Below are positions 1 through 64,000 of a DNA stretch of 64,000 nucleotides, piece after piece. The notes under the pieces were generated by a model, which was given only the letters and a program-made list of their open reading frames with translations, was not told where the DNA came from and did no database searches. Position 1 is the stretch's first letter, and every line of letters begins with the position of its first letter. The stretch spans positions 124,001 through 188,000 of the forward strand of contig NZ_SMFU01000009.1 of the NCBI RefSeq assembly GCF_004339595.1, given 5' to 3'. The translations under genes and the position numbers were made by a program. The DNA is from Marinobacterium mangrovicola (GTDB lineage: Bacteria > Pseudomonadota > Gammaproteobacteria > Pseudomonadales > Balneatricaceae).

Positions 1-163
1 CGAGGGGTACATAGATCTGCTCAAACATCTCCTTCAGACCTATATCCACCTGCAGCGACTCCAGCGTGGGCGCGAACGCCTTTTCCACCGCCTGCACGGC
101 ACGACGACGTTCTTCAGCACTGAGCATCAGCTGTTCTCTGGGCCAACGGGTAAGCAGACTCAT
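1..163 (-). CDS. N-terminal fragment of an unidentified protein (cut by window edge)
   Basis: An open frame reading leftwards starts with ATG at 163 and is still open at base 1. About 54 residues are visible, beginning MSLLTRWPREQLMLSAEERR. They look helical and soluble, with no signal peptide. An AGAGGA ribosome binding site lies directly upstream and overlaps the stop codon of the hydrolase gene at 173-1048, so the two are almost certainly co-transcribed and translationally coupled. The visible part ends just before where many kinases of the glycerate-kinase type carry their P-loop, but that is only a guess from general shape. I do not recognise the family from this fragment. Confidence 0.6.
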   Translation of the reverse strand, partial: MSLLTRWPREQLMLSAEERRRAVQAVEKAFAPTLESLQVDIGLKEMFEQIYVPL

Positions 164-172
164 AGTTCCTCT

Positions 173-1048
173 TTACAGCTCCTCTTTGTCGGTAAATACC
201 TGTGATTGCGTAGCCCGCAACCACTCGACCAATAATGCGATCTGATCTTTGCTCATCAGCGCCGGCGCATGGCCGATGCCTTCAAGGCTGTGTATCTGCA
301 GATCCTGCTTGCGCGCCTGCATCTGCTCTACCGTATCGGTTCTGAGCACATCAGAGTCGCGACCGTGCAGCAAAAGCTGCGGGCAGGCCACCTGCTCCCA
401 GAGCGACCAGATATCCACATCCGCCTGGGCGTTCTCTGCCGCGTTGATGGCGATGGCCGGGTCGTAATGCAGCCCCAACCGGCCATCCTCACACACCCGC
501 TGACCGTGGGTCACCAGGTGCTGCCACTGGCGATCACTGATTCCGGCAAAGGCTGTGTAGAGATCACGCAGCCAGCTTTCCATGGCGTTTTCGTCATCGA
601 AGCGGTGATCCCCCAGGTAGCCTGCGATCCTCTGCAGCGCCGTTTGGGGGATGAACGGACCAATATCATTCAGCACCAGGCGGCGGATCGGCGTATTCGG
701 CTGCGCCGCCAGACAGATGCCGATCAGCCCACCGAGGGAGGTGCCGATCCAGTCCACCCGGGCAGCGTCCACCCGGGCGATCAGCGCGACCATATCCTGG
801 ACATACTGCACCAGTGAGTAATCCTTCGGATTGGCAAGCCAGTCACTCTCGCCCCGGCCCGGCAGGTCCGGGCAGATCACACGGTAATTGCGACTCAGCG
901 CCAACGCCAGCTCGTCAAAGTCGCGGCTGTTGCGCGCCATTCCATGAACACAGATCAGCACCCGCTCGTTACTGGCGCTGCCCCACTCCTGATAATGCAG
1001 GCGATGAAATCCGCCGCTGTCCAAAGAGAGTATGTTTCCTCGTCGCAT
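173..1048 (-). CDS. Alpha/beta-fold hydrolase
   Basis: A 291-residue protein with the classic alpha/beta hydrolase layout. It has an oxyanion HGMARN segment near residue 35 and a nucleophile elbow GTSLGG with Ser104. A probable acid lies in the GRDSD segment (Asp231 or Asp233) and the catalytic His in GIGHAPAL is at residue 260. All three triad positions are present, so the enzyme should be active. The length is typical for an esterase, lipase or haloperoxidase-like member. The start is supported by GGGAGGA five bases upstream. The substrate cannot be told from sequence. The gene is followed after nine bases by the truncated gene at the window edge. It is divergent from fumC. Confidence 0.85.
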   Translation of the reverse strand: MRRGNILSLDSGGFHRLHYQEWGSASNERVLICVHGMARNSRDFDELALALSRNYRVICPDLPGRGESDWLANPKDYSLVQYVQDMVALIARVDAARVDWIGTSLGGLIGICLAAQPNTPIRRLVLNDIGPFIPQTALQRIAGYLGDHRFDDENAMESWLRDLYTAFAGISDRQWQHLVTHGQRVCEDGRLGLHYDPAIAINAAENAQADVDIWSLWEQVACPQLLLHGRDSDVLRTDTVEQMQARKQDLQIHSLEGIGHAPALMSKDQIALLVEWLRATQSQVFTDKEEL

Positions 1049-1362
1049 CGCTATCCTCCCGCCGCTTTTTTATTTTTATCCTGAAAGCTGTGCAGATCCG
1101 GCGCAGTCTCCTGTGCCGGGCAGATCTCTACTATAACCCGCCGAGGCAGAGCTCGCCTTAGGCTCTATAGCAGCAACATCCAATTGAAACTTATCCACGT
1201 ATTATCTGCCCCATAGAGAGGAAGTGTGGCTGGGTCGCAACACACAGTCCCATCTGTTGTGATTCCGTCGATGTAAACCATACTCAAAGATACTCTGAGC
1301 GTCTGTCTCGGAACCCCGAGTTTTCGGCAGGCACCAGTGGTAACAGACACATAGGAGGGTGT
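1049..1362. promoter_or_regulatory. Divergent intergenic region hydrolase / fumC
   Basis: About 310 bases hold the start regions of the leftward hydrolase and the rightward fumC. The only sure element is the strong AGGAGG site at 1353-1358 ahead of fumC. A possible weak promoter has TTGTGA near 1257 and CATACT downstream. I see no clear operator or hairpin. Confidence 0.35.
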
Positions 1363-2733
1363 ATGACGCGCACAGAACATGACAGCCTGGGCCAGGTCGA
1401 AGTACCTGAAGAGGCGCTCTACGGCGCCCAGACCCAGCGAGCCGTAAACAACTTCCAGATCAGTGACCGCCGCATGCCGGCGCCCTTTCTTATCGCCCTG
1501 GCGCAGATCAAGGCGGCCTGTGCCCAGACCAACGCGGAACTGGGACTGCTCGACGAAGAGCACAGCAAGGCGATCATCGCCGCCTGCGACCGGATCGTCG
1601 CCGGCGAGTTTCACGATCAGTTCCCGGTTGATGTGTTCCAGACCGGTTCCGGCACCAGCAGCAACATGAACATGAACGAGGTGCTCTCCCACCTGATCGA
1701 GAAAGACGCAGGGCTCACGCTGCACCCTAACGATCATATCAACATGAGCCAGAGCTCCAACGACGTGATCCCCACGGCGCTGCACCTGAGCGCCCTGAGC
1801 GAGCTGCAGATCAAACTGATCCCGGCACTGCGCCATCTGAAAAATGCGATCCGCCGCAAGAGTTCCGACCTTAATGACTTGGTCAAAACCGGCCGCACCC
1901 ACCTGATGGACGCGATGCCGGTGACCATGGGACAGGAACTGAGCGGCTGGCAGCAGCAGATCAAGGCGTCGGTAGAAAGGCTGGAGCAGACCGCACCACG
2001 CCTGGCAGAGCTGGCCCAGGGCGGTACCGCCGTGGGCACCGGCATCAACTCACCGACCACCTTTCCGCGCCTGTTCTGCCGTAACCTCAGCGCCCGCACC
2101 GGGATGACGCTGTCCCCGGCGCCGAACCGCTTTACCGCGCTGTCGAGCCAGGACACGGCGCTGGAACTCTCCGCTAACCTTCGCACCTGCGCTACTTCCA
2201 TTATCAAGATCGCCGATGATCTGCGCTGGATGAACTCCGGCCCACTGGCGGGGCTTGGCGAGATCGAACTGGAAGCCTTGCAGCCAGGCTCATCGATTAT
2301 GCCCGGCAAGGTAAACCCGGTGATTCCGGAAGCGGTGCTGATGACCTGCATGCAGGTGTGCGGCAACGACACAACCGTGGCGCTCAGCGCCCAGCGCAGC
2401 AACTTCCAGCTTAACGTGATGCTGCCGGTGATCGCCTACAACTTGCTGGACAGCATCGCGCTGCTGACCAATGCGGCCGAGAGCCTGGCAGACAAGGCGA
2501 TCCGCAGCTTCAAGGTACGTGAAGATGTGATCAACGCGGCGCTGTCACGCAACCCGATTCTGGTAACCGCGCTTAACCGCGTCATCGGCTATGAGAAGGC
2601 CGCTGCGCTGGCGAAACAGGCCTACGCCGAGGGTCGTCCGATCATCGACGTGGTGGAGCAGGAAACCGACCTGAGCCGAGAGGAACTGGAGCAGATGCTG
2701 GACCCTGCTCAGCTCACCGGTCCTTCACAGTAG
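1363..2733 (+). CDS. fumC: Class II fumarate hydratase
   Basis: A 456-residue enzyme for the reversible hydration of fumarate to L-malate in the TCA cycle. It belongs to the iron-independent, oxygen-stable homotetrameric class. The family signature GSSIMPGKVNPV lies at residues 309-320, and the catalytic His is in GRTHLMDAMPV (His180). The substrate-binding GSGTSSNMNMNEV and SQSSNDVIPT segments are intact. The length matches FumC (about 460). An AGGAGG ribosome site precedes the ATG. FumC is usually the oxidative-stress or iron-limitation isoenzyme; nothing here shows its regulation directly. It converges with the HAD gene, the two stop codons being only five bases apart. Confidence 0.95.
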   Translation: MTRTEHDSLGQVEVPEEALYGAQTQRAVNNFQISDRRMPAPFLIALAQIKAACAQTNAELGLLDEEHSKAIIAACDRIVAGEFHDQFPVDVFQTGSGTSSNMNMNEVLSHLIEKDAGLTLHPNDHINMSQSSNDVIPTALHLSALSELQIKLIPALRHLKNAIRRKSSDLNDLVKTGRTHLMDAMPVTMGQELSGWQQQIKASVERLEQTAPRLAELAQGGTAVGTGINSPTTFPRLFCRNLSARTGMTLSPAPNRFTALSSQDTALELSANLRTCATSIIKIADDLRWMNSGPLAGLGEIELEALQPGSSIMPGKVNPVIPEAVLMTCMQVCGNDTTVALSAQRSNFQLNVMLPVIAYNLLDSIALLTNAAESLADKAIRSFKVREDVINAALSRNPILVTALNRVIGYEKAAALAKQAYAEGRPIIDVVEQETDLSREELEQMLDPAQLTGPSQ

Positions 2734-2738
2734 TTTTT

Positions 2739-3524
2739 TCACCCAGTGCGGGCGGTTAGCAACCGCTCGCCCAGCTCCACAAAACCCGCTCCCATCGGCT
2801 GGCTGAGCACTTCAGCTGGCCGATGTTTCATATAGGGCAACGCCCTGGCGATATTGGCCACGCCAAAGGTGCAGCTGAGACCCTCGAACATGGTTTCGTC
2901 ATTGGCGGAATCACCCACAAACGCCACCTGCTCCTGCAGCTGCGCACCGCTAAGGCCATACAAGTCGTAGAGCAGTTTCACCGCCATGGCGTATTTGCTG
3001 AAACCGCCGCGCCAGGCGTTGATATGGATAGAGCTGGCTCGAGCGTTGATACCTCGCTGATGCAGCCGCTCGATAATCTCAGCCACCTGGGCCTGATCCA
3101 GCCTGGCATCCTGACCGATATCGACCGCCACATCGGCCAGTCGGTAAGGCTGATCCGCCGCCAGTGAAAGCCCGGGATAAGCCGGCAGGATCACCGACTC
3201 GATCAGCGCTTTGACCTCCGCCTGATCGCTGCGCATCTGCGCTTCCTGCGTCCAGTCAAAGCGTTCGAACCCCTTGTCGCTGCGACACATATGGAACGCG
3301 CCGTTCTCACCAATCACCGCACTTACCGGCCAGGCACGCGCCATATGGTCGCACCAGCCGGCGCAGGCGCCGGTGATCGGAATCAGGTGAATACCCGCCT
3401 CGGATAGCCGGTAGATCATCGCCAGGGTATCGGGCAGGATACGCCCTTCGCTGGTCAGCGTATCGTCCACATCGGTGAGCAGAAAACGGATCCGTTTCAG
3501 TTGCTCAGCATCGAATTGACTCAT
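2739..3524 (-). CDS. HAD-superfamily (type IIB/Cof-like) phosphatase
   Basis: A 261-residue haloacid-dehalogenase phosphatase. Motif I is TDVDDTLT at residues 17-24 (Asp18 nucleophile, Asp20 general acid). Motif II Thr is in LIPITGACAG, and motif IV is VAFVGDSANDETMF near residue 210. The spacing implies a large C2 (type IIB) cap, as in sugar-phosphate and Cof-like phosphatases. Its ATG overlaps the end of the DeoR gene by four bases, so it is the last gene of the ugp operon. That context suggests it acts on glycerol phosphate or a related phosphate ester released after uptake. This role is inferred from position, not from residues. Confidence 0.85.
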   Translation of the reverse strand: MSQFDAEQLKRIRFLLTDVDDTLTSEGRILPDTLAMIYRLSEAGIHLIPITGACAGWCDHMARAWPVSAVIGENGAFHMCRSDKGFERFDWTQEAQMRSDQAEVKALIESVILPAYPGLSLAADQPYRLADVAVDIGQDARLDQAQVAEIIERLHQRGINARASSIHINAWRGGFSKYAMAVKLLYDLYGLSGAQLQEQVAFVGDSANDETMFEGLSCTFGVANIARALPYMKHRPAEVLSQPMGAGFVELGERLLTARTG

Positions 3525-4318
3525 CGGTTAGCGCTCTCTGTTTCGCTCTTTCCATCCGGACGCTGGGCTTCCACCACCTGAACGCCCGCCTTCGCCAGTA
3601 CGGCAGCGGCGTCGTCAGGCAGGGCGTCTGTCACCATCAGATCCAGTGCATTGAAATCATCGACCACCACCATCGCCCGGCGCCGCCATTTGCTTTGGTC
3701 CACCAGCAGAATTCGCTGGCGGGCGCAGGCCAGAATGGTGCGACTGACCTCCGCCTCGCGAGGGTCGAAATCCAGCAGTCCCGCTTCACTATCCAGCCCA
3801 CCGGCACCAACGACGCCAAAATCGACCCGGTGAGCGCGGATAAAATCCACCGCCGCGCCACCCACCAGATCCCGGTCGCTATGGCGCAACTGGCCACCGC
3901 TGAGCGATACGCTGATCTGTGGATAATCGCAAAGCAGTTCGGCCACATCCAGGTTATTGGTGAGCACGCGCAGATCGCGACGTTCAGTCAATGCCTCGGC
4001 CAGCAGCGCCACACTGGTGCCTATGCCGAGAAACACCGAGGCGCCATCGGGAATAAGCTCAGCGCAGGCCCTGGCCATGGCGCGTTTGGCGCTCACATTG
4101 GTAGCCTGGCGGGAACGGAAGGAGATATTGCGGCCGCTGGCGGGAAGCGCTATGCCACCATGGATACGCCGCGTCAGGCCCGCCTCGGAGAGCTGGTTGA
4201 TATCCTTGCGGATGGTCTGGGTGGAGACATCGAAGCGCTGCGCCAGCTCATCCACGCCGAGCTCTTCGCTCTCCCTGAGCGTATCGACGATCCGTTGCTG
4301 GCGTTCACTGAGCTTCAT
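3521..4318 (-). CDS. DeoR/GlpR-family transcriptional regulator
   Basis: A 265-residue repressor-type protein. Residues 1-56 are the DeoR helix-turn-helix ([15 protein letters not shown] ... VSTQTIRKDINQL). The rest is the DeoRC sugar-phosphate sensor domain with the GIGTSVALLAEAL and TNNLDVAELL phosphate-loop segments typical of GlpR relatives. The start at 4318 begins exactly at the conserved MKLSERQQ; longer upstream reading lacks family similarity. It overlaps the phosphodiesterase gene by 14 bases and the HAD gene by four. Inside an operon for glycerol-3-phosphate/diester uptake it is the natural local regulator, sensing a phosphorylated product. Confidence 0.9.
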   Translation of the reverse strand: MKLSERQQRIVDTLRESEELGVDELAQRFDVSTQTIRKDINQLSEAGLTRRIHGGIALPASGRNISFRSRQATNVSAKRAMARACAELIPDGASVFLGIGTSVALLAEALTERRDLRVLTNNLDVAELLCDYPQISVSLSGGQLRHSDRDLVGGAAVDFIRAHRVDFGVVGAGGLDSEAGLLDFDPREAEVSRTILACARQRILLVDQSKWRRRAMVVVDDFNALDLMVTDALPDDAAAVLAKAGVQVVEAQRPDGKSETESANR

Positions 4319-5090
4319 CCGGCGCCCTGTCATCCACTGAGCCGAACTGCTGGGGAATGTCTGTAATGACGGAATCCACACCCAGCTGCAGCAGACGATG
4401 CGCCTCCTCAATATCGTTAACGGTCCAGGCCAGCACACGGCAACTAATCGCTTTTGCCTGGGCGATGGTCTGTTCATTGAGCGCACGCCAGTGGCTGTGG
4501 AGGCTGAACGCCTGCAACGACTCGAGCTTATCGCTCCAGTTCCCTTCCAACTCAGAGAGCAGCAGACCGCGCGCAAGCTCGGGCAGTTGGCGCTGGCACT
4601 CTTGCAACAGCGCTTCGCTAAAGCTGGAGATCACCAGCTTCGCGGGATCAAAAGCGCTGAGCTCCGGTGCGATCGCCGCAACCACTCTGGCCGGATCCAG
4701 CCCCTGATCCTTGATCTCCAGGTTGAATCCCAGCTTCAGCTCGCTCAGCAGCGCCAGCATCTCCCGAAGGGTCGGCACCGGCTCAACGCCCCAGCCTTCG
4801 AACCGTGCCGCCACATTCACACCGGCCAGATCAACCAGCTGCATTTCACAGAGGGTGCCCGTCGAATTGGAGAGGCGCTCCAGCGTCGGATCGTGGTGGA
4901 TCACCGGCGTATCGTCCGCCAACAGGCTGACATCCATTTCCACCCATTTAACGCCCTGACGAGCCGCTTCCCTGACCGCGCCCAGTGTATTTTCCGGCGC
5001 CAGCGAAGCGATGGCGCGATGGCCGATGATTTTTGGCAGCTGCGGTTTAACCCCAGGCCTTAAGTCGCGCTCTGACTCGGTGTTCAACAC
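4305..5090 (-). CDS. ugpQ: Glycerophosphodiester phosphodiesterase, cytosolic UgpQ type
   Basis: A 261-residue enzyme that splits glycerophosphodiesters into glycerol-3-phosphate and an alcohol. The GDPD motifs are in order: [13 protein letters not shown] (residues about 23-35), [17 protein letters not shown] with the catalytic His and metal ligands, and EIKDQG. There is no signal peptide, so it acts inside the cell on imported diesters. Its start overlaps ugpC by seven bases, showing tight coupling to the importer. Length is normal for UgpQ (about 247). Confidence 0.92.
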
Positions 5091-6178
5091 GGTTCGATCC
5101 TCTGTCCACTCTGTTTATCAAAAAGGTGCAGTTGCGAAGGATCCAGCGACAGAGCGATGCGCTCCTCGTCGGCGGCCACATACTCGCCTCGCAGCCTTAG
5201 TGTAAATTGATTATCGGTGCCCGCCAGCCGACCATGCAGCAGCGTATCGGCGCCCAGGGGCTCCGCCAGCTGCACATCCACCTCCAGCGGCACGCCCTCG
5301 ACGGGCTGGCCGGGGATGATCCGGTGCAGATGCTCGGGACGGATACCGACCTGCACGCGCTCGTTAAACTCAGTACAGGCATTAGCGTACTCCGGCAGCT
5401 GGATCTGGCGCTCACCGATGCTAAGTTGGCCTCGCGCCAGGCTACCATCGAGGAAGTTCATCGCCGGTGAGCCGATGAACCTAGCCACAAAAGGAGTCGC
5501 GGGACGGTTATAGATCTCCATCGGCGTGCCGATCTGCTCGGCGACGCCGTTGCGCATCACCACCAGACGATCCGCCAGCGTCATCGCCTCCACCTGATCG
5601 TGGGTCACATAGACCGCCGTGGTACCCAGCTCACGCTGCAGCCTCTTGATCTCGATCCGCATCTGCACGCGCAGCTTGGCATCCAGGTTTGAGAGCGGCT
5701 CATCAAACAGAAACACCTGGGGGTTACGCACGATGGCACGCCCCATGGCCACGCGCTGGCGCTGCCCGCCGGAGAGCTGACGCGGCTTGCGTGTCAGCAG
5801 CTGTTCCAGTTGCAGGGTCTCGGCAGCGGCTTCGACGCGGCGTTTGATCTCGGCTTTGTCGAAGCCACGGTTTTTCAGACCATAGGCCATATTGTCGTAG
5901 ACACTCATATGCGGATAGAGCGCGTAGTTCTGAAACACCATGGCTATATCGCGTTTCGCCGGTTCCAGTTCGTTGACGCGCTGATCGCCGATTTTCAGCT
6001 CGCCGGCGCTGATCCGTTCCAGCCCTGCCAGCATCCGCAGCAGCGAGGATTTACCGCAGCCGGAGGGGCCGACGATGACAATAAATTCGCCATCGGCGAT
6101 ATCCATCGACAGCCCTTGAACCGCCACCTGGCCGTTGTCGTAGGTTTTGTTCAGTTGATCCAGTGTCAGTGTAGCCAT
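5084..6178 (-). CDS. ugpC: sn-glycerol-3-phosphate ABC importer, ATPase
   Basis: A 364-residue importer ATPase of the MalK/UgpC class. It shows Walker [10 protein letters not shown] (near residue 38), signature [14 protein letters not shown], Walker [13 protein letters not shown] and the H-loop [13 protein letters not shown]-terminal TOBE/OB regulatory domain follows from about residue 240. It energises the UgpAE permease. The gene lies ten bases after ugpE. Length and order match the UgpBAEC system. Confidence 0.95.
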
Positions 6179-6188
6179 GGCCGTTCTC

Positions 6189-7037
6189 TTACTTTTCGGT
6201 TTCTATCAGTCCCTTGACGAACAGGCGCTGCATCATCAGCACCACGCCCACCGGGGGCAGCATCGCCAGCAGAGTAGTCGGCATCACCTCGTTCCAGGCC
6301 ACCTCGCCATCACCCACCGCCAGCATCCGCTGGATCCCCATCACCACGGTGTAATAGTCCTCGCTGGTGGTGATCAGCAGCGGCCAGAGATACTGGTTCC
6401 AGCCATAGATGAACATGATCACGAACAGCGCCGCGAGGTTGGTGCGCGACAGCGGCAGCAGAATATCGATCAGGAAACGGATCGGGCCGGCGCCATCCAC
6501 CCGCGCCGCTTCCGCCAGCTCCGGCGGTACCGTCATAAAAAACTGACGTAACAGGAAGGTGGCCGTGGCGCTGGCGATCAGCGGCAGCGTCAGCCCTGTG
6601 TAGCTGTTCAGCATTCCCAGATCCGCCACCACCTGAAAGGTGGGGATGATCCGCACCTCCACCGGCAGCATCAGCGTCATAAAGATCAGCCAGAAGCAGA
6701 ACATCCGCAGCGGAAAGCGGAAAAAAACGATGGCATAGGCCGCCAGTACGGAAATGGCGATCTTGCCCAAAGCGATCCCCAGCGCCATCACCAGGCTGTT
6801 GAACAGCATCAGCGCCACCGATACGCCAACCGATGAGTCACTGCCTGTGCCCAGCACACGGCCAAAGTTTTCCAGCAGCTGATCACCGGGCCAGAGCGGC
6901 ACGGTACCAGTCACCAGCGCCTGCGCCGGATAGGTAGACGCCACAAAAGCGATCCAGATAGGAAAGGCCACCAGCAGCACGCCCAGCGCCAGCACCCCGT
7001 GGCTGATCAGGTTCAGCCAGAATCGATTCTCAACCAT
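6189..7037 (-). CDS. ugpE: sn-glycerol-3-phosphate ABC importer, permease UgpE
   Basis: A 282-residue inner-membrane permease with six predicted spans and the EAA loop ([23 protein letters not shown], roughly residues 185-207) that docks on UgpC. The sequence is strongly UgpE-like, including the N-terminal [20 protein letters not shown] span. It partners with UgpA. Confidence 0.94.
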
Positions 7038-7075
7038 CAGATCTCAACCTCAGCCCTTCACCTTAGCTTTCCACC

Positions 7076-7972
7076 CTAGTACTGCACCCTGCGCTCGACA
7101 TAGCGGAACTGCACCACGGTGAGTGCGCCCACCAGCAGCATCAGCACCACCGACTGTGCCGCGGAGCCCCCCAGATCCAGACCGACAAAACCGTCGTCAT
7201 AGACGTTGTACACCAGGGTCCGCGTGGCATCGCCGGGCCCGCCCTGGGTGACCGCGTGAATCACGCCGAAGGTTTCAAAAAACGCGTACACCACGTTGAT
7301 CACCAGCAGGAAGAAGGTAGTCGGCGACAGCAACGGAAAGGTGATGGTGATAAAGCGCCGCAGCGGGCCTGCGCCATCGATGGCCGCCGCCTCATGCAGT
7401 GAGCGCGGGATCGCCTGCAATCCGGCAAGAAAAAACAGAAAGTTGTAACTTATCTGCTTCCAGGCGGAGGCGATAATCACCAGCAGCATCGCCTGATCGC
7501 CATTGAGAAAGTGGTTCCACTCGTAACCCAGCTGATCCAGCAGATACGCCAGCACACCGACGGTGGGGTGGAACATGAATAGCCAGAGCACACCGGCGAT
7601 CGCGGGTGCGACGGCATAGGGCCAGATCAACAGCGTCTTGTAGACCTGGGCGCCGCGCACCACCTGGTCCGCCATCACCGCCAGGGTCAACGACAGCCCC
7701 ATGGAGAGCGCCGTCACGCCGGCACTGAAGACGACGGTGGTCCAGAGGGTTTTGTAGTAGCCCGGATCGGTGAACAGCAGCTGGTAGTTTTCCAGGCCGA
7801 CAAACTCGGTGGAGAGCCCAAAGGCATCTTCCATCAGGAACGACTGCCACACCGCCTGGGCGGCGGGCCAGATAAAAAACACCAGCGTGATCAGCAACTG
7901 CGGCAGCACCAGCAGCCAGGGCAGCCAACGGCTATCGAAAGCCGGCACGCGTTCAGAACTTATATTGGACAT
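7076..7972 (-). CDS. ugpA: sn-glycerol-3-phosphate ABC importer, permease UgpA
   Basis: A 298-residue permease starting [19 protein letters not shown], which lines up with the usual UgpA N terminus. A GTG start at 8008 would add 12 residues that would lie in the intergenic hairpin and is less likely. It has six transmembrane spans and an EAA loop ([17 protein letters not shown]). No strong Shine-Dalgarno is visible at the ATG. A 13-bp hairpin occupies the space just upstream, so translation may depend on folding there. Confidence 0.92.
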
Positions 7973-7981
7973 AACGAAATG

Positions 7982-8012
7982 ACCGGCACCTCGGACAAGC
8001 CGAGGCACCGGT
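7982..8012 (-). promoter_or_regulatory. Strong intercistronic hairpin between ugpB and ugpA
   Basis: Read on the minus strand, ACCGGTGCCTCGG pairs with CCGAGGTGCCGGT around a CTTGT loop: 13 pairs, two of them G-U. No T-tract follows. It lies right after the ugpB stop and before the ugpA start. This is the position of known stabilising or partial-termination hairpins that raise binding-protein over permease expression. The function is inferred. Confidence 0.7.
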
Positions 8013-8027
8013 GCTCCCTGTTACGAA

Positions 8028-9338
8028 TCAGCGATTGGCGCGTTCAAACTTGCGCAGCAGGTCGTTACCGCGCTCCACCGCTTCATCCAGAGCGTCCTTG
8101 GCGGAGGCATCGCCGGCCCAGACCTTCTCCAGCTCTTCGTTGATCACGTCACGGATCTGTACAAAGTTACCCAGACGCAGTCCCTTGGAGTTGGCCGTCG
8201 GCTCACCGCCGGTCATCTGCGTGATCGCCACATCGGTGCCTGGGTTTGCCGCGTAGAAGCCCTGTTCACGGGTCAGTTCAGCGGCGGCATGAGTGATCGG
8301 CAGATAACCGGTGAACTGGTGCCAGTCCGCCTGTACTTCCGGTGAGGAGAGGTAGGTAAAGAATTGGGCCACGCCCTTGTAGTCTTCGCTGTCGCGGCCC
8401 TGCAAGGTCCAGAGCGTAGCGCCACCGATGATGGTGTTTTTCGGGCTATCGATCATCGACTGCCAGTACGGCAGCTGAGCTACGCCAAACTCGAAATCCT
8501 GCACGCTGCTTTTCACGCCGGAATAGGACGCAGAAGAGCCCATATACATGGCGCATTCACCGCTGTAGAACTTCGGCAGGCTGTCGGAACGACGGCCGCC
8601 GTAGCCGAAGATGCCGCTCTTCTGCCACTCGGCCAGCTGGGCGATATGCTGCACATGCTTGTCGCTGTTGAACTCCAGCACCGTATCCAGACCGGAGAAG
8701 CCGTTATTGTTGGAAGCAAAGGGAATATCGTGACGGGCGCTGAAGTTCTCCAGCTGCACCCAGGACTGCCAGCCGGTGGTGAAGCCGCATTTGTAACCGG
8801 CATCCAGCAGTTTCTGACCGACCTGACCCATCTCTTCCCAGGTTTTTGGCGGCTCGGCGCCGGCTTTCTCTAACGCATCGGCGTTGTAGTAGAGCACCGG
8901 TGTGGAGCTGTTGAACGGCATCGACAGCATCTTGCCGTCGTCGCTGGTGTAGTAGCCGGTGACGGCGCTGAGGTAGTTATCCGGATCGAAGGCTTCGCCG
9001 GCGTCTTCCATCAGTTTCCAGGTCGGGTAGACGGCGCCTTCGGCGGCCATCATCGACGCGGTACCGACCTCGAACACCTGCACGATATGCGGCTGTTGCT
9101 TGGCACGAAACGCGGCTACGGCAGCGGTCATGGTCTCGGTGTAGTTGCCCTTGAACACCGGTTTGACCTCGTAGTCGTCCTGACTGGCATTAAACCCGGC
9201 GGCGATCTCGTTGACCTTTTCCCCCAGGGTGCCGCCCATGGCGTGCCACCACTCGATCTGGGTTGCGGCCTGGGCATTGAATGCCATTACCGACGCCAGT
9301 GCCACACCCAAACTGCTGCGTACCATTTTTCGAGCCAT
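8028..9338 (-). CDS. ugpB: sn-glycerol-3-phosphate ABC importer, periplasmic binding protein
   Basis: A 436-residue binding protein (E. coli UgpB is 438). The start at 9338 gives a clean Sec signal MARKMVRSSLGVALASVMA...NAQA with cleavage before ATQIEWWHAMGG, and AAGGGAG lies nine bases upstream; an upstream extension is not supported. The mature part shows the UgpB hallmarks IEWWHAMGG near its N terminus and SMPFNSSTPVLYYN. It is first in the operon ugpB-A-E-C-ugpQ-deoR-HAD. Confidence 0.95.
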   Translation of the reverse strand: MARKMVRSSLGVALASVMAFNAQAATQIEWWHAMGGTLGEKVNEIAAGFNASQDDYEVKPVFKGNYTETMTAAVAAFRAKQQPHIVQVFEVGTASMMAAEGAVYPTWKLMEDAGEAFDPDNYLSAVTGYYTSDDGKMLSMPFNSSTPVLYYNADALEKAGAEPPKTWEEMGQVGQKLLDAGYKCGFTTGWQSWVQLENFSARHDIPFASNNNGFSGLDTVLEFNSDKHVQHIAQLAEWQKSGIFGYGGRRSDSLPKFYSGECAMYMGSSASYSGVKSSVQDFEFGVAQLPYWQSMIDSPKNTIIGGATLWTLQGRDSEDYKGVAQFFTYLSSPEVQADWHQFTGYLPITHAAAELTREQGFYAANPGTDVAITQMTGGEPTANSKGLRLGNFVQIRDVINEELEKVWAGDASAKDALDEAVERGNDLLRKFERANR

Positions 9339-9642
9339 TGCGGTTTGCTCCCTTATCAATCCTTCGAACCAGGCAAAACCTGGCAAGCCTGAGATGCCAT
9401 GAACAGATTTCTGGCCATCAAGTTTCAAATGAACCCAAATTAGAGCAGCAGAATGCTTCATATCGCTGATAGTACGATGTCAGTTCTGTTTCATTTAGAT
9501 GAACAACTCGGTGCGAGAAACCGGGCCAGCGCAGCCGCTGGGCGATTGGCCGATTACTCGCCATCCGGTATACTTTGCGACCCTAAATGCCGCCAAAACC
9601 GCATACTTGGCGTGGTTATAGTTCAGTCTGAAGGACAGCCCG
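9339..9642. promoter_or_regulatory. Divergent control region ugpB / dapC
   Basis: About 300 bases serve both directions. On the ugp side I see two small inverted repeats with the same TTCA half: TTCAAATGAA at 9424-9433 and TTCATTTAGATGAA at 9490-9503. They are candidate operators for the operon's own DeoR regulator. I see no Pho box of the CTGTCAT type. On the dap side there is a good promoter (listed separately). Confidence 0.4.
9546..9574 (+). promoter_or_regulatory. Sigma-70-type promoter for dapC operon
   Basis: TTGGCC at 9546-9551, a 17-base spacer, then TATACT at 9569-9574. It lies about 70 bases before the dapC start, with AAGGA as ribosome site. This is one of the best sigma-70 matches in the window. 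Confidence 0.7.
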
Positions 9643-10851
9643 ATGAGCCGCATGAACCCCGATATGGATCGCCTACAGCCCTACCCGTTTGAAAAACTGG
9701 CAGAGCTCAAGCGCGGTGTGACGCCGCCTGCTGATCTGGAACATATCTCTCTGGGGATCGGTGAACCCAAGCATCCGGCACCGCCGTTCGTGCTCGACGT
9801 GCTGAAAAAGAACCTGGATCGCGTCTCCAACTACCCCAGCACCAAGGGGATGCCGGAGCTGCGCCAGGCGATCGCCGAATGGTGTGAGCGCCGCTTCAAA
9901 CTGCAGCAAGGCTCCATGGATGCCGAGCGCCACGTACTGCCGGTCAACGGCACCCGCGAAGCGATCTTCGCCTTCACCCAGGCACTGGTGAAACGCTCAC
10001 CGGACGCACTGGTGCTAACGCCGGATCCCTTCTACCAGATCTATGAAGGCGCGGCTTACCTCTCCGGCGCCGAGCCCTACTACCTGCCGACGCTGCCGGA
10101 AACCGGCTTCGTACCGGATTACGATGCGATCCCTGCCGATGTATGGAAGCGCTGCCAGCTTCTGTTCGTCTGCTCACCGAGCAACCCGACCGGCTCAGCT
10201 CATACCATCGAGCAGTTCAAGAAGCTGATCGCGCTGTCCGACGAATACGACTTCGTCGTTGCCTCCGACGAGTGCTACTCCGAGATCTACTTCGACGAAG
10301 CCAACCCGCCGGCGGGTCTGCTGCAAGCCTGCGCCGAGCTGGGTCGTCACGACTACCGCAACTGCGTGGTGTTCCACAGCCTGTCGAAGCGCTCCAACCT
10401 GCCGGGTCTGCGCTCCGGCTTTATCGCCGGCGACGCCGAGCTGATGGAGCCGTTCCTGCTGTTCCGCACCTACCACGGCAGCTCCATGCCGATTCAGCAT
10501 CAGCTGGCCTCCATCGCCGCCTGGAACGATGAAGACCACGTGCTGGAAAACCGCAGCCAGTACCGCCACAAGTTCGACGCCGCCATCAAGGTGCTGTCGC
10601 CGGTGCTGGATGTGAAGAAGCCGGATGCCAGCTTCTACCTGTGGGTGCCGACTCCGATCGCCGATGACGCCTTCACTCGCGGTCTGTATGAACAGCAGCA
10701 CCTGACCGTACTGCCCGGCAGCTACCTGTCGCGGCCAATGGCGGACGGCCGCCTGCCCGGCGCCGGCTTTGTGCGCATGGCGCTGGTGGCCACCGTTTCC
10801 GAGGTGGTTGAAGCCTCCGAGCGCATCCGCCGCTACGTAGAATCGCTGTAA
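9643..10851 (+). CDS. dapC: Succinyldiaminopimelate aminotransferase
   Basis: A 402-residue PLP enzyme of aminotransferase class I. The internal-aldimine lysine is in the FHSLSKRSNLPGLRSG segment. The N terminus MNPDMDRLQPYPFEKLAELK is characteristic of the DapC group. It moves an amino group from glutamate to N-succinyl-2-amino-6-ketopimelate in lysine and meso-diaminopimelate synthesis. dapD and dapE lie just downstream and support this assignment over other class I aminotransferases. The start could also be the ATG nine bases later; the AAGGA spacing favours 9643. Confidence 0.92.
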   Translation: MSRMNPDMDRLQPYPFEKLAELKRGVTPPADLEHISLGIGEPKHPAPPFVLDVLKKNLDRVSNYPSTKGMPELRQAIAEWCERRFKLQQGSMDAERHVLPVNGTREAIFAFTQALVKRSPDALVLTPDPFYQIYEGAAYLSGAEPYYLPTLPETGFVPDYDAIPADVWKRCQLLFVCSPSNPTGSAHTIEQFKKLIALSDEYDFVVASDECYSEIYFDEANPPAGLLQACAELGRHDYRNCVVFHSLSKRSNLPGLRSGFIAGDAELMEPFLLFRTYHGSSMPIQHQLASIAAWNDEDHVLENRSQYRHKFDAAIKVLSPVLDVKKPDASFYLWVPTPIADDAFTRGLYEQQHLTVLPGSYLSRPMADGRLPGAGFVRMALVATVSEVVEASERIRRYVESL

Positions 10852-10863
10852 AGGATTTTTGCC

Positions 10864-11208
10864 ATGACCACCGTTTACGGAATCAGCAACTGCGACACCG
10901 TGCGCAAAACCCGCAAATGGCTGGAAGCCAACGGCATCGAGTTCAGCTTCCATGATTTCCGCAAGGATGGACTGGATGCCATCAGCGTCGACCGCTGGTG
11001 TGATGCCCTCGGTATCGACACCGTGCTGAACAAGCGCGGCACCACCTGGCGCCAGCTACCGGAAGCGGAACGGGATGTGGATGAAGCCGGGCTGCGCGCC
11101 CTGCTCGTGGAGCATCCTACACTGATCAAGCGTCCGGTCCTTGAGCATGGCGACACCCTTCGTGTCGGCTTCAAGGAAGCGGACTATGCCGCACTGTTTG
11201 GCGTCTAA
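10864..11208 (+). CDS. ArsC/Spx-family reductase (YffB-like)
   Basis: A 114-residue thioredoxin-fold protein with the single N-terminal cysteine motif YGISNCDTVRK (Cys12). It also has the conserved TTWRQLPE region and the C-terminal LIKRPVL strand-turn of the ArsC family. The YffB branch is thought to be a glutathione-dependent thiol reductase, not an arsenate reductase; its substrate is unknown. It commonly sits in dap gene clusters of gammaproteobacteria, as here between dapC and dapD. Why it does is not known to me. Confidence 0.88.
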   Translation: MTTVYGISNCDTVRKTRKWLEANGIEFSFHDFRKDGLDAISVDRWCDALGIDTVLNKRGTTWRQLPEAERDVDEAGLRALLVEHPTLIKRPVLEHGDTLRVGFKEADYAALFGV

Positions 11209-11256
11209 CACGCCGTATAAATAAAACGATTTCAACGCATTACGAGGACATACAAG

Positions 11257-12288
11257 ATGCCAAACTTCGCATTCGGCCTGGGGGTCGGCACCAAATCCAG
11301 CACTGGTGAGTGGCTTGAGGTTTACTACAACGCGCCGCTGCTGAACGCCAGCGCCGAGCTGATCGACGCGGTTTCCGGCGTTGTTGCCTACGAAGGTGGT
11401 AACGCGGCAATCGAACTGAAAGACGCTGACCTGAAAAAACTGGAAGCCGCTTTTCTGTCTGTCGACGCCAAAGACCAGGCACTGGTCACCGAAGTGCTGG
11501 AAGGCTCCAAGCAGCCGCTGGTTCTGTGCATTCTGGCCAGCGACGAAGGTCCGAGCAGTACTGCCGAGGTCTACCTGAAACTGGCACTGCTCTCCAACCG
11601 TCTGGTTAAACCGCACGGTCTGAACCTGACCGGTATGTTTGGCCTGCTGCCGAACGTGGCCTGGACCAACGAAGGCGCCGTAGCGCTGGAAGACCTGCCG
11701 CGTCGCCAGCTGGAAGCCCGCGCCCAGGGCCGCGTTCTCGACGTTCAGTCTGTGGACAAGTTCCCGAAAATGGCCAACTACGCGGTACCTGCCGGTATCC
11801 GTGTCGGCGACACCTCCCGCATCCGTCTGGGCGCGCACGTGGGTGAAGGCACCACCGTCATGCACGAAGGCTTCATCAACTTCAACGCCGGTACTCTGGG
11901 CGTAAGCATGGTTGAAGGCCGCATCTCTGCGGGCGTTGTCGTGGGTAACGGTTCCGATGTGGGCGGTGGCGCCTCCACCATGGGCACCCTGTCTGGCGGT
12001 AACAACGTGGTTATTTCAGTCGGCGAAAACTGCCTGCTGGGCGCTAACTCCGGTCTCGGTATCCCGCTGGGCGATCGCTGCACCGTAGAAGCTGGCCTGT
12101 ACGTCACTGGCGGCTCCAAGGTCACCGTTCTGGACGACCAGAACAACGACGTGGAAGTGGTCAAGGCTGCAGACCTCGCCGGTAAGCCGGACCTGCTGTT
12201 CCGCCGCAACTCCCAGAACGGTCGCATCGAGGTGAAAACCAACAAGAGCGCGATCGAACTGAATGAAGAGCTGCACAAGCACAACTAA
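11257..12288 (+). CDS. dapD: Tetrahydrodipicolinate N-succinyltransferase (long form)
   Basis: A 343-residue acyltransferase that attaches succinate from succinyl-CoA to tetrahydrodipicolinate, the committed step of the succinylase branch. The C-terminal half carries a left-handed beta-helix of hexapeptide repeats (IRLGAHVGEGTTVMHEGF through GANSGLGIPLGDRCTVEAG). The long N-terminal domain marks the Pseudomonas-type enzyme (about 344), not the 274-residue E. coli type. It stands 48 bases after the ArsC-like gene, with GAGGA as ribosome site. Confidence 0.95.
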   Translation: MPNFAFGLGVGTKSSTGEWLEVYYNAPLLNASAELIDAVSGVVAYEGGNAAIELKDADLKKLEAAFLSVDAKDQALVTEVLEGSKQPLVLCILASDEGPSSTAEVYLKLALLSNRLVKPHGLNLTGMFGLLPNVAWTNEGAVALEDLPRRQLEARAQGRVLDVQSVDKFPKMANYAVPAGIRVGDTSRIRLGAHVGEGTTVMHEGFINFNAGTLGVSMVEGRISAGVVVGNGSDVGGGASTMGTLSGGNNVVISVGENCLLGANSGLGIPLGDRCTVEAGLYVTGGSKVTVLDDQNNDVEVVKAADLAGKPDLLFRRNSQNGRIEVKTNKSAIELNEELHKHN

Positions 12289-13527
<1,239 letters not shown>

Positions 13528-13531
13528 GCCG

Positions 13532-14389
13532 ATGATTTCACTCGGCTGCCCGGTGTGCCAGGCTCCCCTGGCCACCGCTGAAGATGGGCGACGACTGCGC
13601 TGCGAAGCCGGCCACAGTTTCGACCGCGCCCGTCAGGGTTACTGGAACCTGCTGCTGCCGCAACGCAAGAAATCCAAGGATCCCGGTGACAACAGCGAGA
13701 TGATCCAGGCACGGCGCCGCTTTCTCGATGCCGGTTTCTACTGGCTGATCGCAGAGCGCCTGACGCAGATACTGCTGGAAGAGCTCAAAGAGCTTAAAAA
13801 CACGCCGCAGCCTCAACTGCTGGATCTGGGCTGCGGCGAGGGTTACTACACCACCCAGATCGAAGAGGCATTCACCACCGCCGGTCTAGACGCTGAAATC
13901 GCCGGCCTGGATATCTCCCGCCACGCCATCAAGGCGGCCTGCAAACGCAGCGAGAATATCGACTGGCTGGTGGGCACCGGCGCCGATCTGCCGATTCTGT
14001 CCGAATCGCTGGACGCCATGACCCTGATGTTCAGCCGCGTCATGCCAGAGCCGATGGCGAGAGCACTTAAGCCCGGCGGACTGCTGCTGGTGATCTGGCC
14101 GGGGCCTGAGCACCTGATTGAGCTGCGTGAGCTGATCTACGATGAAGTTCGCAAGCGCGAGTTCAATCCTGAGGCCGACCTGCTGCCGCTGTTTGAGCCA
14201 GTACGTACCGAAAGCCTGGATTTCAAGTTCGAAGTGGACGGTGGCGAAGCACTCTCTGATCTACTGCTGATGACGCCTCACGGGCACCGTATCCGCCAGG
14301 AAACCCGCGACCGTATCCTGGCTCATACCAGCCTGGAATGCAGTGCAGACATCCGCTTCGGGCTTTACCGACGCAAGGCTTCAGACTGA
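13532..14389 (+). CDS. rlmA: 23S rRNA (guanine-N1)-methyltransferase
   Basis: A 285-residue SAM-dependent enzyme matching RlmA (RrmA), which methylates N1 of a guanine in 23S rRNA helix 35. The N-terminal zinc site Cys6, Cys9, Cys24, His28 and the following ARQGYWNLLLP segment are diagnostic. The SAM motif LLDLGCGEGYYT lies at about residues 95-106. The DNSEMIQARRRFLDAGFY stretch is typical. It probably shares the dapE transcript. Confidence 0.93.
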   Translation: MISLGCPVCQAPLATAEDGRRLRCEAGHSFDRARQGYWNLLLPQRKKSKDPGDNSEMIQARRRFLDAGFYWLIAERLTQILLEELKELKNTPQPQLLDLGCGEGYYTTQIEEAFTTAGLDAEIAGLDISRHAIKAACKRSENIDWLVGTGADLPILSESLDAMTLMFSRVMPEPMARALKPGGLLLVIWPGPEHLIELRELIYDEVRKREFNPEADLLPLFEPVRTESLDFKFEVDGGEALSDLLLMTPHGHRIRQETRDRILAHTSLECSADIRFGLYRRKASD

Positions 14390-14476
14390 TACGCCGGTTA
14401 GCGGCAAGACTGATCGCTTTTCCTGCATTGATCGCGGCCCGGCTTAGACGCTATAAAGGGCGTCTGGAGGTTTTCG

Positions 14477-14740
14477 ATGCGCATTCGAGAGTGGCTGCAT
14501 AAACGCGCCAACAGTCCGCGGGAAAATTTCTCCCTGCTGGTGTCGGGGTTCGGTGTTTTCGCGCTCGGCTTTGCGCTGGTCGCCGCCGGTCAGTACCTGA
14601 TGCCGACCGGCCTCAAAGCAGAGTTGGCGGCTCTGGCCGGCTTGATCCTGATTGGGGTCGGCATCATACTCGCTGCGGCAGGCTATCTCAGCCTCAGCAT
14701 TCTCCGTATCTTCAGTTTTCTGGACAGCAAAGATGAGTGA
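14477..14740 (+). CDS. Small two-span membrane protein, unknown
   Basis: An 87-residue protein with a basic N terminus (MRIREWLHKRANSPRENF), two hydrophobic segments at about residues 19-40 and 50-72, and a short acidic tail (SFLDSKDE). GGAGG precedes the ATG. Its stop overlaps the next gene's start by eight bases, so the pair is likely co-translated. I do not recognise the family. Confidence 0.7.
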   Translation: MRIREWLHKRANSPRENFSLLVSGFGVFALGFALVAAGQYLMPTGLKAELAALAGLILIGVGIILAAAGYLSLSILRIFSFLDSKDE

Positions 14741-15119
14741 CGAGCGCCACCCCGATATCGAGGTCTACATCAAGAACCGGCCACTGGACGTTATTCTCGA
14801 CTGGCTCGGTGAGCGCTGCGAGCAAGTGCAGACCATCAACAGCGTCGGTGGAACCCACGCCCTGGAGATCGTTATCGACAGCAACACCGTTCCGGTGATG
14901 ATCCACGAAAAGGCGGTCGGCAAAGCCTGGATCAGCGTCTGGTTCCGCTCTGAAAAAACGCCCTGGATTCTTGACCTGGACTGCGCCCACGAGATCGCCA
15001 AGGCGCTGGATACCCAGGTACGCTGCATCGCATCGGGCTGGTCTGAAGGTGACGATCCGGACGAATGGTGGCGCGTGGAAAACGGCGCCGCCGAAAAAAT
15101 TCAGTGGCAGACGAGCTGA
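14733..15119 (+). CDS. Small soluble protein, unknown
   Basis: A 128-residue protein starting MSDERHPDIEVYIKNRPLDV. The start is chosen because it overlaps the stop of the membrane protein in an AGATGAGTGA context and because longer frames would enter that gene. It is acidic and rich in Trp and Asp, with no signal or membrane segment (EVYIKNRPLD ... ILDWLGERCEQ ... WSEGDDPDEWWRVENG). It resembles small conserved proteobacterial proteins of unknown function. It precedes and slightly overlaps zntB. Confidence 0.75.
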   Translation: MSDERHPDIEVYIKNRPLDVILDWLGERCEQVQTINSVGGTHALEIVIDSNTVPVMIHEKAVGKAWISVWFRSEKTPWILDLDCAHEIAKALDTQVRCIASGWSEGDDPDEWWRVENGAAEKIQWQTS

Positions 15120-16105
15120 CTCACACCTTGAACACCGATCTGAAACCGCTGCACGCGCTGCTGCTGGACGGCCAGGGTGGTGGCCGCGATATGGACGCCG
15201 CCGAGATCAACGCATGGCAGCCGGATCAGGGCCTTGCCTGGCTGCACCTGGATTACACCGACCCGGAGCAGAGCGACTGGCTGCGTAACCATTCAGGCCT
15301 CAGTGAACTGGTCTGCGAAGCCCTGCTCACCGAGAACACCCGCCCGCGCGCGACCCTGACCGGCGATGGCCTGCTGATCGCCCTGCGTGGCGTCAACCTG
15401 AACCCCGGTGCCGATCCCGAGGATATGGTGTCGATCCGGCTTTATGTCACGCCGGACAGAATCATCTCAACCCGCAAACGCCGCCTGCTCTCCGTCACCA
15501 GTCTTGCGGAAGATTGCCGCAACGGTGAAGGACCGGCCAACGTCGCCGATTTTCTGGTGCAGCTCAGCGGCAACCTGGTCGAGCGCATGGGCGAGGTGGT
15601 GGAAGAGATCGAAGAGGAGCTCTCCTCGCTGGAGCTGCAACTGCTGGACGACGGCCACAGCGCCGCCATCCGCCAGTCGCTCTCCAACCTGCGCCGCCAG
15701 ACCATCACTCTGAGGCGCTACTTCGGCCCGCAGCGCGACGCTTTCAGCCAGTTGCAGAACGACCGTGCCAGCTGGCTCTCCAACGATCACCGCCTGGAAC
15801 TGCGCGAGATCAGCGACCGCCTGCTACGCCATATCGAGGATCTAGACATGATCCGCGAACGCGCCGCCATGGCCCAGGATGAGCTGGTCAGCCAGCAATC
15901 CGATCAGCTTAACCAGCGCATGTACCTGCTCTCACTGATCGCCGCCGTGTTCCTGCCGCTGGGCTTCCTGACCGGCTTGCTCGGCATCAACGTGGGCGGA
16001 ATTCCCGGCTCGGAAAACCCCTACGCTTTCGGAATTTTCATGCTGATACTGACTCTACTGGTGGCCCTTCAGGTGTGGTATTTCCGACGTCAGCGCTGGT
16101 TTTAA
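15104..16105 (+). CDS. zntB: CorA-family zinc transporter ZntB
   Basis: An inner-membrane CorA/ZntB-type transporter of about 333 residues. A long alpha-helical cytoplasmic domain (VVEEIEEELSSLELQLLDDG, LSNLRRQTITLRRYFGPQRD) is followed by two C-terminal membrane helices. The pore signature is GINVGGIPG, the ZntB form of the family's GxN motif. The GTG at 15104 fits the usual N terminus relative to the conserved LLLDGQGG. An ATG at 15065 would add 13 basic residues and deeper overlap with the previous gene, and a TTG at 15128 is also possible. ZntB mediates proton-coupled zinc movement. Confidence 0.88.
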   Translation: MADELTHTLNTDLKPLHALLLDGQGGGRDMDAAEINAWQPDQGLAWLHLDYTDPEQSDWLRNHSGLSELVCEALLTENTRPRATLTGDGLLIALRGVNLNPGADPEDMVSIRLYVTPDRIISTRKRRLLSVTSLAEDCRNGEGPANVADFLVQLSGNLVERMGEVVEEIEEELSSLELQLLDDGHSAAIRQSLSNLRRQTITLRRYFGPQRDAFSQLQNDRASWLSNDHRLELREISDRLLRHIEDLDMIRERAAMAQDELVSQQSDQLNQRMYLLSLIAAVFLPLGFLTGLLGINVGGIPGSENPYAFGIFMLILTLLVALQVWYFRRQRWF

Positions 16106-16483
16106 AAACCACATTCACAGACGAGATTAAAAGGGAGTTTTATCATTATTCAAAACTCCACTTTTACCCGCCAATAGAATCATTTATATACAAATAACCG
16201 CTGTATCGGCCAGGTTTTAAATCTTTCCCGCAGCCGTCAGCCTTATCTCTGAGTGATATACTGCTATCCTCTGACTCTGCTGCCACAGGATCCCCCAAAC
16301 ACCCTTCGTGACACCAGGATAGCCTGACAACAGGATCATTTTTCCGACTGGAAATACTTGCGCGATCATCGAAACCACGCTCATGATGATATGGCATGAA
16401 TGCTGGAACATCGTGCACGCAGCCCCTCAAAGAAAAAATGCCCGAGCCTTCCGGGTATCAAAATCGACAAACGGAATCAGTAG
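16106..16483. other. Intergenic region after zntB, with one hairpin
   Basis: About 380 bases without a convincing gene. GGAGTTTT at 16134-16141 pairs perfectly with AAAACTCC at 16152-16159 around a ten-base loop and is followed by a short CTTTT. It is a possible weak terminator for zntB. Beyond it the DNA is plain until the XRE regulator, and I see no clear promoter or operator copy there. Confidence 0.4.
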
Positions 16484-17047
16484 ATGAGTAACTCCACACC
16501 GCCAATCGGCATGAAGCTTCGCCACGCTCGGAAAGTTAAAGGGATGCGATTGCGTGATCTGGCTGCGGAGGTTGAGTGCTCTGAGAGTTTTTTGTCAAAG
16601 CTGGAAAACGACAAGGTCCAGCCTTCACTGCAACTGCTGCATCGCATCGTCGCGGTGCTGGAAACCTCCATCAGCAACCTGTTCAGCGATACCGACGACA
16701 ACATCGTATCTCGGGCAGGAACACGCCAGTTGCTGCACACCAGTAACTTCCGCCCGGGTGAAGGGGTAACACTGGAAACACTGATCTCTCCTTCTCAGGG
16801 GCACCTGATGTTCGGCACTATCCACATCGTCCGTGCCGGCGGCGGCAGTTCAGGCCCTATCTCTCACGAAGGTGAAGAGGTCGGATATGTGCTCGAAGGT
16901 GAACTGAATCTCAACGTGGATGGCACCGAATATCACCTCTACCCTGGCGACTCGTTTTTCTTCCAGTCGCGGCTCCCCCACGGTTATCACAACCCCACCG
17001 ATAAAGAGACCCGGGTCCTCTGGGTTAATACCCCCTCCACATTCTGA
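16484..17047 (+). CDS. XRE-family regulator with C-terminal cupin
   Basis: A 187-residue regulator. Residues about 10-64 form an XRE/HipB-like helix-turn-helix (LRHARKVKGMRLRDLA ... SESFLSKLENDKVQPSLQLLHRI). Residues about 110-182 form a small cupin barrel (SHEGEEVGYVLEGELNL ... YPGDSFFFQSRLPHGYHN), the usual ligand-sensing part in PuuR/SutR-like proteins. It sits directly upstream of, and in the same direction as, the livK-amidase operon. A perfect 15-bp palindrome lies 39 bases after its stop, so it most likely controls that operon in response to its substrate. Confidence 0.92.
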   Translation: MSNSTPPIGMKLRHARKVKGMRLRDLAAEVECSESFLSKLENDKVQPSLQLLHRIVAVLETSISNLFSDTDDNIVSRAGTRQLLHTSNFRPGEGVTLETLISPSQGHLMFGTIHIVRAGGGSSGPISHEGEEVGYVLEGELNLNVDGTEYHLYPGDSFFFQSRLPHGYHNPTDKETRVLWVNTPSTF

Positions 17048-17085
17048 TCAAATTCCAGCCAAAAAAGAAAACAACTTTCCCATTG

Positions 17086-17100
17086 GTCAAGTGACTTGAC
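17086..17100. promoter_or_regulatory. 15-bp perfect palindrome, candidate XRE-cupin operator
   Basis: GTCAAGTGACTTGAC reads the same on both strands around a central G. Flanking bases extend the symmetry with one mismatch. Its right arm contains TTGACT (17096-17101), a good -35 hexamer, with a weaker TATGAA (17122-17127) beyond it at a long 20-base spacing. Binding here would block or set promoter use for the livK operon. Confidence 0.7.
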
Positions 17101-17129
17101 TAACGAAAAAGCTTTCCCCAGTATGAAGT

Positions 17130-17304
17130 AGCTGGCCAGGACGGACACCCAGACCGCGAAAAGCGGCCGGGCGCTAAAGCCCAGGGTTCGACCAGAGGAA
17201 TCTTCAGATTCGACTATGGCAAGCCAAGCCCCCTCAGCCTGTTCAGGCAACGTGCGACCTGTTTTGAATCGAGCTTTGAATCAAGCCAATAGGGGGCTTA
17301 CTTG
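17130..17304 (+). promoter_or_regulatory. Structured leader RNA of livK with anti-Shine-Dalgarno (candidate riboswitch)
   Basis: The leader contains a row of short perfect stems: CCGC/GCGG (17154-17166), GGGC/GCCC (17169-17182), GAATC/GATTC (17198-17211), TGGC/GCCA (17217-17226) and GCCTG/CAGGC (17237-17248). AAGCCCCCT at 17226-17234 is exactly complementary over nine bases to AGGGGGCTT at 17291-17299, which is the livK ribosome binding site. The stem at 17217-17226 abuts and slightly overlaps the anti-SD, so two exclusive folds are plausible. I recall a computationally predicted livK RNA motif described near livK and amidase genes, but cannot confirm this is a member. Confidence 0.6.
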
Positions 17305-18474
17305 ATGGGAATCTTACGCAAATCGACAGCACCACTGCTTACTCTCGCGATTACCGCTGCTCTGGGAACCGGTGTAGCAAACGCCAAAGATACTGTGAAA
17401 GTCGCTTTTATCGGCCCACTGACCGGTGGCGTTTCCGCTGTCGGCGTGGGCGGTCGTAACTCTGCGGAGCTCGCGGTTCAGTTACGCAATGCTGACCCGG
17501 ATGCAAAATATGAGTACGAACTCGTTACCCAGGATTCTGAATGCAAGCCCAACGTCGGTGTGCAGATCGCCACCAAGGTTGCCGCAGACCGCTCCGTCAT
17601 CGGACTGGTTGGCCACTACTGCTCCGCAGTTGCCATGGGCGCCGTGGATATTTACCACCGTTTCAACCTGCCGATGTCCGTTTGGGGCGCTGTATTGCCG
17701 GACGTCACCTACGGTAACGACTACAAAGAGATCCACCGTGTAAACGGTACGATGATCAACCAGAACGAAGTCGCCGCGAAGTTTATGACCGATCAGGGTT
17801 ATAAAACCTGGGTCATCATTCACGACACCACCGACTACGGCAAAGGCCACGACAAGTACTTCTCTGAATACCTGACCGAAAACGGCGGCGAAATTCTCGC
17901 CGACTTCGGTGTCCCGGCCGATCAGCAGGACTTTACCGCCGAGCTGACCAAAGCCAAGCAGCTCAATCCGGATGTTATCTACTTCGGTGGCCTGACTCCG
18001 TTGGGTGTGCGCATCCGCGCACAGATGGACAAGCTTGGCATTGAATCCCAGTTCCAGGGCGTATCCGGCATCAAGTCCGACTCCTTTATCGATGGCACCG
18101 GCGAACTGGCCGAAGGCGTCGTCAGCTTCCTGGAAGGTGCTCCGCTTGAGAAACTGCCTGGTGGCCAGTTCTTCTCGGAAAAATACAAGGCAGCCGGCTT
18201 TACCGAATCCGAAGAAGCCTACGGTCCATTCGCGTTTTCAGCCATGAACCTGATTCTGGATGGTATCGAAGAGGTTGGGCCTAACCGTAAAGCCCTGACC
18301 GAATACCTCGGTAATATCCAGGACCATGACTCTGTGGTTGGCAAAATATCTTTTGACGATCACGGCCAGAACACCGTGGCAGCGATCACTCCGTATGTGA
18401 TTCAGGATGGCAAATGGGTGGTCTGGGAAGACAGCGAATATGCTGACGGCACCCGCAAACTAGCTGGTCTTTGA
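17305..18474 (+). CDS. livK: Branched-chain-amino-acid-type ABC importer, binding protein
   Basis: A 389-residue periplasmic binding protein of the Leu/Ile/Val or amide/urea group. It has a Sec signal ending GTGVANA before KDTVKVAFIGPLTGG, then the two-lobed receptor-family ligand-binding fold. The ATG at 17305 is preferred over the TTG at 17302 because of AGGGGG eight bases upstream. The family binds amino acids, short amides, urea or aromatic acids. Neighbouring deacylase and amidase genes argue for an amide or N-acyl compound and not leucine itself. Confidence 0.9.
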   Translation: MGILRKSTAPLLTLAITAALGTGVANAKDTVKVAFIGPLTGGVSAVGVGGRNSAELAVQLRNADPDAKYEYELVTQDSECKPNVGVQIATKVAADRSVIGLVGHYCSAVAMGAVDIYHRFNLPMSVWGAVLPDVTYGNDYKEIHRVNGTMINQNEVAAKFMTDQGYKTWVIIHDTTDYGKGHDKYFSEYLTENGGEILADFGVPADQQDFTAELTKAKQLNPDVIYFGGLTPLGVRIRAQMDKLGIESQFQGVSGIKSDSFIDGTGELAEGVVSFLEGAPLEKLPGGQFFSEKYKAAGFTESEEAYGPFAFSAMNLILDGIEEVGPNRKALTEYLGNIQDHDSVVGKISFDDHGQNTVAAITPYVIQDGKWVVWEDSEYADGTRKLAGL

Positions 18475-18489
18475 TTAGCCTCTGCGTGA

Positions 18490-18525
18490 CTTTTCGGTCC
18501 GCCCTCTGCTGGGCGGGCTGAAAAG
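18490..18525 (+). promoter_or_regulatory. Strong intercistronic hairpin between livK and livH
   Basis: CTTTTCGGTCCGCCC pairs with GGGCGGGCTGAAAAG around TCTGCT: 15 pairs including two G-U. There is no T-tract. It probably protects the livK mRNA or causes partial termination, giving more binding protein than permease. Confidence 0.75.
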
Positions 18526-18582
18526 CCCTCTCCACGCATTCTCAATATTATTTTTTCTTATAAATCATAGAGGTAGGTAACC

Positions 18583-19503
18583 ATGGATATGGGCCTTCTC
18601 GGTCAGTTTATTGTCAACGGCATGATGCTGGGCATGATGTATGCGCTGGTAGCCGTTGGATTCACCCTGTTTTTCGGGGTACTCGACGTTATCAAGTTCT
18701 CCCACGGCGATGTCCTGATGGTCGGCACCTTTGCCGGCTTTTCAACTTACCTTGGACTCGGCGCCATCGGCATCGATAACGCCTTCGTGCAACTGGTGGG
18801 CGTACTTGTAGTGGCCATCGCATCGATGGCACTGCTGGGCGCGATTATCGCGCGCTACCTGGTGCTGCCGCTCAAATCTGCACCGCCGCTCAACACCCTG
18901 CTCGTCACCCTGATGTTGGGTACCGTGCTGCGTGAAGCGATCCGCCTGTTTTACCCGGACGGTTCCAACCCGAAACGCTTCCCCGCGCTGTTACCCACCG
19001 ATTCCTGGACCATTGGCTCCTTCAACCTGCGCGCCGACAGCGTGATCCTGCTGGTTGGCGGCCTGCTGGTCATCGTTGGGGTTCACGTTCTGATCAACCG
19101 TACCCGTCTGGGGATGGCTATCCGCGCCGTGGCGCAGGATGAAGAAACCGCCAAGTGCATGGGGATCAACTTCAAGATGATCGTCCTGCTCACCTTCGGC
19201 CTTGGCTCCGCTGTGGCGGCTTTCGCCGGTGTCATGAACGGGCTCTACTACAACGAAATCAACTTCGGCATGGGCCTGTTGCTGGGCGTGATCGGCTTTA
19301 GCGCCGCGATTATCGGCGGACTCGGCAATATTTACGGCGCCATTCTCGGCGGCTTTATCTTTGCCGCTCTGCAGACGCTCGGAGCGGTCGCTCTGCCCTT
19401 TGCCAGTGCTTACAAAGACGTGTTCGCCTTTGCCGTTGTTATCGCACTTATCGCCTGGCGCCCCACCGGCTTGATCGCCGAAAAAACCAGCGAAAGGGTT
19501 TAA
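18583..19503 (+). CDS. livH: Branched-chain-amino-acid-type ABC importer, permease LivH
   Basis: A 306-residue inner-membrane permease with about eight spans. The N terminus GQFIVNGMMLGMMYALVAVG, the DVIKFSHGDVLMVG segment and the late GGLGNIYGAILGGF segment are classic LivH features. The conserved cytoplasmic loop (TRLGMAIRAVAQDEETAKCMGIN) contacts the ATPases. It forms the channel with LivM. Confidence 0.94.
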   Translation: MDMGLLGQFIVNGMMLGMMYALVAVGFTLFFGVLDVIKFSHGDVLMVGTFAGFSTYLGLGAIGIDNAFVQLVGVLVVAIASMALLGAIIARYLVLPLKSAPPLNTLLVTLMLGTVLREAIRLFYPDGSNPKRFPALLPTDSWTIGSFNLRADSVILLVGGLLVIVGVHVLINRTRLGMAIRAVAQDEETAKCMGINFKMIVLLTFGLGSAVAAFAGVMNGLYYNEINFGMGLLLGVIGFSAAIIGGLGNIYGAILGGFIFAALQTLGAVALPFASAYKDVFAFAVVIALIAWRPTGLIAEKTSERV

Positions 19504-19508
19504 CTCAC

Positions 19509-20660
19509 ATGACGCAATCATTGAAAGACAAGCTGATTATTCTTTTGCTGGCCGCTCTCGGCGCCGCCTTTCTGGTGACCTTTATCGCCATAGAAGAGCA
19601 GGCAGAGATCTTTGCCCTGCTGGTGTTTGCCGGTGTACTTATCATCGCCAGTGCCAAACTCGGCCTGACCGATAAAATTTCCCAGAGCCTTTCCCGCAAT
19701 GAGCGTTTGCTGAACCTGTCGAGCATCGCGGCGATGCTGGTGGTCATTTTCTGGTTCCATGAGGACCACTTTCCTCTGCTGATGATCGCCACCGTGCTGC
19801 TCTATGTCGTCGCCTGCTGCGGTCTGAACATGCAGTTTGGCTATACAGGTGTGGTGAACTTTGCCGGAGCGGCCTTCTTCGGCGTCGGCTGCTATACCGC
19901 AGCGGTTCTCGGTGGCACCGGCACCCCGCTGCTGCTGGTTATCGCACTCGGCGGAGTCATGGCCGCTATCGTCGGTTCAATCCTGATTATCCCGGTGCTG
20001 CGCACTCGCGGACATTACGCCGCCGTGGTCACCATCGCTTTTGGCCTGCTGTTTCGAACCTTTCTCGAGGTTAACGACACCCTCGGCGGACCTCAGGGGC
20101 TGCCGGTATCCGGCATGAACCTGTTCGGCTGGGACTTCAACAGCAACATCCAGATCACCGAGAACATCGAGTTCTCGTTCTACATGAACTACGTCATCCT
20201 GGCGCTGATCATGGTAATCCTGACCTTCATCCTGATGCGCCGGATCGAGCGCTCCTGGATCGGCCTGAACTTCGATGCGGTGCGCCTCGATGAGACCGCC
20301 GCCGCCTGCTACGGCATCAATATCAAGCGCTGGAAGATCCTGTCGTTCACCCTGGGTAACTTTCTGGCCGGCATCGCCGGTGCTCTATTCGCGATGATGC
20401 TGGGCTTTATTGCTCCGTCCAACTTCGCCTTTTCCGACTCGCTGATCCTTGTCTCCATCGTTCTGCTTGGCGGCATGGGAAGCATCTGGGGCACCATCCT
20501 CGCGGCGGGACTCGTGGTTCTGCTGCCGGAGAAACTTCAGGTAATCCAGGAATACCGCTTCCTGCTCTACGCGGTGGTGATGATCCTGATCCTGCTATTC
20601 CGCCCGCAGGGCGTGCTGCCGCGCAACCTGCGCTCTTACATTCCAGGCTGGAGGGGTTGA
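19509..20660 (+). CDS. livM: Branched-chain-amino-acid-type ABC importer, permease LivM
   Basis: A 383-residue permease with an N-terminal hydrophobic extension, then the LivM core: NMQFGYTGVVNFAGAAFFGVG, RTRGHYAAVVTIAFGLLFR, and the GINIKRWKILSFTLGNFLAG EAA-like loop. It starts five bases after livH and ends one base before livG, so translation is coupled. Confidence 0.94.
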   Translation: MTQSLKDKLIILLLAALGAAFLVTFIAIEEQAEIFALLVFAGVLIIASAKLGLTDKISQSLSRNERLLNLSSIAAMLVVIFWFHEDHFPLLMIATVLLYVVACCGLNMQFGYTGVVNFAGAAFFGVGCYTAAVLGGTGTPLLLVIALGGVMAAIVGSILIIPVLRTRGHYAAVVTIAFGLLFRTFLEVNDTLGGPQGLPVSGMNLFGWDFNSNIQITENIEFSFYMNYVILALIMVILTFILMRRIERSWIGLNFDAVRLDETAAACYGINIKRWKILSFTLGNFLAGIAGALFAMMLGFIAPSNFAFSDSLILVSIVLLGGMGSIWGTILAAGLVVLLPEKLQVIQEYRFLLYAVVMILILLFRPQGVLPRNLRSYIPGWRG

Positions 20661-20661
20661 T

Positions 20662-21447
20662 ATGGAACAGCAACAGGAAACCGTATTGGCCTTTAAGGGA
20701 CTGACCCGACGTTTCGGCGGCGTGGTCGCGCTCAACGAGTTCGATATGGAGCTGACCAACGGCCAGATCGTAGGACTTATCGGCCCCAACGGCTCGGGAA
20801 AGACCACCTCGTTCAACGTGCTGACCGGCATCTACGAAGCCAACGGCGGCAGCATCGAGTTTCTCGGCCAGGACATCACCAGCTGGCCGGCCCAGAAAGT
20901 CTATGAAGCGGGCGTTGCGCGCACTTTCCAGCGCTCACGCCTCTGCCTTGAGCTGTCGATTTTCGACAACATCATGATCGGCGCCCACAAACGTCTGAAT
21001 CACGGATTTATGTTCAACGTATTCAAGCGCAAGGCACTGCAGCAACAGATCAAGGAGAACTACGATGAAGCGCGCAAGCTGCTGACAATCTTTGATCCGG
21101 AACTGGCCGACAAGATGTTTGAGCCGGTGGGCTCGCTGCGCATGATCGACCGTCGTCGTATCGAGATCTGCCGCGCCCTGATCAGCCATCCCCGACTACT
21201 GCTGCTCGACGAGCCTTCCGCAGGGATGACCCACGAGGAAACCCGCGAGCTGATGGATGACATCCTTGAGGTGCGCGAGATGATCGACGGCCTGTCGATC
21301 ATTCTGGTCGAACACGAGATGGGCATGATCGAGCGCGTCACCGACAAGTGCATCGTGCTGAACTTCGGCCAGAAAATCTGTGAAGGTGCTTACCGCGAAG
21401 TCGCCTCCAACAAACTCGTACAAGAAGCCTACCTGGGGGGAGAATGA
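20662..21447 (+). CDS. livG: Branched-chain-amino-acid-type ABC importer, ATPase LivG
   Basis: A 261-residue ATPase with Walker A GPNGSGKTT near residue 38 and Walker B LLLLDEPSAGMTHEE. The LivG-typical FQRSRLCLELSIFDN Q-loop region and the late EHEMGMIERVTDKC H-loop are present. The signature region reads LRMIDRRRIEICRALIS: the usual LSGGQ is replaced by MIDRR. The partner LivF keeps a canonical signature (TMSGGEQAM), so one of the two composite ATP sites would be non-canonical. Confidence 0.9.
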   Translation: MEQQQETVLAFKGLTRRFGGVVALNEFDMELTNGQIVGLIGPNGSGKTTSFNVLTGIYEANGGSIEFLGQDITSWPAQKVYEAGVARTFQRSRLCLELSIFDNIMIGAHKRLNHGFMFNVFKRKALQQQIKENYDEARKLLTIFDPELADKMFEPVGSLRMIDRRRIEICRALISHPRLLLLDEPSAGMTHEETRELMDDILEVREMIDGLSIILVEHEMGMIERVTDKCIVLNFGQKICEGAYREVASNKLVQEAYLGGE

Positions 21448-22166
21448 GCATGGCGACGGCAAGCGCACTTGAACTGAAAAACATCTATGCAGCTTATGAT
21501 TCCGCCGACGTGCTTGAGGACGTATCCCTCTCGGTTCCGGCCGGCAAGATCACCTGCCTGCTGGGCTCGAACGGCGCCGGCAAATCCACCATTATCCGCT
21601 CCATTCTGGGCCTGACTCCGCCCCGCTCCGGCGACATTCTAGTCGATGGCGAGAGCCTGATCGGCCTGCCCACCCATAAGGTGATCTCCGCTGGCATCGC
21701 CTGCATCCCGGAAGGCCGCAAGGTGTTCCCGAAGATGACAGTGGTGGAAAACCTGCGTCTAGGCGCGTTTCAGGAGAGCTCCGAGTCGGTGATCCGCGAC
21801 CGTATCGATCAGGTGTTTGAGATTTTCCCTCGCCTGAAAGAGCGCAAAGGCCAGCTGGCGGGCACCATGTCCGGCGGTGAACAGGCGATGGTTTCTATCG
21901 GCCGTGGCCTGATGGCTGCCCCCAAGGTTCTGCTGATCGATGAGCCTTCTCTGGGCCTGTCGCCGCTGTTCGTTAAGGAGAACTTCAACATCATCCGCCG
22001 CATCAACGAACAGGGCATCACCGTCTTTCTGGTCGAGCAGAACGTTCACCAGACCCTGGCGATTGCGCACTATGGTTATGTGCTGTCGCAGGGTCACGTG
22101 GTTGCTCAGGGCACCGCGAAAGAGCTTTCCGAAAATGCAGAAGTCCACGAAGCCTATTTCGGTTAA
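21444..22166 (+). CDS. livF: Branched-chain-amino-acid-type ABC importer, ATPase LivF
   Basis: A 240-residue ATPase with Walker A GSNGAGKST, signature TMSGGEQAMVSIGRGL and Walker B VLLIDEPSLGLSP, followed by VFLVEQNVHQTL, all characteristic of LivF. It overlaps livG by four bases (ATGA). A second in-frame ATG at 21450 has better spacing from GGGGAGA and may be the true start. It dimerises with LivG. Confidence 0.93.
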   Translation: MSMATASALELKNIYAAYDSADVLEDVSLSVPAGKITCLLGSNGAGKSTIIRSILGLTPPRSGDILVDGESLIGLPTHKVISAGIACIPEGRKVFPKMTVVENLRLGAFQESSESVIRDRIDQVFEIFPRLKERKGQLAGTMSGGEQAMVSIGRGLMAAPKVLLIDEPSLGLSPLFVKENFNIIRRINEQGITVFLVEQNVHQTLAIAHYGYVLSQGHVVAQGTAKELSENAEVHEAYFG

Positions 22167-22195
22167 GCCCGACTACCAACAACAGGATATGCAAT

Positions 22196-23329
22196 ATGTC
22201 TAATACCAAGATTGATGCCGTCGAGCTGACCCGCACACTGGTCCGCTTCGAGACAGTCAACCCGATCAACCCGGAACAGGGCTGCGTGGAATATGTAGGA
22301 AACCTGCTGGCGGAGCATGGCTTCGAGATCTCGTACCACGAGTTCGCGCCCGGTCGCCCCAGCCTGGTCGCCCGTATCGGCGGCTCTGACAAGAAGCTGC
22401 CACTCTGCTTTACCGGACACCTGGACACCGTGCCCCTGGGTCACAAGGAATGGTCCGTTTCCCCCTTTAACGCCGATATTGTCGACGGCAAGCTTTACGG
22501 CCGCGGCACCAGCGATATGAAATCCGGCGTGGCTGCCTTCGTCGCCGCCGTGATCGAGCTGGCCGACGAGCTGGCCCAGGGCCCGGGTGTAGTCCTGGTT
22601 ATCACCGCGGGTGAAGAAACCGGCTGTGAAGGCGCGGCCCATATGGCCAATCTGGATGGCGTACTGGGTAAAGCCGGCGCTATTGTTGTCGCCGAGCCCA
22701 CCTCCAACTATCCCTTTGTCGGCCACAAGGGCGCCCTGTGGATAAATGCACAGACCGATGGCGTAACCGCTCACGGTTCCATGCCGGAGCTCGGCGTTAA
22801 TGCGATCTATAAGGCCTCCAAGGCGGTCAACAAACTGGAGACATTCGACTTCAAAGCGACCCCGCACCCGGTGATGGGGCCGCCGACGCTAAATGTTGGC
22901 ACCATCGAGGGCGGTATCAACGTTAACTCCGTCCCCAACCAGGCCAAGATCGGCGTGGATATCCGCACCATTCCGGGACAGAAAAACGAGGCAGTGCTGG
23001 GCGATCTGACCTCCTATCTCGGTGAAGAGGTCAGCCTTTCGCCCATGGTCAATCTTGAGGGTGTCTGGACCGCGCCGGAAAACCCCTGGATTCAGTCTGT
23101 TTTCTCGCTGATGGAGAAGGTGCTGGAGCAACCGATCGAGCACAAGACCGCCACCTACTTTACCGACGCCTCGGTGCTGACGCCGGTTTACGATTTTGCC
23201 CCGACCATTATTCTCGGCCCCGGCGAAGCCGCCATGGCGCATCAGACCGATGAGTACTGTTATGTGGACCGGATTCCCCAGGCGGTTGAGGTCTACAAAA
23301 CCCTCGCCCTGCAATGGAATCAGCAATGA
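22196..23329 (+). CDS. M20-family metallo-amidohydrolase (ArgE/DapE/ACY1 group)
   Basis: A 377-residue di-zinc deacylase. It shows GHLDTVPLG (His ligand and catalytic Asp), GRGTSDMKSG (bridging Asp), ITAGEETGCEGA (catalytic Glu) and a dimerisation lid with TAHGSMPELGVNA. There is no signal peptide, so it works in the cytosol. A true dapE is elsewhere in the window, so this copy is not needed for lysine synthesis. It sits between the liv transporter and an amidase, which suggests it removes an acyl group from an imported N-acylated amino compound. The exact substrate is unknown. Confidence 0.88.
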   Translation: MSNTKIDAVELTRTLVRFETVNPINPEQGCVEYVGNLLAEHGFEISYHEFAPGRPSLVARIGGSDKKLPLCFTGHLDTVPLGHKEWSVSPFNADIVDGKLYGRGTSDMKSGVAAFVAAVIELADELAQGPGVVLVITAGEETGCEGAAHMANLDGVLGKAGAIVVAEPTSNYPFVGHKGALWINAQTDGVTAHGSMPELGVNAIYKASKAVNKLETFDFKATPHPVMGPPTLNVGTIEGGINVNSVPNQAKIGVDIRTIPGQKNEAVLGDLTSYLGEEVSLSPMVNLEGVWTAPENPWIQSVFSLMEKVLEQPIEHKTATYFTDASVLTPVYDFAPTIILGPGEAAMAHQTDEYCYVDRIPQAVEVYKTLALQWNQQ

Positions 23330-24609
23330 TCAGTGCCAACCAACTTTCACTGATTGAGGCCGTCCGCGCGATCTCCAGCGGACGGCTCTCCAGCGAAGCC
23401 CTGCTGGCGAGCTGTCTCGAGCGTATCGATGAGCGGGAAAGCCAAGTAGGCGCCTGGATGCATATTGACCGGGCTACTTCAGCGGCAACGGCACAACAAC
23501 CTGGTGCAGGGCCACTCAGCGGTATTCCTATTGGCATCAAGGATCTGATCGATACCATCGATATGCCCACCGGATATGGCTCACCGATCTACAGCGATCA
23601 TTTCCCATGCCGCGATGCCGCCAGTGTTTCGGAGCTTCGTAACGCGGGCGCTATCCTGCTGGGGAAAACAGTCTCGACCGAGTTTGCCTATTTTCAGCCG
23701 GGAAAAACGGCGAACCCTCATGACCTGCAGAGAACTCCCGGCGGCTCATCCAGTGGTTCTGCCGCTGCAGTCGCGGACTTTCATGTGCCTGCAGCGCTTG
23801 GCACCCAGACAGCGGGGTCGATCATCCGCCCCGCTTCGTTCTGCGGTGTCGTGGGTTACAAACCCAGCTACGGACTTTTGCCAATCACCGGAATTCGCGC
23901 CCTCGCGCCCTCCATGGATCACCTGGGCACTTTAACGCGAACCGTTGAGGACGCAGGTTTTCTGGCGGCTATTCTGGGCCGCAGGCCAGAGCTTGATATC
24001 CAGTCGGAGGACGACGATTGGGTACCGAAAATCGGCTTCTGTGAGACGCCGCAGTGGCAGCAGGCCGAGCCATCTACCCAGGCTCTTCTTCGTGATGCGG
24101 CGCAGTCATTGCGCAGCGCGGGAGCAGTCGTGCAAGAGTTCAACCTGCCCGAGGAGTTTTCAGACCTTGGCGAGGCACACCCGCTGGCCATGGACTATGA
24201 GGTCAGCGTTACCGGTCTGTTTGAAGTGACCAACCACGCCGACCAGGTCAGCGCGAGATTTCGTGAACGCTTTGCAGCGGGAAAAGCCACGGCAACCCGC
24301 GACTACGACTCGGCACTGCAAAAGGCACAGCAGGCCAGAGCCGCTCTCACAATGGCGATGGACGCTGCCAGCAGCGGTTGTGATGTGCTGATCTGCCCCA
24401 GCGCACCGGGAGAGGCCCCTGATGGACTGGACGCCACCGGCGATCCGGTTTTCAACCGCATCTGGACCTTCTCAGGCGTTCCCTGCATTAACGTACCGGG
24501 TCTGAAGGGCCCCAATAACCTGCCGGTAGGCCTGCAGGTTGTGGGGCGTTTTGGCGATGACACACGGCTTTTGAAAGCGGCACGCTGGATTCATAGCCAG
24601 CTCGGCTGA
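23326..24609 (+). CDS. Amidase-signature family amidase
   Basis: A 427-residue amidase with the Ser-cisSer-Lys triad intact: Lys72 in GIPIGIKDLID, cis-Ser near 141 in GGSSSGS, and nucleophile Ser165 in TQTAGSIIRPAS. The ATG at 23326 overlaps the M20 stop (ATGA); an ATG 12 bases upstream is also in frame but lies deeper in the previous gene. It hydrolyses a carboxamide to acid plus ammonia. As the last gene of the operon it would yield ammonia from the imported compound. About 50 bases separate it from the convergent EamA gene. Confidence 0.9.
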   Translation: MISANQLSLIEAVRAISSGRLSSEALLASCLERIDERESQVGAWMHIDRATSAATAQQPGAGPLSGIPIGIKDLIDTIDMPTGYGSPIYSDHFPCRDAASVSELRNAGAILLGKTVSTEFAYFQPGKTANPHDLQRTPGGSSSGSAAAVADFHVPAALGTQTAGSIIRPASFCGVVGYKPSYGLLPITGIRALAPSMDHLGTLTRTVEDAGFLAAILGRRPELDIQSEDDDWVPKIGFCETPQWQQAEPSTQALLRDAAQSLRSAGAVVQEFNLPEEFSDLGEAHPLAMDYEVSVTGLFEVTNHADQVSARFRERFAAGKATATRDYDSALQKAQQARAALTMAMDAASSGCDVLICPSAPGEAPDGLDATGDPVFNRIWTFSGVPCINVPGLKGPNNLPVGLQVVGRFGDDTRLLKAARWIHSQLG

Positions 24610-24660
24610 GGATTTAAGCCGGGTTTAACCAACTCAGAACCGTTGAGAGAGCAGCGCCTC

Positions 24661-25587
24661 TCAACGCTGGTTCTGAGCCTCTGCCGCCGCCTCGGGGGTC
24701 TCATCCGAGCCGCCCCGCTGCTGATAGATCACCGCACAGATAATCATCGCCAGGCCAATAAAGGTAGCCGGCGCGATCGGCTCGTTGAGGAAGTAGCGGA
24801 TAAATACCAGCGACAGGAAAGGTGACAGGAAGATCAGGTTGCTGACGCGGCTTACATGCACCGCCGAGCGCATGGCTCCCAACCAGAGCATAAAGGTCAC
24901 ACCCATCTCGAACAGGCCCACATAGAGAGCCCCAGCCAGCGCCTTAGGCTCAGGTAGGTGCAGCTCGCCCTGCCAGACCATCAGCGCCCATACCAACGGC
25001 GTACCGACCATAAAGCAGGCCAGCAGAGACGCGGTGGCCGGCGCGGTGGCGCGGGTGTTGAGTATCCAGTACATCGCCCAGAACAGGGTACTGAGCATCG
25101 CCAGCAGCACGCCCTCGATGCTATCGAAGTCCAGCGCCAGCAGGTTGCCGCGGGTGGCGATAATCAGCGCCCCGAAGTAACCGCCGGCCAGGGCGATCAT
25201 ATCCCTCGGGCGCAGCGACTGCTTCAGGAAAGGCACCGCCAGCAGCGACAGCGTCAACGCCCAGGTGTAGTTGATCGTCTGCGCCTGCTGCGCCGGCAGC
25301 AGGTCGTAAGCGCGGAACAGTACCAGGTAATAAACCGCCGGATTGATGACACCGAGCAGCACCGCATAGGCGGGTTGCTCGCGGAAAAAGGTGAACAGTG
25401 CGCCCCACTGCTTCTGCCAGCTGACCACCGCCATCAGAAACAGCATCGAAAAGAGGCTCGCCCAGGCCAGCAGTTGCAGAGGCGTCAGCAACGCCAGGGA
25501 GAGTTTGAACGCGGTCGCGACGGTGGACCATAAAAAGACGGCGAGTCCGGCGAGCAGCATCGCTCGAGGCTGATTCTTCTCAGACAT
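24661..25587 (-). CDS. EamA/DMT-superfamily transporter
   Basis: A 308-residue membrane protein with ten predicted spans in two EamA repeats. The start at 25587 (MSEKNQPRAMLLAGLAVFLW) places a hydrophobic span directly after a short polar leader; an upstream extension of 26 polar residues is unlikely. Features include TVATAFKLSL in repeat 1 and ARATAPATAS...FMVGTPLVW between repeats. Members export amino acids or metabolites or take up various solutes. The substrate is not predictable. Confidence 0.88.
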   Translation of the reverse strand: MSEKNQPRAMLLAGLAVFLWSTVATAFKLSLALLTPLQLLAWASLFSMLFLMAVVSWQKQWGALFTFFREQPAYAVLLGVINPAVYYLVLFRAYDLLPAQQAQTINYTWALTLSLLAVPFLKQSLRPRDMIALAGGYFGALIIATRGNLLALDFDSIEGVLLAMLSTLFWAMYWILNTRATAPATASLLACFMVGTPLVWALMVWQGELHLPEPKALAGALYVGLFEMGVTFMLWLGAMRSAVHVSRVSNLIFLSPFLSLVFIRYFLNEPIAPATFIGLAMIICAVIYQQRGGSDETPEAAAEAQNQR

Positions 25588-25627
25588 GAATTGAGCTCTG
25601 GGCTGAAAACTGGGGTGCAGTTCAGAT

Positions 25628-26062
25628 TCAGGCGGTCGCGGAAATCGACCGTCGGGACTGCGCAATAGATTCCAGCATCATACGTCCACTGGACATGAGT
25701 GCAACCTGGGCAAAATTATCGGCAGCAGACTGCGCCTGATTGGGGATGTGGGCCTGGGTATCCACATGACTGACCAGGTAGGCGAACTCACCGCGCTGAC
25801 GGTTATTCACCGAGCCATTGAGGCGCCCCACCACTTCGCTGGTGTAAAACTCGTTGGGGTCCGGATAACTGAGGGGCTGGGCTTCCGGTAGTTCAAAGCT
25901 ACCGTCGCCTGTGACGGGCCTGCGCAACGGTGTATACGCCTCCTGATTCGAGGCGATCAGACTCAACAGCATCGCGAAACGGGCGCCATTGGACGACTGT
26001 ACCGCCTGAGGCAGGTCCGCCGTATAGGTCTCAATCCGTTGCTGAATATGTTCTGTCTGCAT
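25628..26062 (-). CDS. Small conserved-looking protein, unknown
   Basis: A 144-residue soluble protein without a signal peptide. It starts MQTEHIQQRIETYTADLP, with GGGAG five bases before the second of two adjacent ATG codons. It contains SSNGARFAMLLSLIASNQE, PNEFYTSEVVGRLNGSVNNR and a C-terminal helix. I do not recognise the family. It is divergent from greB and precedes the EamA gene on the same strand after 40 bases. Confidence 0.7.
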   Translation of the reverse strand: MQTEHIQQRIETYTADLPQAVQSSNGARFAMLLSLIASNQEAYTPLRRPVTGDGSFELPEAQPLSYPDPNEFYTSEVVGRLNGSVNNRQRGEFAYLVSHVDTQAHIPNQAQSAADNFAQVALMSSGRMMLESIAQSRRSISATA

Positions 26063-26140
26063 CATCGCTCCCAAGCCACCTTTTCTCTATCGGCCGCACG
26101 GGGTTATCCTTTAATTCTTTTATTAATTCAGGAAGTTGCA

Positions 26141-26641
26141 ATGTCCCGCTGGCGTCCACCCGCGCCCCGCAGCGCGCCCTATATCACCCAGGAAGGTTAC
26201 GACCGCCTCAGCGCCGAGCTGAAGTACCTGTGGAAAGAGAAACGTCCTGAAGTCACCCAGGCGGTCAAGGAGGCGGCAGCCCAGGGCGACCGCTCTGAGA
26301 ACGCCGAATATATCTACGGCAAGAAGCAGCTGCGCGAGATCGACCGCCGGGTGCGCTACCTCTCCAAACGGCTCGACAATATCAACGTAGTGAACCGGAT
26401 ACCGGATGACCAGAGCACCGTATTTTTCGGCGCCTGGGTTACTCTGGAGGATGAAGAAGGTGAGACCCGCGAACACCGCATCGTCGGTGCCGACGAGATC
26501 GGCGATAAACCCGGTTACATCAGCGTGGACGCGCCCCTGGCGCGGCAGATGCTGAAAAAGCAGGTGGGCGATGAGATCTGGCTGAAAAAGCCGGACGGCT
26601 CAGAAGAGTGGTTTGAAATTATCGAGATCAGCTACCGCTGA
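26141..26641 (+). CDS. greB: Transcript cleavage factor GreB
   Basis: A 166-residue factor that enters the RNA polymerase secondary channel and triggers cleavage of backtracked RNA. The coiled-coil tip carries the acidic pair in AAAQGDRSENAEYIYGKK, a GreB/GreA hallmark. YGKKQLREIDRRVRYLSKRL favours GreB over GreA. The C-terminal FKBP-like domain runs from about residue 85. AGGAAG precedes the chosen ATG. Confidence 0.94.
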   Translation: MSRWRPPAPRSAPYITQEGYDRLSAELKYLWKEKRPEVTQAVKEAAAQGDRSENAEYIYGKKQLREIDRRVRYLSKRLDNINVVNRIPDDQSTVFFGAWVTLEDEEGETREHRIVGADEIGDKPGYISVDAPLARQMLKKQVGDEIWLKKPDGSEEWFEIIEISYR

Positions 26642-26651
26642 TCTCGGACTA

Positions 26652-26990
26652 TCAAGCACAGCGCCTGCGCAGCTGTTCCAGCAGTATTTCCATGCGAGCC
26701 TCAAGCTGAGACAGTGCCGGCTGCACGTTCTCTTCACGCCGGGCGCTCTGCTCAACCTGTGACGCCAGCTGTACCGTCGAATCAGCCCCAAAGGTGCCAA
26801 GCAACCCCTTGAGCGTGTGCGCCGTTGCCGACAACTCTGCAACATCTCCCGCCGCATGGCTGCGCTGCATGTTCTCCATATGATCGGGGGCTTCTTCAAG
26901 AAACATCTCCAGCACCGAAACCAGCAGCTCTTCATCGCCTCCGGTCAGCTCCAGCGCCTGTGTCCAATCATAGTAAAGCGTCTGAGTCAT
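26652..26990 (-). CDS. Stand-alone histidine phosphotransfer (HPt) protein
   Basis: A 112-residue four-helix HPt protein with the phospho-accepting histidine in AHTLKGLLGTFGA (His58). There is no kinase or receiver domain. Such proteins pass phosphate between the receiver of a hybrid kinase and a final response regulator. The hybrid kinase at 27735-29573 ends in a receiver and lacks its own HPt, making it the obvious donor. No separate response regulator lies nearby. It converges with greB. Confidence 0.9.
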   Translation of the reverse strand: MTQTLYYDWTQALELTGGDEELLVSVLEMFLEEAPDHMENMQRSHAAGDVAELSATAHTLKGLLGTFGADSTVQLASQVEQSARREENVQPALSQLEARMEILLEQLRRRCA

Positions 26991-27219
26991 AGCGGTTCCC
27001 GCATAGGTCTTTCAGCCAGGGGCAGTGCCCCACCTTTGATTAGTGTAAATTATACACAGATTTTATGGTTACTTATTTGCGACAAAAATATAATATCGCG
27101 CCGCTTATCTGGATACTCTCATTCCCGGAAAGGGTTTAATAGCAGACTTTCTAACAGCTAAGATAGTGATAAAAAACGCCCGCCTCCATCTTCAGGGGGA
27201 GCAAAAAGAGGATAACAAT

Positions 27220-27714
27220 ATGAAACTGCTCACCGCACTGGCACTTACTCTGACCTGCGCCCTGGCTAACGCCGGCACGCTGGATTCACCAGAGGGCCCT
27301 GTCATCCTGACCGTCTCGGGCGCCATAGAGAACACCAACGGCGACGGCGTGGCACAATTCGATAAAGCGATGCTTGAGGAGCTGCAGCAGCGCACCACGG
27401 AAACCACCACCCCCTGGCATGAAGGTGTGGTTAAATTCGAGGGGCCACTCGGCCGCGCTCTGCTCGACGCCGTCGGCGCCAAGGGCGAGAACATGGAGGT
27501 TACCGCGATCAATGACTACGCCTCCAACGTACCTGTTGCAGATTTTTACGACCACGAGGTTATCCTGGCGCTGAAAGCTGACGGCAAATATATGCGGGTG
27601 CGTGACAAGGGGCCGCTGTTCATTATCTACCCCTTCGATGAGAATCCGGATCTCAAGTCTGAAGTGATTCACAATCGATCTGTCTGGCAGATCAAATCGA
27701 TCGACATCCAGTAA
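27220..27714 (+). CDS. Periplasmic molybdopterin-oxidoreductase-fold protein
   Basis: A 164-residue protein with a Sec signal ([18 protein letters not shown]) and a mature domain resembling the sulfite-oxidase/molybdopterin-binding fold ([47 protein letters not shown]). It lacks an obvious cofactor Cys, so it may bind a small ligand and not catalyse. AAGAGGA sits nine bases before the ATG. It precedes the hybrid kinase by 20 bases. Such proteins are often found with sensor kinases or diguanylate cyclases, so a sensory role is plausible. Confidence 0.8.
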
Positions 27715-27734
27715 CGCCTGCCCTATACCCGGCG

Positions 27735-29573
27735 ATGAAGCTGCTCCCGGCAAATTTCGGCATCCTCGGCAAAAGTAAGGCGATATGGCTCTTATCCAGC
27801 CTGTCGCTCATCTTCCTTGCCGCCGTTCTAATCCTCTTCGCCACCCTGGTTCAACGTGCGGAGGATATGCTCGGCTCCATTCACGAGGACAAGCTGTGGG
27901 CGGCCTACCAGATCGACCGGGAAACCCAGCGTTTCCTGCGCGAACTTGAGATTTTTCGCTTCACTCCTGAAGACGCTAACCAGTTGGACCATGTACTGCT
28001 TCGCTTCGATGTGCTCTATAGCCGCATGGAGCTGCTCCAGAAAGGCCAGTTGCATGACCTGTTTTATCTGGAGCCGGAAAGCGTCGAGCTGATTGAAGCC
28101 TATGTCCAGCTAGTTCTGGAGATTGATACACAGATCGGCGACATCGGCGGCGAAAACTCTGAGGCGATGGCGTCGGTACTTAAACATAGTGAAGCACTGG
28201 TGCCGCTGGCAGAAAAACTGCTGCTGGTAACGCTGGAGCAGCGTGCTGAGAACAAAACAGCGGAGCGCAATTCCACACTGCAGATGTTCAACCTGCTCGC
28301 GCTGCTGGTCAGCCTGATGCTGATCACGATGATCAGCATTATCGTCATGGTATTCCGCCGTCATACCGAGGCTCTGAGGCAGCGTAAACACGCAGAGCAT
28401 CTCGCCAAACGCCTGCGTCGCACCGCCGAAAGGGCGGAGAAAGCCAACCGCGCCAAGTCTGAATTCCTGGCGATGATGAGCCATGAGATCCGTACGCCGA
28501 TGAATGGCATCACCGGCATGAGCAGCCTGCTGGAGCACACCTCCCTGAGCCAGGAGCAGCGTGAATACAGCGAGACCATTCGCAAATCCGCCAATGCCCT
28601 GCTGGGTATCATCAACGATGTACTGGATATCTCAAAGCTTGAAGCAGGCCGATTCGACCTCAGTGTCGAGCCTTTCGACCTGAATCAATTAACCCAGGAT
28701 ATTGTCCTGCTGCTGCGCCCACGCACCGGTGATAAACCGATCGAGCTCAGCGCCAGCCTCAACCCCGAGATCAAACGCTGTTATCAAGGCGATCCCAGTC
28801 GGATACGGCAGATTCTGCTTAACCTGGTGGGCAACGCGATCAAATTCACGGAGACAGGCAGTGTAAAACTGCATGTCAGCCAGGGTGAGCACGGCCTGCT
28901 GTTTGAGGTGACCGATACCGGTATCGGTATCCCGGAGAGTGCCAGGGAGAAACTGTTCGGCATGTTCACCCAGGTCGATACCTCCACATCACGCAACTAC
29001 GGCGGCACAGGACTTGGCCTGGCGATCAGTAAACGCCTGGTTGAGCTGATGGAGGGTCGCATCGGCTTTAGCAGTGAAGAGGGTAAAGGCAGCCGCTTCT
29101 GGTTTGAACTGCCACTGCAGGAAGCCGAAACAGCGGAAACCGAGCCCACACAGCCACAGATAACCCAACCGCCGCAGCCGATCAGTGACGCCGGGCAGCT
29201 TCGAATCCTGGTCGCGGAGGACAATCGGGTTAACCAGGCGGTTATCAAGGGGCTGCTGAGCCGCTGCGGCCATCAGGTCGAGCTGGCTGGGAACGGTCTG
29301 GAAGCGGTTGAAAAAGCGCAGCAGAGCCGATACGACCTGGTACTCATGGATATTCAGATGCCTGAGATGGATGGCCTGGAGGCGACCCGCAGGCTGCGTA
29401 GCAGCGACTCCTGCGCCGACCTGTTGATCATAGGCCTGAGCGCCAATGCCATGCAGGACGACCATCGTGCGGCCCTGGAGGCCGGCATGAACGACTATCT
29501 GACCAAGCCGGTGGATATTCGCAAGGTTAAGGACGCGATCGCGCGCAATCTGACGCAGACGAACCAGGACTGA
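27735..29573 (+). CDS. Hybrid sensor histidine kinase with receiver domain
   Basis: A 612-residue membrane sensor. Two membrane spans (about 17-40 and 186-207) flank a periplasmic helical domain of about 145 residues. A HisKA domain with [15 protein letters not shown] (phospho-His250) follows, then the ATPase domain ([30 protein letters not shown]). The C-terminal receiver has its acceptor Asp539 in [13 protein letters not shown]. There is no HPt domain; the convergent HPt gene at 26652 probably supplies it. The periplasmic protein encoded just upstream is a likely co-sensor. Confidence 0.93.
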
Positions 29574-29660
29574 TGCCAGCTGGACAACACCAAGACGAAG
29601 CAGATCAGATGTTTTTCTGAAAACGAGAGAAACAGGAAGAATATTAAGAATTGGGGAAAG

Positions 29661-29736
29661 TGGTGGGTCGTATAGGATTCGAACCTATGACCAATTGGTT
29701 AAAAGCCAACTGCTCTACCAACTGAGCTAACGACCC
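29661..29736 (-). tRNA. tRNA-Lys (anticodon TTT), copy 2
   Basis: A 76-base tRNA with encoded CCA. The acceptor GGGTCGT pairs with ACGACCC, the anticodon loop is CTTTTAA and the T-loop is TTCGAATC. It is identical in sequence to the copy 18 bases upstream in the transcript. It is last in a Ser-Asn-Lys-Lys array. Confidence 0.97.
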
Positions 29737-29754
29737 ATGGACAAGAGTTGAGAG

Positions 29755-29830
29755 TGGTGGGTCGTATAGGATTCGAACCTATGACCAATTGGTTAAAAGC
29801 CAACTGCTCTACCAACTGAGCTAACGACCC
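29755..29830 (-). tRNA. tRNA-Lys (anticodon TTT), copy 1
   Basis: A 76-base tRNA with encoded CCA and anticodon TTT. All stems are complete and it is base-for-base identical to the copy at 29661-29736. The spacer between them is 18 bases. Confidence 0.97.
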
Positions 29831-29890
29831 GCTCAAACTCTTTTTTACCTTTTCACTTTCCAACTCTCTAATTGCTAGAGAGTCAGGGGT

Positions 29891-29966
29891 TGGCTCCTCG
29901 AGCTGGACTCGAACCAGCGACCAATAGATTAACAGTCTACTGCTCTACCAACTGAGCTATCGAGGA
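29891..29966 (-). tRNA. tRNA-Asn (anticodon GTT)
   Basis: A 76-base tRNA: acceptor TCCTCGA pairs with TCGAGGA, discriminator G, encoded CCA, anticodon loop CTGTTAA. It is second in the array. Confidence 0.97.
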
Positions 29967-30020
29967 ATAACCCTTTGCTTATCTTTCAATAAGCCCGCTT
30001 GCTAGAAGCGCATCCTTAAA

Positions 30021-30108
30021 TGGCGGAGGGACAGGGATTCGAACCCTGGGAGCCTCGCGACTCGTCGGTTTTCAAGACCGGTGCTTTCAACCACTCAGCC
30101 ATCCCTCC
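30021..30108 (-). tRNA. tRNA-Ser (anticodon TGA)
   Basis: An 88-base class II tRNA with a long variable arm (GAGTCGCGAGGCTC region), anticodon TGA in loop CTTGAAA, acceptor GGAGGGA and encoded CCA. It is first in the array, directly behind a near-consensus promoter. Confidence 0.97.
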
Positions 30109-30124
30109 GTAAGGATGGGCGCAA

Positions 30125-30152
30125 ATATTACCTTCAAAATTTTGAGTGTCAA
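30125..30152 (-). promoter_or_regulatory. Near-consensus promoter of the tRNA array
   Basis: On the minus strand, TTGACA (30152-30147), a 16-base spacer and TAATAT (30130-30125), followed by a GC-rich GCGCCC discriminator as is usual for stringently controlled stable-RNA promoters. Confidence 0.8.
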
Positions 30153-30192
30153 CAGCTTATCTCAACTTTCTGTAACTCATTGTTTAAAGTGA

Positions 30193-32994
30193 TCAATGAG
30201 TGTTCAGTTGTTCTCTTTCCTGGGCCGCCAGATCGTGCAGTGAAGCCGGTTTAGCGTAGTAATAGCCCTGGATCAGGTCACATTGATGGCTGGTCAGGAA
30301 TTCAACCTGTTGTGAATTCTCGGCCCCTTCGGCCACCACTTTCAATCCCAGCGCATGAGCCATGACGATCACCGTCTCAACAATGGTCTGGTCATCGGTA
30401 TCCTGCCCGATATCCGCAACGAAGGAGCGGTCGATCTTCAGGTAATCGATCGGCATCCGCTTCAGGTAGGAAAGTGACGAGTAACCTGTGCCGAAATCAT
30501 CGATCGCCACCTCGATGCCCAGCTTCTGTATCTCTTTCAACTGCTCATGGGCACGGGAGAAATCCTCCACCAGGGCACTTTCGGTCACCTCTATGCAGAG
30601 ACGCCCCGGATCTACCGAGCCGGAATCCACTGCGGCGTTCACCTGCCTTAGCCAGCTTTCACTGCGGAACTGGCGTGGCGACAGGTTGATACTGATCTTG
30701 GCCCGGTTCAACGGTGCCTGCTGGCAATCCGCTGCCACCTGCGCAATCAACCACTCGGTGAGCTCTTCGATCAGCTCCGATTCCTCGGCGACGGCGATAA
30801 ATTCCACCGGCGAGACAAGACCGATCTCGTTGCTGTACCAGCGCATCAGGGCTTCGTAGATTTTTACCTCGCCACTGACCGGATCCACCTCAGGCTGATA
30901 GGCCAGGCTTAATTCGCCCCTAGTGCGGGCCAGGCGCAGCCCGTTTTTAACCTGGATACGGCGCCGGTTGCGATCATCGATCTCGCTGTCAAAGAAGGCG
31001 TGACACCCTCGCCCGCTCTCTTTGGCGTGGTACATCGCCGCATCCGCGTTGCGCATCAGCAGATCGCTCTCTTCGCCGTCTGTCGGCGCCAGCACAATGC
31101 CGATACTGCAGCCGATAAACAGCTCCTGGCCATCCACCAGATAGGGCTTGCTGATCGCTGCGATCAGCTTGTCGGCGAGCACCGCGAGACCCTCCGTCTG
31201 GTCCACGTGAGGCACCAGCACGGTGAACTCATCGCCTCCTAAACGACAGGCCAGATCCACTTCACGCAATTGCTCATTCAAGCGCTCCGCCACCTGTTCC
31301 AGCAGACGGTCACCACACTCATGCCCAAAGGAGTCGTTCACCTCCTTGAAGCGATCCAGATCGATAAACAGCACGGCAAACTGCTCGTCATAACGTTTCA
31401 TCCGCTCCAGCGCTTTCTGCAGATGCAGCTTGAACGAGGCCCGGTTGTAGAGCCCGGTCAGAGCGTCGTTATAGGCGAGTTTCTGCAGTGACTCCTCGGC
31501 CTCTTTCTCCGCACTGATATCCTGATAGATTGCGAAGAAGCCATCCTGGCGGTTAAAGCGATCGCGGATGGCACTGACCGAAAGCCGCACGGGATAGGTC
31601 GAGCCATCGGCCCGGCGACAGGTCAGCTCTCCCTGCCAGCTTCCCTTCACGGCGAGCGTGGCATCGACCTGCTCTTTCAACCTCTCACCACTCAGCGAGC
31701 TGTCAACGATCTCCACCCGGCTACCGATCAGCTCTTCCTTGCTCGATCCGTTCATCCTGGCAAAAGAGTCGTTAACCTCGACGATGCGCTGATCCCGGTC
31801 GGAGATAAGAATGCCCTCCGAGGTGTTTTCAAAAATGCGCCGGGAAATATTCACCAGCTGCTCGTTGGTTTCCTGCTCGGTGATATCCAGGGAGACGGTG
31901 CAAACGGAGCGCGACTCACCGTTCATCAGCGGAAATTTGACCATAAACCAGGTGGTTTCACGCCCCTCGAACTCGGTGGTCAGATGCAGCTGCATCGGCC
32001 CGCCCCGCGCCAGTACCTGGCGATTAAGTTCGCGGTGACGCCGGGTAATCCCGCTGTTGAAGGTGCTATCCAGATCCAGCCCCTTCTTGGCGGGGTCCAC
32101 CTTGTAGAAAGACTGAAAACGGCGGTTGGCGTAAACAAAGTTACCCTTTTCGCTAACGATGCTGACCAGCGCCGGAATATGGCGCATCACCTCGTCAAAC
32201 AGGGCGTTCTGGTTTTTCAGCTCTTCACGGCTTACCCGGATCGACGCGGCCAGACGGTTAAGTGCGGTAGCTATCTGTCCCAGCTCATCACCACCTCCCA
32301 GCTTTACTTCCTGGTCATAGTGTCCCGCCTGCATCGCTTCGATACCGCCCATGATCCGCGCCAGACGACGGTTAATAAACCGTTCGCCGGCATACCACAC
32401 CAGCGGTGCACTCAGCAGGATGAAACCTGCTATCCAGAGGAAGAAGTTATCGATCCGCCCCAGCAGGTTGTTTCCCAGCAGCTGGGTATCCACCTCAATA
32501 ACCATCGAGCCCCGGGCGGTCTGGCGCGGTTCACCAGGATCAGGCAGGGCCACAGGCGCGACACCATAAATCGTGCGTTCATGAGCAGAATCGTAAAAAT
32601 TGAGACTGCCGGAGCTCTTGATATCGTCAAGGAAATCACCCGGCAGGTGCAGAGAAAGATCACTAAGAAGGCGGCCACGATCGGCGAGACGGGAAGACGC
32701 GATGACCCGGTTTTGATCATCAAGTACGACAAGGTGTTTAACGTAGCGCCGCATACTGGCGGCGGCAATTTCGCGCTGTACGCCCTCCTCGTCGCCGCGC
32801 AGCAGCATATATTCCAGAGTGCCCTGCAAGCGGTTAACGGAATAGCTGATCTCGGTTCGGGCATTGCTGTCGGTGAGGTGAAGCAGGTAGGGTCGAGCCA
32901 CAAAAAGTACGAACAACAGCGCCAATGCCCCACCGATCAGAATCAGTAGCGGCAGCAGGAAACGCAGCGGAGGGTAGGTCAGCTTCAATCCCAT
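30193..32994 (-). CDS. Membrane PAS-GGDEF-EAL cyclic-di-GMP enzyme
   Basis: A 933-residue protein. An N-terminal span (about 10-33), a periplasmic sensor region to about 180, a second span near 185-205 and a HAMP segment are followed by two PAS domains (about 265-380 and 385-500), GGDEF at 586-590 and EAL at 714-716. The GGDEF motif (RLGGDEF) and the EAL motif with downstream INLSPRQF, EVTESAL and AIDDFGTGYSSL are intact. It could therefore both make and break cyclic-di-GMP. Its start overlaps the end of the solute-binding lipoprotein gene by ten bases, so that protein is probably its periplasmic input partner. Confidence 0.93.
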   Translation of the reverse strand: MGLKLTYPPLRFLLPLLILIGGALALLFVLFVARPYLLHLTDSNARTEISYSVNRLQGTLEYMLLRGDEEGVQREIAAASMRRYVKHLVVLDDQNRVIASSRLADRGRLLSDLSLHLPGDFLDDIKSSGSLNFYDSAHERTIYGVAPVALPDPGEPRQTARGSMVIEVDTQLLGNNLLGRIDNFFLWIAGFILLSAPLVWYAGERFINRRLARIMGGIEAMQAGHYDQEVKLGGGDELGQIATALNRLAASIRVSREELKNQNALFDEVMRHIPALVSIVSEKGNFVYANRRFQSFYKVDPAKKGLDLDSTFNSGITRRHRELNRQVLARGGPMQLHLTTEFEGRETTWFMVKFPLMNGESRSVCTVSLDITEQETNEQLVNISRRIFENTSEGILISDRDQRIVEVNDSFARMNGSSKEELIGSRVEIVDSSLSGERLKEQVDATLAVKGSWQGELTCRRADGSTYPVRLSVSAIRDRFNRQDGFFAIYQDISAEKEAEESLQKLAYNDALTGLYNRASFKLHLQKALERMKRYDEQFAVLFIDLDRFKEVNDSFGHECGDRLLEQVAERLNEQLREVDLACRLGGDEFTVLVPHVDQTEGLAVLADKLIAAISKPYLVDGQELFIGCSIGIVLAPTDGEESDLLMRNADAAMYHAKESGRGCHAFFDSEIDDRNRRRIQVKNGLRLARTRGELSLAYQPEVDPVSGEVKIYEALMRWYSNEIGLVSPVEFIAVAEESELIEELTEWLIAQVAADCQQAPLNRAKISINLSPRQFRSESWLRQVNAAVDSGSVDPGRLCIEVTESALVEDFSRAHEQLKEIQKLGIEVAIDDFGTGYSSLSYLKRMPIDYLKIDRSFVADIGQDTDDQTIVETVIVMAHALGLKVVAEGAENSQQVEFLTSHQCDLIQGYYYAKPASLHDLAAQEREQLNTH

Positions 32995-33929
32995 AGGCTC
33001 CGCGCTACCACTATGTCATCCAGCTGGACCTGCTCAGTCAGCAGGCCCTCTGCGATCATAAGGCGTTCGAGTCGGTCCGCCTGGGCTCGAATTCCATTGT
33101 TGTCGTAAAGCATGCTGCGTACTTCTTTCCGGTCAGGAATGGACAACCCTTCCAGGGAGGTTTCAACCTGCTCTTCCGTTAGCCCAAGCCTTTCGCTCAT
33201 CAGGCCATAGGCCTCCTGCGGCTTCTCACGCAGGAATCTGACCCCGCTGTACCAAGCGTCTATAAGGTACCTGACCGACTCTTCGCGGTCTTTCAGTATA
33301 GCACCGCGGACAACCAGCAGATCGATGATTTCATTAGGTATATCACGGCTACTGAATACCTGGTTTGCTCCCGTTCCCAGCAGCCGCGAGCGGATCGGCT
33401 CGAAGGTCACCACCGCATCAACCTCATCATTGAGAAAGGCACTTTCATGCATATCTACAGACAGCGAAACGGGAATGATATCGGACTCGCTCATTCCAGA
33501 CTCAGCCAGCGCTCTAGAGAGGAAGTAGGCGCCCAAGGCGGTGGAGTCGACGCCTACCCTCTTTCCTTTCAGGCCTGACATCGTCATCTCTCCATCCGCC
33601 AGGATCGCATCAGCTCCATAAGAGGTGTCGGTCACCAGCAGTATCTTCAGGTCTTCGACATCCTGCGCCAGCAGCAGCGCCTCATCCAGGGTCAACGCCG
33701 CTACATCCAGGGCTCCATTACGAACACCGCGCATCACCTCGCCGGTCGACAGCAATTCAACCAGGCCTACTCGCTCCTCCTCCAGGTCGCCCTGGGAACG
33801 TGCCAGAAACAGGGGCTCGTAGCCCGGCCAGAGTACCGCCCCCAACCTGAGCGGCTTGCTATCCTCGGCACAGCCCGATAGAGCCAGCATAATCATTAGA
33901 TACGCCAGACAATTACGAATAATGCCCAT
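32985..33929 (-). CDS. ABC-type solute-binding lipoprotein (NMT1/SsuA-like), probable sensor partner
   Basis: A 314-residue protein with a lipoprotein signal (lipobox LALSGC, Cys20) and a type II periplasmic binding fold of the nitrate/sulfonate/thiamine-precursor group (LRLGAVLWPGYEPLFLARSQG, GLKGKRVGVDSTALGAYFLSRAL, DAVVTFEPIRSRL). No permease or ATPase gene is nearby; instead it overlaps a GGDEF/EAL gene. It therefore more likely delivers a ligand signal to that enzyme than feeds an importer. The ligand is unknown. Confidence 0.88.
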   Translation of the reverse strand: MGIIRNCLAYLMIMLALSGCAEDSKPLRLGAVLWPGYEPLFLARSQGDLEEERVGLVELLSTGEVMRGVRNGALDVAALTLDEALLLAQDVEDLKILLVTDTSYGADAILADGEMTMSGLKGKRVGVDSTALGAYFLSRALAESGMSESDIIPVSLSVDMHESAFLNDEVDAVVTFEPIRSRLLGTGANQVFSSRDIPNEIIDLLVVRGAILKDREESVRYLIDAWYSGVRFLREKPQEAYGLMSERLGLTEEQVETSLEGLSIPDRKEVRSMLYDNNGIRAQADRLERLMIAEGLLTEQVQLDDIVVARSLWD

Positions 33930-34556
33930 CCGGTATTCCGTCTTCAGTGACTACCTTCATCAGCCGGCAGGGGCGCAACACCGACTAACCTGAAAATAAA
34001 TCTAACCCAGCACTCCCACTCGGGCCAGTTATTCGTCCCCAATTCATCACAAAACTCTAATTAAAAGATATACACATCAGCGACATTTCTGCATAAGCGA
34101 CAGCAGCAGGAGCTGGAAAAACAGACTTATCTACAGACCTGCAACAGGCTCCTCATTAGGATATCCACAGGAGAAAGCGAACAGATGACGTTCATGTGAA
34201 TTAGTCCAAGGTTGCAAACAGAATCTGTGCACAACGATGAGGATAAGTTTGGGACAGCACGAGGAATTAGCACTCAAAGGCCCATGAATAGACGCCTCAA
34301 GAAAAGCGATCATTTATCAATCAGTGTGGGAAAAGTTTTTGCGAGGGGGGAAATGTCAACAGGCAAATCCGCTGGATTTCGCTGTTTACAAGGGATCGAC
34401 CTGTTGATCTATGCCGCTTATCCCCAAGCCTTACTCACAGAGAAAACGGCAAAAGGTTATCCCCAGTGCATAACTTCTGCGGACAAGCACTTTCAAACCC
34501 GGCATTACCGGCAAGTGGGATAAAAAAAGCCATAGAAAAGCGTTTATCCACTGCGC
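33930..34556. other. Long intergenic region with a cluster of DnaA-box-like sites
   Basis: About 630 bases without a convincing gene. One-mismatch versions of the DnaA box TTATCCACA occur at 34127 (TTATCTACA), 34161 (ATATCCACA), 34418 and 34457 (TTATCCCCA) and 34544 (TTATCCACT). Two weaker relatives lie at 34226 (TGTGCACAA, other strand) and 34431 (TTACTCACA). The stretch is more AT-rich than the surrounding genes. There is no dnaA, dnaN, gidA or rpmH here, so a titration or control locus is likelier than the chromosome origin. Confidence 0.45.
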
Positions 34557-35030
34557 TTAGTCACGCACAGTGAAACGGCGAGAGGTCCAGTAATGGCGAC
34601 GCCAATAGGGGTTGTCTAACGAGGAGATGATGACACCGCGGCTGGTAGAGGCGTGAAGGAACTCCCCTCCTCCCATATAGATACCGACATGACGGGTTTG
34701 CCAGCCGGTCTTGAAAAATACCAGATCAGCTACCTGCAGCTCATCACGGTCGATGCTATAGCCGAGATCAGCCTGATGTTCCGTGGTGCGGGGAAGATTC
34801 ATACCGTAAAGGTCATCAAAGACCCGGGAGACAAACCCGGAGCAGTCGACACCACGGCGGCTCATGCCTCCGAGACGGTAGGGAGTGCCTTTCCAGGCCA
34901 GGTACTGAGCTTCAAGATCGGCACGCAGGGAGTATTCAGACGCCGGCAGATCAGGCGAGTAATAGCGCGGCCCGTTACTGCTGCAACCGGCCAGCAACGC
35001 CAGAATCAAGGCGGCAATGTAGACTCGCAT
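34557..35030 (-). CDS. NlpC/P60-family lipoprotein endopeptidase
   Basis: A 157-residue lipoprotein (lipobox LLAGC, Cys16) with an NlpC/P60 domain. The catalytic triad is Cys63 (GVDCSGFV), His114 (RHVGIYMGGG) and a polar third residue, likely His126 (FLHAS). It resembles Spr/NlpC cell-wall DL-endopeptidases that cut stem peptides or cross-links during wall growth. It acts at the outer membrane facing the periplasm. Confidence 0.9.
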   Translation of the reverse strand: MRVYIAALILALLAGCSSNGPRYYSPDLPASEYSLRADLEAQYLAWKGTPYRLGGMSRRGVDCSGFVSRVFDDLYGMNLPRTTEHQADLGYSIDRDELQVADLVFFKTGWQTRHVGIYMGGGEFLHASTSRGVIISSLDNPYWRRHYWTSRRFTVRD

Positions 35031-35112
35031 CAGACTCTCCCTGAGGCCCGTAGATTTAACTTTAATAACGGACGTCTAAGCTTTTGTATTCAAAAGTGCC
35101 GGGGAACGCAAG

Positions 35113-35160
35113 TTTAGAGTTGATAGAGACTTTAGAGGTGATAGAAAGTTTAGAGGTGAT
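35113..35160. repeat. Three 18-bp direct repeats
   Basis: TTTAGAGTTGAT (35113), TTTAGAGGTGAT (35131) and TTTAGAGGTGAT (35149) recur with an exact 18-base period, the spacers also being similar (AGAGAC / AGAAAG). They lie upstream of the NlpC-type gene and downstream of the Prx-Grx terminator. The role is unknown. Confidence 0.6.
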
Positions 35161-35222
35161 GAGACAAGTCGGGCCGCGCTTGGCTTATCCTCAGGCCAAC
35201 GCGAGCAAGTTTGATGAACGTA

Positions 35223-35250
35223 ACAAAAACAGCGCCACCGGGGCGCTGTT
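35223..35250 (-). terminator. Rho-independent terminator of the Prx-Grx gene
   Basis: On the minus strand AACAGCGCC pairs with GGCGCTGTT around CCGGT, then TTTTGTT follows. It lies 28 bases after the stop codon. Confidence 0.85.
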
Positions 35251-35277
35251 TGTATAGACAGGAAGAGGCTGCTGTTT

Positions 35278-36012
35278 TTAGCCTGCCATCCAGTGTTCCA
35301 GCTCGTCGGCTCCGCCGACATGCTCACCGTCGATAAAGATCTGCGGCACCGTGCCACGACCGCTGATTGCGGTCAGCGTCGAATAGGTAATGCCGTGCTG
35401 ACCCAGCTCGATCTCTTCATAGGCCATCCCCTTCTCTTTAAGCAGCTTCTTGGCACGCATACAGTGCGGACACCCCGGCTTGGTGATCATCGATACCCGG
35501 TACGGCAGCTCCGCTTTGGGGTTGATGTAATCGAGCATGGTGTCGGCATCGGAAACCTCGAACGGGTCACCCGGCACATCCGGCTCGATAAACATCTTCT
35601 CGATCACACCATCTTTGACCAGCATGGAGTAGCGCCAGCTACGCTTGCCAAAGCCCAGGTCGCGTTTTTCCACCAGCATCCCCATACCTTCGGAGAACTC
35701 ACCGTTACCATCCGGCAGCATATCGATGTTGGCAGCGCTCTGATCCCCCGCCCAAGCGGCCATCACGAACGGATCGTTAACCGACAGGCAGATGATGCTG
35801 TCCACACCCTCACGTTTGAACACCGGCGCCAGTTCGTTATAGCGCGGCAGGTGAGTGCTTGAGCAGGTCGGTGTATAGGCGCCCGGCAGCGCGAACAGGA
35901 TCACGGTCTTGCCGGCAAACAGCTCTTCAGTGGTGACATTAACCCACTCGTTGTTCACGCGGGTGGGGAAAGTGACTTCTGGGACGCGCTGACCTTCACG
36001 ATTTTCCAACAT
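35278..36012 (-). CDS. Peroxiredoxin 5 - glutaredoxin fusion (hybrid Prx)
   Basis: A 244-residue fusion. Residues 1-165 are a Prx5-type peroxiredoxin with peroxidatic Cys50 in PGAYTPTCSSTHLPRY. Residues about 172-244 are a glutaredoxin with CPHC at 181-184 and TVPQIFIDG. It reduces hydrogen peroxide and alkyl peroxides using glutathione directly, as in the Haemophilus and Vibrio hybrid enzymes. The start at 36012 has GAGGAG upstream; a ten-residue extension is possible but unsupported. OxyR control is common in the family, but no site is evident to me. Confidence 0.94.
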   Translation of the reverse strand: MLENREGQRVPEVTFPTRVNNEWVNVTTEELFAGKTVILFALPGAYTPTCSSTHLPRYNELAPVFKREGVDSIICLSVNDPFVMAAWAGDQSAANIDMLPDGNGEFSEGMGMLVEKRDLGFGKRSWRYSMLVKDGVIEKMFIEPDVPGDPFEVSDADTMLDYINPKAELPYRVSMITKPGCPHCMRAKKLLKEKGMAYEEIELGQHGITYSTLTAISGRGTVPQIFIDGEHVGGADELEHWMAG

Positions 36013-36334
36013 CTGCTTCTCCTCGGATTCAATGATTTGCAACTGGATTCAGATTACCCATAGAGGTGATCAAGGAAAAATTAATTATGGATAAACCTGC
36101 GATAGTTTTGAGCTATCTCTATAAAGAAGCCGTTAAACTTATCCCCGTTATCTGTGGATAAGCACTGGAAGAGTACGGGGGCAACTCTGCCAAGCGCGCA
36201 AACCCGGCGCGCTGGCAAACTCTGTTCATCCATTGATCGGCGTTACGCCGCTTTTCTGCTAGGATTCGTCTTTAAATACACAAAGCGCAGAGCCTCATTC
36301 AGCGCTTTTCCATTTTGCGGAGAAATACCCCCCC
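36013..36334. other. Divergent intergenic region with a perfect DnaA box
   Basis: About 320 bases. A perfect DnaA box TTATCCACA lies on the minus strand at 36153-36161, inside TTATCTGTGGATAA. A one-mismatch box (TTATCCATA, minus strand) is at 36086-36094 and a CTTATCCCCG at 36138. The rest serves as the leader of the helicase gene. No further gene is visible. Confidence 0.5.
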
Positions 36335-37663
36335 GTGTTCGATGAGTTATCTCTTCATGAACGCCTGATGAAGGCGATCGATACCCTGGGTTTTACCGAG
36401 CCCACCGAAGTGCAGGCCACTGCCCTGCCCCCCGCACTCGAAGGCAAGGACCTGATGGTCAGCGCCGAGACCGGCAGCGGCAAAACCCTGGCGTTCCTGC
36501 TGCCGATTCTGCAGCGCTGCGTTGAAGTATCAGCGCCGCGCAGCGGCACCCGCGGCCTGATCCTGACGCCAACCCGCGAGCTGGCCGAGCAGGTCACCGC
36601 CATGTGCGAAAAGCTGGCCGCCTTCACTCGCGTTACTGCCCTGTCGGTCTGTGGTGGCGAGAACTATGACAATCAGGCTGCCAAGATCCGCAAGAATCCG
36701 GAGATCATTGTCGGCACACCGGGACGTATCAAGGAGCACCTGGAGCGCAGGACCCTGGACTTTGACGATCTCGAATTCCTGGTACTGGACGAAGCGGACC
36801 GGATGCTCGATATGGGCTTCCGTGAAGAGGTGCTGTTCGTCACCGACGCCTGTCGGACGGAGCGTCAGAGCATGCTGTTCTCAGCGACCCTGACCCACCG
36901 CGGCGTAGGCGATATTCTCGATCGCGTGCTCAAGGAGCCGGAGACAATACAGCTCAGTACCGCGCAGACAGAACTGACCCACATCCGCCAGCAGGTGATT
37001 CTGGCGGACGACGCCAAGCTCAAGGAACGCCAGCTGGAGTGGCTGCTGAAGAACGAAACCTACGACAAGGCGATCGTCTTCACCAACTACCGCGCGCTGA
37101 GCGAATCGCTCAATTCCAAGCTGCAGACCAAGGGACTGCGCGTGGGTGTGTTGCACGGTGAACTCAGCCAGCCTGAGCGTACCCGCGTACTCAACCTGCT
37201 GCGCCAGGGCCGCATCAACATCCTGATCGCCACCGATGTGGCCGCCCGCGGCCTGGATATCGAAGGGATCGACCTGGTCATTAACTTCGACCTGGCGCGC
37301 AGTGGCGACGAACACGTACACCGTGTCGGCCGCACCGGTCGCAGCGGCCGTGAAGGCCTGGCGATCAGCCTGATCGCCCCCAACGAGTGGAACCTGAAAG
37401 CCAGCATCGAACGCTATCTGCGGGTTAAATTCGAGTCGCGCACACTGAAGGGCATCGAAGGCAGCTATCGCGGACCGAAAAAGGTGAAGAGCAACGGCAA
37501 GGCCGCCGGTACCCGTAAGAGGAAGGACAGCAAGAAGGCTGGGGATAAGCCGAAAGAGAAGAAACGCGCCCGGGATAAAAAGCAGACCGGCAAACGCCGC
37601 GCGCAACCGGCAGCGCCGACTCCGATCAGCAATGACGGCTTCGCACCGCTGAAGAAGAAGTAA
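36335..37663 (+). CDS. DEAD-box RNA helicase (SrmB/RhlE type)
   Basis: A 442-residue helicase starting at GTG (MFDELSLHERLMKAIDTLGF, the Q-motif region). Motifs in order: SAETGSGKT, PTRELAEQV, DEADRMLDMGF, SAT, then ARGLDI and HRVGRTGRSGR in the second RecA lobe. A strongly basic Lys/Arg tail from about residue 370 is typical of SrmB-like ribosome-assembly or cold-shock helicases. GGAG lies 12 bases upstream of the GTG. A clear terminator follows. Confidence 0.92.
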   Translation: MFDELSLHERLMKAIDTLGFTEPTEVQATALPPALEGKDLMVSAETGSGKTLAFLLPILQRCVEVSAPRSGTRGLILTPTRELAEQVTAMCEKLAAFTRVTALSVCGGENYDNQAAKIRKNPEIIVGTPGRIKEHLERRTLDFDDLEFLVLDEADRMLDMGFREEVLFVTDACRTERQSMLFSATLTHRGVGDILDRVLKEPETIQLSTAQTELTHIRQQVILADDAKLKERQLEWLLKNETYDKAIVFTNYRALSESLNSKLQTKGLRVGVLHGELSQPERTRVLNLLRQGRINILIATDVAARGLDIEGIDLVINFDLARSGDEHVHRVGRTGRSGREGLAISLIAPNEWNLKASIERYLRVKFESRTLKGIEGSYRGPKKVKSNGKAAGTRKRKDSKKAGDKPKEKKRARDKKQTGKRRAQPAAPTPISNDGFAPLKKK

Positions 37664-37688
37664 TTTCAGCGGCTATAGCGGAACACTA

Positions 37689-37715
37689 AGCCCTGCCAAA
37701 CGGCGGGGCTTTTTC
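37689..37715 (+). terminator. Rho-independent terminator after the helicase gene
   Basis: AGCCCTGCC pairs with GGCGGGGCT (one G-U) around AAAC, followed by TTTTC. It starts 26 bases after the stop. Confidence 0.88.
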
Positions 37716-37788
37716 TTGCGTGTTATAAGATTTTCAGGCTCGATTTCGCAGCATACCGCGACAACACTTTGATGCAAAAAACGGCACA

Positions 37789-37929
37789 ATGTCGACAATT
37801 TCGTTGCAATTTTAGACTAATAGACTAGTCCGCCACCCTAGAGCCCCGCCTCTATCTCTTTATAATCGCTCTTCTAATAACTACCCCTTCGTCGACATCA
37901 ATAACTCCAATTCCACAATTGTCGACAAT
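37789..37929. promoter_or_regulatory. Three GTCGAC-centred sites upstream of the CoA transferase
   Basis: GTCGAC cores lie at 37791, 37891 and 37921. The last sits in a perfect 12-bp palindrome ATTGTCGACAAT (37918-37929), and the first in ATGTCGACAAT with one mismatch. TTGT-N2-ACAA sites are typical of GntR-family regulators, so this is a candidate operator array for propionate/acetate control. Confidence 0.55.
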
Positions 37930-37952
37930 CTATAAGATCTGAGGAAAGTCCT

Positions 37953-39467
37953 ATGTCTTCCGAATCACGCATTCGTTGCGCAGCTCTGCGCGAGCGCGTC
38001 ATGAGCGCCGAAGCTGCGGCCGAACTGATCCCTGCGGGTATCAACGTGGGCATGAGCGGTTTCACCGGCGCGGGTTATCCCAAGGCTGTTCCCGGCGCCC
38101 TGGCCGAGCGTATCCGCAAGCTGAACGCCGCCGGCGAACCGCCGTTTCGTATCAGTATCTGGACCGGCGCATCCACCGCGCCCGAGCTGGACGGCGTGCT
38201 GGCCGAAGTAGACGGTATCGAAATGCGTCTGCCGTTCCAGAGCGATCCTATCTGCCGTGACCGCATCAACACCGGCAAGATGGATTACGTCGATATCCAC
38301 CTGTCTGAAGTATCCCAGTACGCCTGGTCCGGCTTCCTCGGCAAGATGGATCTGGCGGTAATCGAAGTGGCGGGCATCCGTGAAGACGGCAGCCTGATCC
38401 CCTCCTCCTCCGTGGGCAACAACAAAACCTGGATCGAGCAGGCGGACAAGATCATCCTCGAGGTCAACAGCAAGCAGAACGCCAAGCTGGAAGGGATGCA
38501 CGACGTTTATTACGGCACCGCGCTGCCGCCGAACCGCAAGCCGATCATGATCACCGATCCGTCCGACCGCATCGGCGAACCTTACCTGGCTTGCCCTATG
38601 GAGAAGGTGATCGCCGTGGTGGAAACCTCCGCCGCCGATCGTAACACTCCGTTCAAGGCCCCGGATGAGACTTCCCGCAAGATCGCGGAGCACATTCTCA
38701 ACTTCTTCCACCGCGAGATCGAGCTGGGCCGCCTGCCGAAAGAGCTGCTGCCGATTCAGTCTGGTGTGGGTAACATCCCCAACGCCGTGCTTGAAGGCCT
38801 GGACGCCGGACCGTTCAAGAACCTGACCGCATTCACCGAGGTGATTCAGGACGGCATGCTGAAAATGCTGAAATCCGGCACCCTGGCGACCGCGTCGGCC
38901 ACCGCGTTTTCGCTGAGCCCGGAAGGGATCGCCGAGTTCGATAACAATATCGACCTCTACCGCGACAAGATCATTCTGCGCCAACAGGATATTAGCAACC
39001 ACCCGGAACTGGCCCGTCGCCTCGGTGTGATCGCCATGAACGGCCTGATCGAAGCGGACATCTACGGCAACATCAACTCCACCCACGTGATGGGTACGCG
39101 GATGATGAACGGCATCGGCGGCTCCGGCGACTTTGCCCGTAACGGTTACCTGTCGATCTTCGTGTCGCCGTCCACCGCTAAAGATGGCGCCATCTCCGCC
39201 ATTGTGCCGATGGTCTCCCACGTGGACCACACCGAGCACGATGTGAAGATTGTCGTCACAGAGCAGGGCCTGGCGGATCTGCGCGGCCTTTCACCGCGCC
39301 AGCGCGCCCACGAGATCATCAACAACTGTGCCCACCCGGACTTCCGCCCGGCGCTGATGGACTACTACGAACGCGCTCTGCATTCCGGCCGCGGCATGCA
39401 CACACCGCACCTGCTGGAAGAAGCACTGAGCTGGCACGTCCGTTACGAAACCCAGGGGCAGATGTAA
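37953..39467 (+). CDS. Acetyl/propionyl-CoA : succinate CoA transferase (class I)
   Basis: A 504-residue CoA transferase of the acetyl-CoA hydrolase/transferase family (Cat1/AarC/ScpC group). The N-terminal GINVGMSGFTGAGYPK and the later SGVGNIPNAVLEGL and FTEVIQDGMLKML segments are typical. The catalytic Glu, which forms the glutamyl-CoA thioester in AarC, is Glu296. It swaps CoA between succinate and acetate or propionate, linking short-chain acids to the TCA cycle. GAGGA precedes the ATG. The regulator is not encoded beside it. Confidence 0.9.
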   Translation: MSSESRIRCAALRERVMSAEAAAELIPAGINVGMSGFTGAGYPKAVPGALAERIRKLNAAGEPPFRISIWTGASTAPELDGVLAEVDGIEMRLPFQSDPICRDRINTGKMDYVDIHLSEVSQYAWSGFLGKMDLAVIEVAGIREDGSLIPSSSVGNNKTWIEQADKIILEVNSKQNAKLEGMHDVYYGTALPPNRKPIMITDPSDRIGEPYLACPMEKVIAVVETSAADRNTPFKAPDETSRKIAEHILNFFHREIELGRLPKELLPIQSGVGNIPNAVLEGLDAGPFKNLTAFTEVIQDGMLKMLKSGTLATASATAFSLSPEGIAEFDNNIDLYRDKIILRQQDISNHPELARRLGVIAMNGLIEADIYGNINSTHVMGTRMMNGIGGSGDFARNGYLSIFVSPSTAKDGAISAIVPMVSHVDHTEHDVKIVVTEQGLADLRGLSPRQRAHEIINNCAHPDFRPALMDYYERALHSGRGMHTPHLLEEALSWHVRYETQGQM

Positions 39468-39489
39468 CACGCCCCGTTAGACTGAAAGG

Positions 39490-39885
39490 CTGGTTCGCTA
39501 TCAAGGCAGACCGGCTTTTCCAGACACCGGGTTGCTGAGCGAATCCTGATCGCGGCGCCACTTTGAAGGCAGGCTGGTGGCTTGCGAGAAGCAGTAACCA
39601 GCAACCGGGCTTACAGACTGGTTCGCTATCAAGTTGGGCTTTCGAAGGCGCAGTGGCGCTACGCCGAGAAAGCCCAACGCCGAGAGCGGGACAACCATCT
39701 TCTGACACTGGGTTGCTGAGCGGACCCTGATCGCGGCGCCACTTTGAAGGCAGGCTAGTGGCCTGTCGAGAATCGGTAACCAGCAACCCGGCCCTGGCAG
39801 GCTTACGGGCTGGTTCGCTATCAAGGCGGGCTTTTGAAGGCGTAGTGGTGCTACGTCGAGAAAGTCCAACGCAGAGAGCGGGACA
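39490..39885. repeat. Composite intergenic repeat block
   Basis: Three modules alternate. X, CTGGTTCGCTATCAAG, occurs at 39490, 39618 and 39810. Y, about 82 bases beginning GGGTTGCTGAGCG and ending near GTAACCAGCAACC, occurs at 39529-39610 and 39710-39793. Z, about 58 bases beginning GGGCTTT and ending GAGAGCGGGACA, occurs at 39636-39693 and 39828-39885. The order is X-Y-X-Z-Y-X-Z, with Z and X repeating at 192 bases. The copies differ at scattered bases, many compensating within stems. The block lies between the CoA-transferase stop and its terminator. Confidence 0.8.
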
Positions 39886-39921
39886 GCCCTTAAGCCTGAC
39901 AAGAGTTTGCTCTAAGCCTTG

Positions 39922-39948
39922 GGCGCTCTCTATGAGCGCCATTTTTTT
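39922..39948 (+). terminator. Rho-independent terminator after the repeat block
   Basis: GGCGCTC pairs with GAGCGCC around TCTAT, then ATTTTTTT. It is the first good terminator after the CoA-transferase gene, 455 bases past its stop, so the repeat block is probably transcribed. Confidence 0.88.
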
Positions 39949-39993
39949 CTACGCTTAATATAGAAAGAAAGAGCCAGGCAAGGAGCCCCACCC

Positions 39994-41241
39994 ATGATCG
40001 ATCAACCGATTGTCCAACTGCTCACCGCTCTGGCCCTCGGGCTGCTGATCGGCCTGGAACGCGGCTGGCATGAACGCATGATGCGCGCCGGCGGCCGCGT
40101 TGCCGGTATCCGCACCTTCGCCCTGGTGGCGGTAGCAGGCCAGGTGGCCGGAATGCTCGGCACCCTGCTGACTCCCTGGATTCCGGTCGCGGCGCTGCTG
40201 GGTCTGTCGCTGCTGCTGGCTTTGGGTTACCGGCTCAACAGCGACGAAGATCGGGATTTTGGCACCACTACCGTCATCGCGGCCCTGCTCACCTTTCTGC
40301 TCGGTCTGCTGGTCTCCATCGGCGAATCCACACTGGCGGTGGGCGCTGCGGTGATCGTCACCGTACTGCTGCACTTCAAGGAAACCCTGCATGGCTGGAT
40401 CTACGGCCTTAACGCCGAAGAGCTGCGCGGCATCCTGCAGTTGGGACTGATCTCGGCGGTGCTGCTGCCGGTGCTGCCCAACGAAACCTTCGGCCCCTGG
40501 AACACGCTGAACCCCTACGAAATATGGCTGATGGTGGTACTGATCTCCGCCATAAGCCTGGCGGGATACTTCGCCATGCGGCTGGCAGGTGCCGGTAAGG
40601 GGATCATGATCACCAGCGCCTTTGGCGGTATCGCCTCCAGCACCGCTACCACGCTGAGCCTGGCCCGCATGAGCCAGCAGCTGCCGATGTATCGGCTGCT
40701 GGCCGGCGGTATTCTGCTGGCCAGCGCCATCATGTACCCACGTATTCTGCTGCTGGTGGCGGTATTGAATGTGGAGCTTGTACAGCAGCTGTCGATTCCT
40801 CTGGGCGGCATGAGCCTGACCAGCTTCGCCATGGCGCTCTGGCTCTGGCGCAGAACCGAAGCAGATGGTGAATTCGACAGCAGCCAGCTGAACCAGAAGC
40901 CGTTTCAGATCGGCCCGGCACTGAAGTTCGGCGCACTGCTTGCGGTGATCATGCTGGCCGCCGAGGGGATCAGAGCCGAGATGGGCGAGCAGGGACTGTG
41001 GATAGTTTCCCTGGTGGCCGGACTCACCGATGTGGACGCCATTACCCTGACGCTGACCCGAATGACCGATAACGGCCTCGGCCAGCAGATCGCTATCGTC
41101 GGCATCACCCTGGCGGCGATCAGCAATACGCTGGTGAAGGGGGTTCTGGCCGGCGCAGCCGGTGACGCCAGGCTATTAAAAACACTGATCCCGGGGTTGG
41201 GTCTTAGCATGCTGGCCGGTGGCCTTCTACTGCTCATATAA
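39994..41241 (+). CDS. MgtC/SapB-family membrane protein with DUF4010
   Basis: A 415-residue polytopic membrane protein. Residues about 10-140 match the MgtC/SapB domain (ALALGLLIGLERGWHER ... GGRVAGIRTFALVAVAG). Residues about 180-400 match the DUF4010 region (GKGIMITSAFGGIASSTATTLSLARMS, LVAGLTDVDAITLTLTRM). Around 12 spans are predicted. The function of this longer type is unknown; MgtC itself influences magnesium and phosphate homeostasis. AAGGAG precedes the ATG. Confidence 0.9.
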   Translation: MIDQPIVQLLTALALGLLIGLERGWHERMMRAGGRVAGIRTFALVAVAGQVAGMLGTLLTPWIPVAALLGLSLLLALGYRLNSDEDRDFGTTTVIAALLTFLLGLLVSIGESTLAVGAAVIVTVLLHFKETLHGWIYGLNAEELRGILQLGLISAVLLPVLPNETFGPWNTLNPYEIWLMVVLISAISLAGYFAMRLAGAGKGIMITSAFGGIASSTATTLSLARMSQQLPMYRLLAGGILLASAIMYPRILLLVAVLNVELVQQLSIPLGGMSLTSFAMALWLWRRTEADGEFDSSQLNQKPFQIGPALKFGALLAVIMLAAEGIRAEMGEQGLWIVSLVAGLTDVDAITLTLTRMTDNGLGQQIAIVGITLAAISNTLVKGVLAGAAGDARLLKTLIPGLGLSMLAGGLLLLI

Positions 41242-41354
41242 GAGCTTCTGATTTGAGCCAATGGGTTGCCAACTGCATCACAGAAATGTCACCTGAGCGG
41301 TTTTAACTGATCTACGCTTTGACTATCGATAGATGAAAAGGATGGGCGTTAAGG

Positions 41355-43763
41355 ATGGCTGCTAAGGATCTGAAACCACTGGGGCCGGACCAACTCTACC
41401 ACCACTGCGACCTGAGCCGATTCGGCTTCAGGTCCACGGCTGACCTTTCGCCGGACTTCTCCGCGCTGGGCCAGGAACGGGCCATGGACGCCATCAACTT
41501 TGCCGTCGGCATGCCCCATCCCGGCTACAACCTGTTTGTCAGCGGCTCCACCGGTATAGGCCGCAGAGAACTGGTCTCACGCACCATTAACGCTCGGGCA
41601 GCCAAGGGCGAGGCGCCTCAGGACTGGGTCTATGTGCATAACTTCGAGCGCAGCCACGAGCCCTGCATGCTCAGTTTGCCGCAGGGGCTGGGTAAGGCGC
41701 TGTCGCGGGATATGCAGAAACTGGTCGAACAGCTGCTGGTGCAGATTCCCTCTACCTTCAAAAGCGACGATTACCGCAACCGTGTTCAGGAGCTTACCGA
41801 CGAATTCGAGCAGCGCGAGGAAAACGCTTTCAAGGGCCTGGGCGAAAAAGCCCATGAAGATCAGATCACCCTGATGCGCACCCCTTCCGGCTATACTCTT
41901 GGCCCTCTCAGAGAGGGCAAGTTGATGACGCCGGATCAGTTCAAGGCGCTGCCGGACGAGGAGAAAGAGCGCATTAAAGCAGCGCTGGAGCGCCTCAATG
42001 CCGAATTGACCAACCTGGTACGGGACCTGCCCAAGCTGCAGCAGGAGCAGCGCGAAGCGATCAAGGCGCTGGAGGATGAAATCACCCACTCCATCATCGA
42101 CCCGGCGCTCTCAGGACTGCGCGAAAAGTACGGTGCCCAGACCGAGGTGCTGACGTTTCTCGATCAGGTACACCAGGACATGATCGAGAACGTGGACGAC
42201 TTTTTTGCCCCGGAAAAAGACGACAACGCAAAAACGCCGCTGCATAAACTGGCCAAGAGCGATGCCTTCCGCCGCTACCATATCAACCTGCTGGTCAGCC
42301 ACGACAACGACGGCGGCTCACCTGTGGTGGTGGAAGATATCCCCAGTTACCAGAACCTGGTGGGGCGGATCGAGTACCGCTCCTCTTTCGGCACCCTGAG
42401 CACCGACTTCAGCCTGATCCAGCCGGGCGCCCTGCACCGTGCCAACGGCGGCTACCTGATCGTCGACGCAGAGAAACTGCTCACCTACCCCTTCGCCTGG
42501 GAGGGGCTGAAACGGGCGCTGCGCAACCATGAGATCCGCATCGACCCGCTGGAAAAGATGTACGGCATCAGCGGCACTCGCTCGCTGGAGTCAGAGCCGA
42601 TACCGCTGAAAGTGAAGGTGATTCTGATCGGCGAGCGGCGGCTCTATTATCTGCTCAAAGCCTACGATCCGGAGTTCAGCTCGCTGTTCAAGATCTACGC
42701 TGACTTCAATGAACAGCTGGACCGCTCCCGGGAGAATGTCGAGAGCTACCTCGGTCTTATCACCCAGCTGGTGCAGGAGGAGGCTCTGGCGCCCTTCACG
42801 CTTACGGGCCTGGAGCGAATCGTCGAACAAAGCTCCCGCCGCGTCGACGACAGTGCCAAGCTGTCGCTTAACCGTGGCCAACTCGTCGATCTACTGCGTG
42901 AGGCCAGTTACTGCGCCACCCAGGCCGGCGCCAGCGAAGTGGATGCCGAGCATGTCAGCCGTGCCCTGAAGCTGGCCCGCACCCGCAGCGCCCAATATTC
43001 CGAGCTGATGCAGGAACAGATCGAACGCGGCACGGTAATGCTTGCTTCCAGCGGCACCGCCATCGGCCAGGGTAACGGCCTGACGGTCTTCCAGCTCGGC
43101 GATCAGCGCTTCGGCAAGCCGGCCCGGATCAGCGCTACCGCACGCCTGGGCAGCGGCAAACTGATCGATATCGAGCGTGAAACCGAGCTCGGTGGGCCGA
43201 TCCATACCAAGGGCGTGATGATCCTGGCTAACTGTATCGGTGCTCGCTACGCCCGCAACGCGCCCCTCTCGCTGCATGCCAGCCTGGTGTTCGAGCAGTC
43301 CTACGGACTGGTCGATGGTGACAGCGCCTCCGCCATGGAGCTCTGCGTGCTGCTTTCCGCTATTTCCGGCCTGCCGATCAAGCAATCCTTTGCCGTCACC
43401 GGCTCGATCAACCAGCAGGGCGAGATTCAGGCGATCGGCGGCGTGAATGAGAAGATAGAGGGCTTCTTTGAGCTTTGCCGCAACCGCGGCCTCAGCGGCG
43501 ACCAGGGCGTGATCATCCCCAAAACCAACGTCGACCACCTGATCCTTGATCACGAAGTCGTCGCCGCCTGCGAAGCGGGTCAGTTCAGCATCTATGCCGT
43601 CAGCAGGCTGGACGAACTGATCAGCCTGCTGTTCGAGCGAGAACCGGGTAAAGCCGATGAAGATGGCCGCTATCCACCCTCTAGTGTCAACGGCCGGGTG
43701 CAGCAGCAACTGTTCGACTGGACCGAGCAGGCCCGCAAGCTAAGCGGCAAAAGTGAATCCTAA
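41355..43763 (+). CDS. lonB: LonB-type ATP-dependent protease (YcbZ-like)
   Basis: An 802-residue AAA+ protease of the proteobacterial Lon-like group. The C-terminal Ser-Lys dyad is Ser657 (DGDSASAMELC) and Lys700 (GGVNEKIEGFF), 43 residues apart as in E. coli Lon. The ATPase region has a long insertion (about 130-320) and Walker B GGYLIVDAEKLL. The Walker A position reads SGSTGIGRRELV, with Arg where Lys is canonical, so nucleotide use may be altered. There is no membrane span. A USP-like gene follows after 21 bases. Confidence 0.92.
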   Translation: MAAKDLKPLGPDQLYHHCDLSRFGFRSTADLSPDFSALGQERAMDAINFAVGMPHPGYNLFVSGSTGIGRRELVSRTINARAAKGEAPQDWVYVHNFERSHEPCMLSLPQGLGKALSRDMQKLVEQLLVQIPSTFKSDDYRNRVQELTDEFEQREENAFKGLGEKAHEDQITLMRTPSGYTLGPLREGKLMTPDQFKALPDEEKERIKAALERLNAELTNLVRDLPKLQQEQREAIKALEDEITHSIIDPALSGLREKYGAQTEVLTFLDQVHQDMIENVDDFFAPEKDDNAKTPLHKLAKSDAFRRYHINLLVSHDNDGGSPVVVEDIPSYQNLVGRIEYRSSFGTLSTDFSLIQPGALHRANGGYLIVDAEKLLTYPFAWEGLKRALRNHEIRIDPLEKMYGISGTRSLESEPIPLKVKVILIGERRLYYLLKAYDPEFSSLFKIYADFNEQLDRSRENVESYLGLITQLVQEEALAPFTLTGLERIVEQSSRRVDDSAKLSLNRGQLVDLLREASYCATQAGASEVDAEHVSRALKLARTRSAQYSELMQEQIERGTVMLASSGTAIGQGNGLTVFQLGDQRFGKPARISATARLGSGKLIDIERETELGGPIHTKGVMILANCIGARYARNAPLSLHASLVFEQSYGLVDGDSASAMELCVLLSAISGLPIKQSFAVTGSINQQGEIQAIGGVNEKIEGFFELCRNRGLSGDQGVIIPKTNVDHLILDHEVVAACEAGQFSIYAVSRLDELISLLFEREPGKADEDGRYPPSSVNGRVQQQLFDWTEQARKLSGKSES

Positions 43764-43784
43764 CGGGGCTGGGAGGAGCAACCG

Positions 43785-44492
43785 ATGATTCGGCAACTGC
43801 TGATTCGATTAGATGCCTCTCTGCCGAACCCGGGCGAACTGGAACGCTGGGTAACCTTGGCGCAGGCACTGGACGCCGACCTACTGGCACAACTGGAGGA
43901 GGATGAATCCCTCAACACGCTGGCCGGGCTGCCGTTCAGCACCGAAATCTGCCGCTCCAGCGCTATGACGCGGCCGCTGAACAACGCCAGTCTGGACCGA
44001 CGTATGCGACGTAATATTCAGGCTTTAGATCGGCAGCTGGCAGAGATAGCCCGCCACCAGCCGCTTAAATGGCAGGTAACGCGCATCAGCCAGCACAGCT
44101 CAATCCGCCCGTCAGCGGGCACCGCGCTGCTGCGCATCGGCAAGCTTCACAGATCCTATACGGTAGCCAAACCCGGCTATCGGCCCGGCCGACCCCATAT
44201 AGCAGTTATCCACAACGGCGACGAAGCCTCGGAGCATGCCTTGGAATGCACCCGCCGAATTGCCGACCAGTTCCATCTGCCGATCGTTCTCCTGGCCCTG
44301 CCCGAATCCCCCTGGCACCAGACCCACGGGCTGCCCGAGGGCATCGCCGTACGCACCGACCTGGCGGTACCCGAACGGGAGCTGCTGCTGCCACTGCTGC
44401 GTGCCTGGCAGGTCAACCTGCTGGTACTGCCCGCCAGCCTTCTCAACGACGATGAAAACCTGCCGCCGGTGGCCACATTGATCACGCCCTGA
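43785..44492 (+). CDS. Universal-stress-protein-like protein, unknown
   Basis: A 235-residue soluble protein with a USP-like Rossmann pattern: MIRQLLIRLDASL at the start and a second half HIAVIHNGDEASEHALECTRRIADQFHLPIVLLAL, a typical USP strand-helix with a predicted nucleotide-binding region. It lacks the full GxxGxxx(9)G ATP motif, so binding is uncertain. GGAGGAG precedes the ATG. It sits between lonB and the DraT-like gene and may be co-transcribed with lonB. Confidence 0.7.
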   Translation: MIRQLLIRLDASLPNPGELERWVTLAQALDADLLAQLEEDESLNTLAGLPFSTEICRSSAMTRPLNNASLDRRMRRNIQALDRQLAEIARHQPLKWQVTRISQHSSIRPSAGTALLRIGKLHRSYTVAKPGYRPGRPHIAVIHNGDEASEHALECTRRIADQFHLPIVLLALPESPWHQTHGLPEGIAVRTDLAVPERELLLPLLRAWQVNLLVLPASLLNDDENLPPVATLITP

Positions 44493-44597
44493 TCAGCTTC
44501 AGACCGGCCCAGATCAGGACAAGGCTCTCTACGAGTCGGTAAGATCCCAGAATCACTCATGACTACTCCTAACTACTCATAACTGGAAAGCCCTCCC

Positions 44598-45467
44598 TTG
44601 CCCGAGCATCGTTCGCCCGAAGCCGACCTGCCACGGCCACCGAAAAACGCTCTGCTGCCGCTGAACCGCTGCAACCTGCCCGCGCGGGTGATCGCCAGTC
44701 TGGAGTATCAGCAGTCACCGGCACCGCTGGAGCTGGACGGTATCCGTGCTCTTTATGCTGACCTGCTGAAGCAACTGTCCCATGACGCCAGCCCTGAATC
44801 CCGCCTGCAAACCTTCCGCAACTACATGACGGTGAGATTCCGCCTGCCCGCCGATGATCTACCTGACTCGGAACAGGCGGAGCCGCAACCTAGGCCCAAG
44901 GCGCATTACAACCGCTTGCTGCGCGGCTGGTTTTTCGATTCGGACAGTCGTGAAGGAGCGGTCTGGAAAGGCTGGGTGGAATCCCGCTTCGGCCTGCTGA
45001 CCCGGTTTCACAAGGAGCCGATCCCGGGCCCGGAAAGCGATGCCTACGACCGTTTTATGGAGGAGCGCGTACGCGGCATTTACAACACCAATGCCCTGGA
45101 TACTCAGCTCGACCTGCTCTATACCTATTGCCAGTATGAACTGGCTCAGCGCTACCCTGGCCAAAGCCATCTGCGCCTCTACCGTGGCAGCGTCGGAGAG
45201 CTTTTCGGCACGCCTGCAGATAAAGAGGGCTGCCAACCGCTGAAGCTGTTCAACAATCTCAGCTCCTTCAGCCTCGATCCCGAAGAGGCCCTGCGTTTTG
45301 GTCATCGGATTCTGCAGGTGGATGTTCCGCTGACAAAAATCGTCTGCTTCGACAGCCTGCTACCGGGGCAGCTGCACGGCGAGCAGGAGTACATGGTTCT
45401 CGGTGGTCTTTATCGGGTGGCACCGTATCGGGGCGTCACCAGCGCGGAACTTCATTCAGCACACTAA
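44598..45467 (+). CDS. draT: DraT-type NAD-dependent ADP-ribosyltransferase
   Basis: A 289-residue protein closely resembling dinitrogenase-reductase ADP-ribosyltransferase. It has NRCNLPARVIASLEYQ near the N terminus, then LLRGWFFDSDSREGAVWKGWVE, IYNTNALDTQLDLLYTYCQYEL and a C-terminal GEQEYMVLGGLYRV. The R-S-E pattern of ADP-ribosyltransferases is present: Arg196 in LYRGS, Ser222-225 in NNLSSFS, and Glu262/Glu264 in EQE. It starts with TTG, preceded by GGAAAG at seven bases. In diazotrophs DraT switches off nitrogenase by modifying NifH. No nif gene or draG is in this window, so its target here is open. Confidence 0.9.
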   Translation: MPEHRSPEADLPRPPKNALLPLNRCNLPARVIASLEYQQSPAPLELDGIRALYADLLKQLSHDASPESRLQTFRNYMTVRFRLPADDLPDSEQAEPQPRPKAHYNRLLRGWFFDSDSREGAVWKGWVESRFGLLTRFHKEPIPGPESDAYDRFMEERVRGIYNTNALDTQLDLLYTYCQYELAQRYPGQSHLRLYRGSVGELFGTPADKEGCQPLKLFNNLSSFSLDPEEALRFGHRILQVDVPLTKIVCFDSLLPGQLHGEQEYMVLGGLYRVAPYRGVTSAELHSAH

Positions 45468-45615
45468 GCGACTGTTTCCAGAAACGAAAATACGTTACGT
45501 AACAGATGTTACAAAAAGAAACATTTATATCCCGACTCTTTTGCTAAGGAAATTTCCCCTCTAATCTCCACTTTGCAAGCTATCTTTCCTGTAAATGCGC
45601 AGCAAGCTAAAAAAG

Positions 45616-45641
45616 TGCACCAAAAGCCCAAAAGTGGTGCA
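45616..45641. promoter_or_regulatory. NtrC-like inverted repeat
   Basis: TGCACCA and TGGTGCA are the two halves of the enteric NtrC site, but the gap is 12 bases where the consensus has about three. The centre is about 115 bases before the inferred sigma-54 start, a normal enhancer distance. The wider gap makes NtrC binding uncertain. Confidence 0.45.
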
Positions 45642-45716
45642 TTTATGCCTAGACTGGATGAAATACGAAACAGCATTCTGCTTGAAACGACTGTAACACG
45701 CTGGTTTACATCAAAC

Positions 45717-45731
45717 TGGTACGCAGATTGC
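45717..45731 (+). promoter_or_regulatory. Sigma-54 (RpoN) promoter
   Basis: TGGTAC, five bases, TTGC matches the -24/-12 consensus TGGYAC-N5-TTGC exactly, with GG and GC correctly spaced. The expected start is near 45743, about 68 bases before the GTG of the ATPase gene. Confidence 0.72.
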
Positions 45732-45810
45732 CTTTCAACTTCACCAAAAGTACACCATGACCGCACCAACGCGCGCCCACGGATAGCAAAGCAATGTAAG
45801 GGGTTACTCA

Positions 45811-46938
45811 GTGTCAGGTTCCGACGTCAACGATCAATACGTTCGCTTCATCAATGTGAAGAAGAGCTACGACCAGAAGAATCTGGTGGTAAAGAATTTC
45901 AACCTGGACATCCGCAAAGGTGAGTTCGTTACCCTGCTGGGCCCTTCGGGCTCCGGCAAAACCACCTGCCTGATGATGCTGGCCGGTTTCGAGGATGTCA
46001 CCAGCGGGGCCATCGAGATCAACGGCAAGTCGGTCCAGGATGTGGCGCCCTATCACCGCAACATCGGCATGGTGTTCCAGCACTACGCCCTGTTCCCGCA
46101 CATGACTATCGCCGAGAACCTGGCCTACCCGCTGAAGGTGCGCAAACTGCCCTCCTCCGAGGTCAAGCAGAAAGTTAAGGACTCCCTGGCCCTGGTGGAA
46201 CTCGATGCCTTTGGTGGCCGTTACCCCGGCCAGCTCTCCGGCGGTCAGAAGCAGCGCGTGGCATTGGCGCGCTCGCTGATTTTCGAACCCAGCATCGTGC
46301 TGATGGATGAACCCCTGGGCGCGCTGGATAAGAATCTGCGTGAACACATGCAGTACGAGATCAAACGCCTGCACGAGCAGCTCGGTTTCACCGCCATCTA
46401 TGTCACCCACGATCAGACAGAAGCCCTGACCATGTCCGACCGCATCGCCGTGTTCAATGACGGTGTGGTGCAGCAGTGCTCGCATCCCTCGGCGCTTTAC
46501 GAGACGCCGGCCAACTCCTTTGTCGCCGACTTTATCGGCGAGAACAACCATATTCACGGCACGGTGGAAGAGTGCAACGAGCAGACCGCCACCATCAGCC
46601 TGTCCCGCGGTGACAAGGTCAGCGCACTGAATATCAACTGCCCGCCCAAGGGTGAGCCGTGCATTCTATCGGTACGACCGGAAAACCTGTTTATCGCCGA
46701 GGCGGGCAGGGAGTTCGATAACGTCATCAGCGCCGAATTCATCACCCGGCTCTATGTCGGCGATGCCATCCGCTACTTCTTCAAGATGAGCGACGGCGCC
46801 GAGCTGATGGTGAAAATGCTCAACGATCAGGATGCACCGGTCATCGAGCCAGGCTCCCAGGCCCGCCTGACCTGGGCCACAGACCGCGGTCTGGCGCTCG
46901 ATAAACCGGCTGATAAGGATAGTGTCGAGGCGGCATGA
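45811..46938 (+). CDS. Polyamine/opine-type ABC importer, ATPase
   Basis: A 375-residue PotA-like ATPase beginning at GTG. It shows Walker A GPSGSGKTT (about residue 45), signature LSGGQKQRVALARSL and Walker B IVLMDEPLGALDKNL, with the H-loop VTHDQTEAL. A TOBE domain follows from about residue 285. It is first in an operon of ATPase, binding protein and two permeases typed as spermidine/putrescine importers. The exact substrate is not certain. Confidence 0.9.
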   Translation: MSGSDVNDQYVRFINVKKSYDQKNLVVKNFNLDIRKGEFVTLLGPSGSGKTTCLMMLAGFEDVTSGAIEINGKSVQDVAPYHRNIGMVFQHYALFPHMTIAENLAYPLKVRKLPSSEVKQKVKDSLALVELDAFGGRYPGQLSGGQKQRVALARSLIFEPSIVLMDEPLGALDKNLREHMQYEIKRLHEQLGFTAIYVTHDQTEALTMSDRIAVFNDGVVQQCSHPSALYETPANSFVADFIGENNHIHGTVEECNEQTATISLSRGDKVSALNINCPPKGEPCILSVRPENLFIAEAGREFDNVISAEFITRLYVGDAIRYFFKMSDGAELMVKMLNDQDAPVIEPGSQARLTWATDRGLALDKPADKDSVEAA

Positions 46939-46990
46939 GGCTGCCTGACGTCTATGGACCAACGACTCAATGTCTGGAAGAGGTGATCCA

Positions 46991-48049
46991 ATGAAGAAGA
47001 AACTGTTATCCCTGGCGGCCGCTGCAGCCGTCAGCATGTCTGCCAACCTGGCAAGCGCTGACGAACTGACCGCGGTTTCCTTCGGGGGCTCCTACGGAGC
47101 GGCGCAGCAGAAGCACATGATCGACCCGTACATGGATAAAACCGGCCACAACATCCTGTTTGAGAACTACTCCGGCGGTGTTGCCGAGCTCAAGGCACAG
47201 GTGGAAAGCGGTAACGTCCTCTGGGACGTGATCGATATGGAAGTGATCGACCTGGAGCGCGCCTGCTCCGAAGGTCTGCTCGAAGTATTCCCTCAGGATC
47301 AGCTGCCTCCGGGTGACGACGGCACCCCCGCCGCCGAGGATTTCAGTGAAGAAGCCCTGGCCAACGAGTGTGGCGTCGGCAACATCGTCTGGACCGTACT
47401 CTACGCCTACAACCACGACACCATCGAAGGCGGCGAGCCGACCTCGATGACCGACTTCTTCGACACCGCTACCTACCCGGGCAAACGCGCCATGCGTAAG
47501 CGCCCGCAGGTCAACATGGAATGGGCACTGATGGCTGACGGTGTGCCCAAGGATGAGATCTACGACGTTCTCTCCACCGAAGAGGGTCAGGCCCGTGCTT
47601 TCGCCAAGCTGGACAGCATCAAGGACGACATCGTCTGGTTCGACAGCTGGTCCCAGGCTCCGCAGCTGCTGAACGACGGCGGTGCGGTGATGGTTCAGTC
47701 CGCCAACGGTCGTTTCTTCGCCGCTATCCAGGAAGAGAACAAGCCGTTTGAGATGGTTTGGGACGGTCACGTCTTCGACCTGGACGTCTGGGCTATCGTT
47801 AAAGGTACCGACAAGAAGGACCTGGCGATCGACTTCATCAAGTATGCCACCGGCTCCAAGCCGCTGTCCGGCATGCCTGACGTCGCCTACGGCCCGACCC
47901 GTCAGTCTTCCTACGCGTACATCGACGAATCTATCGTTCCGAAGCTGCCGTCTGCTCACCTGGATGAAGGTCTGAAAGCCTCTTCCATCTTCTGGGCTGA
48001 CTACGGCGAGTCTCTCGGCGAGAAGTTCAACGAATGGCTGCTGCAGTAA
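46991..48049 (+). CDS. Polyamine/opine-type ABC importer, binding protein 1
   Basis: A 352-residue periplasmic protein of the PotD-like group. It has a signal peptide (MKKKLLSLAAAAAVSMSANLASA) and then a binding fold (LTAVSFGGSYGAAQQKHMIDPY, VESGNVLWDVIDMEVIDLERAC, AVMVQSANGRFF). The ATG at 46991 is preferred over an upstream in-frame start because of GAGGTGA and the clean signal. A close paralogue lies at 50959-52020. A strong hairpin separates it from the first permease. Confidence 0.92.
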   Translation: MKKKLLSLAAAAAVSMSANLASADELTAVSFGGSYGAAQQKHMIDPYMDKTGHNILFENYSGGVAELKAQVESGNVLWDVIDMEVIDLERACSEGLLEVFPQDQLPPGDDGTPAAEDFSEEALANECGVGNIVWTVLYAYNHDTIEGGEPTSMTDFFDTATYPGKRAMRKRPQVNMEWALMADGVPKDEIYDVLSTEEGQARAFAKLDSIKDDIVWFDSWSQAPQLLNDGGAVMVQSANGRFFAAIQEENKPFEMVWDGHVFDLDVWAIVKGTDKKDLAIDFIKYATGSKPLSGMPDVAYGPTRQSSYAYIDESIVPKLPSAHLDEGLKASSIFWADYGESLGEKFNEWLLQ

Positions 48050-48085
48050 TCCGCTAAGCCATACAGCTATCAAACGCGCACTAAA

Positions 48086-48110
48086 CCGGGCTGCCCTTCG
48101 GGCGGCCCGG
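48086..48110 (+). promoter_or_regulatory. Strong intercistronic hairpin after binding protein 1
   Basis: CCGGGCTGCC pairs with GGCGGCCCGG around CTTCG: ten pairs with one G-U. No T-tract follows, and the permease starts 20 bases later. It is the third such hairpin after a binding-protein gene in this window. Confidence 0.75.
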
Positions 48111-48129
48111 CCTGACAGGGTTATTACGC

Positions 48130-49371
48130 ATGTCCAACCCAGAGTTGACGCAAGACGAGATCAAGCAGGCCGATCGCAACATCCGCCGCCGCAAACTGCT
48201 GGCGATATTTTTTGTCGCGCCCCTGCTGCTGTTTATTTTCGTCACCTTCGTCGCCCCGATCGGGACGATGCTCTACCGCAGTTTCTACCATCCCACCGTC
48301 GCCGAGCTTATTCCCGATACGCTGGCGCAACTGGATGACTGGAGCGAGGAATCTGGAGACCTGCCACCGACGGCAGCGCTGAACGCCTTCGCCGTGGAAC
48401 TGCAGACCCTGGCCGCTGAGCGCCGTTCCGGCAAACTCGCGGAAGAGATCAACCGCGCCTATCCTGGTGCTTCAAGCCTGATCAAATCCACCGCCCGTAA
48501 AGTGCGCCGAGTGGATCTGGCCGAACTGCAGACCAGTGGTGGCCAACTGGTGCTTGATGCCCACAAGAAGTGGTCCGACGTGAACGTCTGGCGGGCGATG
48601 AAAAAGTCCGGCTCCGTTATCAAGGATGACTTCTACCTGACCGCGCTCGACCTGGAGCGTAATCCCCAGGGCGAAATCGTTCAGCGAGACACGCAGATCT
48701 ACCTGGATCTGTACTGGAAGAGTCTCAAGATCGCCTTCTACATCACCGCGCTGACCGCGCTGATCGGCTTCCCGTTGGCCTGGTATCTCGCCAACGCACC
48801 CTCGCGGGTCGCCAACACCCTGATGATTTTTGTGCTGCTGCCGTTCTGGACCTCGCTGCTGGTACGTACCACCGCCTGGATCGCTCTGCTGCAGACCAAC
48901 GGCGTGATCAACTCCACGCTGATGTCGCTGCATATCATCGATGAGCCTCTGGACCTGTTATATACCCAGTTCGCCACGGTGATAGCGATGACCCACATAC
49001 TGATGCCGTTCATGATTCTGCCGCTATACAGCGTGATGAAGGGGATCGACCCGAGTTATTTCCGTGCCGCCCTGTCGCTGGGCGCAAAGCCGATTCCGGC
49101 CTTTATCCGCATCTATATGCCGATGACGGTACCCGGGCTCAGTGCCGGCGCGTTGCTGGTGTTCATCATCTCCATCGGTTACTACATCACACCGGCGCTG
49201 GTCGGCGGTACCGAGGGGCAGATGATCTCCAACATCATCGCCTTCCATATGCAGTCTTCAAACAACTGGGAGCTCGCCGCAGCGCTCGGTTCCCTGCTGC
49301 TACTGCTGATCACTCTGCTCTACTGGCTGTATGACCGCCTGGTGGGCATCAGCAACCTGAAGCTGGGCTAA
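48130..49371 (+). CDS. Polyamine/opine-type ABC importer, permease 1
   Basis: A 413-residue permease of the PotB group. A first span at about 22-45 is followed by a large soluble insertion (about 50-190) before the usual five-span core with an EAA-type loop (SYFRAALSLGAKPIPAFIRI). The insertion makes it longer than E. coli PotB (275). It is seen in some marine and rhizobial polyamine/opine permeases. Confidence 0.9.
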   Translation: MSNPELTQDEIKQADRNIRRRKLLAIFFVAPLLLFIFVTFVAPIGTMLYRSFYHPTVAELIPDTLAQLDDWSEESGDLPPTAALNAFAVELQTLAAERRSGKLAEEINRAYPGASSLIKSTARKVRRVDLAELQTSGGQLVLDAHKKWSDVNVWRAMKKSGSVIKDDFYLTALDLERNPQGEIVQRDTQIYLDLYWKSLKIAFYITALTALIGFPLAWYLANAPSRVANTLMIFVLLPFWTSLLVRTTAWIALLQTNGVINSTLMSLHIIDEPLDLLYTQFATVIAMTHILMPFMILPLYSVMKGIDPSYFRAALSLGAKPIPAFIRIYMPMTVPGLSAGALLVFIISIGYYITPALVGGTEGQMISNIIAFHMQSSNNWELAAALGSLLLLLITLLYWLYDRLVGISNLKLG

Positions 49372-49386
49372 GGAGTAAGCGTACAG

Positions 49387-50241
49387 ATGGCTAAATTTCC
49401 ACGTTATTTCACAATCTGGCAGAAGCTGGGCCTTTCCGGGGTCAAGCTGACCGCCTACCTGGTACTGCTGTTCCTGATGGCGCCGATCCTGGTGATCATT
49501 CCGCTGTCATTCAACGCCGAGCCCTACTTCACCTTCACCGAAGGAATGCTTGCGCTGGACCCGAGCGCTTACTCGCTGAAGTGGTATGAAGAGATTCTGG
49601 CGGATCAAAAATGGATTCTGGCGATCAAGAACAGCTTCTACATCGGCCTGATGGCCACGCTGATCGCCACTGTATTGGGCACCACCGCCGCCATCGGTCT
49701 GACCAGCGGCCAGATGCCTTTCCAGCGCATGATCATGGCGCTGCTGCTGTCACCGATGATCGTACCGCTGATCATCACCGCAGCGGGGATGTTCTTCTTT
49801 TACACTCAGCTGGATATCGCCGGCAGCTACATGGGCGTAATACTCGCCCACGCGGCCCTGGGGACACCCTTCGTGGTGATCACGGTGAACGCTGCCCTGG
49901 CAGGATTTGACTACTCATTGGTGCGCGCCTCTCTGGGCATGGGCGCCAAGCCTGTGTACACCTTCTTCAAGGTGATCATGCCGCTGATCCGCCCCGGGGT
50001 AATCTCCGGCGCTCTGTTCGCCTTTGTTACCTCCTTTGACGAGGTGATCGTGGTGCTCTTCCTGGCCGGCCCTGAGCAGCGCACTATTCCACGCCAGATG
50101 TTCTCCGGCCTGCGCGAGGAGATCAACCCGACCATTCTGGCCGTCGCGACCCTGCTGGTAATCATCTCCGGTCTGCTGCTGCTGACCATGGAGTACCTGC
50201 GCGCCCGCGGTGAGAAGATGCGTGCCGGGGAGCTGGATTGA
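49387..50241 (+). CDS. Polyamine/opine-type ABC importer, permease 2
   Basis: A 284-residue PotC-like permease with six spans and the EAA loop (YSLVRASLGMGAKPVYTFFKVIMP). It follows permease 1 after 15 bases with an AAGGAG site. It is the last gene of the operon, and a good terminator lies about 70 bases beyond. Confidence 0.92.
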   Translation: MAKFPRYFTIWQKLGLSGVKLTAYLVLLFLMAPILVIIPLSFNAEPYFTFTEGMLALDPSAYSLKWYEEILADQKWILAIKNSFYIGLMATLIATVLGTTAAIGLTSGQMPFQRMIMALLLSPMIVPLIITAAGMFFFYTQLDIAGSYMGVILAHAALGTPFVVITVNAALAGFDYSLVRASLGMGAKPVYTFFKVIMPLIRPGVISGALFAFVTSFDEVIVVLFLAGPEQRTIPRQMFSGLREEINPTILAVATLLVIISGLLLLTMEYLRARGEKMRAGELD

Positions 50242-50958
50242 ACGTTCACTGATAACGCTTGATACCGTCTCTGCGGCAACGGTCTACTCTCAGGAAAACT
50301 TCGCCATCAGGGCCCTCGGTGACACACGCCCGAGGGCCTTTCTGATGCATGAGGCAAGACCTGCTATCACCCTGACCCCAGCACTGCTTTCTCAGTTCAG
50401 AAAGCCCCAGGGCCGCACAGATTTTATCGACATAAGAGCGCTGCGGGCGCCGACCGGGGGCCTGATAACCAGCGGGATGTAGAGTGCAGAGTACAGAGCG
50501 ATTTAACCTGAGTGATAAATATCATGCCGCGATAGAGCGGATAATAAATACCGTTGCACCTCGCTCTCGATCAAGAAAACTCCCCGATCGCCAGAGCATT
50601 AAAAAGATATATTTCTTTTAATTTAAAAGAGAAAACAATACGTTAATCTCATAAACCTAGTGCATTCCTGCTCATTCTGAAAGAGAATCTGGACACAGAT
50701 TTACTCTGCCAAAGCAGGAGCAGGCTAACGCCCGACGGACTTGTTTATCGCAGAAGTGGGACGATAGTTCGAAAGCATAACTTCCGTCGAATTGATCTCA
50801 GGCCTCTGCATCGGCGTCACAACCCGCTGCTTTTCTAAGATGAGCGCTGGTGCCGGGCTGAGAGGGAAAGTGCTTAATAATCGGGACCGTGTCGCGGCCG
50901 CAGAAGAGATTCCCGATTTCGATGGACCAATAGCTCAATGGCTTGAATAGGAGATTCA
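50242..50958. other. Intergenic region before the second binding-protein gene
   Basis: About 720 bases with no convincing gene. Besides the terminator at 50311, an AT-rich palindrome CTTTTAATTTAAAAG sits at 50615-50629. The last 40 bases before 50959 match 31 of 40 bases of the leader of the first binding-protein gene. I see no sigma-54 site here. Confidence 0.45.
50311..50343 (+). terminator. Rho-independent terminator of the ABC operon
   Basis: GGCCCTCGG (50311-50319) pairs with CCGAGGGCC (50330-50338) around a ten-base loop and is followed by TTTCT. Confidence 0.75.
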
Positions 50959-52020
50959 ATGAAGAAGAAACTGTTAGCCTTGGCGGCGACCACCGCCGTT
51001 AGCCTGTTTGCCAACCTGGCAAGTGCCAATAAACTGAATGTGGTTTCATTCGATGGCTCCTACGGAGCATCACTGCAGATGCACGTCATCGACCCTTACA
51101 TGGTCAAAACCGGACAACACGTACTGTTCAAGAACTACTCCGGTGGGATCGTCGAACTCAAAGAGCAGGTAGAGAGCGGCAATGTCGTTTGGGATGCCAT
51201 TGAGCTGGAGGGGAATGACCTGGAGCGAGCCTGCGCCGAAGGTCTTCTGGAAAGGTTTCCGATGGACCAGCTGCCTGCGGGCGACGACGGCACCCGGGCT
51301 ACCGAGGACTTCAGCGAAGACGCTCTGACCAGCGAATGCGGCGTCGGCAACATCTACTGGTCTGTGCTCTACGCGTACAACCACAACACCATCAAAGGCG
51401 GCGACCCCTCCTCCATGGAGGACTTCTTCGACACCGAGTCCTTCCCGGGAAAACGCGCCCTGCGTAAAAGCCCACAGGTCAATCTGGAATGGGCTCTGCT
51501 GGCCGACGGCGTCCGCAAGAGTGAAGTCTACGACGAACTCGCCACTGAACAGGGGCAGGCTCGCGCTTTCGCCAAACTCGACACGATCAAGGATGAAATC
51601 GTCTGGTTCGATTACTGGTCCCAAACTCCGGAGCTGCTGAATGATGGCGCCGCGGTGATGGTTCAGTCCGCCAACGGTCGCTTCTTCTCAGCAATCCAGA
51701 ACGAGGGCAAGCCATTCGAGATGGTCTGGGACGGACATATCTTCGATCTGGACGCCTGGGCTGTCGTCAAAGGCACCAGCAAAAAAGAAGCGGCGCTGGA
51801 CTTCGTCAAGTTCACCACCAGCTCCAAACCGCTGGCAGGGATGTCTGAAACCATGGCTTACGGCCCGACACGTCAGTCCTCTTACGCCTATATCGACGAA
51901 TCCATCATTCCCCAGCTGCCATCCGCTCATCTGGATGCAGGCCTGAAGACCTCTGGTGCCTTCTGGGCTGAGCATGGCGCCGCTCTCGACGAAAAGTTTC
52001 ACGCCTGGCTTAGCCAGTAA
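50959..52020 (+). CDS. Polyamine/opine-type ABC importer, binding protein 2 (paralogue)
   Basis: A 353-residue paralogue of the protein at 46991-48049, highly similar throughout. It keeps the signal (MKKKLLALAATTAVSLFANLASA), the AVMVQSANGRFF and LPSAHLD motifs, and part of the upstream leader. It differs in ligand-proximal stretches, for example IELEGNDLERAC versus IDMEVIDLERAC. It has its own terminator and no permease, so it probably shares the importer and widens or shifts its substrate range. Confidence 0.9.
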   Translation: MKKKLLALAATTAVSLFANLASANKLNVVSFDGSYGASLQMHVIDPYMVKTGQHVLFKNYSGGIVELKEQVESGNVVWDAIELEGNDLERACAEGLLERFPMDQLPAGDDGTRATEDFSEDALTSECGVGNIYWSVLYAYNHNTIKGGDPSSMEDFFDTESFPGKRALRKSPQVNLEWALLADGVRKSEVYDELATEQGQARAFAKLDTIKDEIVWFDYWSQTPELLNDGAAVMVQSANGRFFSAIQNEGKPFEMVWDGHIFDLDAWAVVKGTSKKEAALDFVKFTTSSKPLAGMSETMAYGPTRQSSYAYIDESIIPQLPSAHLDAGLKTSGAFWAEHGAALDEKFHAWLSQ

Positions 52021-52053
52021 ACAAGCAGCCACGCTGATACTGATGACAAAAGA

Positions 52054-52080
52054 AAAGGCCCTCTCGCTAGAGGGCCTTTC
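52054..52080 (+). terminator. Rho-independent terminator of binding protein 2
   Basis: AAAGGCCCTCT pairs with AGAGGGCCTTT around CGCT: 11 perfect pairs. Being symmetrical with A-rich and T-rich ends, it may also stop putA transcripts from the other side. Confidence 0.9.
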
Positions 52081-52114
52081 TCGTTAGAGACTGATGGCGG
52101 CAGGAAGCGCCAAT

Positions 52115-55100
52115 TTACTCAGACTGAGCAATCAGGCTGGCGTTACCGCCCGCGGCGGTGGTATCCACACAGAGGTGACGCTCAATCACGTAACGCTCTG
52201 CCAACAGATGCTCGGTCAGCAGCGGCAGCAACGCGCCTGTGCGCTCCGCGAGAGCCTGGCGGTACTCTTTCAGCATCTCAGCCCCTGCACAGCTAATCAC
52301 TGCATCAAAGCCGCTGGTACGGATCAGCGCTTCCGGCTGCAGTTGTCCATCTAGACCAACCACAGGCAGACCGGCCTTGCTGGCGTCGGCCAGCAGTTTG
52401 TCGGCACCCGGTGCGATCACGACCGCCTTGTTCCCCTGAGACAGGGCCACAGCAGCCTGCTCCATAGCGCTCGCTTTGTCCGGCCCGAGGCAGAGAATCA
52501 GCCCGCGGGCGCAGTTGGACAGACGGTTCAGCTCACCGGTCGGTCCCGGCAGCAGCTCAGGCTCAGCATCCAGCGCCGCAGGCACCTGGTCGAAGAAAGG
52601 CTTCAGTGCCTGCTCGCGGGCTTCAGCTTCGGGCGCTTCAACTGCTGCAATATGGCTGATGGCAGCACTTAGCGCATCGCTGCACACCATCGCGGCACCG
52701 TCTTCAGCGCTGCGCGCATCGGTGGCGCTGTTCTTGAAGCGGCGCACATAGTGCGGGCCACCCGCTTTCGGACCGGTACCGGAGAGACCTTCGCCACCGA
52801 ACGGCTGGGAGCCTACAATGGCGCCGATCTGGTTACGGTTCACGTAGGTGTTACCCACCTTGATCCGGTTAACGATGCGGTTCACACGGCTATCCACACG
52901 GGTGTGCAGACCGAAGGTAAGACCAAAGCCCTGGGCGTTGATATCGTCCACCACCTTGATCAGTTCATTGGCTTCAAAGGTGGCCACGTGCAGTACTGGG
53001 CCGAAGATCTCCTCTTCGAGTTCTTCGATACCTTCCAGACGGATCACCGTCGGCGCAACGAAGATCCCGGCTTCCGGCTTCGCCAAAGACTTCAGCACAC
53101 GGCCTTTCTGAGCGAACTTCTCGCAATGAGTCTCGATCTTCGCCTGGGCGGCCTTGTCGATCACCGGGCCCACGTCGGTGGAGAGCTCCCAGGGATTACC
53201 CATGCGCAGCTCATCCATGGCACCGAACAGCATCTCCAGCAGATGATCGGCGATATCTTTCTGTACATAGAGCATGCGCAGCGCAGAGCAGCGCTGGCCG
53301 GCACTCTGGAAAGAGGACGCCAGCACATCGCGTACCACCTGTTCCGGCAGCGCCGTGGAGTCAACGATCATGGCGTTGAGGCCACCGGTTTCCGCCACCA
53401 GCGGTGCGTCCGGCGCCATTTTCTCGGCCATTACACGGTTGATGATCTGTGCTGTACCGGTAGAACCGGTGAAGCAGACGCCGTTGATGCGCGGATCGGA
53501 AGTCAGCGCAGCGCCCACCGAAGCACCGGCGCCCGGCAGCAGCTGTACCACCTCTTTCGGAATGCCGGCCTCGTGCATCAGCTCCACGGCACGGGTCGCG
53601 ATCAGCGGCGTCTGGTCCGCCGGCTTGGCCAGTACGGTGTTGCCCGCCGCCAGCGCGGCCAGTACCTGACCGGTGAAGATCGCCAGCGGGAAGTTCCACG
53701 GTGAAATACAGGTGATCACACCACGGGCGTCGCCTTCACCGTCGATACGTACACCTTCATTGGCGTAGAAACGGGCGAAATCCACCGCCTCGCGCACCTC
53801 GGCGATGGCGTCGAGCAGGGTTTTGCCCGCCTCGCGGGAGGTCAGGGCAAACAGCTCGTGGGTGTTCTGTTCATACAGGTCGGCAACGCGATCGATACGC
53901 GCGGCACGCTCCTTGGCAGAAAGCTTGGACCAGCTCTCATAGCCTGACTGCGAAGCGACAATCGCGGTCTCTATATCTTCAGGCGCAGACAGGGTCAGAT
54001 GACCTACCAGGTCGTTCGGATCGGCGGGGTTGCGCACCTCTTTCTGCTCGCCACCAACTACTTCGCCGGCCAGAACCGGGCCGCCTTTCCAGGCGGAACT
54101 GCGGAAAGCGCCACGCTGGGCTTCCATAAATTCCACTTCCACCGGATCGGTCACATCCCAGCCCTTGGAGTTGCGACGACCTTCGCCGAACAGGTCCTGC
54201 GGACGGACAATCTTGTTGCTGGAGACGTTCTCGCCCAACGACTGCACCAGCGCCACTGGATCACGGGCGATCTGTTCCGGCGTAATACGGGTATCGACAA
54301 TCTGGTTCACGAAGGAGCTGTTGGCACCGTTTTCCAGCAAACGACGCACCAGGTAAGCCAGCAGATCCTGGTGTGCACCTACGGGTGCGTAGATGCGGCA
54401 GCGTTTGCCGTCGCCGTTCATCAGCGCTTCGTGCAGGGATTCACCCATGCCGTGCAGACGCTGGAACTCGAAGCAGTCACGCCCCTTGGCCAGCTCAACG
54501 ATAGCGGAGACAGAGTGAGCGTTGTGGGTGGCGAACTGCGGGTAGATGCGGTCGGTCATACCCAGCAGTTTTTCTGCGCAGGCCAGGTAAGAGACATCAC
54601 TGCACGCCTTGCGAGTATAAACCGGGAAACCATCCAGCCCCATCACCTGGGCACGCTTGATCTCGGCATCCCAATAGGCGCCCTTCACCAGACGTACCAT
54701 GATGCGACGGTCCAGTTTTTCCGCCAGGGCGTAGAGCCAGTCCAGCGCGTGGGAAGCACGCTTGCCGAACGCCTGCACCACAACGCCGAAGCCGTCCCAG
54801 CCGGCCAATTCCGGATCGGAAAGAATCGCTTCGATCACATCGAAGGAGAGATCCAGACGATCCGCCTCTTCCGCGTCGATATTAAAGCCCATGTTGGCGG
54901 CTTTCGCCTGCTTAACCAGCTCCAGCGCACGCGGCACCAGCTCGTTCATCACACGGTCGCGCTGACCATATTCGTAACGTGCATGCAGGGCGGAAAGTTT
55001 TACAGAGATACCGGGGTTATCACGGATATCGTCATGTTTGCAGTTCAGCGCCAGCGCCTTGATCGCACTGGCGTAGTCACGCTGGTAGCGCAGCGCATCC

Positions 55101-55741
55101 GCATCAGTCCGCGCTGCTTCGCCGAGCATGTCGTAAGAATAGGTGTAACCCTTGGATTCATACTTACGGGCGTTTTTCTGCGCTTCTTCGATGGTACGGC
55201 CGAGCACAAACTGGCGCCCCATCTCTTTCATCGCCTGATTCGCCACGGTGCGCACCATCGGATCCCCCATGCGCTTCACCAACTGGCGCAGGGTTTCCAC
55301 CAGGCTGCGGGTATCGGACGGGCTGATCACCTTGCCAGCCATCATCAGGCCCCAGGTGGTGGTATTAATCAGGGAAGAGTTGGATTTGCCGCGGTGTTCG
55401 CCCCATTTGCCAGAGGAGATCTTGTCCTCGATCAGCTCATGGATGGTGACGTTGTCCGGCACACGCAGCAGCGCTTCGGCCAGGCACATCAGCGCCACGC
55501 CCTCCTTGGTAGTCAGGCCATACTCGGCGAGGAACTTCTCCATCATGGTCGGCTTGGAGTTACCACGCACATCGCGGACCAGATCGGCCGCGCGGTCGGA
55601 GATCGCCTTGCGCACCTGTTCCGAGAGGTTGGCACCGGCAATCAGCTCGCTGATAACACGGTGCTCGTCGGCCAGATAGTTGGCCCGCATCGCTTCGCGG
55701 CTAGTTTCCATTGTCGGTTGTGTAGTCTGCACCTGAGCCAT
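52115..55741 (-). CDS. putA: Bifunctional proline dehydrogenase / L-glutamate-gamma-semialdehyde dehydrogenase
   Basis: A 1208-residue enzyme that oxidises proline to glutamate in two channelled steps at the membrane. The FAD proline-dehydrogenase barrel spans about residues 130-460 (GKWGEHRGKSNSSL lead-in, MVRLVKGAYWDAEIKRAQ, RRLLENGANSSFV). The NAD semialdehyde dehydrogenase spans about 540-1000 with catalytic Cys818 (SAGQRCSALR). A C-terminal ALDH-like domain follows. The N-terminal ribbon-helix-helix of trifunctional E. coli PutA is absent, so it should not repress itself. A divergent Lrp-type gene takes that job. Confidence 0.95.
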   Translation of the reverse strand: MAQVQTTQPTMETSREAMRANYLADEHRVISELIAGANLSEQVRKAISDRAADLVRDVRGNSKPTMMEKFLAEYGLTTKEGVALMCLAEALLRVPDNVTIHELIEDKISSGKWGEHRGKSNSSLINTTTWGLMMAGKVISPSDTRSLVETLRQLVKRMGDPMVRTVANQAMKEMGRQFVLGRTIEEAQKNARKYESKGYTYSYDMLGEAARTDADALRYQRDYASAIKALALNCKHDDIRDNPGISVKLSALHARYEYGQRDRVMNELVPRALELVKQAKAANMGFNIDAEEADRLDLSFDVIEAILSDPELAGWDGFGVVVQAFGKRASHALDWLYALAEKLDRRIMVRLVKGAYWDAEIKRAQVMGLDGFPVYTRKACSDVSYLACAEKLLGMTDRIYPQFATHNAHSVSAIVELAKGRDCFEFQRLHGMGESLHEALMNGDGKRCRIYAPVGAHQDLLAYLVRRLLENGANSSFVNQIVDTRITPEQIARDPVALVQSLGENVSSNKIVRPQDLFGEGRRNSKGWDVTDPVEVEFMEAQRGAFRSSAWKGGPVLAGEVVGGEQKEVRNPADPNDLVGHLTLSAPEDIETAIVASQSGYESWSKLSAKERAARIDRVADLYEQNTHELFALTSREAGKTLLDAIAEVREAVDFARFYANEGVRIDGEGDARGVITCISPWNFPLAIFTGQVLAALAAGNTVLAKPADQTPLIATRAVELMHEAGIPKEVVQLLPGAGASVGAALTSDPRINGVCFTGSTGTAQIINRVMAEKMAPDAPLVAETGGLNAMIVDSTALPEQVVRDVLASSFQSAGQRCSALRMLYVQKDIADHLLEMLFGAMDELRMGNPWELSTDVGPVIDKAAQAKIETHCEKFAQKGRVLKSLAKPEAGIFVAPTVIRLEGIEELEEEIFGPVLHVATFEANELIKVVDDINAQGFGLTFGLHTRVDSRVNRIVNRIKVGNTYVNRNQIGAIVGSQPFGGEGLSGTGPKAGGPHYVRRFKNSATDARSAEDGAAMVCSDALSAAISHIAAVEAPEAEAREQALKPFFDQVPAALDAEPELLPGPTGELNRLSNCARGLILCLGPDKASAMEQAAVALSQGNKAVVIAPGADKLLADASKAGLPVVGLDGQLQPEALIRTSGFDAVISCAGAEMLKEYRQALAERTGALLPLLTEHLLAERYVIERHLCVDTTAAGGNASLIAQSE

Positions 55742-55803
55742 GATCGTCGCTCCTCCTTATACGTTGTCTTGCCGATGCATTCTACGCAAGCTATCGCATA
55801 CAC

Positions 55804-55840
55804 TTTTCCTATATAGAAAACATCAACGTCGTATATCGAC
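55804..55840. promoter_or_regulatory. Paired inverted repeats in the putA/putR control region
   Basis: TTTTCCTATATAGAAAA (55804-55820) and GTCGTATATCGAC (55828-55840) are AT-centred inverted repeats whose centres are 22 bases apart, two helical turns. That spacing suits the multimeric binding of Lrp-family regulators such as the one encoded just downstream. Confidence 0.5.
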
Positions 55841-55921
55841 TTTTATTCAAATACCAAAATATCTTTCGTCCTGTAAAATTAGCTTAAATAGTCAATTTCA
55901 CCAGCGAGCAGTACCAACACC

Positions 55922-56374
55922 ATGAACGATCTGGATAAATTCGACCGGGCCATCATCAAAGAGCTGCAGCTCGACGCCCGGATTACGGTCACCGGCCTGG
56001 CTTCAAAGGTGGGTTTATCCAAGACTCCCTGCCAGATCCGCATGCGGCGGTTGGAAGAGCAGGGTTATATTCGCGGCTATACCGCGCTGATCGATCAGAA
56101 AAAGATGGGGCTGGACCATATCGCCTTCGCCCAGGTCACGCTGAACGACACCAGCACCGCCGCGCTGGAAGCATTCAATGCGGCGGCCAGGAAGATCTCA
56201 GCAGTGGAGGAGTGTCATATGATCGCCGGTAACTTCGACTATCTGTTGAAGGTCAGAACCCGCAACATGGAGGAGTACCGGGCTGTGCTGGGTGAACAGA
56301 TCTCCTCTCTGCCCCACGTGCTTCAGACCAGTACTTTTGTGGTGATGGAAAATGTGAAGGACACACGTGGTTAA
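55922..56374 (+). CDS. putR: Lrp/AsnC-family regulator of proline use
   Basis: A 150-residue Lrp-type protein. It has a helix-turn-helix at residues about 5-60 (FDRAIIKELQLDARITVTGLASKVGLSKTPCQIRMRRLEEQGYI) and a RAM ligand-binding domain after. The divergent position next to a putA that lacks its own DNA-binding domain matches the PutR-putA arrangement known in several proteobacteria, where proline-bound PutR activates putA. Its stop overlaps that of the convergent LysR gene. Confidence 0.9.
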   Translation: MNDLDKFDRAIIKELQLDARITVTGLASKVGLSKTPCQIRMRRLEEQGYIRGYTALIDQKKMGLDHIAFAQVTLNDTSTAALEAFNAAARKISAVEECHMIAGNFDYLLKVRTRNMEEYRAVLGEQISSLPHVLQTSTFVVMENVKDTRG

Positions 56375-57294
56375 TCACAGTGTCCGAAGATCGGGTTGCA
56401 GGCGCCCTGGGCGTTAAGCTGCTCGATCGCCAGCCTGAGCCATTCGCACATCGCTTCAACCCGGGCCAGACGCTCTTTGCGACGTGGTATATACGCCTTG
56501 TACCAGCGATCCTGGGGCGGAAAATGCTCCAGCAGCGGCACGATGGTGCCTGCATCCAGCCCCTTGCGGGCGATATAGCGCGGCAATACCGAGATACCAA
56601 GCCCACGCTCTACCCCGCGGCTGAGGGTATGGTTGTCATCCGATGCCAGCCGCGCCTGCACATCCACATACAGCGGCCCGCGCTCGGACTCGAACGCCCA
56701 GGTGGTGCCCTGGGGGCTGAATATAAGACAGGTGTGATCCACCAGATCACTGGGATGATTGATCGGCGGCGCCTTGGCCAGGTATTCCGGCGAGGCGCAG
56801 AGCAGCACATTGGTGGGCGCCAGCGGTACCTGGCTGACACCGTCATAGTGGGCCAGGCGGCCACTGACCATGATATCCACATCCTCCTCCAGCGGGCTCA
56901 CCGAGCGATCCGCCAGCACGGTTTCCACCGTAATACGGTCATGCACCTTCATAAACTCTACGATGGCATTGGACAGGTGCGCCATGGATAGCGTCGTCGG
57001 CAGCATCAGTCGCAGGTGCCCCTCCAGCTTGCCATCATCACGCCGGGCATCCTTGAGCAGTTCCTCAAACTCCATCAGCGAATGACGCACCCTTGGCAGC
57101 AACCGCTGACCGGCATCGGTAATGGTGATGGTACGGGTGGAACGCTCGAAAAGACGCGAACCTACGGACTTCTCAAGCTGCGCTATCCGCTTCGCCACCA
57201 CCGAGGGCACCACGTGCAGATGCCGTGCGGCCGAGGCAAAACTGCCATGGCTGGCCACGGCGAGAAAGGTACGCAGATTGGTAATCATGTCCAT
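56371..57294 (-). CDS. LysR-family transcriptional regulator
   Basis: A 307-residue LysR protein: helix-turn-helix at residues 1-60 (MITNLRTFLAVASHGSFASAARHLHVVPSVVAKRIAQLEKSVG) and a substrate-binding domain after about 88. The start at 57294 has GAGGGG six bases upstream; an ATG six bases further in is also possible. It is divergent from a second, unusual LysR gene and near an aromatic ring-cleavage operon, so it may act on either. The target is not shown by sequence. Confidence 0.9.
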   Translation of the reverse strand: MDMITNLRTFLAVASHGSFASAARHLHVVPSVVAKRIAQLEKSVGSRLFERSTRTITITDAGQRLLPRVRHSLMEFEELLKDARRDDGKLEGHLRLMLPTTLSMAHLSNAIVEFMKVHDRITVETVLADRSVSPLEEDVDIMVSGRLAHYDGVSQVPLAPTNVLLCASPEYLAKAPPINHPSDLVDHTCLIFSPQGTTWAFESERGPLYVDVQARLASDDNHTLSRGVERGLGISVLPRYIARKGLDAGTIVPLLEHFPPQDRWYKAYIPRRKERLARVEAMCEWLRLAIEQLNAQGACNPIFGHCD

Positions 57295-57430
57295 AAGCAG
57301 CCCCTCAGCTAAGCCTCTGTCTACCTGCAAAGATCTCCGCTGAAACGGAGCACTAGAACATATTAATTCCTTTTCGCGCTCAATGAATGCGCAAATAAGA
57401 CATTTTGATTCCAGCAGTGATCGATTAGGC

Positions 57431-57444
57431 TTTGATCCAGATCA
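57431..57444. promoter_or_regulatory. Perfect FNR/Anr box between divergent LysR genes
   Basis: TTGATCCAGATCAA is an exact TTGAT-N4-ATCAA site. It lies 34 bases before the double-HTH LysR start and overlaps where its promoter should be (TAAATA/TATAAC at 57445-57455), a position that favours repression of that gene when oxygen is absent. It could instead activate the leftward LysR. Confidence 0.65.
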
Positions 57445-57477
57445 ATAAATATAACAATCAGCTTCCCGGAGGGGCCC

Positions 57478-58737
57478 ATGCAGTCCACTCTGAGCACCAA
57501 CCCCGATTTCAAACCCAACATGCGTCGCCTGCGCGCCGTGGTTACCGTCGCCGAGATCGGCGGCGTTATGCGTGCCGCCGAAGCACTGCACCTGTCTCAA
57601 CCATCGGTGACCCGTGCTGTTCGCGAACTGGAATCATCCCTTGGCGTTGAGCTGTTCCAGCGCCACCGCAACGGCATGATCTGCACCGAGATCGGCGAGA
57701 TCGTCGTGCGCCGCCTGCGCCGCGCACTGGGCCACCTGACCGATGCCGAAGCGGGCCTCGCCGCGCTGGAGCCCACAGGCAACTTCGAGCGTCTGGCGCA
57801 GCGGCTCTCCTACCGGCAGCTTACGGTGCTGGTCGCCCTGTCCGACTTCCGGGTGGAACCTATGGCCGCCGCCCACCTGAACCTGACCCAGCCCGCCATC
57901 AGCAGCAACCTGCGCGATCTTGAGCGGCAGCTTGGCATCTCCGTGTTCCTGCGCACCCAGCAGGGGATGCGCCCTACCCAGTGCGGTGCACTGCTGACTC
58001 ACCACGCCAAGGTGGCGCTGCGCGAACTCTGCCTGATCTCTCAGGACCTGCACGCCTGGCAGGACAAGGGCCGCGGCCAGTTGGTGATCGGTGCGCTGCC
58101 GATGTCCAGCTCACTGCTCGTGCCTCGCGCCCTGGACCGACTGACCCAGGAGATGCCCGGCGTGAAAGCCACGCTGATCGATGGCACTTATGAATCCCTG
58201 CTCACCGCCCTGCGCAACGGCGAGATCGATATTCTGGTGGGTGCCCTGCGTGACAACCCGGGTTATCCGGAGATCACTCAGACGACGCTCTATGAGGATC
58301 GCCTGGCCGTGGTCGCCCGTCATGATCACCCGCTGGCCCGCCGTGATGATCTGACCCTGAAGGATCTGCGCAACGCCCAGTGGATCGCACCACGTCTGGG
58401 TACGCCGGCACGCAACTGCTTCGAAAAGGAGTTTCACGACGCCGGTCTCGAAGCACCGGAGATCGGTATCGAAGCGGGCAACCTGATCACCATCCGCTCG
58501 CTGCTGCTCGACAGCGACCGGATCACGCTGATATCACCGCACCAGGTTCACTTCGAGGTTCACGGCGGCCAGCTGACCCTGCTGCCGGTACCGCTGAAGG
58601 GCAGTCAGCGCGAGATCGGCATGCTGATCCGCAACGACAGCAAGCCGTCCCAGCCGCTGAACACCCTTTGCCAGATTCTTGCCGATATCGGCAGCAACCT
58701 GAGTCTGACCGGTGGTGATAAGCGCCGCTTCCACTAG
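57478..58737 (+). CDS. LysR-type regulator with two tandem DNA-binding domains
   Basis: A 419-residue protein, about 110 longer than a normal LysR. The first LysR helix-turn-helix is at residues about 17-75 (MRRLRAVVTVAEIGGVMRAA, LSQPSVTRAVRELESSLG). A second is at about 112-170 (YRQLTVLVALSDFRVEPMAA, LTQPAISSNLRDLERQLG). One substrate-binding domain follows (about 185-405). The region is collinear with no frameshift. GGAGGGG precedes the ATG. It sits beside the ligB/ligA-like operon and probably controls it; double-HTH LysR proteins have been noted near such aromatic operons. Confidence 0.9.
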   Translation: MQSTLSTNPDFKPNMRRLRAVVTVAEIGGVMRAAEALHLSQPSVTRAVRELESSLGVELFQRHRNGMICTEIGEIVVRRLRRALGHLTDAEAGLAALEPTGNFERLAQRLSYRQLTVLVALSDFRVEPMAAAHLNLTQPAISSNLRDLERQLGISVFLRTQQGMRPTQCGALLTHHAKVALRELCLISQDLHAWQDKGRGQLVIGALPMSSSLLVPRALDRLTQEMPGVKATLIDGTYESLLTALRNGEIDILVGALRDNPGYPEITQTTLYEDRLAVVARHDHPLARRDDLTLKDLRNAQWIAPRLGTPARNCFEKEFHDAGLEAPEIGIEAGNLITIRSLLLDSDRITLISPHQVHFEVHGGQLTLLPVPLKGSQREIGMLIRNDSKPSQPLNTLCQILADIGSNLSLTGGDKRRFH

Positions 58738-58773
58738 AAATCGACGCTACTTTCTAACGCTCAAACACCCCGG

Positions 58774-59631
58774 CTAGGCCGGGGTGTTGCCCTCGTTTTC
58801 CAGCGCCAGCACCGCCATACCGGTGGTCATCGGTGCGTAGTAGAAGCGATGCCTCTCTTTCACCTGCTCTGTCATCGCGCCGCGCATCACCAGCCACATG
58901 ATCACCTCGCCACCTTCGGCACCCGCGGCGGTCATCACCTCTTTATGGGAAAGCTGCGCCAGCGCCTTGGGATCGTCCTGGATGTTCTGCAGCCAGGCCT
59001 TATCCCACTCCTCATTGATCAGGCCAAAGCGCTCACCATTGAGCTGGTGCGACAAGCCGCCGGTACCGACGATCGCCACGCGCAGATCCTCGGGGTAGGA
59101 CTCCACGGCACGGCGCAACGCCTGGCCAAGCTTGAAGCAGCGTTGTCCGGTGGGCAGCGGGTGTTGAATCACGTTCACCAGCAGCGGCACCACTTTTACC
59201 GGCCATTCATTTTCGCCCGGTTCCCAGAGCAGCGGCATGGCGGTAAGGAAGCCATGATCCAGCGCCATCTCCTGGCACAGGGTCATATCGAACTCATCCG
59301 CCACCAGCGAGTTCGCCAAATGCTCAGAGAAACTTGCATCGCCCGGGAAATCCGGCAGCGGCCGCTTGCCATAACCCTCATCGGCTACCTGGTAGCTGTC
59401 CGCCACACCCATAGCAAAGGTCGGGTAACGGTCGAGGAAGAACTCGGTGCCGTGGTCGTTGTAGACCAGGATCACCACATCGGCTTTCACCTCCTCTTCC
59501 AGCCAGCGTTTGACCGGCTCATAGCCGTCAAACAGCGGCTGCCAGGCTGGGTCTGCCTGCTTTTTTTGATCGTAGGCCCGGCCAATTGAAGGCACATGGG
59601 AAGAGCCTATACCTGCCACTATCTTCGCCAT
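58774..59631 (-). CDS. ligB: Extradiol ring-cleavage dioxygenase, catalytic (LigB-type beta) subunit
   Basis: A 285-residue class III extradiol dioxygenase. The iron ligands align with LigB: His12 (GIGSSHVPSIG), His60 (VYNDHGTEFF) and Glu242 (GAEGGEVIMW), with the catalytic His195 in GTGGLSHQL. With the alpha subunit just upstream it would cleave a protocatechuate-like catechol at the 4,5 bond using oxygen and Fe(II). Related enzymes act on gallate or methylgallate, so the exact substrate is open. Its ATG overlaps the alpha-subunit stop by one base. Confidence 0.92.
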   Translation of the reverse strand: MAKIVAGIGSSHVPSIGRAYDQKKQADPAWQPLFDGYEPVKRWLEEEVKADVVILVYNDHGTEFFLDRYPTFAMGVADSYQVADEGYGKRPLPDFPGDASFSEHLANSLVADEFDMTLCQEMALDHGFLTAMPLLWEPGENEWPVKVVPLLVNVIQHPLPTGQRCFKLGQALRRAVESYPEDLRVAIVGTGGLSHQLNGERFGLINEEWDKAWLQNIQDDPKALAQLSHKEVMTAAGAEGGEVIMWLVMRGAMTEQVKERHRFYYAPMTTGMAVLALENEGNTPA

Positions 59632-59987
59632 CAGGTTGCCTCCGGTACATTGCGCGTTTTAAGAAAATCCTCGTAACTCTCACCGCGCATCTGAGCCCCG
59701 ATGGGATAGAGTCCGTGCCCAAGCGTGGCACCTAGCTTGAGAAAGAAGAACAGGTTGCCGCCGAGGCGGGTCAGCTGCAGCCAGTCGCGATCGCGGATCG
59801 CCTGCTTCTGCTCCTCTGACAGGTTGTAACGCGCCATGTATGCCTCCTCATCGGCGAGATAAGCCTCGCGGTTTTCGGCGTAACGCAGTGAGTTGCACAT
59901 TTTGTTCACGGCATACCCCTTACGGGATAAATTCAGGTCGAACACGTACGTACCGGGTATTCCCCAGCGGTCCTGGTCTGCTGACAT
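59631..59987 (-). CDS. ligA: Extradiol dioxygenase small (LigA-type alpha) subunit
   Basis: A 118-residue all-helical subunit that caps the LigB active site. The IPGTYVFDLNLSRKGYAVNKMC and LGGNLFFFLKLGATLG stretches match the LigA family. It is slightly shorter than Sphingobium LigA (139). Encoded directly before the catalytic subunit with a TGATG overlap, it will be made one-to-one with it. Confidence 0.92.
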   Translation of the reverse strand: MSADQDRWGIPGTYVFDLNLSRKGYAVNKMCNSLRYAENREAYLADEEAYMARYNLSEEQKQAIRDRDWLQLTRLGGNLFFFLKLGATLGHGLYPIGAQMRGESYEDFLKTRNVPEAT

Positions 59988-60041
59988 GGTTTGCTCCGAA
60001 ACTGAAACGCGTTGCTTTCTTTGCTTAAAAGCAGCCTGCGT

Positions 60042-60497
60042 TTACAGGGGTTGATGCAGGGTAAAGCTGGCCCGACGCTCGGCGATCAGCCAGCGGCCCG
60101 CTTCGAATACACAGAGGTCATCGAATTCACCCACCATGATTCTCGCTTCCGCCGGAGGCCCAAGGTGATCGCCGGCATCTTCACGTTTGTCGGCGCCAAA
60201 CACCTGGGCATAGCACCGCACGCGGGCTCTGTCTGCGTTTCGAATATCGACACGGAAGTTGCTGCAGAGATGGCGGGTCAGGCGGTGTTCGGGGCGGGCG
60301 TTGTAGGATTCAAAGATCGCCTCGCGACCCAGCAGCGGTTTTTCCGGTGCTGTCGGGCGGTAAAGCACACCCTTTTCGACAAAGAGTTCAGCCAACTGCC
60401 GAAACTCACGGCTGTCTGCGAAATGCGCGGCATCCAGCACCAGCCGAGTCAGATCGCGCTCAATCTTGAGCTGCTGCAGAAGATCCAGATCGCTCAT
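60042..60497 (-). CDS. SnoaL/NTF2-like protein
   Basis: A 151-residue cone-fold protein (FADSREFRQLAELFVEKGVLYRP, GREAIFESYNARP ... RHLCSNFRV, GEFDDLCVFEAGRWLIAERRASF). The fold is shared by small ring-hydroxylating dioxygenase subunits, SnoaL cyclases and ketosteroid isomerase. There are no clear catalytic residues to choose among them. GGAGG supports the start. It overlaps the hydrolase by four bases and precedes ligA, so it likely handles an intermediate of the same aromatic pathway. Confidence 0.85.
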   Translation of the reverse strand: MSDLDLLQQLKIERDLTRLVLDAAHFADSREFRQLAELFVEKGVLYRPTAPEKPLLGREAIFESYNARPEHRLTRHLCSNFRVDIRNADRARVRCYAQVFGADKREDAGDHLGPPAEARIMVGEFDDLCVFEAGRWLIAERRASFTLHQPL

Positions 60498-61210
60498 AGC
60501 TCGGCCTCCAGCCACTGTTTAATCGCCGCGGATACCGCATCAGGCCGCTCCATGGTGCTCATATGGCCGGCGTCTTCGATGGCACCCAACTGGGCGTTGG
60601 CAACCAGCTCGGCCATCTCTTCATGACGTTCCAACGGGCTCCAGCTGTCCTGACGACCGCACAGCAGCAGCGTCGGGCAGCTCAGCGATTCCAGCACCGG
60701 GGTGGCATCGGGGCGATTCAGCAATGCATTGATCTGGGCAGCGAAGATCTCCGGCGTTTTGCGCTCGATCATCGCCAGGATCTCCTCGACGAGAGCCTGA
60801 TCGTCAAGACGCTCGGGATGCACCATGCCCTGAACCCACTGCTGGCCCATGACGCGCATGCCGGCTTCCCGGGCCTTGTTCAGCAGTGCAAAGCGGCCCG
60901 CCTGCTCTTTCTCGCCCGCCTCACCTGCGGCGCGGGGTTTGTAGCCGGTATCCATCAGGATCAGATGACTGACGCGCTCCGGCGCCTTGCGGCAAACCTC
61001 CAGCGCCACACGACCGCCCATGGAGTGTCCGGCAAGAACAAATTTTTCCGGCGCGCTCGCCAGCACCAGATCCGCCATCGCTTCGATACTGTCGGCCATG
61101 CCGTAGTCTGCAATCTGGCAATCGATCATCGGCGCCAGTGCTTTTACCTGTTCTGTCCAGACCGCGTCATCGCACATCAGCCCCGGCAGCAACATCATCT
61201 GAGGAAGCAT
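60494..61210 (-). CDS. Alpha/beta hydrolase of the aromatic operon
   Basis: A 238-residue hydrolase with nucleophile elbow GHSMGG near residue 80 and the C-terminal IEDAGHMSTMERPD histidine. LLLCGRQDSWSP carries the acid. The N terminus LPQMMLLPGLMCDDAVW is typical of small esterases of the MhpC/PcaD type. The ATG at 61210 is used, since GAGGG lies six bases upstream. It is first in the operon hydrolase-SnoaL-ligA-ligB. It may free the catechol substrate from an ester or act after cleavage. Confidence 0.88.
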   Translation of the reverse strand: MLPQMMLLPGLMCDDAVWTEQVKALAPMIDCQIADYGMADSIEAMADLVLASAPEKFVLAGHSMGGRVALEVCRKAPERVSHLILMDTGYKPRAAGEAGEKEQAGRFALLNKAREAGMRVMGQQWVQGMVHPERLDDQALVEEILAMIERKTPEIFAAQINALLNRPDATPVLESLSCPTLLLCGRQDSWSPLERHEEMAELVANAQLGAIEDAGHMSTMERPDAVSAAIKQWLEAEL

Positions 61211-61574
61211 TCCCAACCCTCGTCCTGTTCAATTCATCGACCCAACGCGCGGGCCCTGTTTTATTGTTTCCGTTCTGGCACCGCTGCCTTTCCATACTGT
61301 CACCGCGATACATCAGCCGACCAATAGTTTTCCCCATCGGCGCCATTCATTTTTCTTATTAACCGCGACTGGGACACGCCAAATAGGAAAAACGTATATC
61401 TGATCGATGTTTTTGCATTGGTTATTGCTAACCTCCAGAGAGTAGGCTCGAAAGTAGAAGGAAAGCCACGAATGGGCCAAGGCGGTGAAAACTGCCTGAC
61501 AGGTTAGCCACCTGACTGAACCCGTTCAGCGCTTCCTCCATCCTGACAACAACAAAAATACAGGAGCCATCTCG
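61211..61574. promoter_or_regulatory. Divergent region aromatic operon / TRAP operon
   Basis: About 360 bases. It should hold both promoters and the LysR sites. I see an AT-rich tract (61340-61430) but no promoter, sigma-54 site or operator that I would trust. Confidence 0.3.
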
Positions 61575-62573
61575 ATGGACCTATCTCTGCGTAAAGCCCT
61601 TCTCTGCCTCGCATCCAGCGCCGCATTGCTGACCGCCAACGTTGGCCAGGCCGCCGAGGAGTTAAAACTTGCTCACTTTGTTTCCACTACCCACACGCTC
61701 AACAGCTCGATCATCGACCCGCTGAAGCAGCAGGTTGAAGCCCGCACCAACGGCGAGCTGACCATCAAGGTATACCCCGGCGGCGAACTCGGCCGCGGCC
61801 CGATGGAGCAGTACGTGCGTGCGCTGCAGGGCGTGGCCGATATCACCTGGGGCCTGTCTGGCTATACCTCATCCCAGTTCAAGAAATCGATGGTTGTGGA
61901 ACTGCCCGGCGTCATTCCGGAAGGCACCAGCGGCTATGACATGCTGTGGAACGCCTACGATTCTGAGCTGAAAAGTGAGTTCCCCGGCACCAAGCCGCTG
62001 GCGCTCTGGGTCAGCGAACCCAGCGTCCTGATCATGAAAGACAAGAACATAAGCTCTCCGGAAGACCTCAAGGGCCTGAAGATCCGCGTCTCCGGTGCCA
62101 TGACCGGCAAGCTGATCGAAGCCTACGGCGCCACCCCGGTACAGATGAGCGCACCGGAGATCTACAACGCCCTGCAGACCGGTCTGATCGACGGTGTTGC
62201 CACCGGTGCCAGCGCCATCACCGACTTCAAACTGGGTGAAGTAGCCAACTCCTATACCGTCGGTATTCCGCTTGGCCACATCATGTTCTACCTGGTGATG
62301 AACCAGAAGAAGTACGACAGCCTCTCCGACGAACAGCAGGCTGCCATCGATGCCAGCAGCGGTCGTGCCCTTTCCCAAAGCGGTGAAGTGGCGTGGAACG
62401 AGCGTGCCGACAAAACGCTGGATGGACTGCGGGCCGATCCGGACTCCACCGTTATCGACCTGACGCCGGAGCAGATTGCACCATTCAGCGCGATCTCTGA
62501 GCCTTTCGTTGTCGAAAACCTGAAAGAGATCGACGGCGGCCAGGCGGTGCTCGACGCCATGCTCAAGCGTTAA
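61575..62573 (+). CDS. dctP: TRAP importer, periplasmic binding protein
   Basis: A 332-residue DctP-type protein. It has a Sec signal (ALLCLASSAALLTANVGQA) and then the TRAP binding fold, with the carboxylate-clamping arginine in LKGLKIRVSGAMTG and the VYPGGELGRGPMEQ segment. Members bind organic acids. Divergence from a ring-cleavage operon suggests an aromatic or ring-fission acid as ligand. Confidence 0.92.
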   Translation: MDLSLRKALLCLASSAALLTANVGQAAEELKLAHFVSTTHTLNSSIIDPLKQQVEARTNGELTIKVYPGGELGRGPMEQYVRALQGVADITWGLSGYTSSQFKKSMVVELPGVIPEGTSGYDMLWNAYDSELKSEFPGTKPLALWVSEPSVLIMKDKNISSPEDLKGLKIRVSGAMTGKLIEAYGATPVQMSAPEIYNALQTGLIDGVATGASAITDFKLGEVANSYTVGIPLGHIMFYLVMNQKKYDSLSDEQQAAIDASSGRALSQSGEVAWNERADKTLDGLRADPDSTVIDLTPEQIAPFSAISEPFVVENLKEIDGGQAVLDAMLKR

Positions 62574-62591
62574 CCCCTGACAGAGATTCCC

Positions 62592-63116
62592 ATGGCAACT
62601 CTCTTGAAACCGTTAATCACTCTGACGGACAGGCTCACCAGCCTGTCCAGCATTTTCTCCACCGCGGTGCTGCTGTTTGTCCTGCTGACCATCCTCACGG
62701 ATGTGATCGGGCGCTTCTTTGGCAGCCCACTGGCGGGATCCCAGGATCTGACACAGATGGCGATGGTGCTGATCGTCTTCGGCGGCATGGCCTACTGCGA
62801 AAAAAACAGCGGCTTTATCGCGGTAGACCTGTTTGAAAAGATGTTCCCGCCGCTGATGAACCGCATCCTGGACGTTCTCGGCCTCCTGGCTGGTGCCCTG
62901 CTGTTCGCGGCGATCGGCTACACCGTGATCGAAGCGGCGGAGATCTCCCAGATGCTGGGCCTGAGCACCAATATTCTTGGCCTCGAAAAGGCGCCTTTCC
63001 AGTACGCCCTGGCGGGCTTTTCCCTGCTGACCGCCTTCAGCCTGCTGTTGAAATGCATCAACCGCCTGCTGTCTCTGTGCGGCTCCCAGGACGCGACCGA
63101 AGAGGTGAATGAATGA
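62592..63116 (+). CDS. dctQ: TRAP importer, small membrane subunit
   Basis: A 174-residue four-span DctQ-type protein (LFVLLTILTDVIGRFF, GSQDLTQMAMVLIVFGGMAYCEK). It joins the large subunit to form the sodium-driven transporter. It starts 18 bases after dctP and overlaps dctM by four bases. Confidence 0.92.
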   Translation: MATLLKPLITLTDRLTSLSSIFSTAVLLFVLLTILTDVIGRFFGSPLAGSQDLTQMAMVLIVFGGMAYCEKNSGFIAVDLFEKMFPPLMNRILDVLGLLAGALLFAAIGYTVIEAAEISQMLGLSTNILGLEKAPFQYALAGFSLLTAFSLLLKCINRLLSLCGSQDATEEVNE

Positions 63117-64000
63117 GTAGTGAAATCATTGGTACGCTGGGCATCCTGGCGCTCCTGCTGTTGATGGTACTGCGCATACCTGTGGCGTTCGCCATCGCCG
63201 TTGTCGGGCTGGTGGGCATCACTATCCTGGACAGCAGCACCTCGGCCATGAGCGTACTGGCCAGCGAAAGCTTTACCCTGGCATCGAACTCGGAACTGAT
63301 CGTGGTGCCGCTGTTTATCCTGATGGGTAACATCGCCACCGAAACCGGCATGAGCCGCAAGCTTTACGACGCTGCCTATGCTCTGATCGGCTCAATCCGT
63401 GGCGGTCTAGCATCGGCCACAGTCATCGGTTGCGCCGGCTTTGCCGCGCTCTGCGGCTCCTCCGTCGCCTCGGCGCTGACCATGGGCAAGGTGTCCCTCG
63501 CGGAGATGCGCCGCTTTAACTATTCGCCCAAGCTGTCGGCCGGCGCCGTGGCCGCTGGCGGCACCCTGGGTATTCTGATCCCGCCCTCCACCGGCTTTGT
63601 GATCTACGCGATTCTCACCGAACAGTCGATCGGCCGTCTATTCCTGGCTGGCGTGCTACCAGGGATACTGCTCTGCGTGCTGTTTATCGCCTGGATCTTC
63701 GTCCAGTCCTACCTCAAACCGGACAGTGCCCCTGCCGGCCCGAAAACCACCTGGCGCGAAAAAGGCGACGGGCTGTTGGGCGCCGTGCCGATCCTGATGA
63801 TCATTCTGCTGACCATCGGCGGTATCTACACCGGCATTTTCTCCCCGGTGGAAGCCGCAGCCGTGGGCGCGGGCCTGGCCATCGTTTTCGGCGTCGCCAT
63901 GCGCAAGCTGGGGCCTAAAGCGATCTGGCGCGCGGCACAGAGCACACTGACCACCACCTCCACGGTGATGATCATCCTGATCGCCGCCAACCTGCTGAAC
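63113..64000 (+). CDS. dctM: TRAP importer, large membrane subunit (cut by window edge)
   Basis: The first 296 residues of a DctM-type protein, open to the window end. Features include RIPVAFAIAVVGLVGI, VVPLFILMGNIA, AGGTLGILIPPSTGFVIYAILTE and GIFSPVEAAAVGA. It overlaps dctQ with ATGA. About 130 further residues are expected beyond the window. Confidence 0.93.
   Translation, partial: MSSEIIGTLGILALLLLMVLRIPVAFAIAVVGLVGITILDSSTSAMSVLASESFTLASNSELIVVPLFILMGNIATETGMSRKLYDAAYALIGSIRGGLASATVIGCAGFAALCGSSVASALTMGKVSLAEMRRFNYSPKLSAGAVAAGGTLGILIPPSTGFVIYAILTEQSIGRLFLAGVLPGILLCVLFIAWIFVQSYLKPDSAPAGPKTTWREKGDGLLGAVPILMIILLTIGGIYTGIFSPVEAAAVGAGLAIVFGVAMRKLGPKAIWRAAQSTLTTTSTVMIILIAANLLN

Follow-up and report, generated by a model that had tools for sequence, protein, structure and literature searches.

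A candidate cis-regulatory leader RNA in front of a livK uptake operon shared by Marinobacterium and Thalassospira

Introduction

Does the DNA in front of livK in Marinobacterium mangrovicola specify a regulatory RNA, and is that RNA a riboswitch? The question was raised by an initial annotation of one stretch of DNA (64,000 nucleotides, the whole of what was analysed, here called the window), in which a structured leader carrying a long complement to the livK Shine-Dalgarno (SD) sequence was put forward as a candidate riboswitch and perhaps a member of the livK RNA motif. That motif is associated with livK and amidase genes. The leader was analysed as a single sequence, in alignment with its homologues and against known RNA families.

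Gene context and predicted transcription start

The genes run in the order XRE-cupin regulator, livK, livH, livM, livG, livF, M20 hydrolase, amidase (Table 1). The operon had been said to end in a deacylase and an amidase, and it does end in an M20 ArgE/DapE-family hydrolase followed by an amidase. Best sequence matches of LivK among solved structures were leucine/isoleucine/valine-binding proteins. Among the NCBIfam matches listed, the sole model over its cut-off was that of the DapE-ArgE subfamily, so that no specific substrate is named. Marinobacterium lutimaris and five Thalassospira genomes have the same eight genes in the same order (6/6 extended regions, L122-L127). The XRE-cupin regulator scored 92.4 bits against the PuuR model, under the cut-off of 211. 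It lies directly upstream in all six relatives, is 81-95% identical there, and is likely the regulator of the livK operon.

Table 1. Coordinates of the leader, its parts and the neighbouring genes (positions are those of the window)
Feature	Position	Strand	Remarks
XRE-cupin (PuuR-like) regulator gene	16484..17047	+	Pfam HTH_3/HTH_31 and Cupin_2
Palindrome GTCAAGTgACTTGAC	17086..17100	.	putative operator, overlaps -35
Predicted promoter TTGACT-N17-CAGTAT	17096..17124	+	
P1-closed domain	17131..17224	+	R1 scores window 79.9 bits; R1 built partly from window leader
P1	17131-17138/17217-17224	+	GCUGGCYA with UGGCWRGC
P2	17142-17145/17187-17190	+	CGGA with UUCG; pairing set by hand
P3	17154-17157/17163-17166	+	
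P4	17167-17172/17179-17185	+	bulged A17183
GAATC/GATTC hairpin	17198..17211	+	window sequence only
Anti-SD tract AAGCCCCCT	17226..17234	+	9-bp pairing strong only in window among seven leaders
P6 hairpin GCCU/AGGC	17237..17248	+	short in window; 8 pairs in Thalassospira reference L033
P7 hairpin AAGCC(AAUAGGG)GGCUU	17283..17299	+	holds SD
livK, substrate-binding protein	17305..18474	+	Peripla_BP_6
livH-, livM-, livG-, livF-like transporter genes	18583..22166	+	
M20 ArgE/DapE-family hydrolase	22196..23329	+	TIGR01910 250.7 bits, cut-off 217.6
Amidase, amidase-signature family	23314..24609	+	PF01425 E 2e-75

A transcription start downstream of 17234 had been named in advance as an argument against the proposed leader. 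The start is instead predicted at 17131, from a promoter whose sequence and spacing are conserved. TTGAC[CT]-N17-CAGTAT was found in 7/7 leaders, at a distance of 6 nt from the start of P1 in six of them and of 7 nt in L037, and CAGTATG is invariant. CAGTAT is a poor -10, and a generic sigma-70 scan gave no promoter in 16900-17400.

The -35 lies within the right arm of the palindrome GTCAAGTgACTTGAC, which is likely the operator of the XRE-cupin regulator and would be bound by it. The palindrome is longest in Thalassospira and is perfect about its central base over 29 nt, the limit of the script, in L033 and L034. Of the 71 other livK orthologues with a located start, 14 are preceded by similar palindromes; the pattern used was loose and missed L036, where a palindrome stands at a similar place, and 3 of 80 loci without a start had been dropped. 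The distance from operator to livK start was 207-217 nt in five of the six RNA-bearing relatives and 76-119 nt in the 14 orthologues without the RNA, leaders of the latter being 88-141 nt shorter. These distances point to an older operator-promoter unit to which a leader of this extra length would have been added. An XRE-type gene stands on the other strand in several of the 14 orthologues; none was seen in the fetched DNA of L085 and L088. As in PuuR-like (XRE-cupin) operons, a regulator gene is found beside an uptake operon with a palindromic site. Here, unlike there, an extra structured RNA lies between operator and first gene, which makes the leader 88-141 nt longer.

The leader in the window

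Both halves of the pairing described in the initial annotation are present: the nine-base tract AAGCCCCCT is exactly complementary to AGGGGGCTT (17291-17299), which contains the livK SD (AGGGGG, 17291-17296, 8 nt 5' of the livK ATG at 17305). When 17131-17280 was shuffled 3000 times with dinucleotides kept, 13 of the shuffles contained a perfect complement of at least 9 bases to the SD region. For a single leader such a match is unusual, but it is less remarkable as the best one in a window of 64 kb. The predicted fold of the window leader also contains the short stems that had been listed. Folding energy was -62 kcal/mol against a shuffle mean of -60.5 kcal/mol (z -0.34), and 71/200 shuffles folded at least as stably, so that single-sequence stability is ordinary. 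One sequence is therefore no proof of a structured RNA, and the evidence comes from comparison.

None of the other six leaders is predicted to form the GAATC/GATTC hairpin; in four of them (L033, L034, L036, L037) the matching stretch folds into a different hairpin. A near-repeat, TTTTGAATCGAGC / TTTGAATCAAGC, was noticed at 17261-17287, a region in which both Marinobacterium leaders have 12 nt that are missing from the Thalassospira leaders. The letters CAAGCCAA occur at two places in the window only, 17220-17227 (P1' strand) and 17282-17289 (5' arm of P7), which would allow P1' to pair with GGCUU as well in the window species.

Homologous leaders and their distribution

Homologues were taken from a LivK genome scan, in which the best 80 of 165 loci were kept. 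With the window leader as query, blastn aligned M. lutimaris at 79% identity and five Thalassospira loci at 61-66% local identity (E 4e-22 to 3e-12); among the other 74 livK loci only L087 appeared (E 0.42). M. lutimaris belongs to the Gammaproteobacteria and Thalassospira to the Alphaproteobacteria, and the leaders precede orthologous livK genes in both. The comparison set thus consists of seven leaders, five of them from one genus. Fourfold sites of livK were 67% identical between the window and M. lutimaris and 40-44% identical between the window and Thalassospira. Because leader identity exceeds these values, conservation is stronger in the leader than at silent sites, with the limit that leader identities come from local blastn alignments and that gapped identities are inflated (the spacer after livK also reaches 60-75%).

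For the P1 domain a covariance model, R1, was built on the hand-set structure from six of the seven leaders, and those six match by construction. In the livK loci the leaders scored 66-107 bits, the held-out L036 66.4 bits. At E up to 1, 73 of the 74 other livK loci were without a match, and the next match scored 21.1 bits (E 0.13). Sampled, strictly filtered genome sets were then covered with R1, giving 1/398 genomes for the phylum and 1/390 for the order (the window's own in each), and 2/385 for the class of Thalassospira (one known Thalassospira and G836 at 25.1 bits). The G836 match (E 0.04) lies within open frames of at least 100 codons and was discounted as a chance match, like those of 23.6, 22.0 and 21.1 bits.

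Within Thalassospira, the leader RNA was found in 5/29 genomes (E up to 0.1), and a livK orthologue (E up to 1e-100) in the same five. In the window's family, a long blastn match was obtained in 2/116 genomes, the window's own and G041 (E 2e-57), the latter being the M. lutimaris locus by position; short matches at E up to 10 occurred in nearly all genomes, the best with E 0.007 over 25 nt. Each of the six relatives' genomes holds one good copy of the leader, and two gave a second match of 22-24 bits. Plasmids were searched too: in 16 records the best-matching places all began at or beyond query base 384 (window 17383), so that none extends into the leader. Homology of the leaders and their co-occurrence with the operon are thus supported by the computation. 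From the possession of the whole operon with its leader by Marinobacterium and five of 29 Thalassospira genomes we infer that transfer between classes is likely.

A small upstream frame, whose AUG or GUG straddles the beginning of the P1' strand (17216 in the window), might couple its own translation to that of livK. ATG stands at the aligned place in five leaders and GTG in two, and the frame is open to the livK start or beyond in 7/7. In the window and in L035 its stop codon includes the A of the livK ATG, and in L037 the stop falls at +4. In the window the frame spans 17216-17305, 29 codons from the ATG at P1'. The frame is nevertheless not kept: it ends at +1, +1, +4, +17, +155 or +155, or is fused in frame (L036), its indels are not multiples of three, and no conserved SD was seen before its start. 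Since frames differ between leaders, a leader peptide was judged unlikely and rejected, and translational coupling through this frame is considered very improbable.

Conserved structure and covariation

RNAalifold was run on sequence-only alignments. For the seven leaders, z was -4.5 for the whole leader (0/300 column shuffles reached the consensus energy), -2.5 for the P1 domain (3/300) and -4.2 for the 3' part (0/300); for Thalassospira alone the corresponding values were -5.4, -4.1 and -3.9 (0/300 each). With seven leaders, the structure conservation index was matched in 2/300 shuffles for the whole leader, 116/300 for the P1 domain and 6/300 for the 3' part; with Thalassospira the respective counts were 1, 40 and 26 of 300. 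The index of the P1 domain is ordinary. The consensus folds contain P1, P3, P4, P7 and a P6-like hairpin. They do not contain the hand-set P2, in place of which GUCG(G) is paired with the 3' side of the junction, and they add a GAAAC/GUUUUC pairing that was left out of the hand-set pair count.

For the hand-set structure, 87.3% of 259 cells were paired in the seven rows, compared with 83.4% in shuffled alignments (0/500) and 20-51% when the structure was slid. The covariation score was 0.158 (shuffled 0.110, reached by 0/500) and lay above all slid controls. Four pairs showed two-sided changes, one in P3 and three in P6; this count was reached by 9/500 shuffles and does not exceed that of the slid controls (2-4). 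With Thalassospira alone, 94.1% of cells were paired (90.0% shuffled, 0/500), and four pairs again showed two-sided changes (7/500 shuffles; slid controls 1-3).

The two-sided changes in the sequence-only alignments are C-G/U-A in P3 and G-C/A-U in P6. The hand alignment adds A-U/G-C in P3 and U-A/C-G in P4; the comparison of P3 between genera and the P4 change depend on it, sequence-only alignments giving P4 without a two-sided change and P3 with one. No two-sided changes were found in P1, P2 or P7 among the seven leaders. All five P7 pairs are present and invariant in 7/7, so covariation is uninformative there. Mismatches were seen in P1 (G-A, both Marinobacterium leaders), in P2 (L032 and L037) and in P4 (A-C, L037).

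Alignment of homologous leaders in search of covarying stems, which had been proposed as a check, thus yields a structured, conserved livK leader with several conserved helices and with two-sided changes in P3 and P6 (in P4 when aligned by hand). That nothing but descent and DNA-level control has kept these letters, the RNA itself doing nothing, would agree with the ordinary single-sequence fold, the ordinary P1-domain index and a seven-row count of two-sided pairs no greater than in the slid controls. We regard this as extremely improbable, given a consensus energy reached by 0/300 shuffles, a covariation score reached by 0/500 and above all slides, and a leader identity above that of fourfold sites.

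Pairing of the Shine-Dalgarno sequence

In the window, the SD is predicted to pair with the anti-SD tract at a probability of 0.99. The fold with P7 forced has -54.4 kcal/mol and the best fold -61.8 kcal/mol; P7 is predicted not to form there, because the anti-SD pairing wins by 7.4 kcal/mol. In M. lutimaris the five G's of the SD pair with the tract at 0.02-0.51, and in the five Thalassospira leaders SD-tract pairing is at most 0.11. In four of these five, the last two SD G's are predicted to be paired in P7 and the first three to be free in the P7 loop; in L035 the SD is predicted to pair mostly elsewhere. As SD-tract pairing is weak outside the window and the P7 stem is found in 7/7, P7 and not the long anti-SD is the conserved feature. 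The anti-SD switch is therefore unsupported as a conserved mechanism, and the weaker pairing in the closest relative, M. lutimaris, is one of the outcomes that had been named in advance as refuting it; it may well work in the window species. A stem on the aptamer side had been described as abutting the anti-SD. P1 does adjoin the tract, but the two have no base in common.

No conserved, mutually exclusive pairing that would link P1 to the SD was found among the seven leaders. No terminator-like site was found in 16900-17400, and an intrinsic terminator was dropped as a candidate. Of the features expected of a riboswitch, a conserved structured domain in the 5' UTR (as placed by the predicted start) is present, with the reservations on structure index and two-sided changes given above; no conserved SD-hiding alternative pairing was found among the seven leaders, and no terminator in 16900-17400 of the window.

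Alternatively, an RNA-binding protein, an Hfq-type sRNA or another factor might act on the leader in trans, or the leader might mainly protect the 5' end of the mRNA. In favour of this are the UGUUUU that is invariant in 7/7, the predicted +1 at the first base of P1, and the three SD G's in the P7 loop that are predicted to be free in four of five Thalassospira leaders. We consider this explanation unlikely. A pseudoknot of UGUUUU with the P3 loop, inspected by eye, an RNA thermometer and a CsrA site were also weighed and not adopted.

Known RNA families

No match to the leader reached the cut-off of an Rfam 15 family in the window, its own genome or the loci of the six relatives. At gathering scores only four tRNAs were matched in the window, away from the leader; the four tRNA genes lie at 29664-30108 on the minus strand, and those at 29664-29736 and 29758-29830 have the same letters. 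Three snoRNA matches around the leader, obtained with permissive thresholds, were sub-threshold and were set aside, as were four sub-threshold matches in the six relatives' loci. One of these four, an STnc490 match in L034 (26.5 bits, cut-off 56), ends before the P1 domain.

Membership of the livK RNA motif (RF01744), which the initial annotation had raised, is not borne out, the gathering cut-off of 65 bits not being reached. RF01744 gave no match in the window at gathering, in 16800-17500 and the window's own genome at E up to 10, or in L032-L037 at E up to 5; 14 control genomes also all stayed below the cut-off, so that the search ran without a true positive control. A table in PMC2864571 places RF01744 in Pseudomonadales. 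RF01744 is likewise a candidate cis-regulatory RNA and shares with the window leader its position before livK. The two differ in size, the RF01744 model having 84 positions and leaders of the window type measuring 159-170 nt from P1 to P7. A literature search, with most subscription papers and all preprints outside its scope, returned no paper title naming this leader element.

Discussion

A new, narrowly distributed cis-regulatory leader is the best reading of these data, and a riboswitch is possible. We consider it moderately probable that a horizontally spread uptake operon has here a conserved 5' UTR whose structure acts in cis in the post-transcriptional control of livK. Transcription would start at about 17131, just 3' of the palindrome, an operator that the XRE-cupin regulator probably recognises, and with this start the RNA begins with P1. 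P1 would enclose P2 and the P3/P4 three-way junction. Ribosome access to the livK SD may be set further 3' by P6 and by P7, the hairpin holding the SD, and in the window species the 9-bp anti-SD pairing could close the SD more firmly. If P6 and P7 set access in this way, control would be added after transcription, at translation initiation and perhaps at mRNA life, of the binding protein. The leader thus probably has a part in setting the amount of uptake protein made.

Whether the P1-closed junction also binds a small molecule of the operon pathway (an amide, an acyl-amino acid or a product) and so alters SD access is a narrower matter; such a new riboswitch is conceivable but doubtful. The architecture is suitable, with a compact P1-closed three-way-junction domain at the 5' end and then an SD hairpin, and the same transporter and hydrolase operon lies downstream in 7/7. 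Translational riboswitches that hide the SD likewise have a 5' structured domain followed by an SD-bearing hairpin; the livK leader differs from them in that its ligand is hypothetical and that no conserved alternative pairing was found in the seven sequences. In the Thalassospira leaders, 11/14 columns are invariant in the 14-nt stretch that directly follows P2 (GGAAGRAACAUAAA), with fourfold sites of livK 57% identical, and loops L3 and L4 vary while this stretch is kept, a pattern expected of a bound core. The rest of the Thalassospira junction is less regular (6/13 columns invariant, part of it perhaps paired in a hairpin), and all unpaired P1-domain columns taken together are 71% identical there, compared with 87% for paired ones.

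Between genera, however, 2/49 unpaired columns of the P1 domain are invariant (32% identity, a figure lowered by misalignment) against 27/48 paired columns (72%). The two Marinobacterium leaders agree at 12/26 junction places, below the 67% of fourfold sites, while their paired P1-domain columns agree at 42/48. With the junction so unlike between genera, either function differs or the sequence of the junction matters little in Marinobacterium. The lack of a conserved pairing from P1 to the SD, the unconserved anti-SD and the restriction to one gene context in two genera also speak against a riboswitch. More tentative still is a narrow new riboswitch class that was carried with the operon between Gamma- and Alphaproteobacteria, senses the transported amide or acyl-amino acid and controls livK through P7.

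The element described here is a conserved RNA with no Rfam 15 family at cut-off, which accompanies a single uptake operon in two proteobacterial classes. In relatives that lack the RNA a similar operator is kept and the leader is shorter, which provides a natural experiment in which a layer of RNA control would have been added to an operon governed by a transcription factor. A ligand, should there be one, would point to the substrate of the transporter, hydrolase and amidase set.
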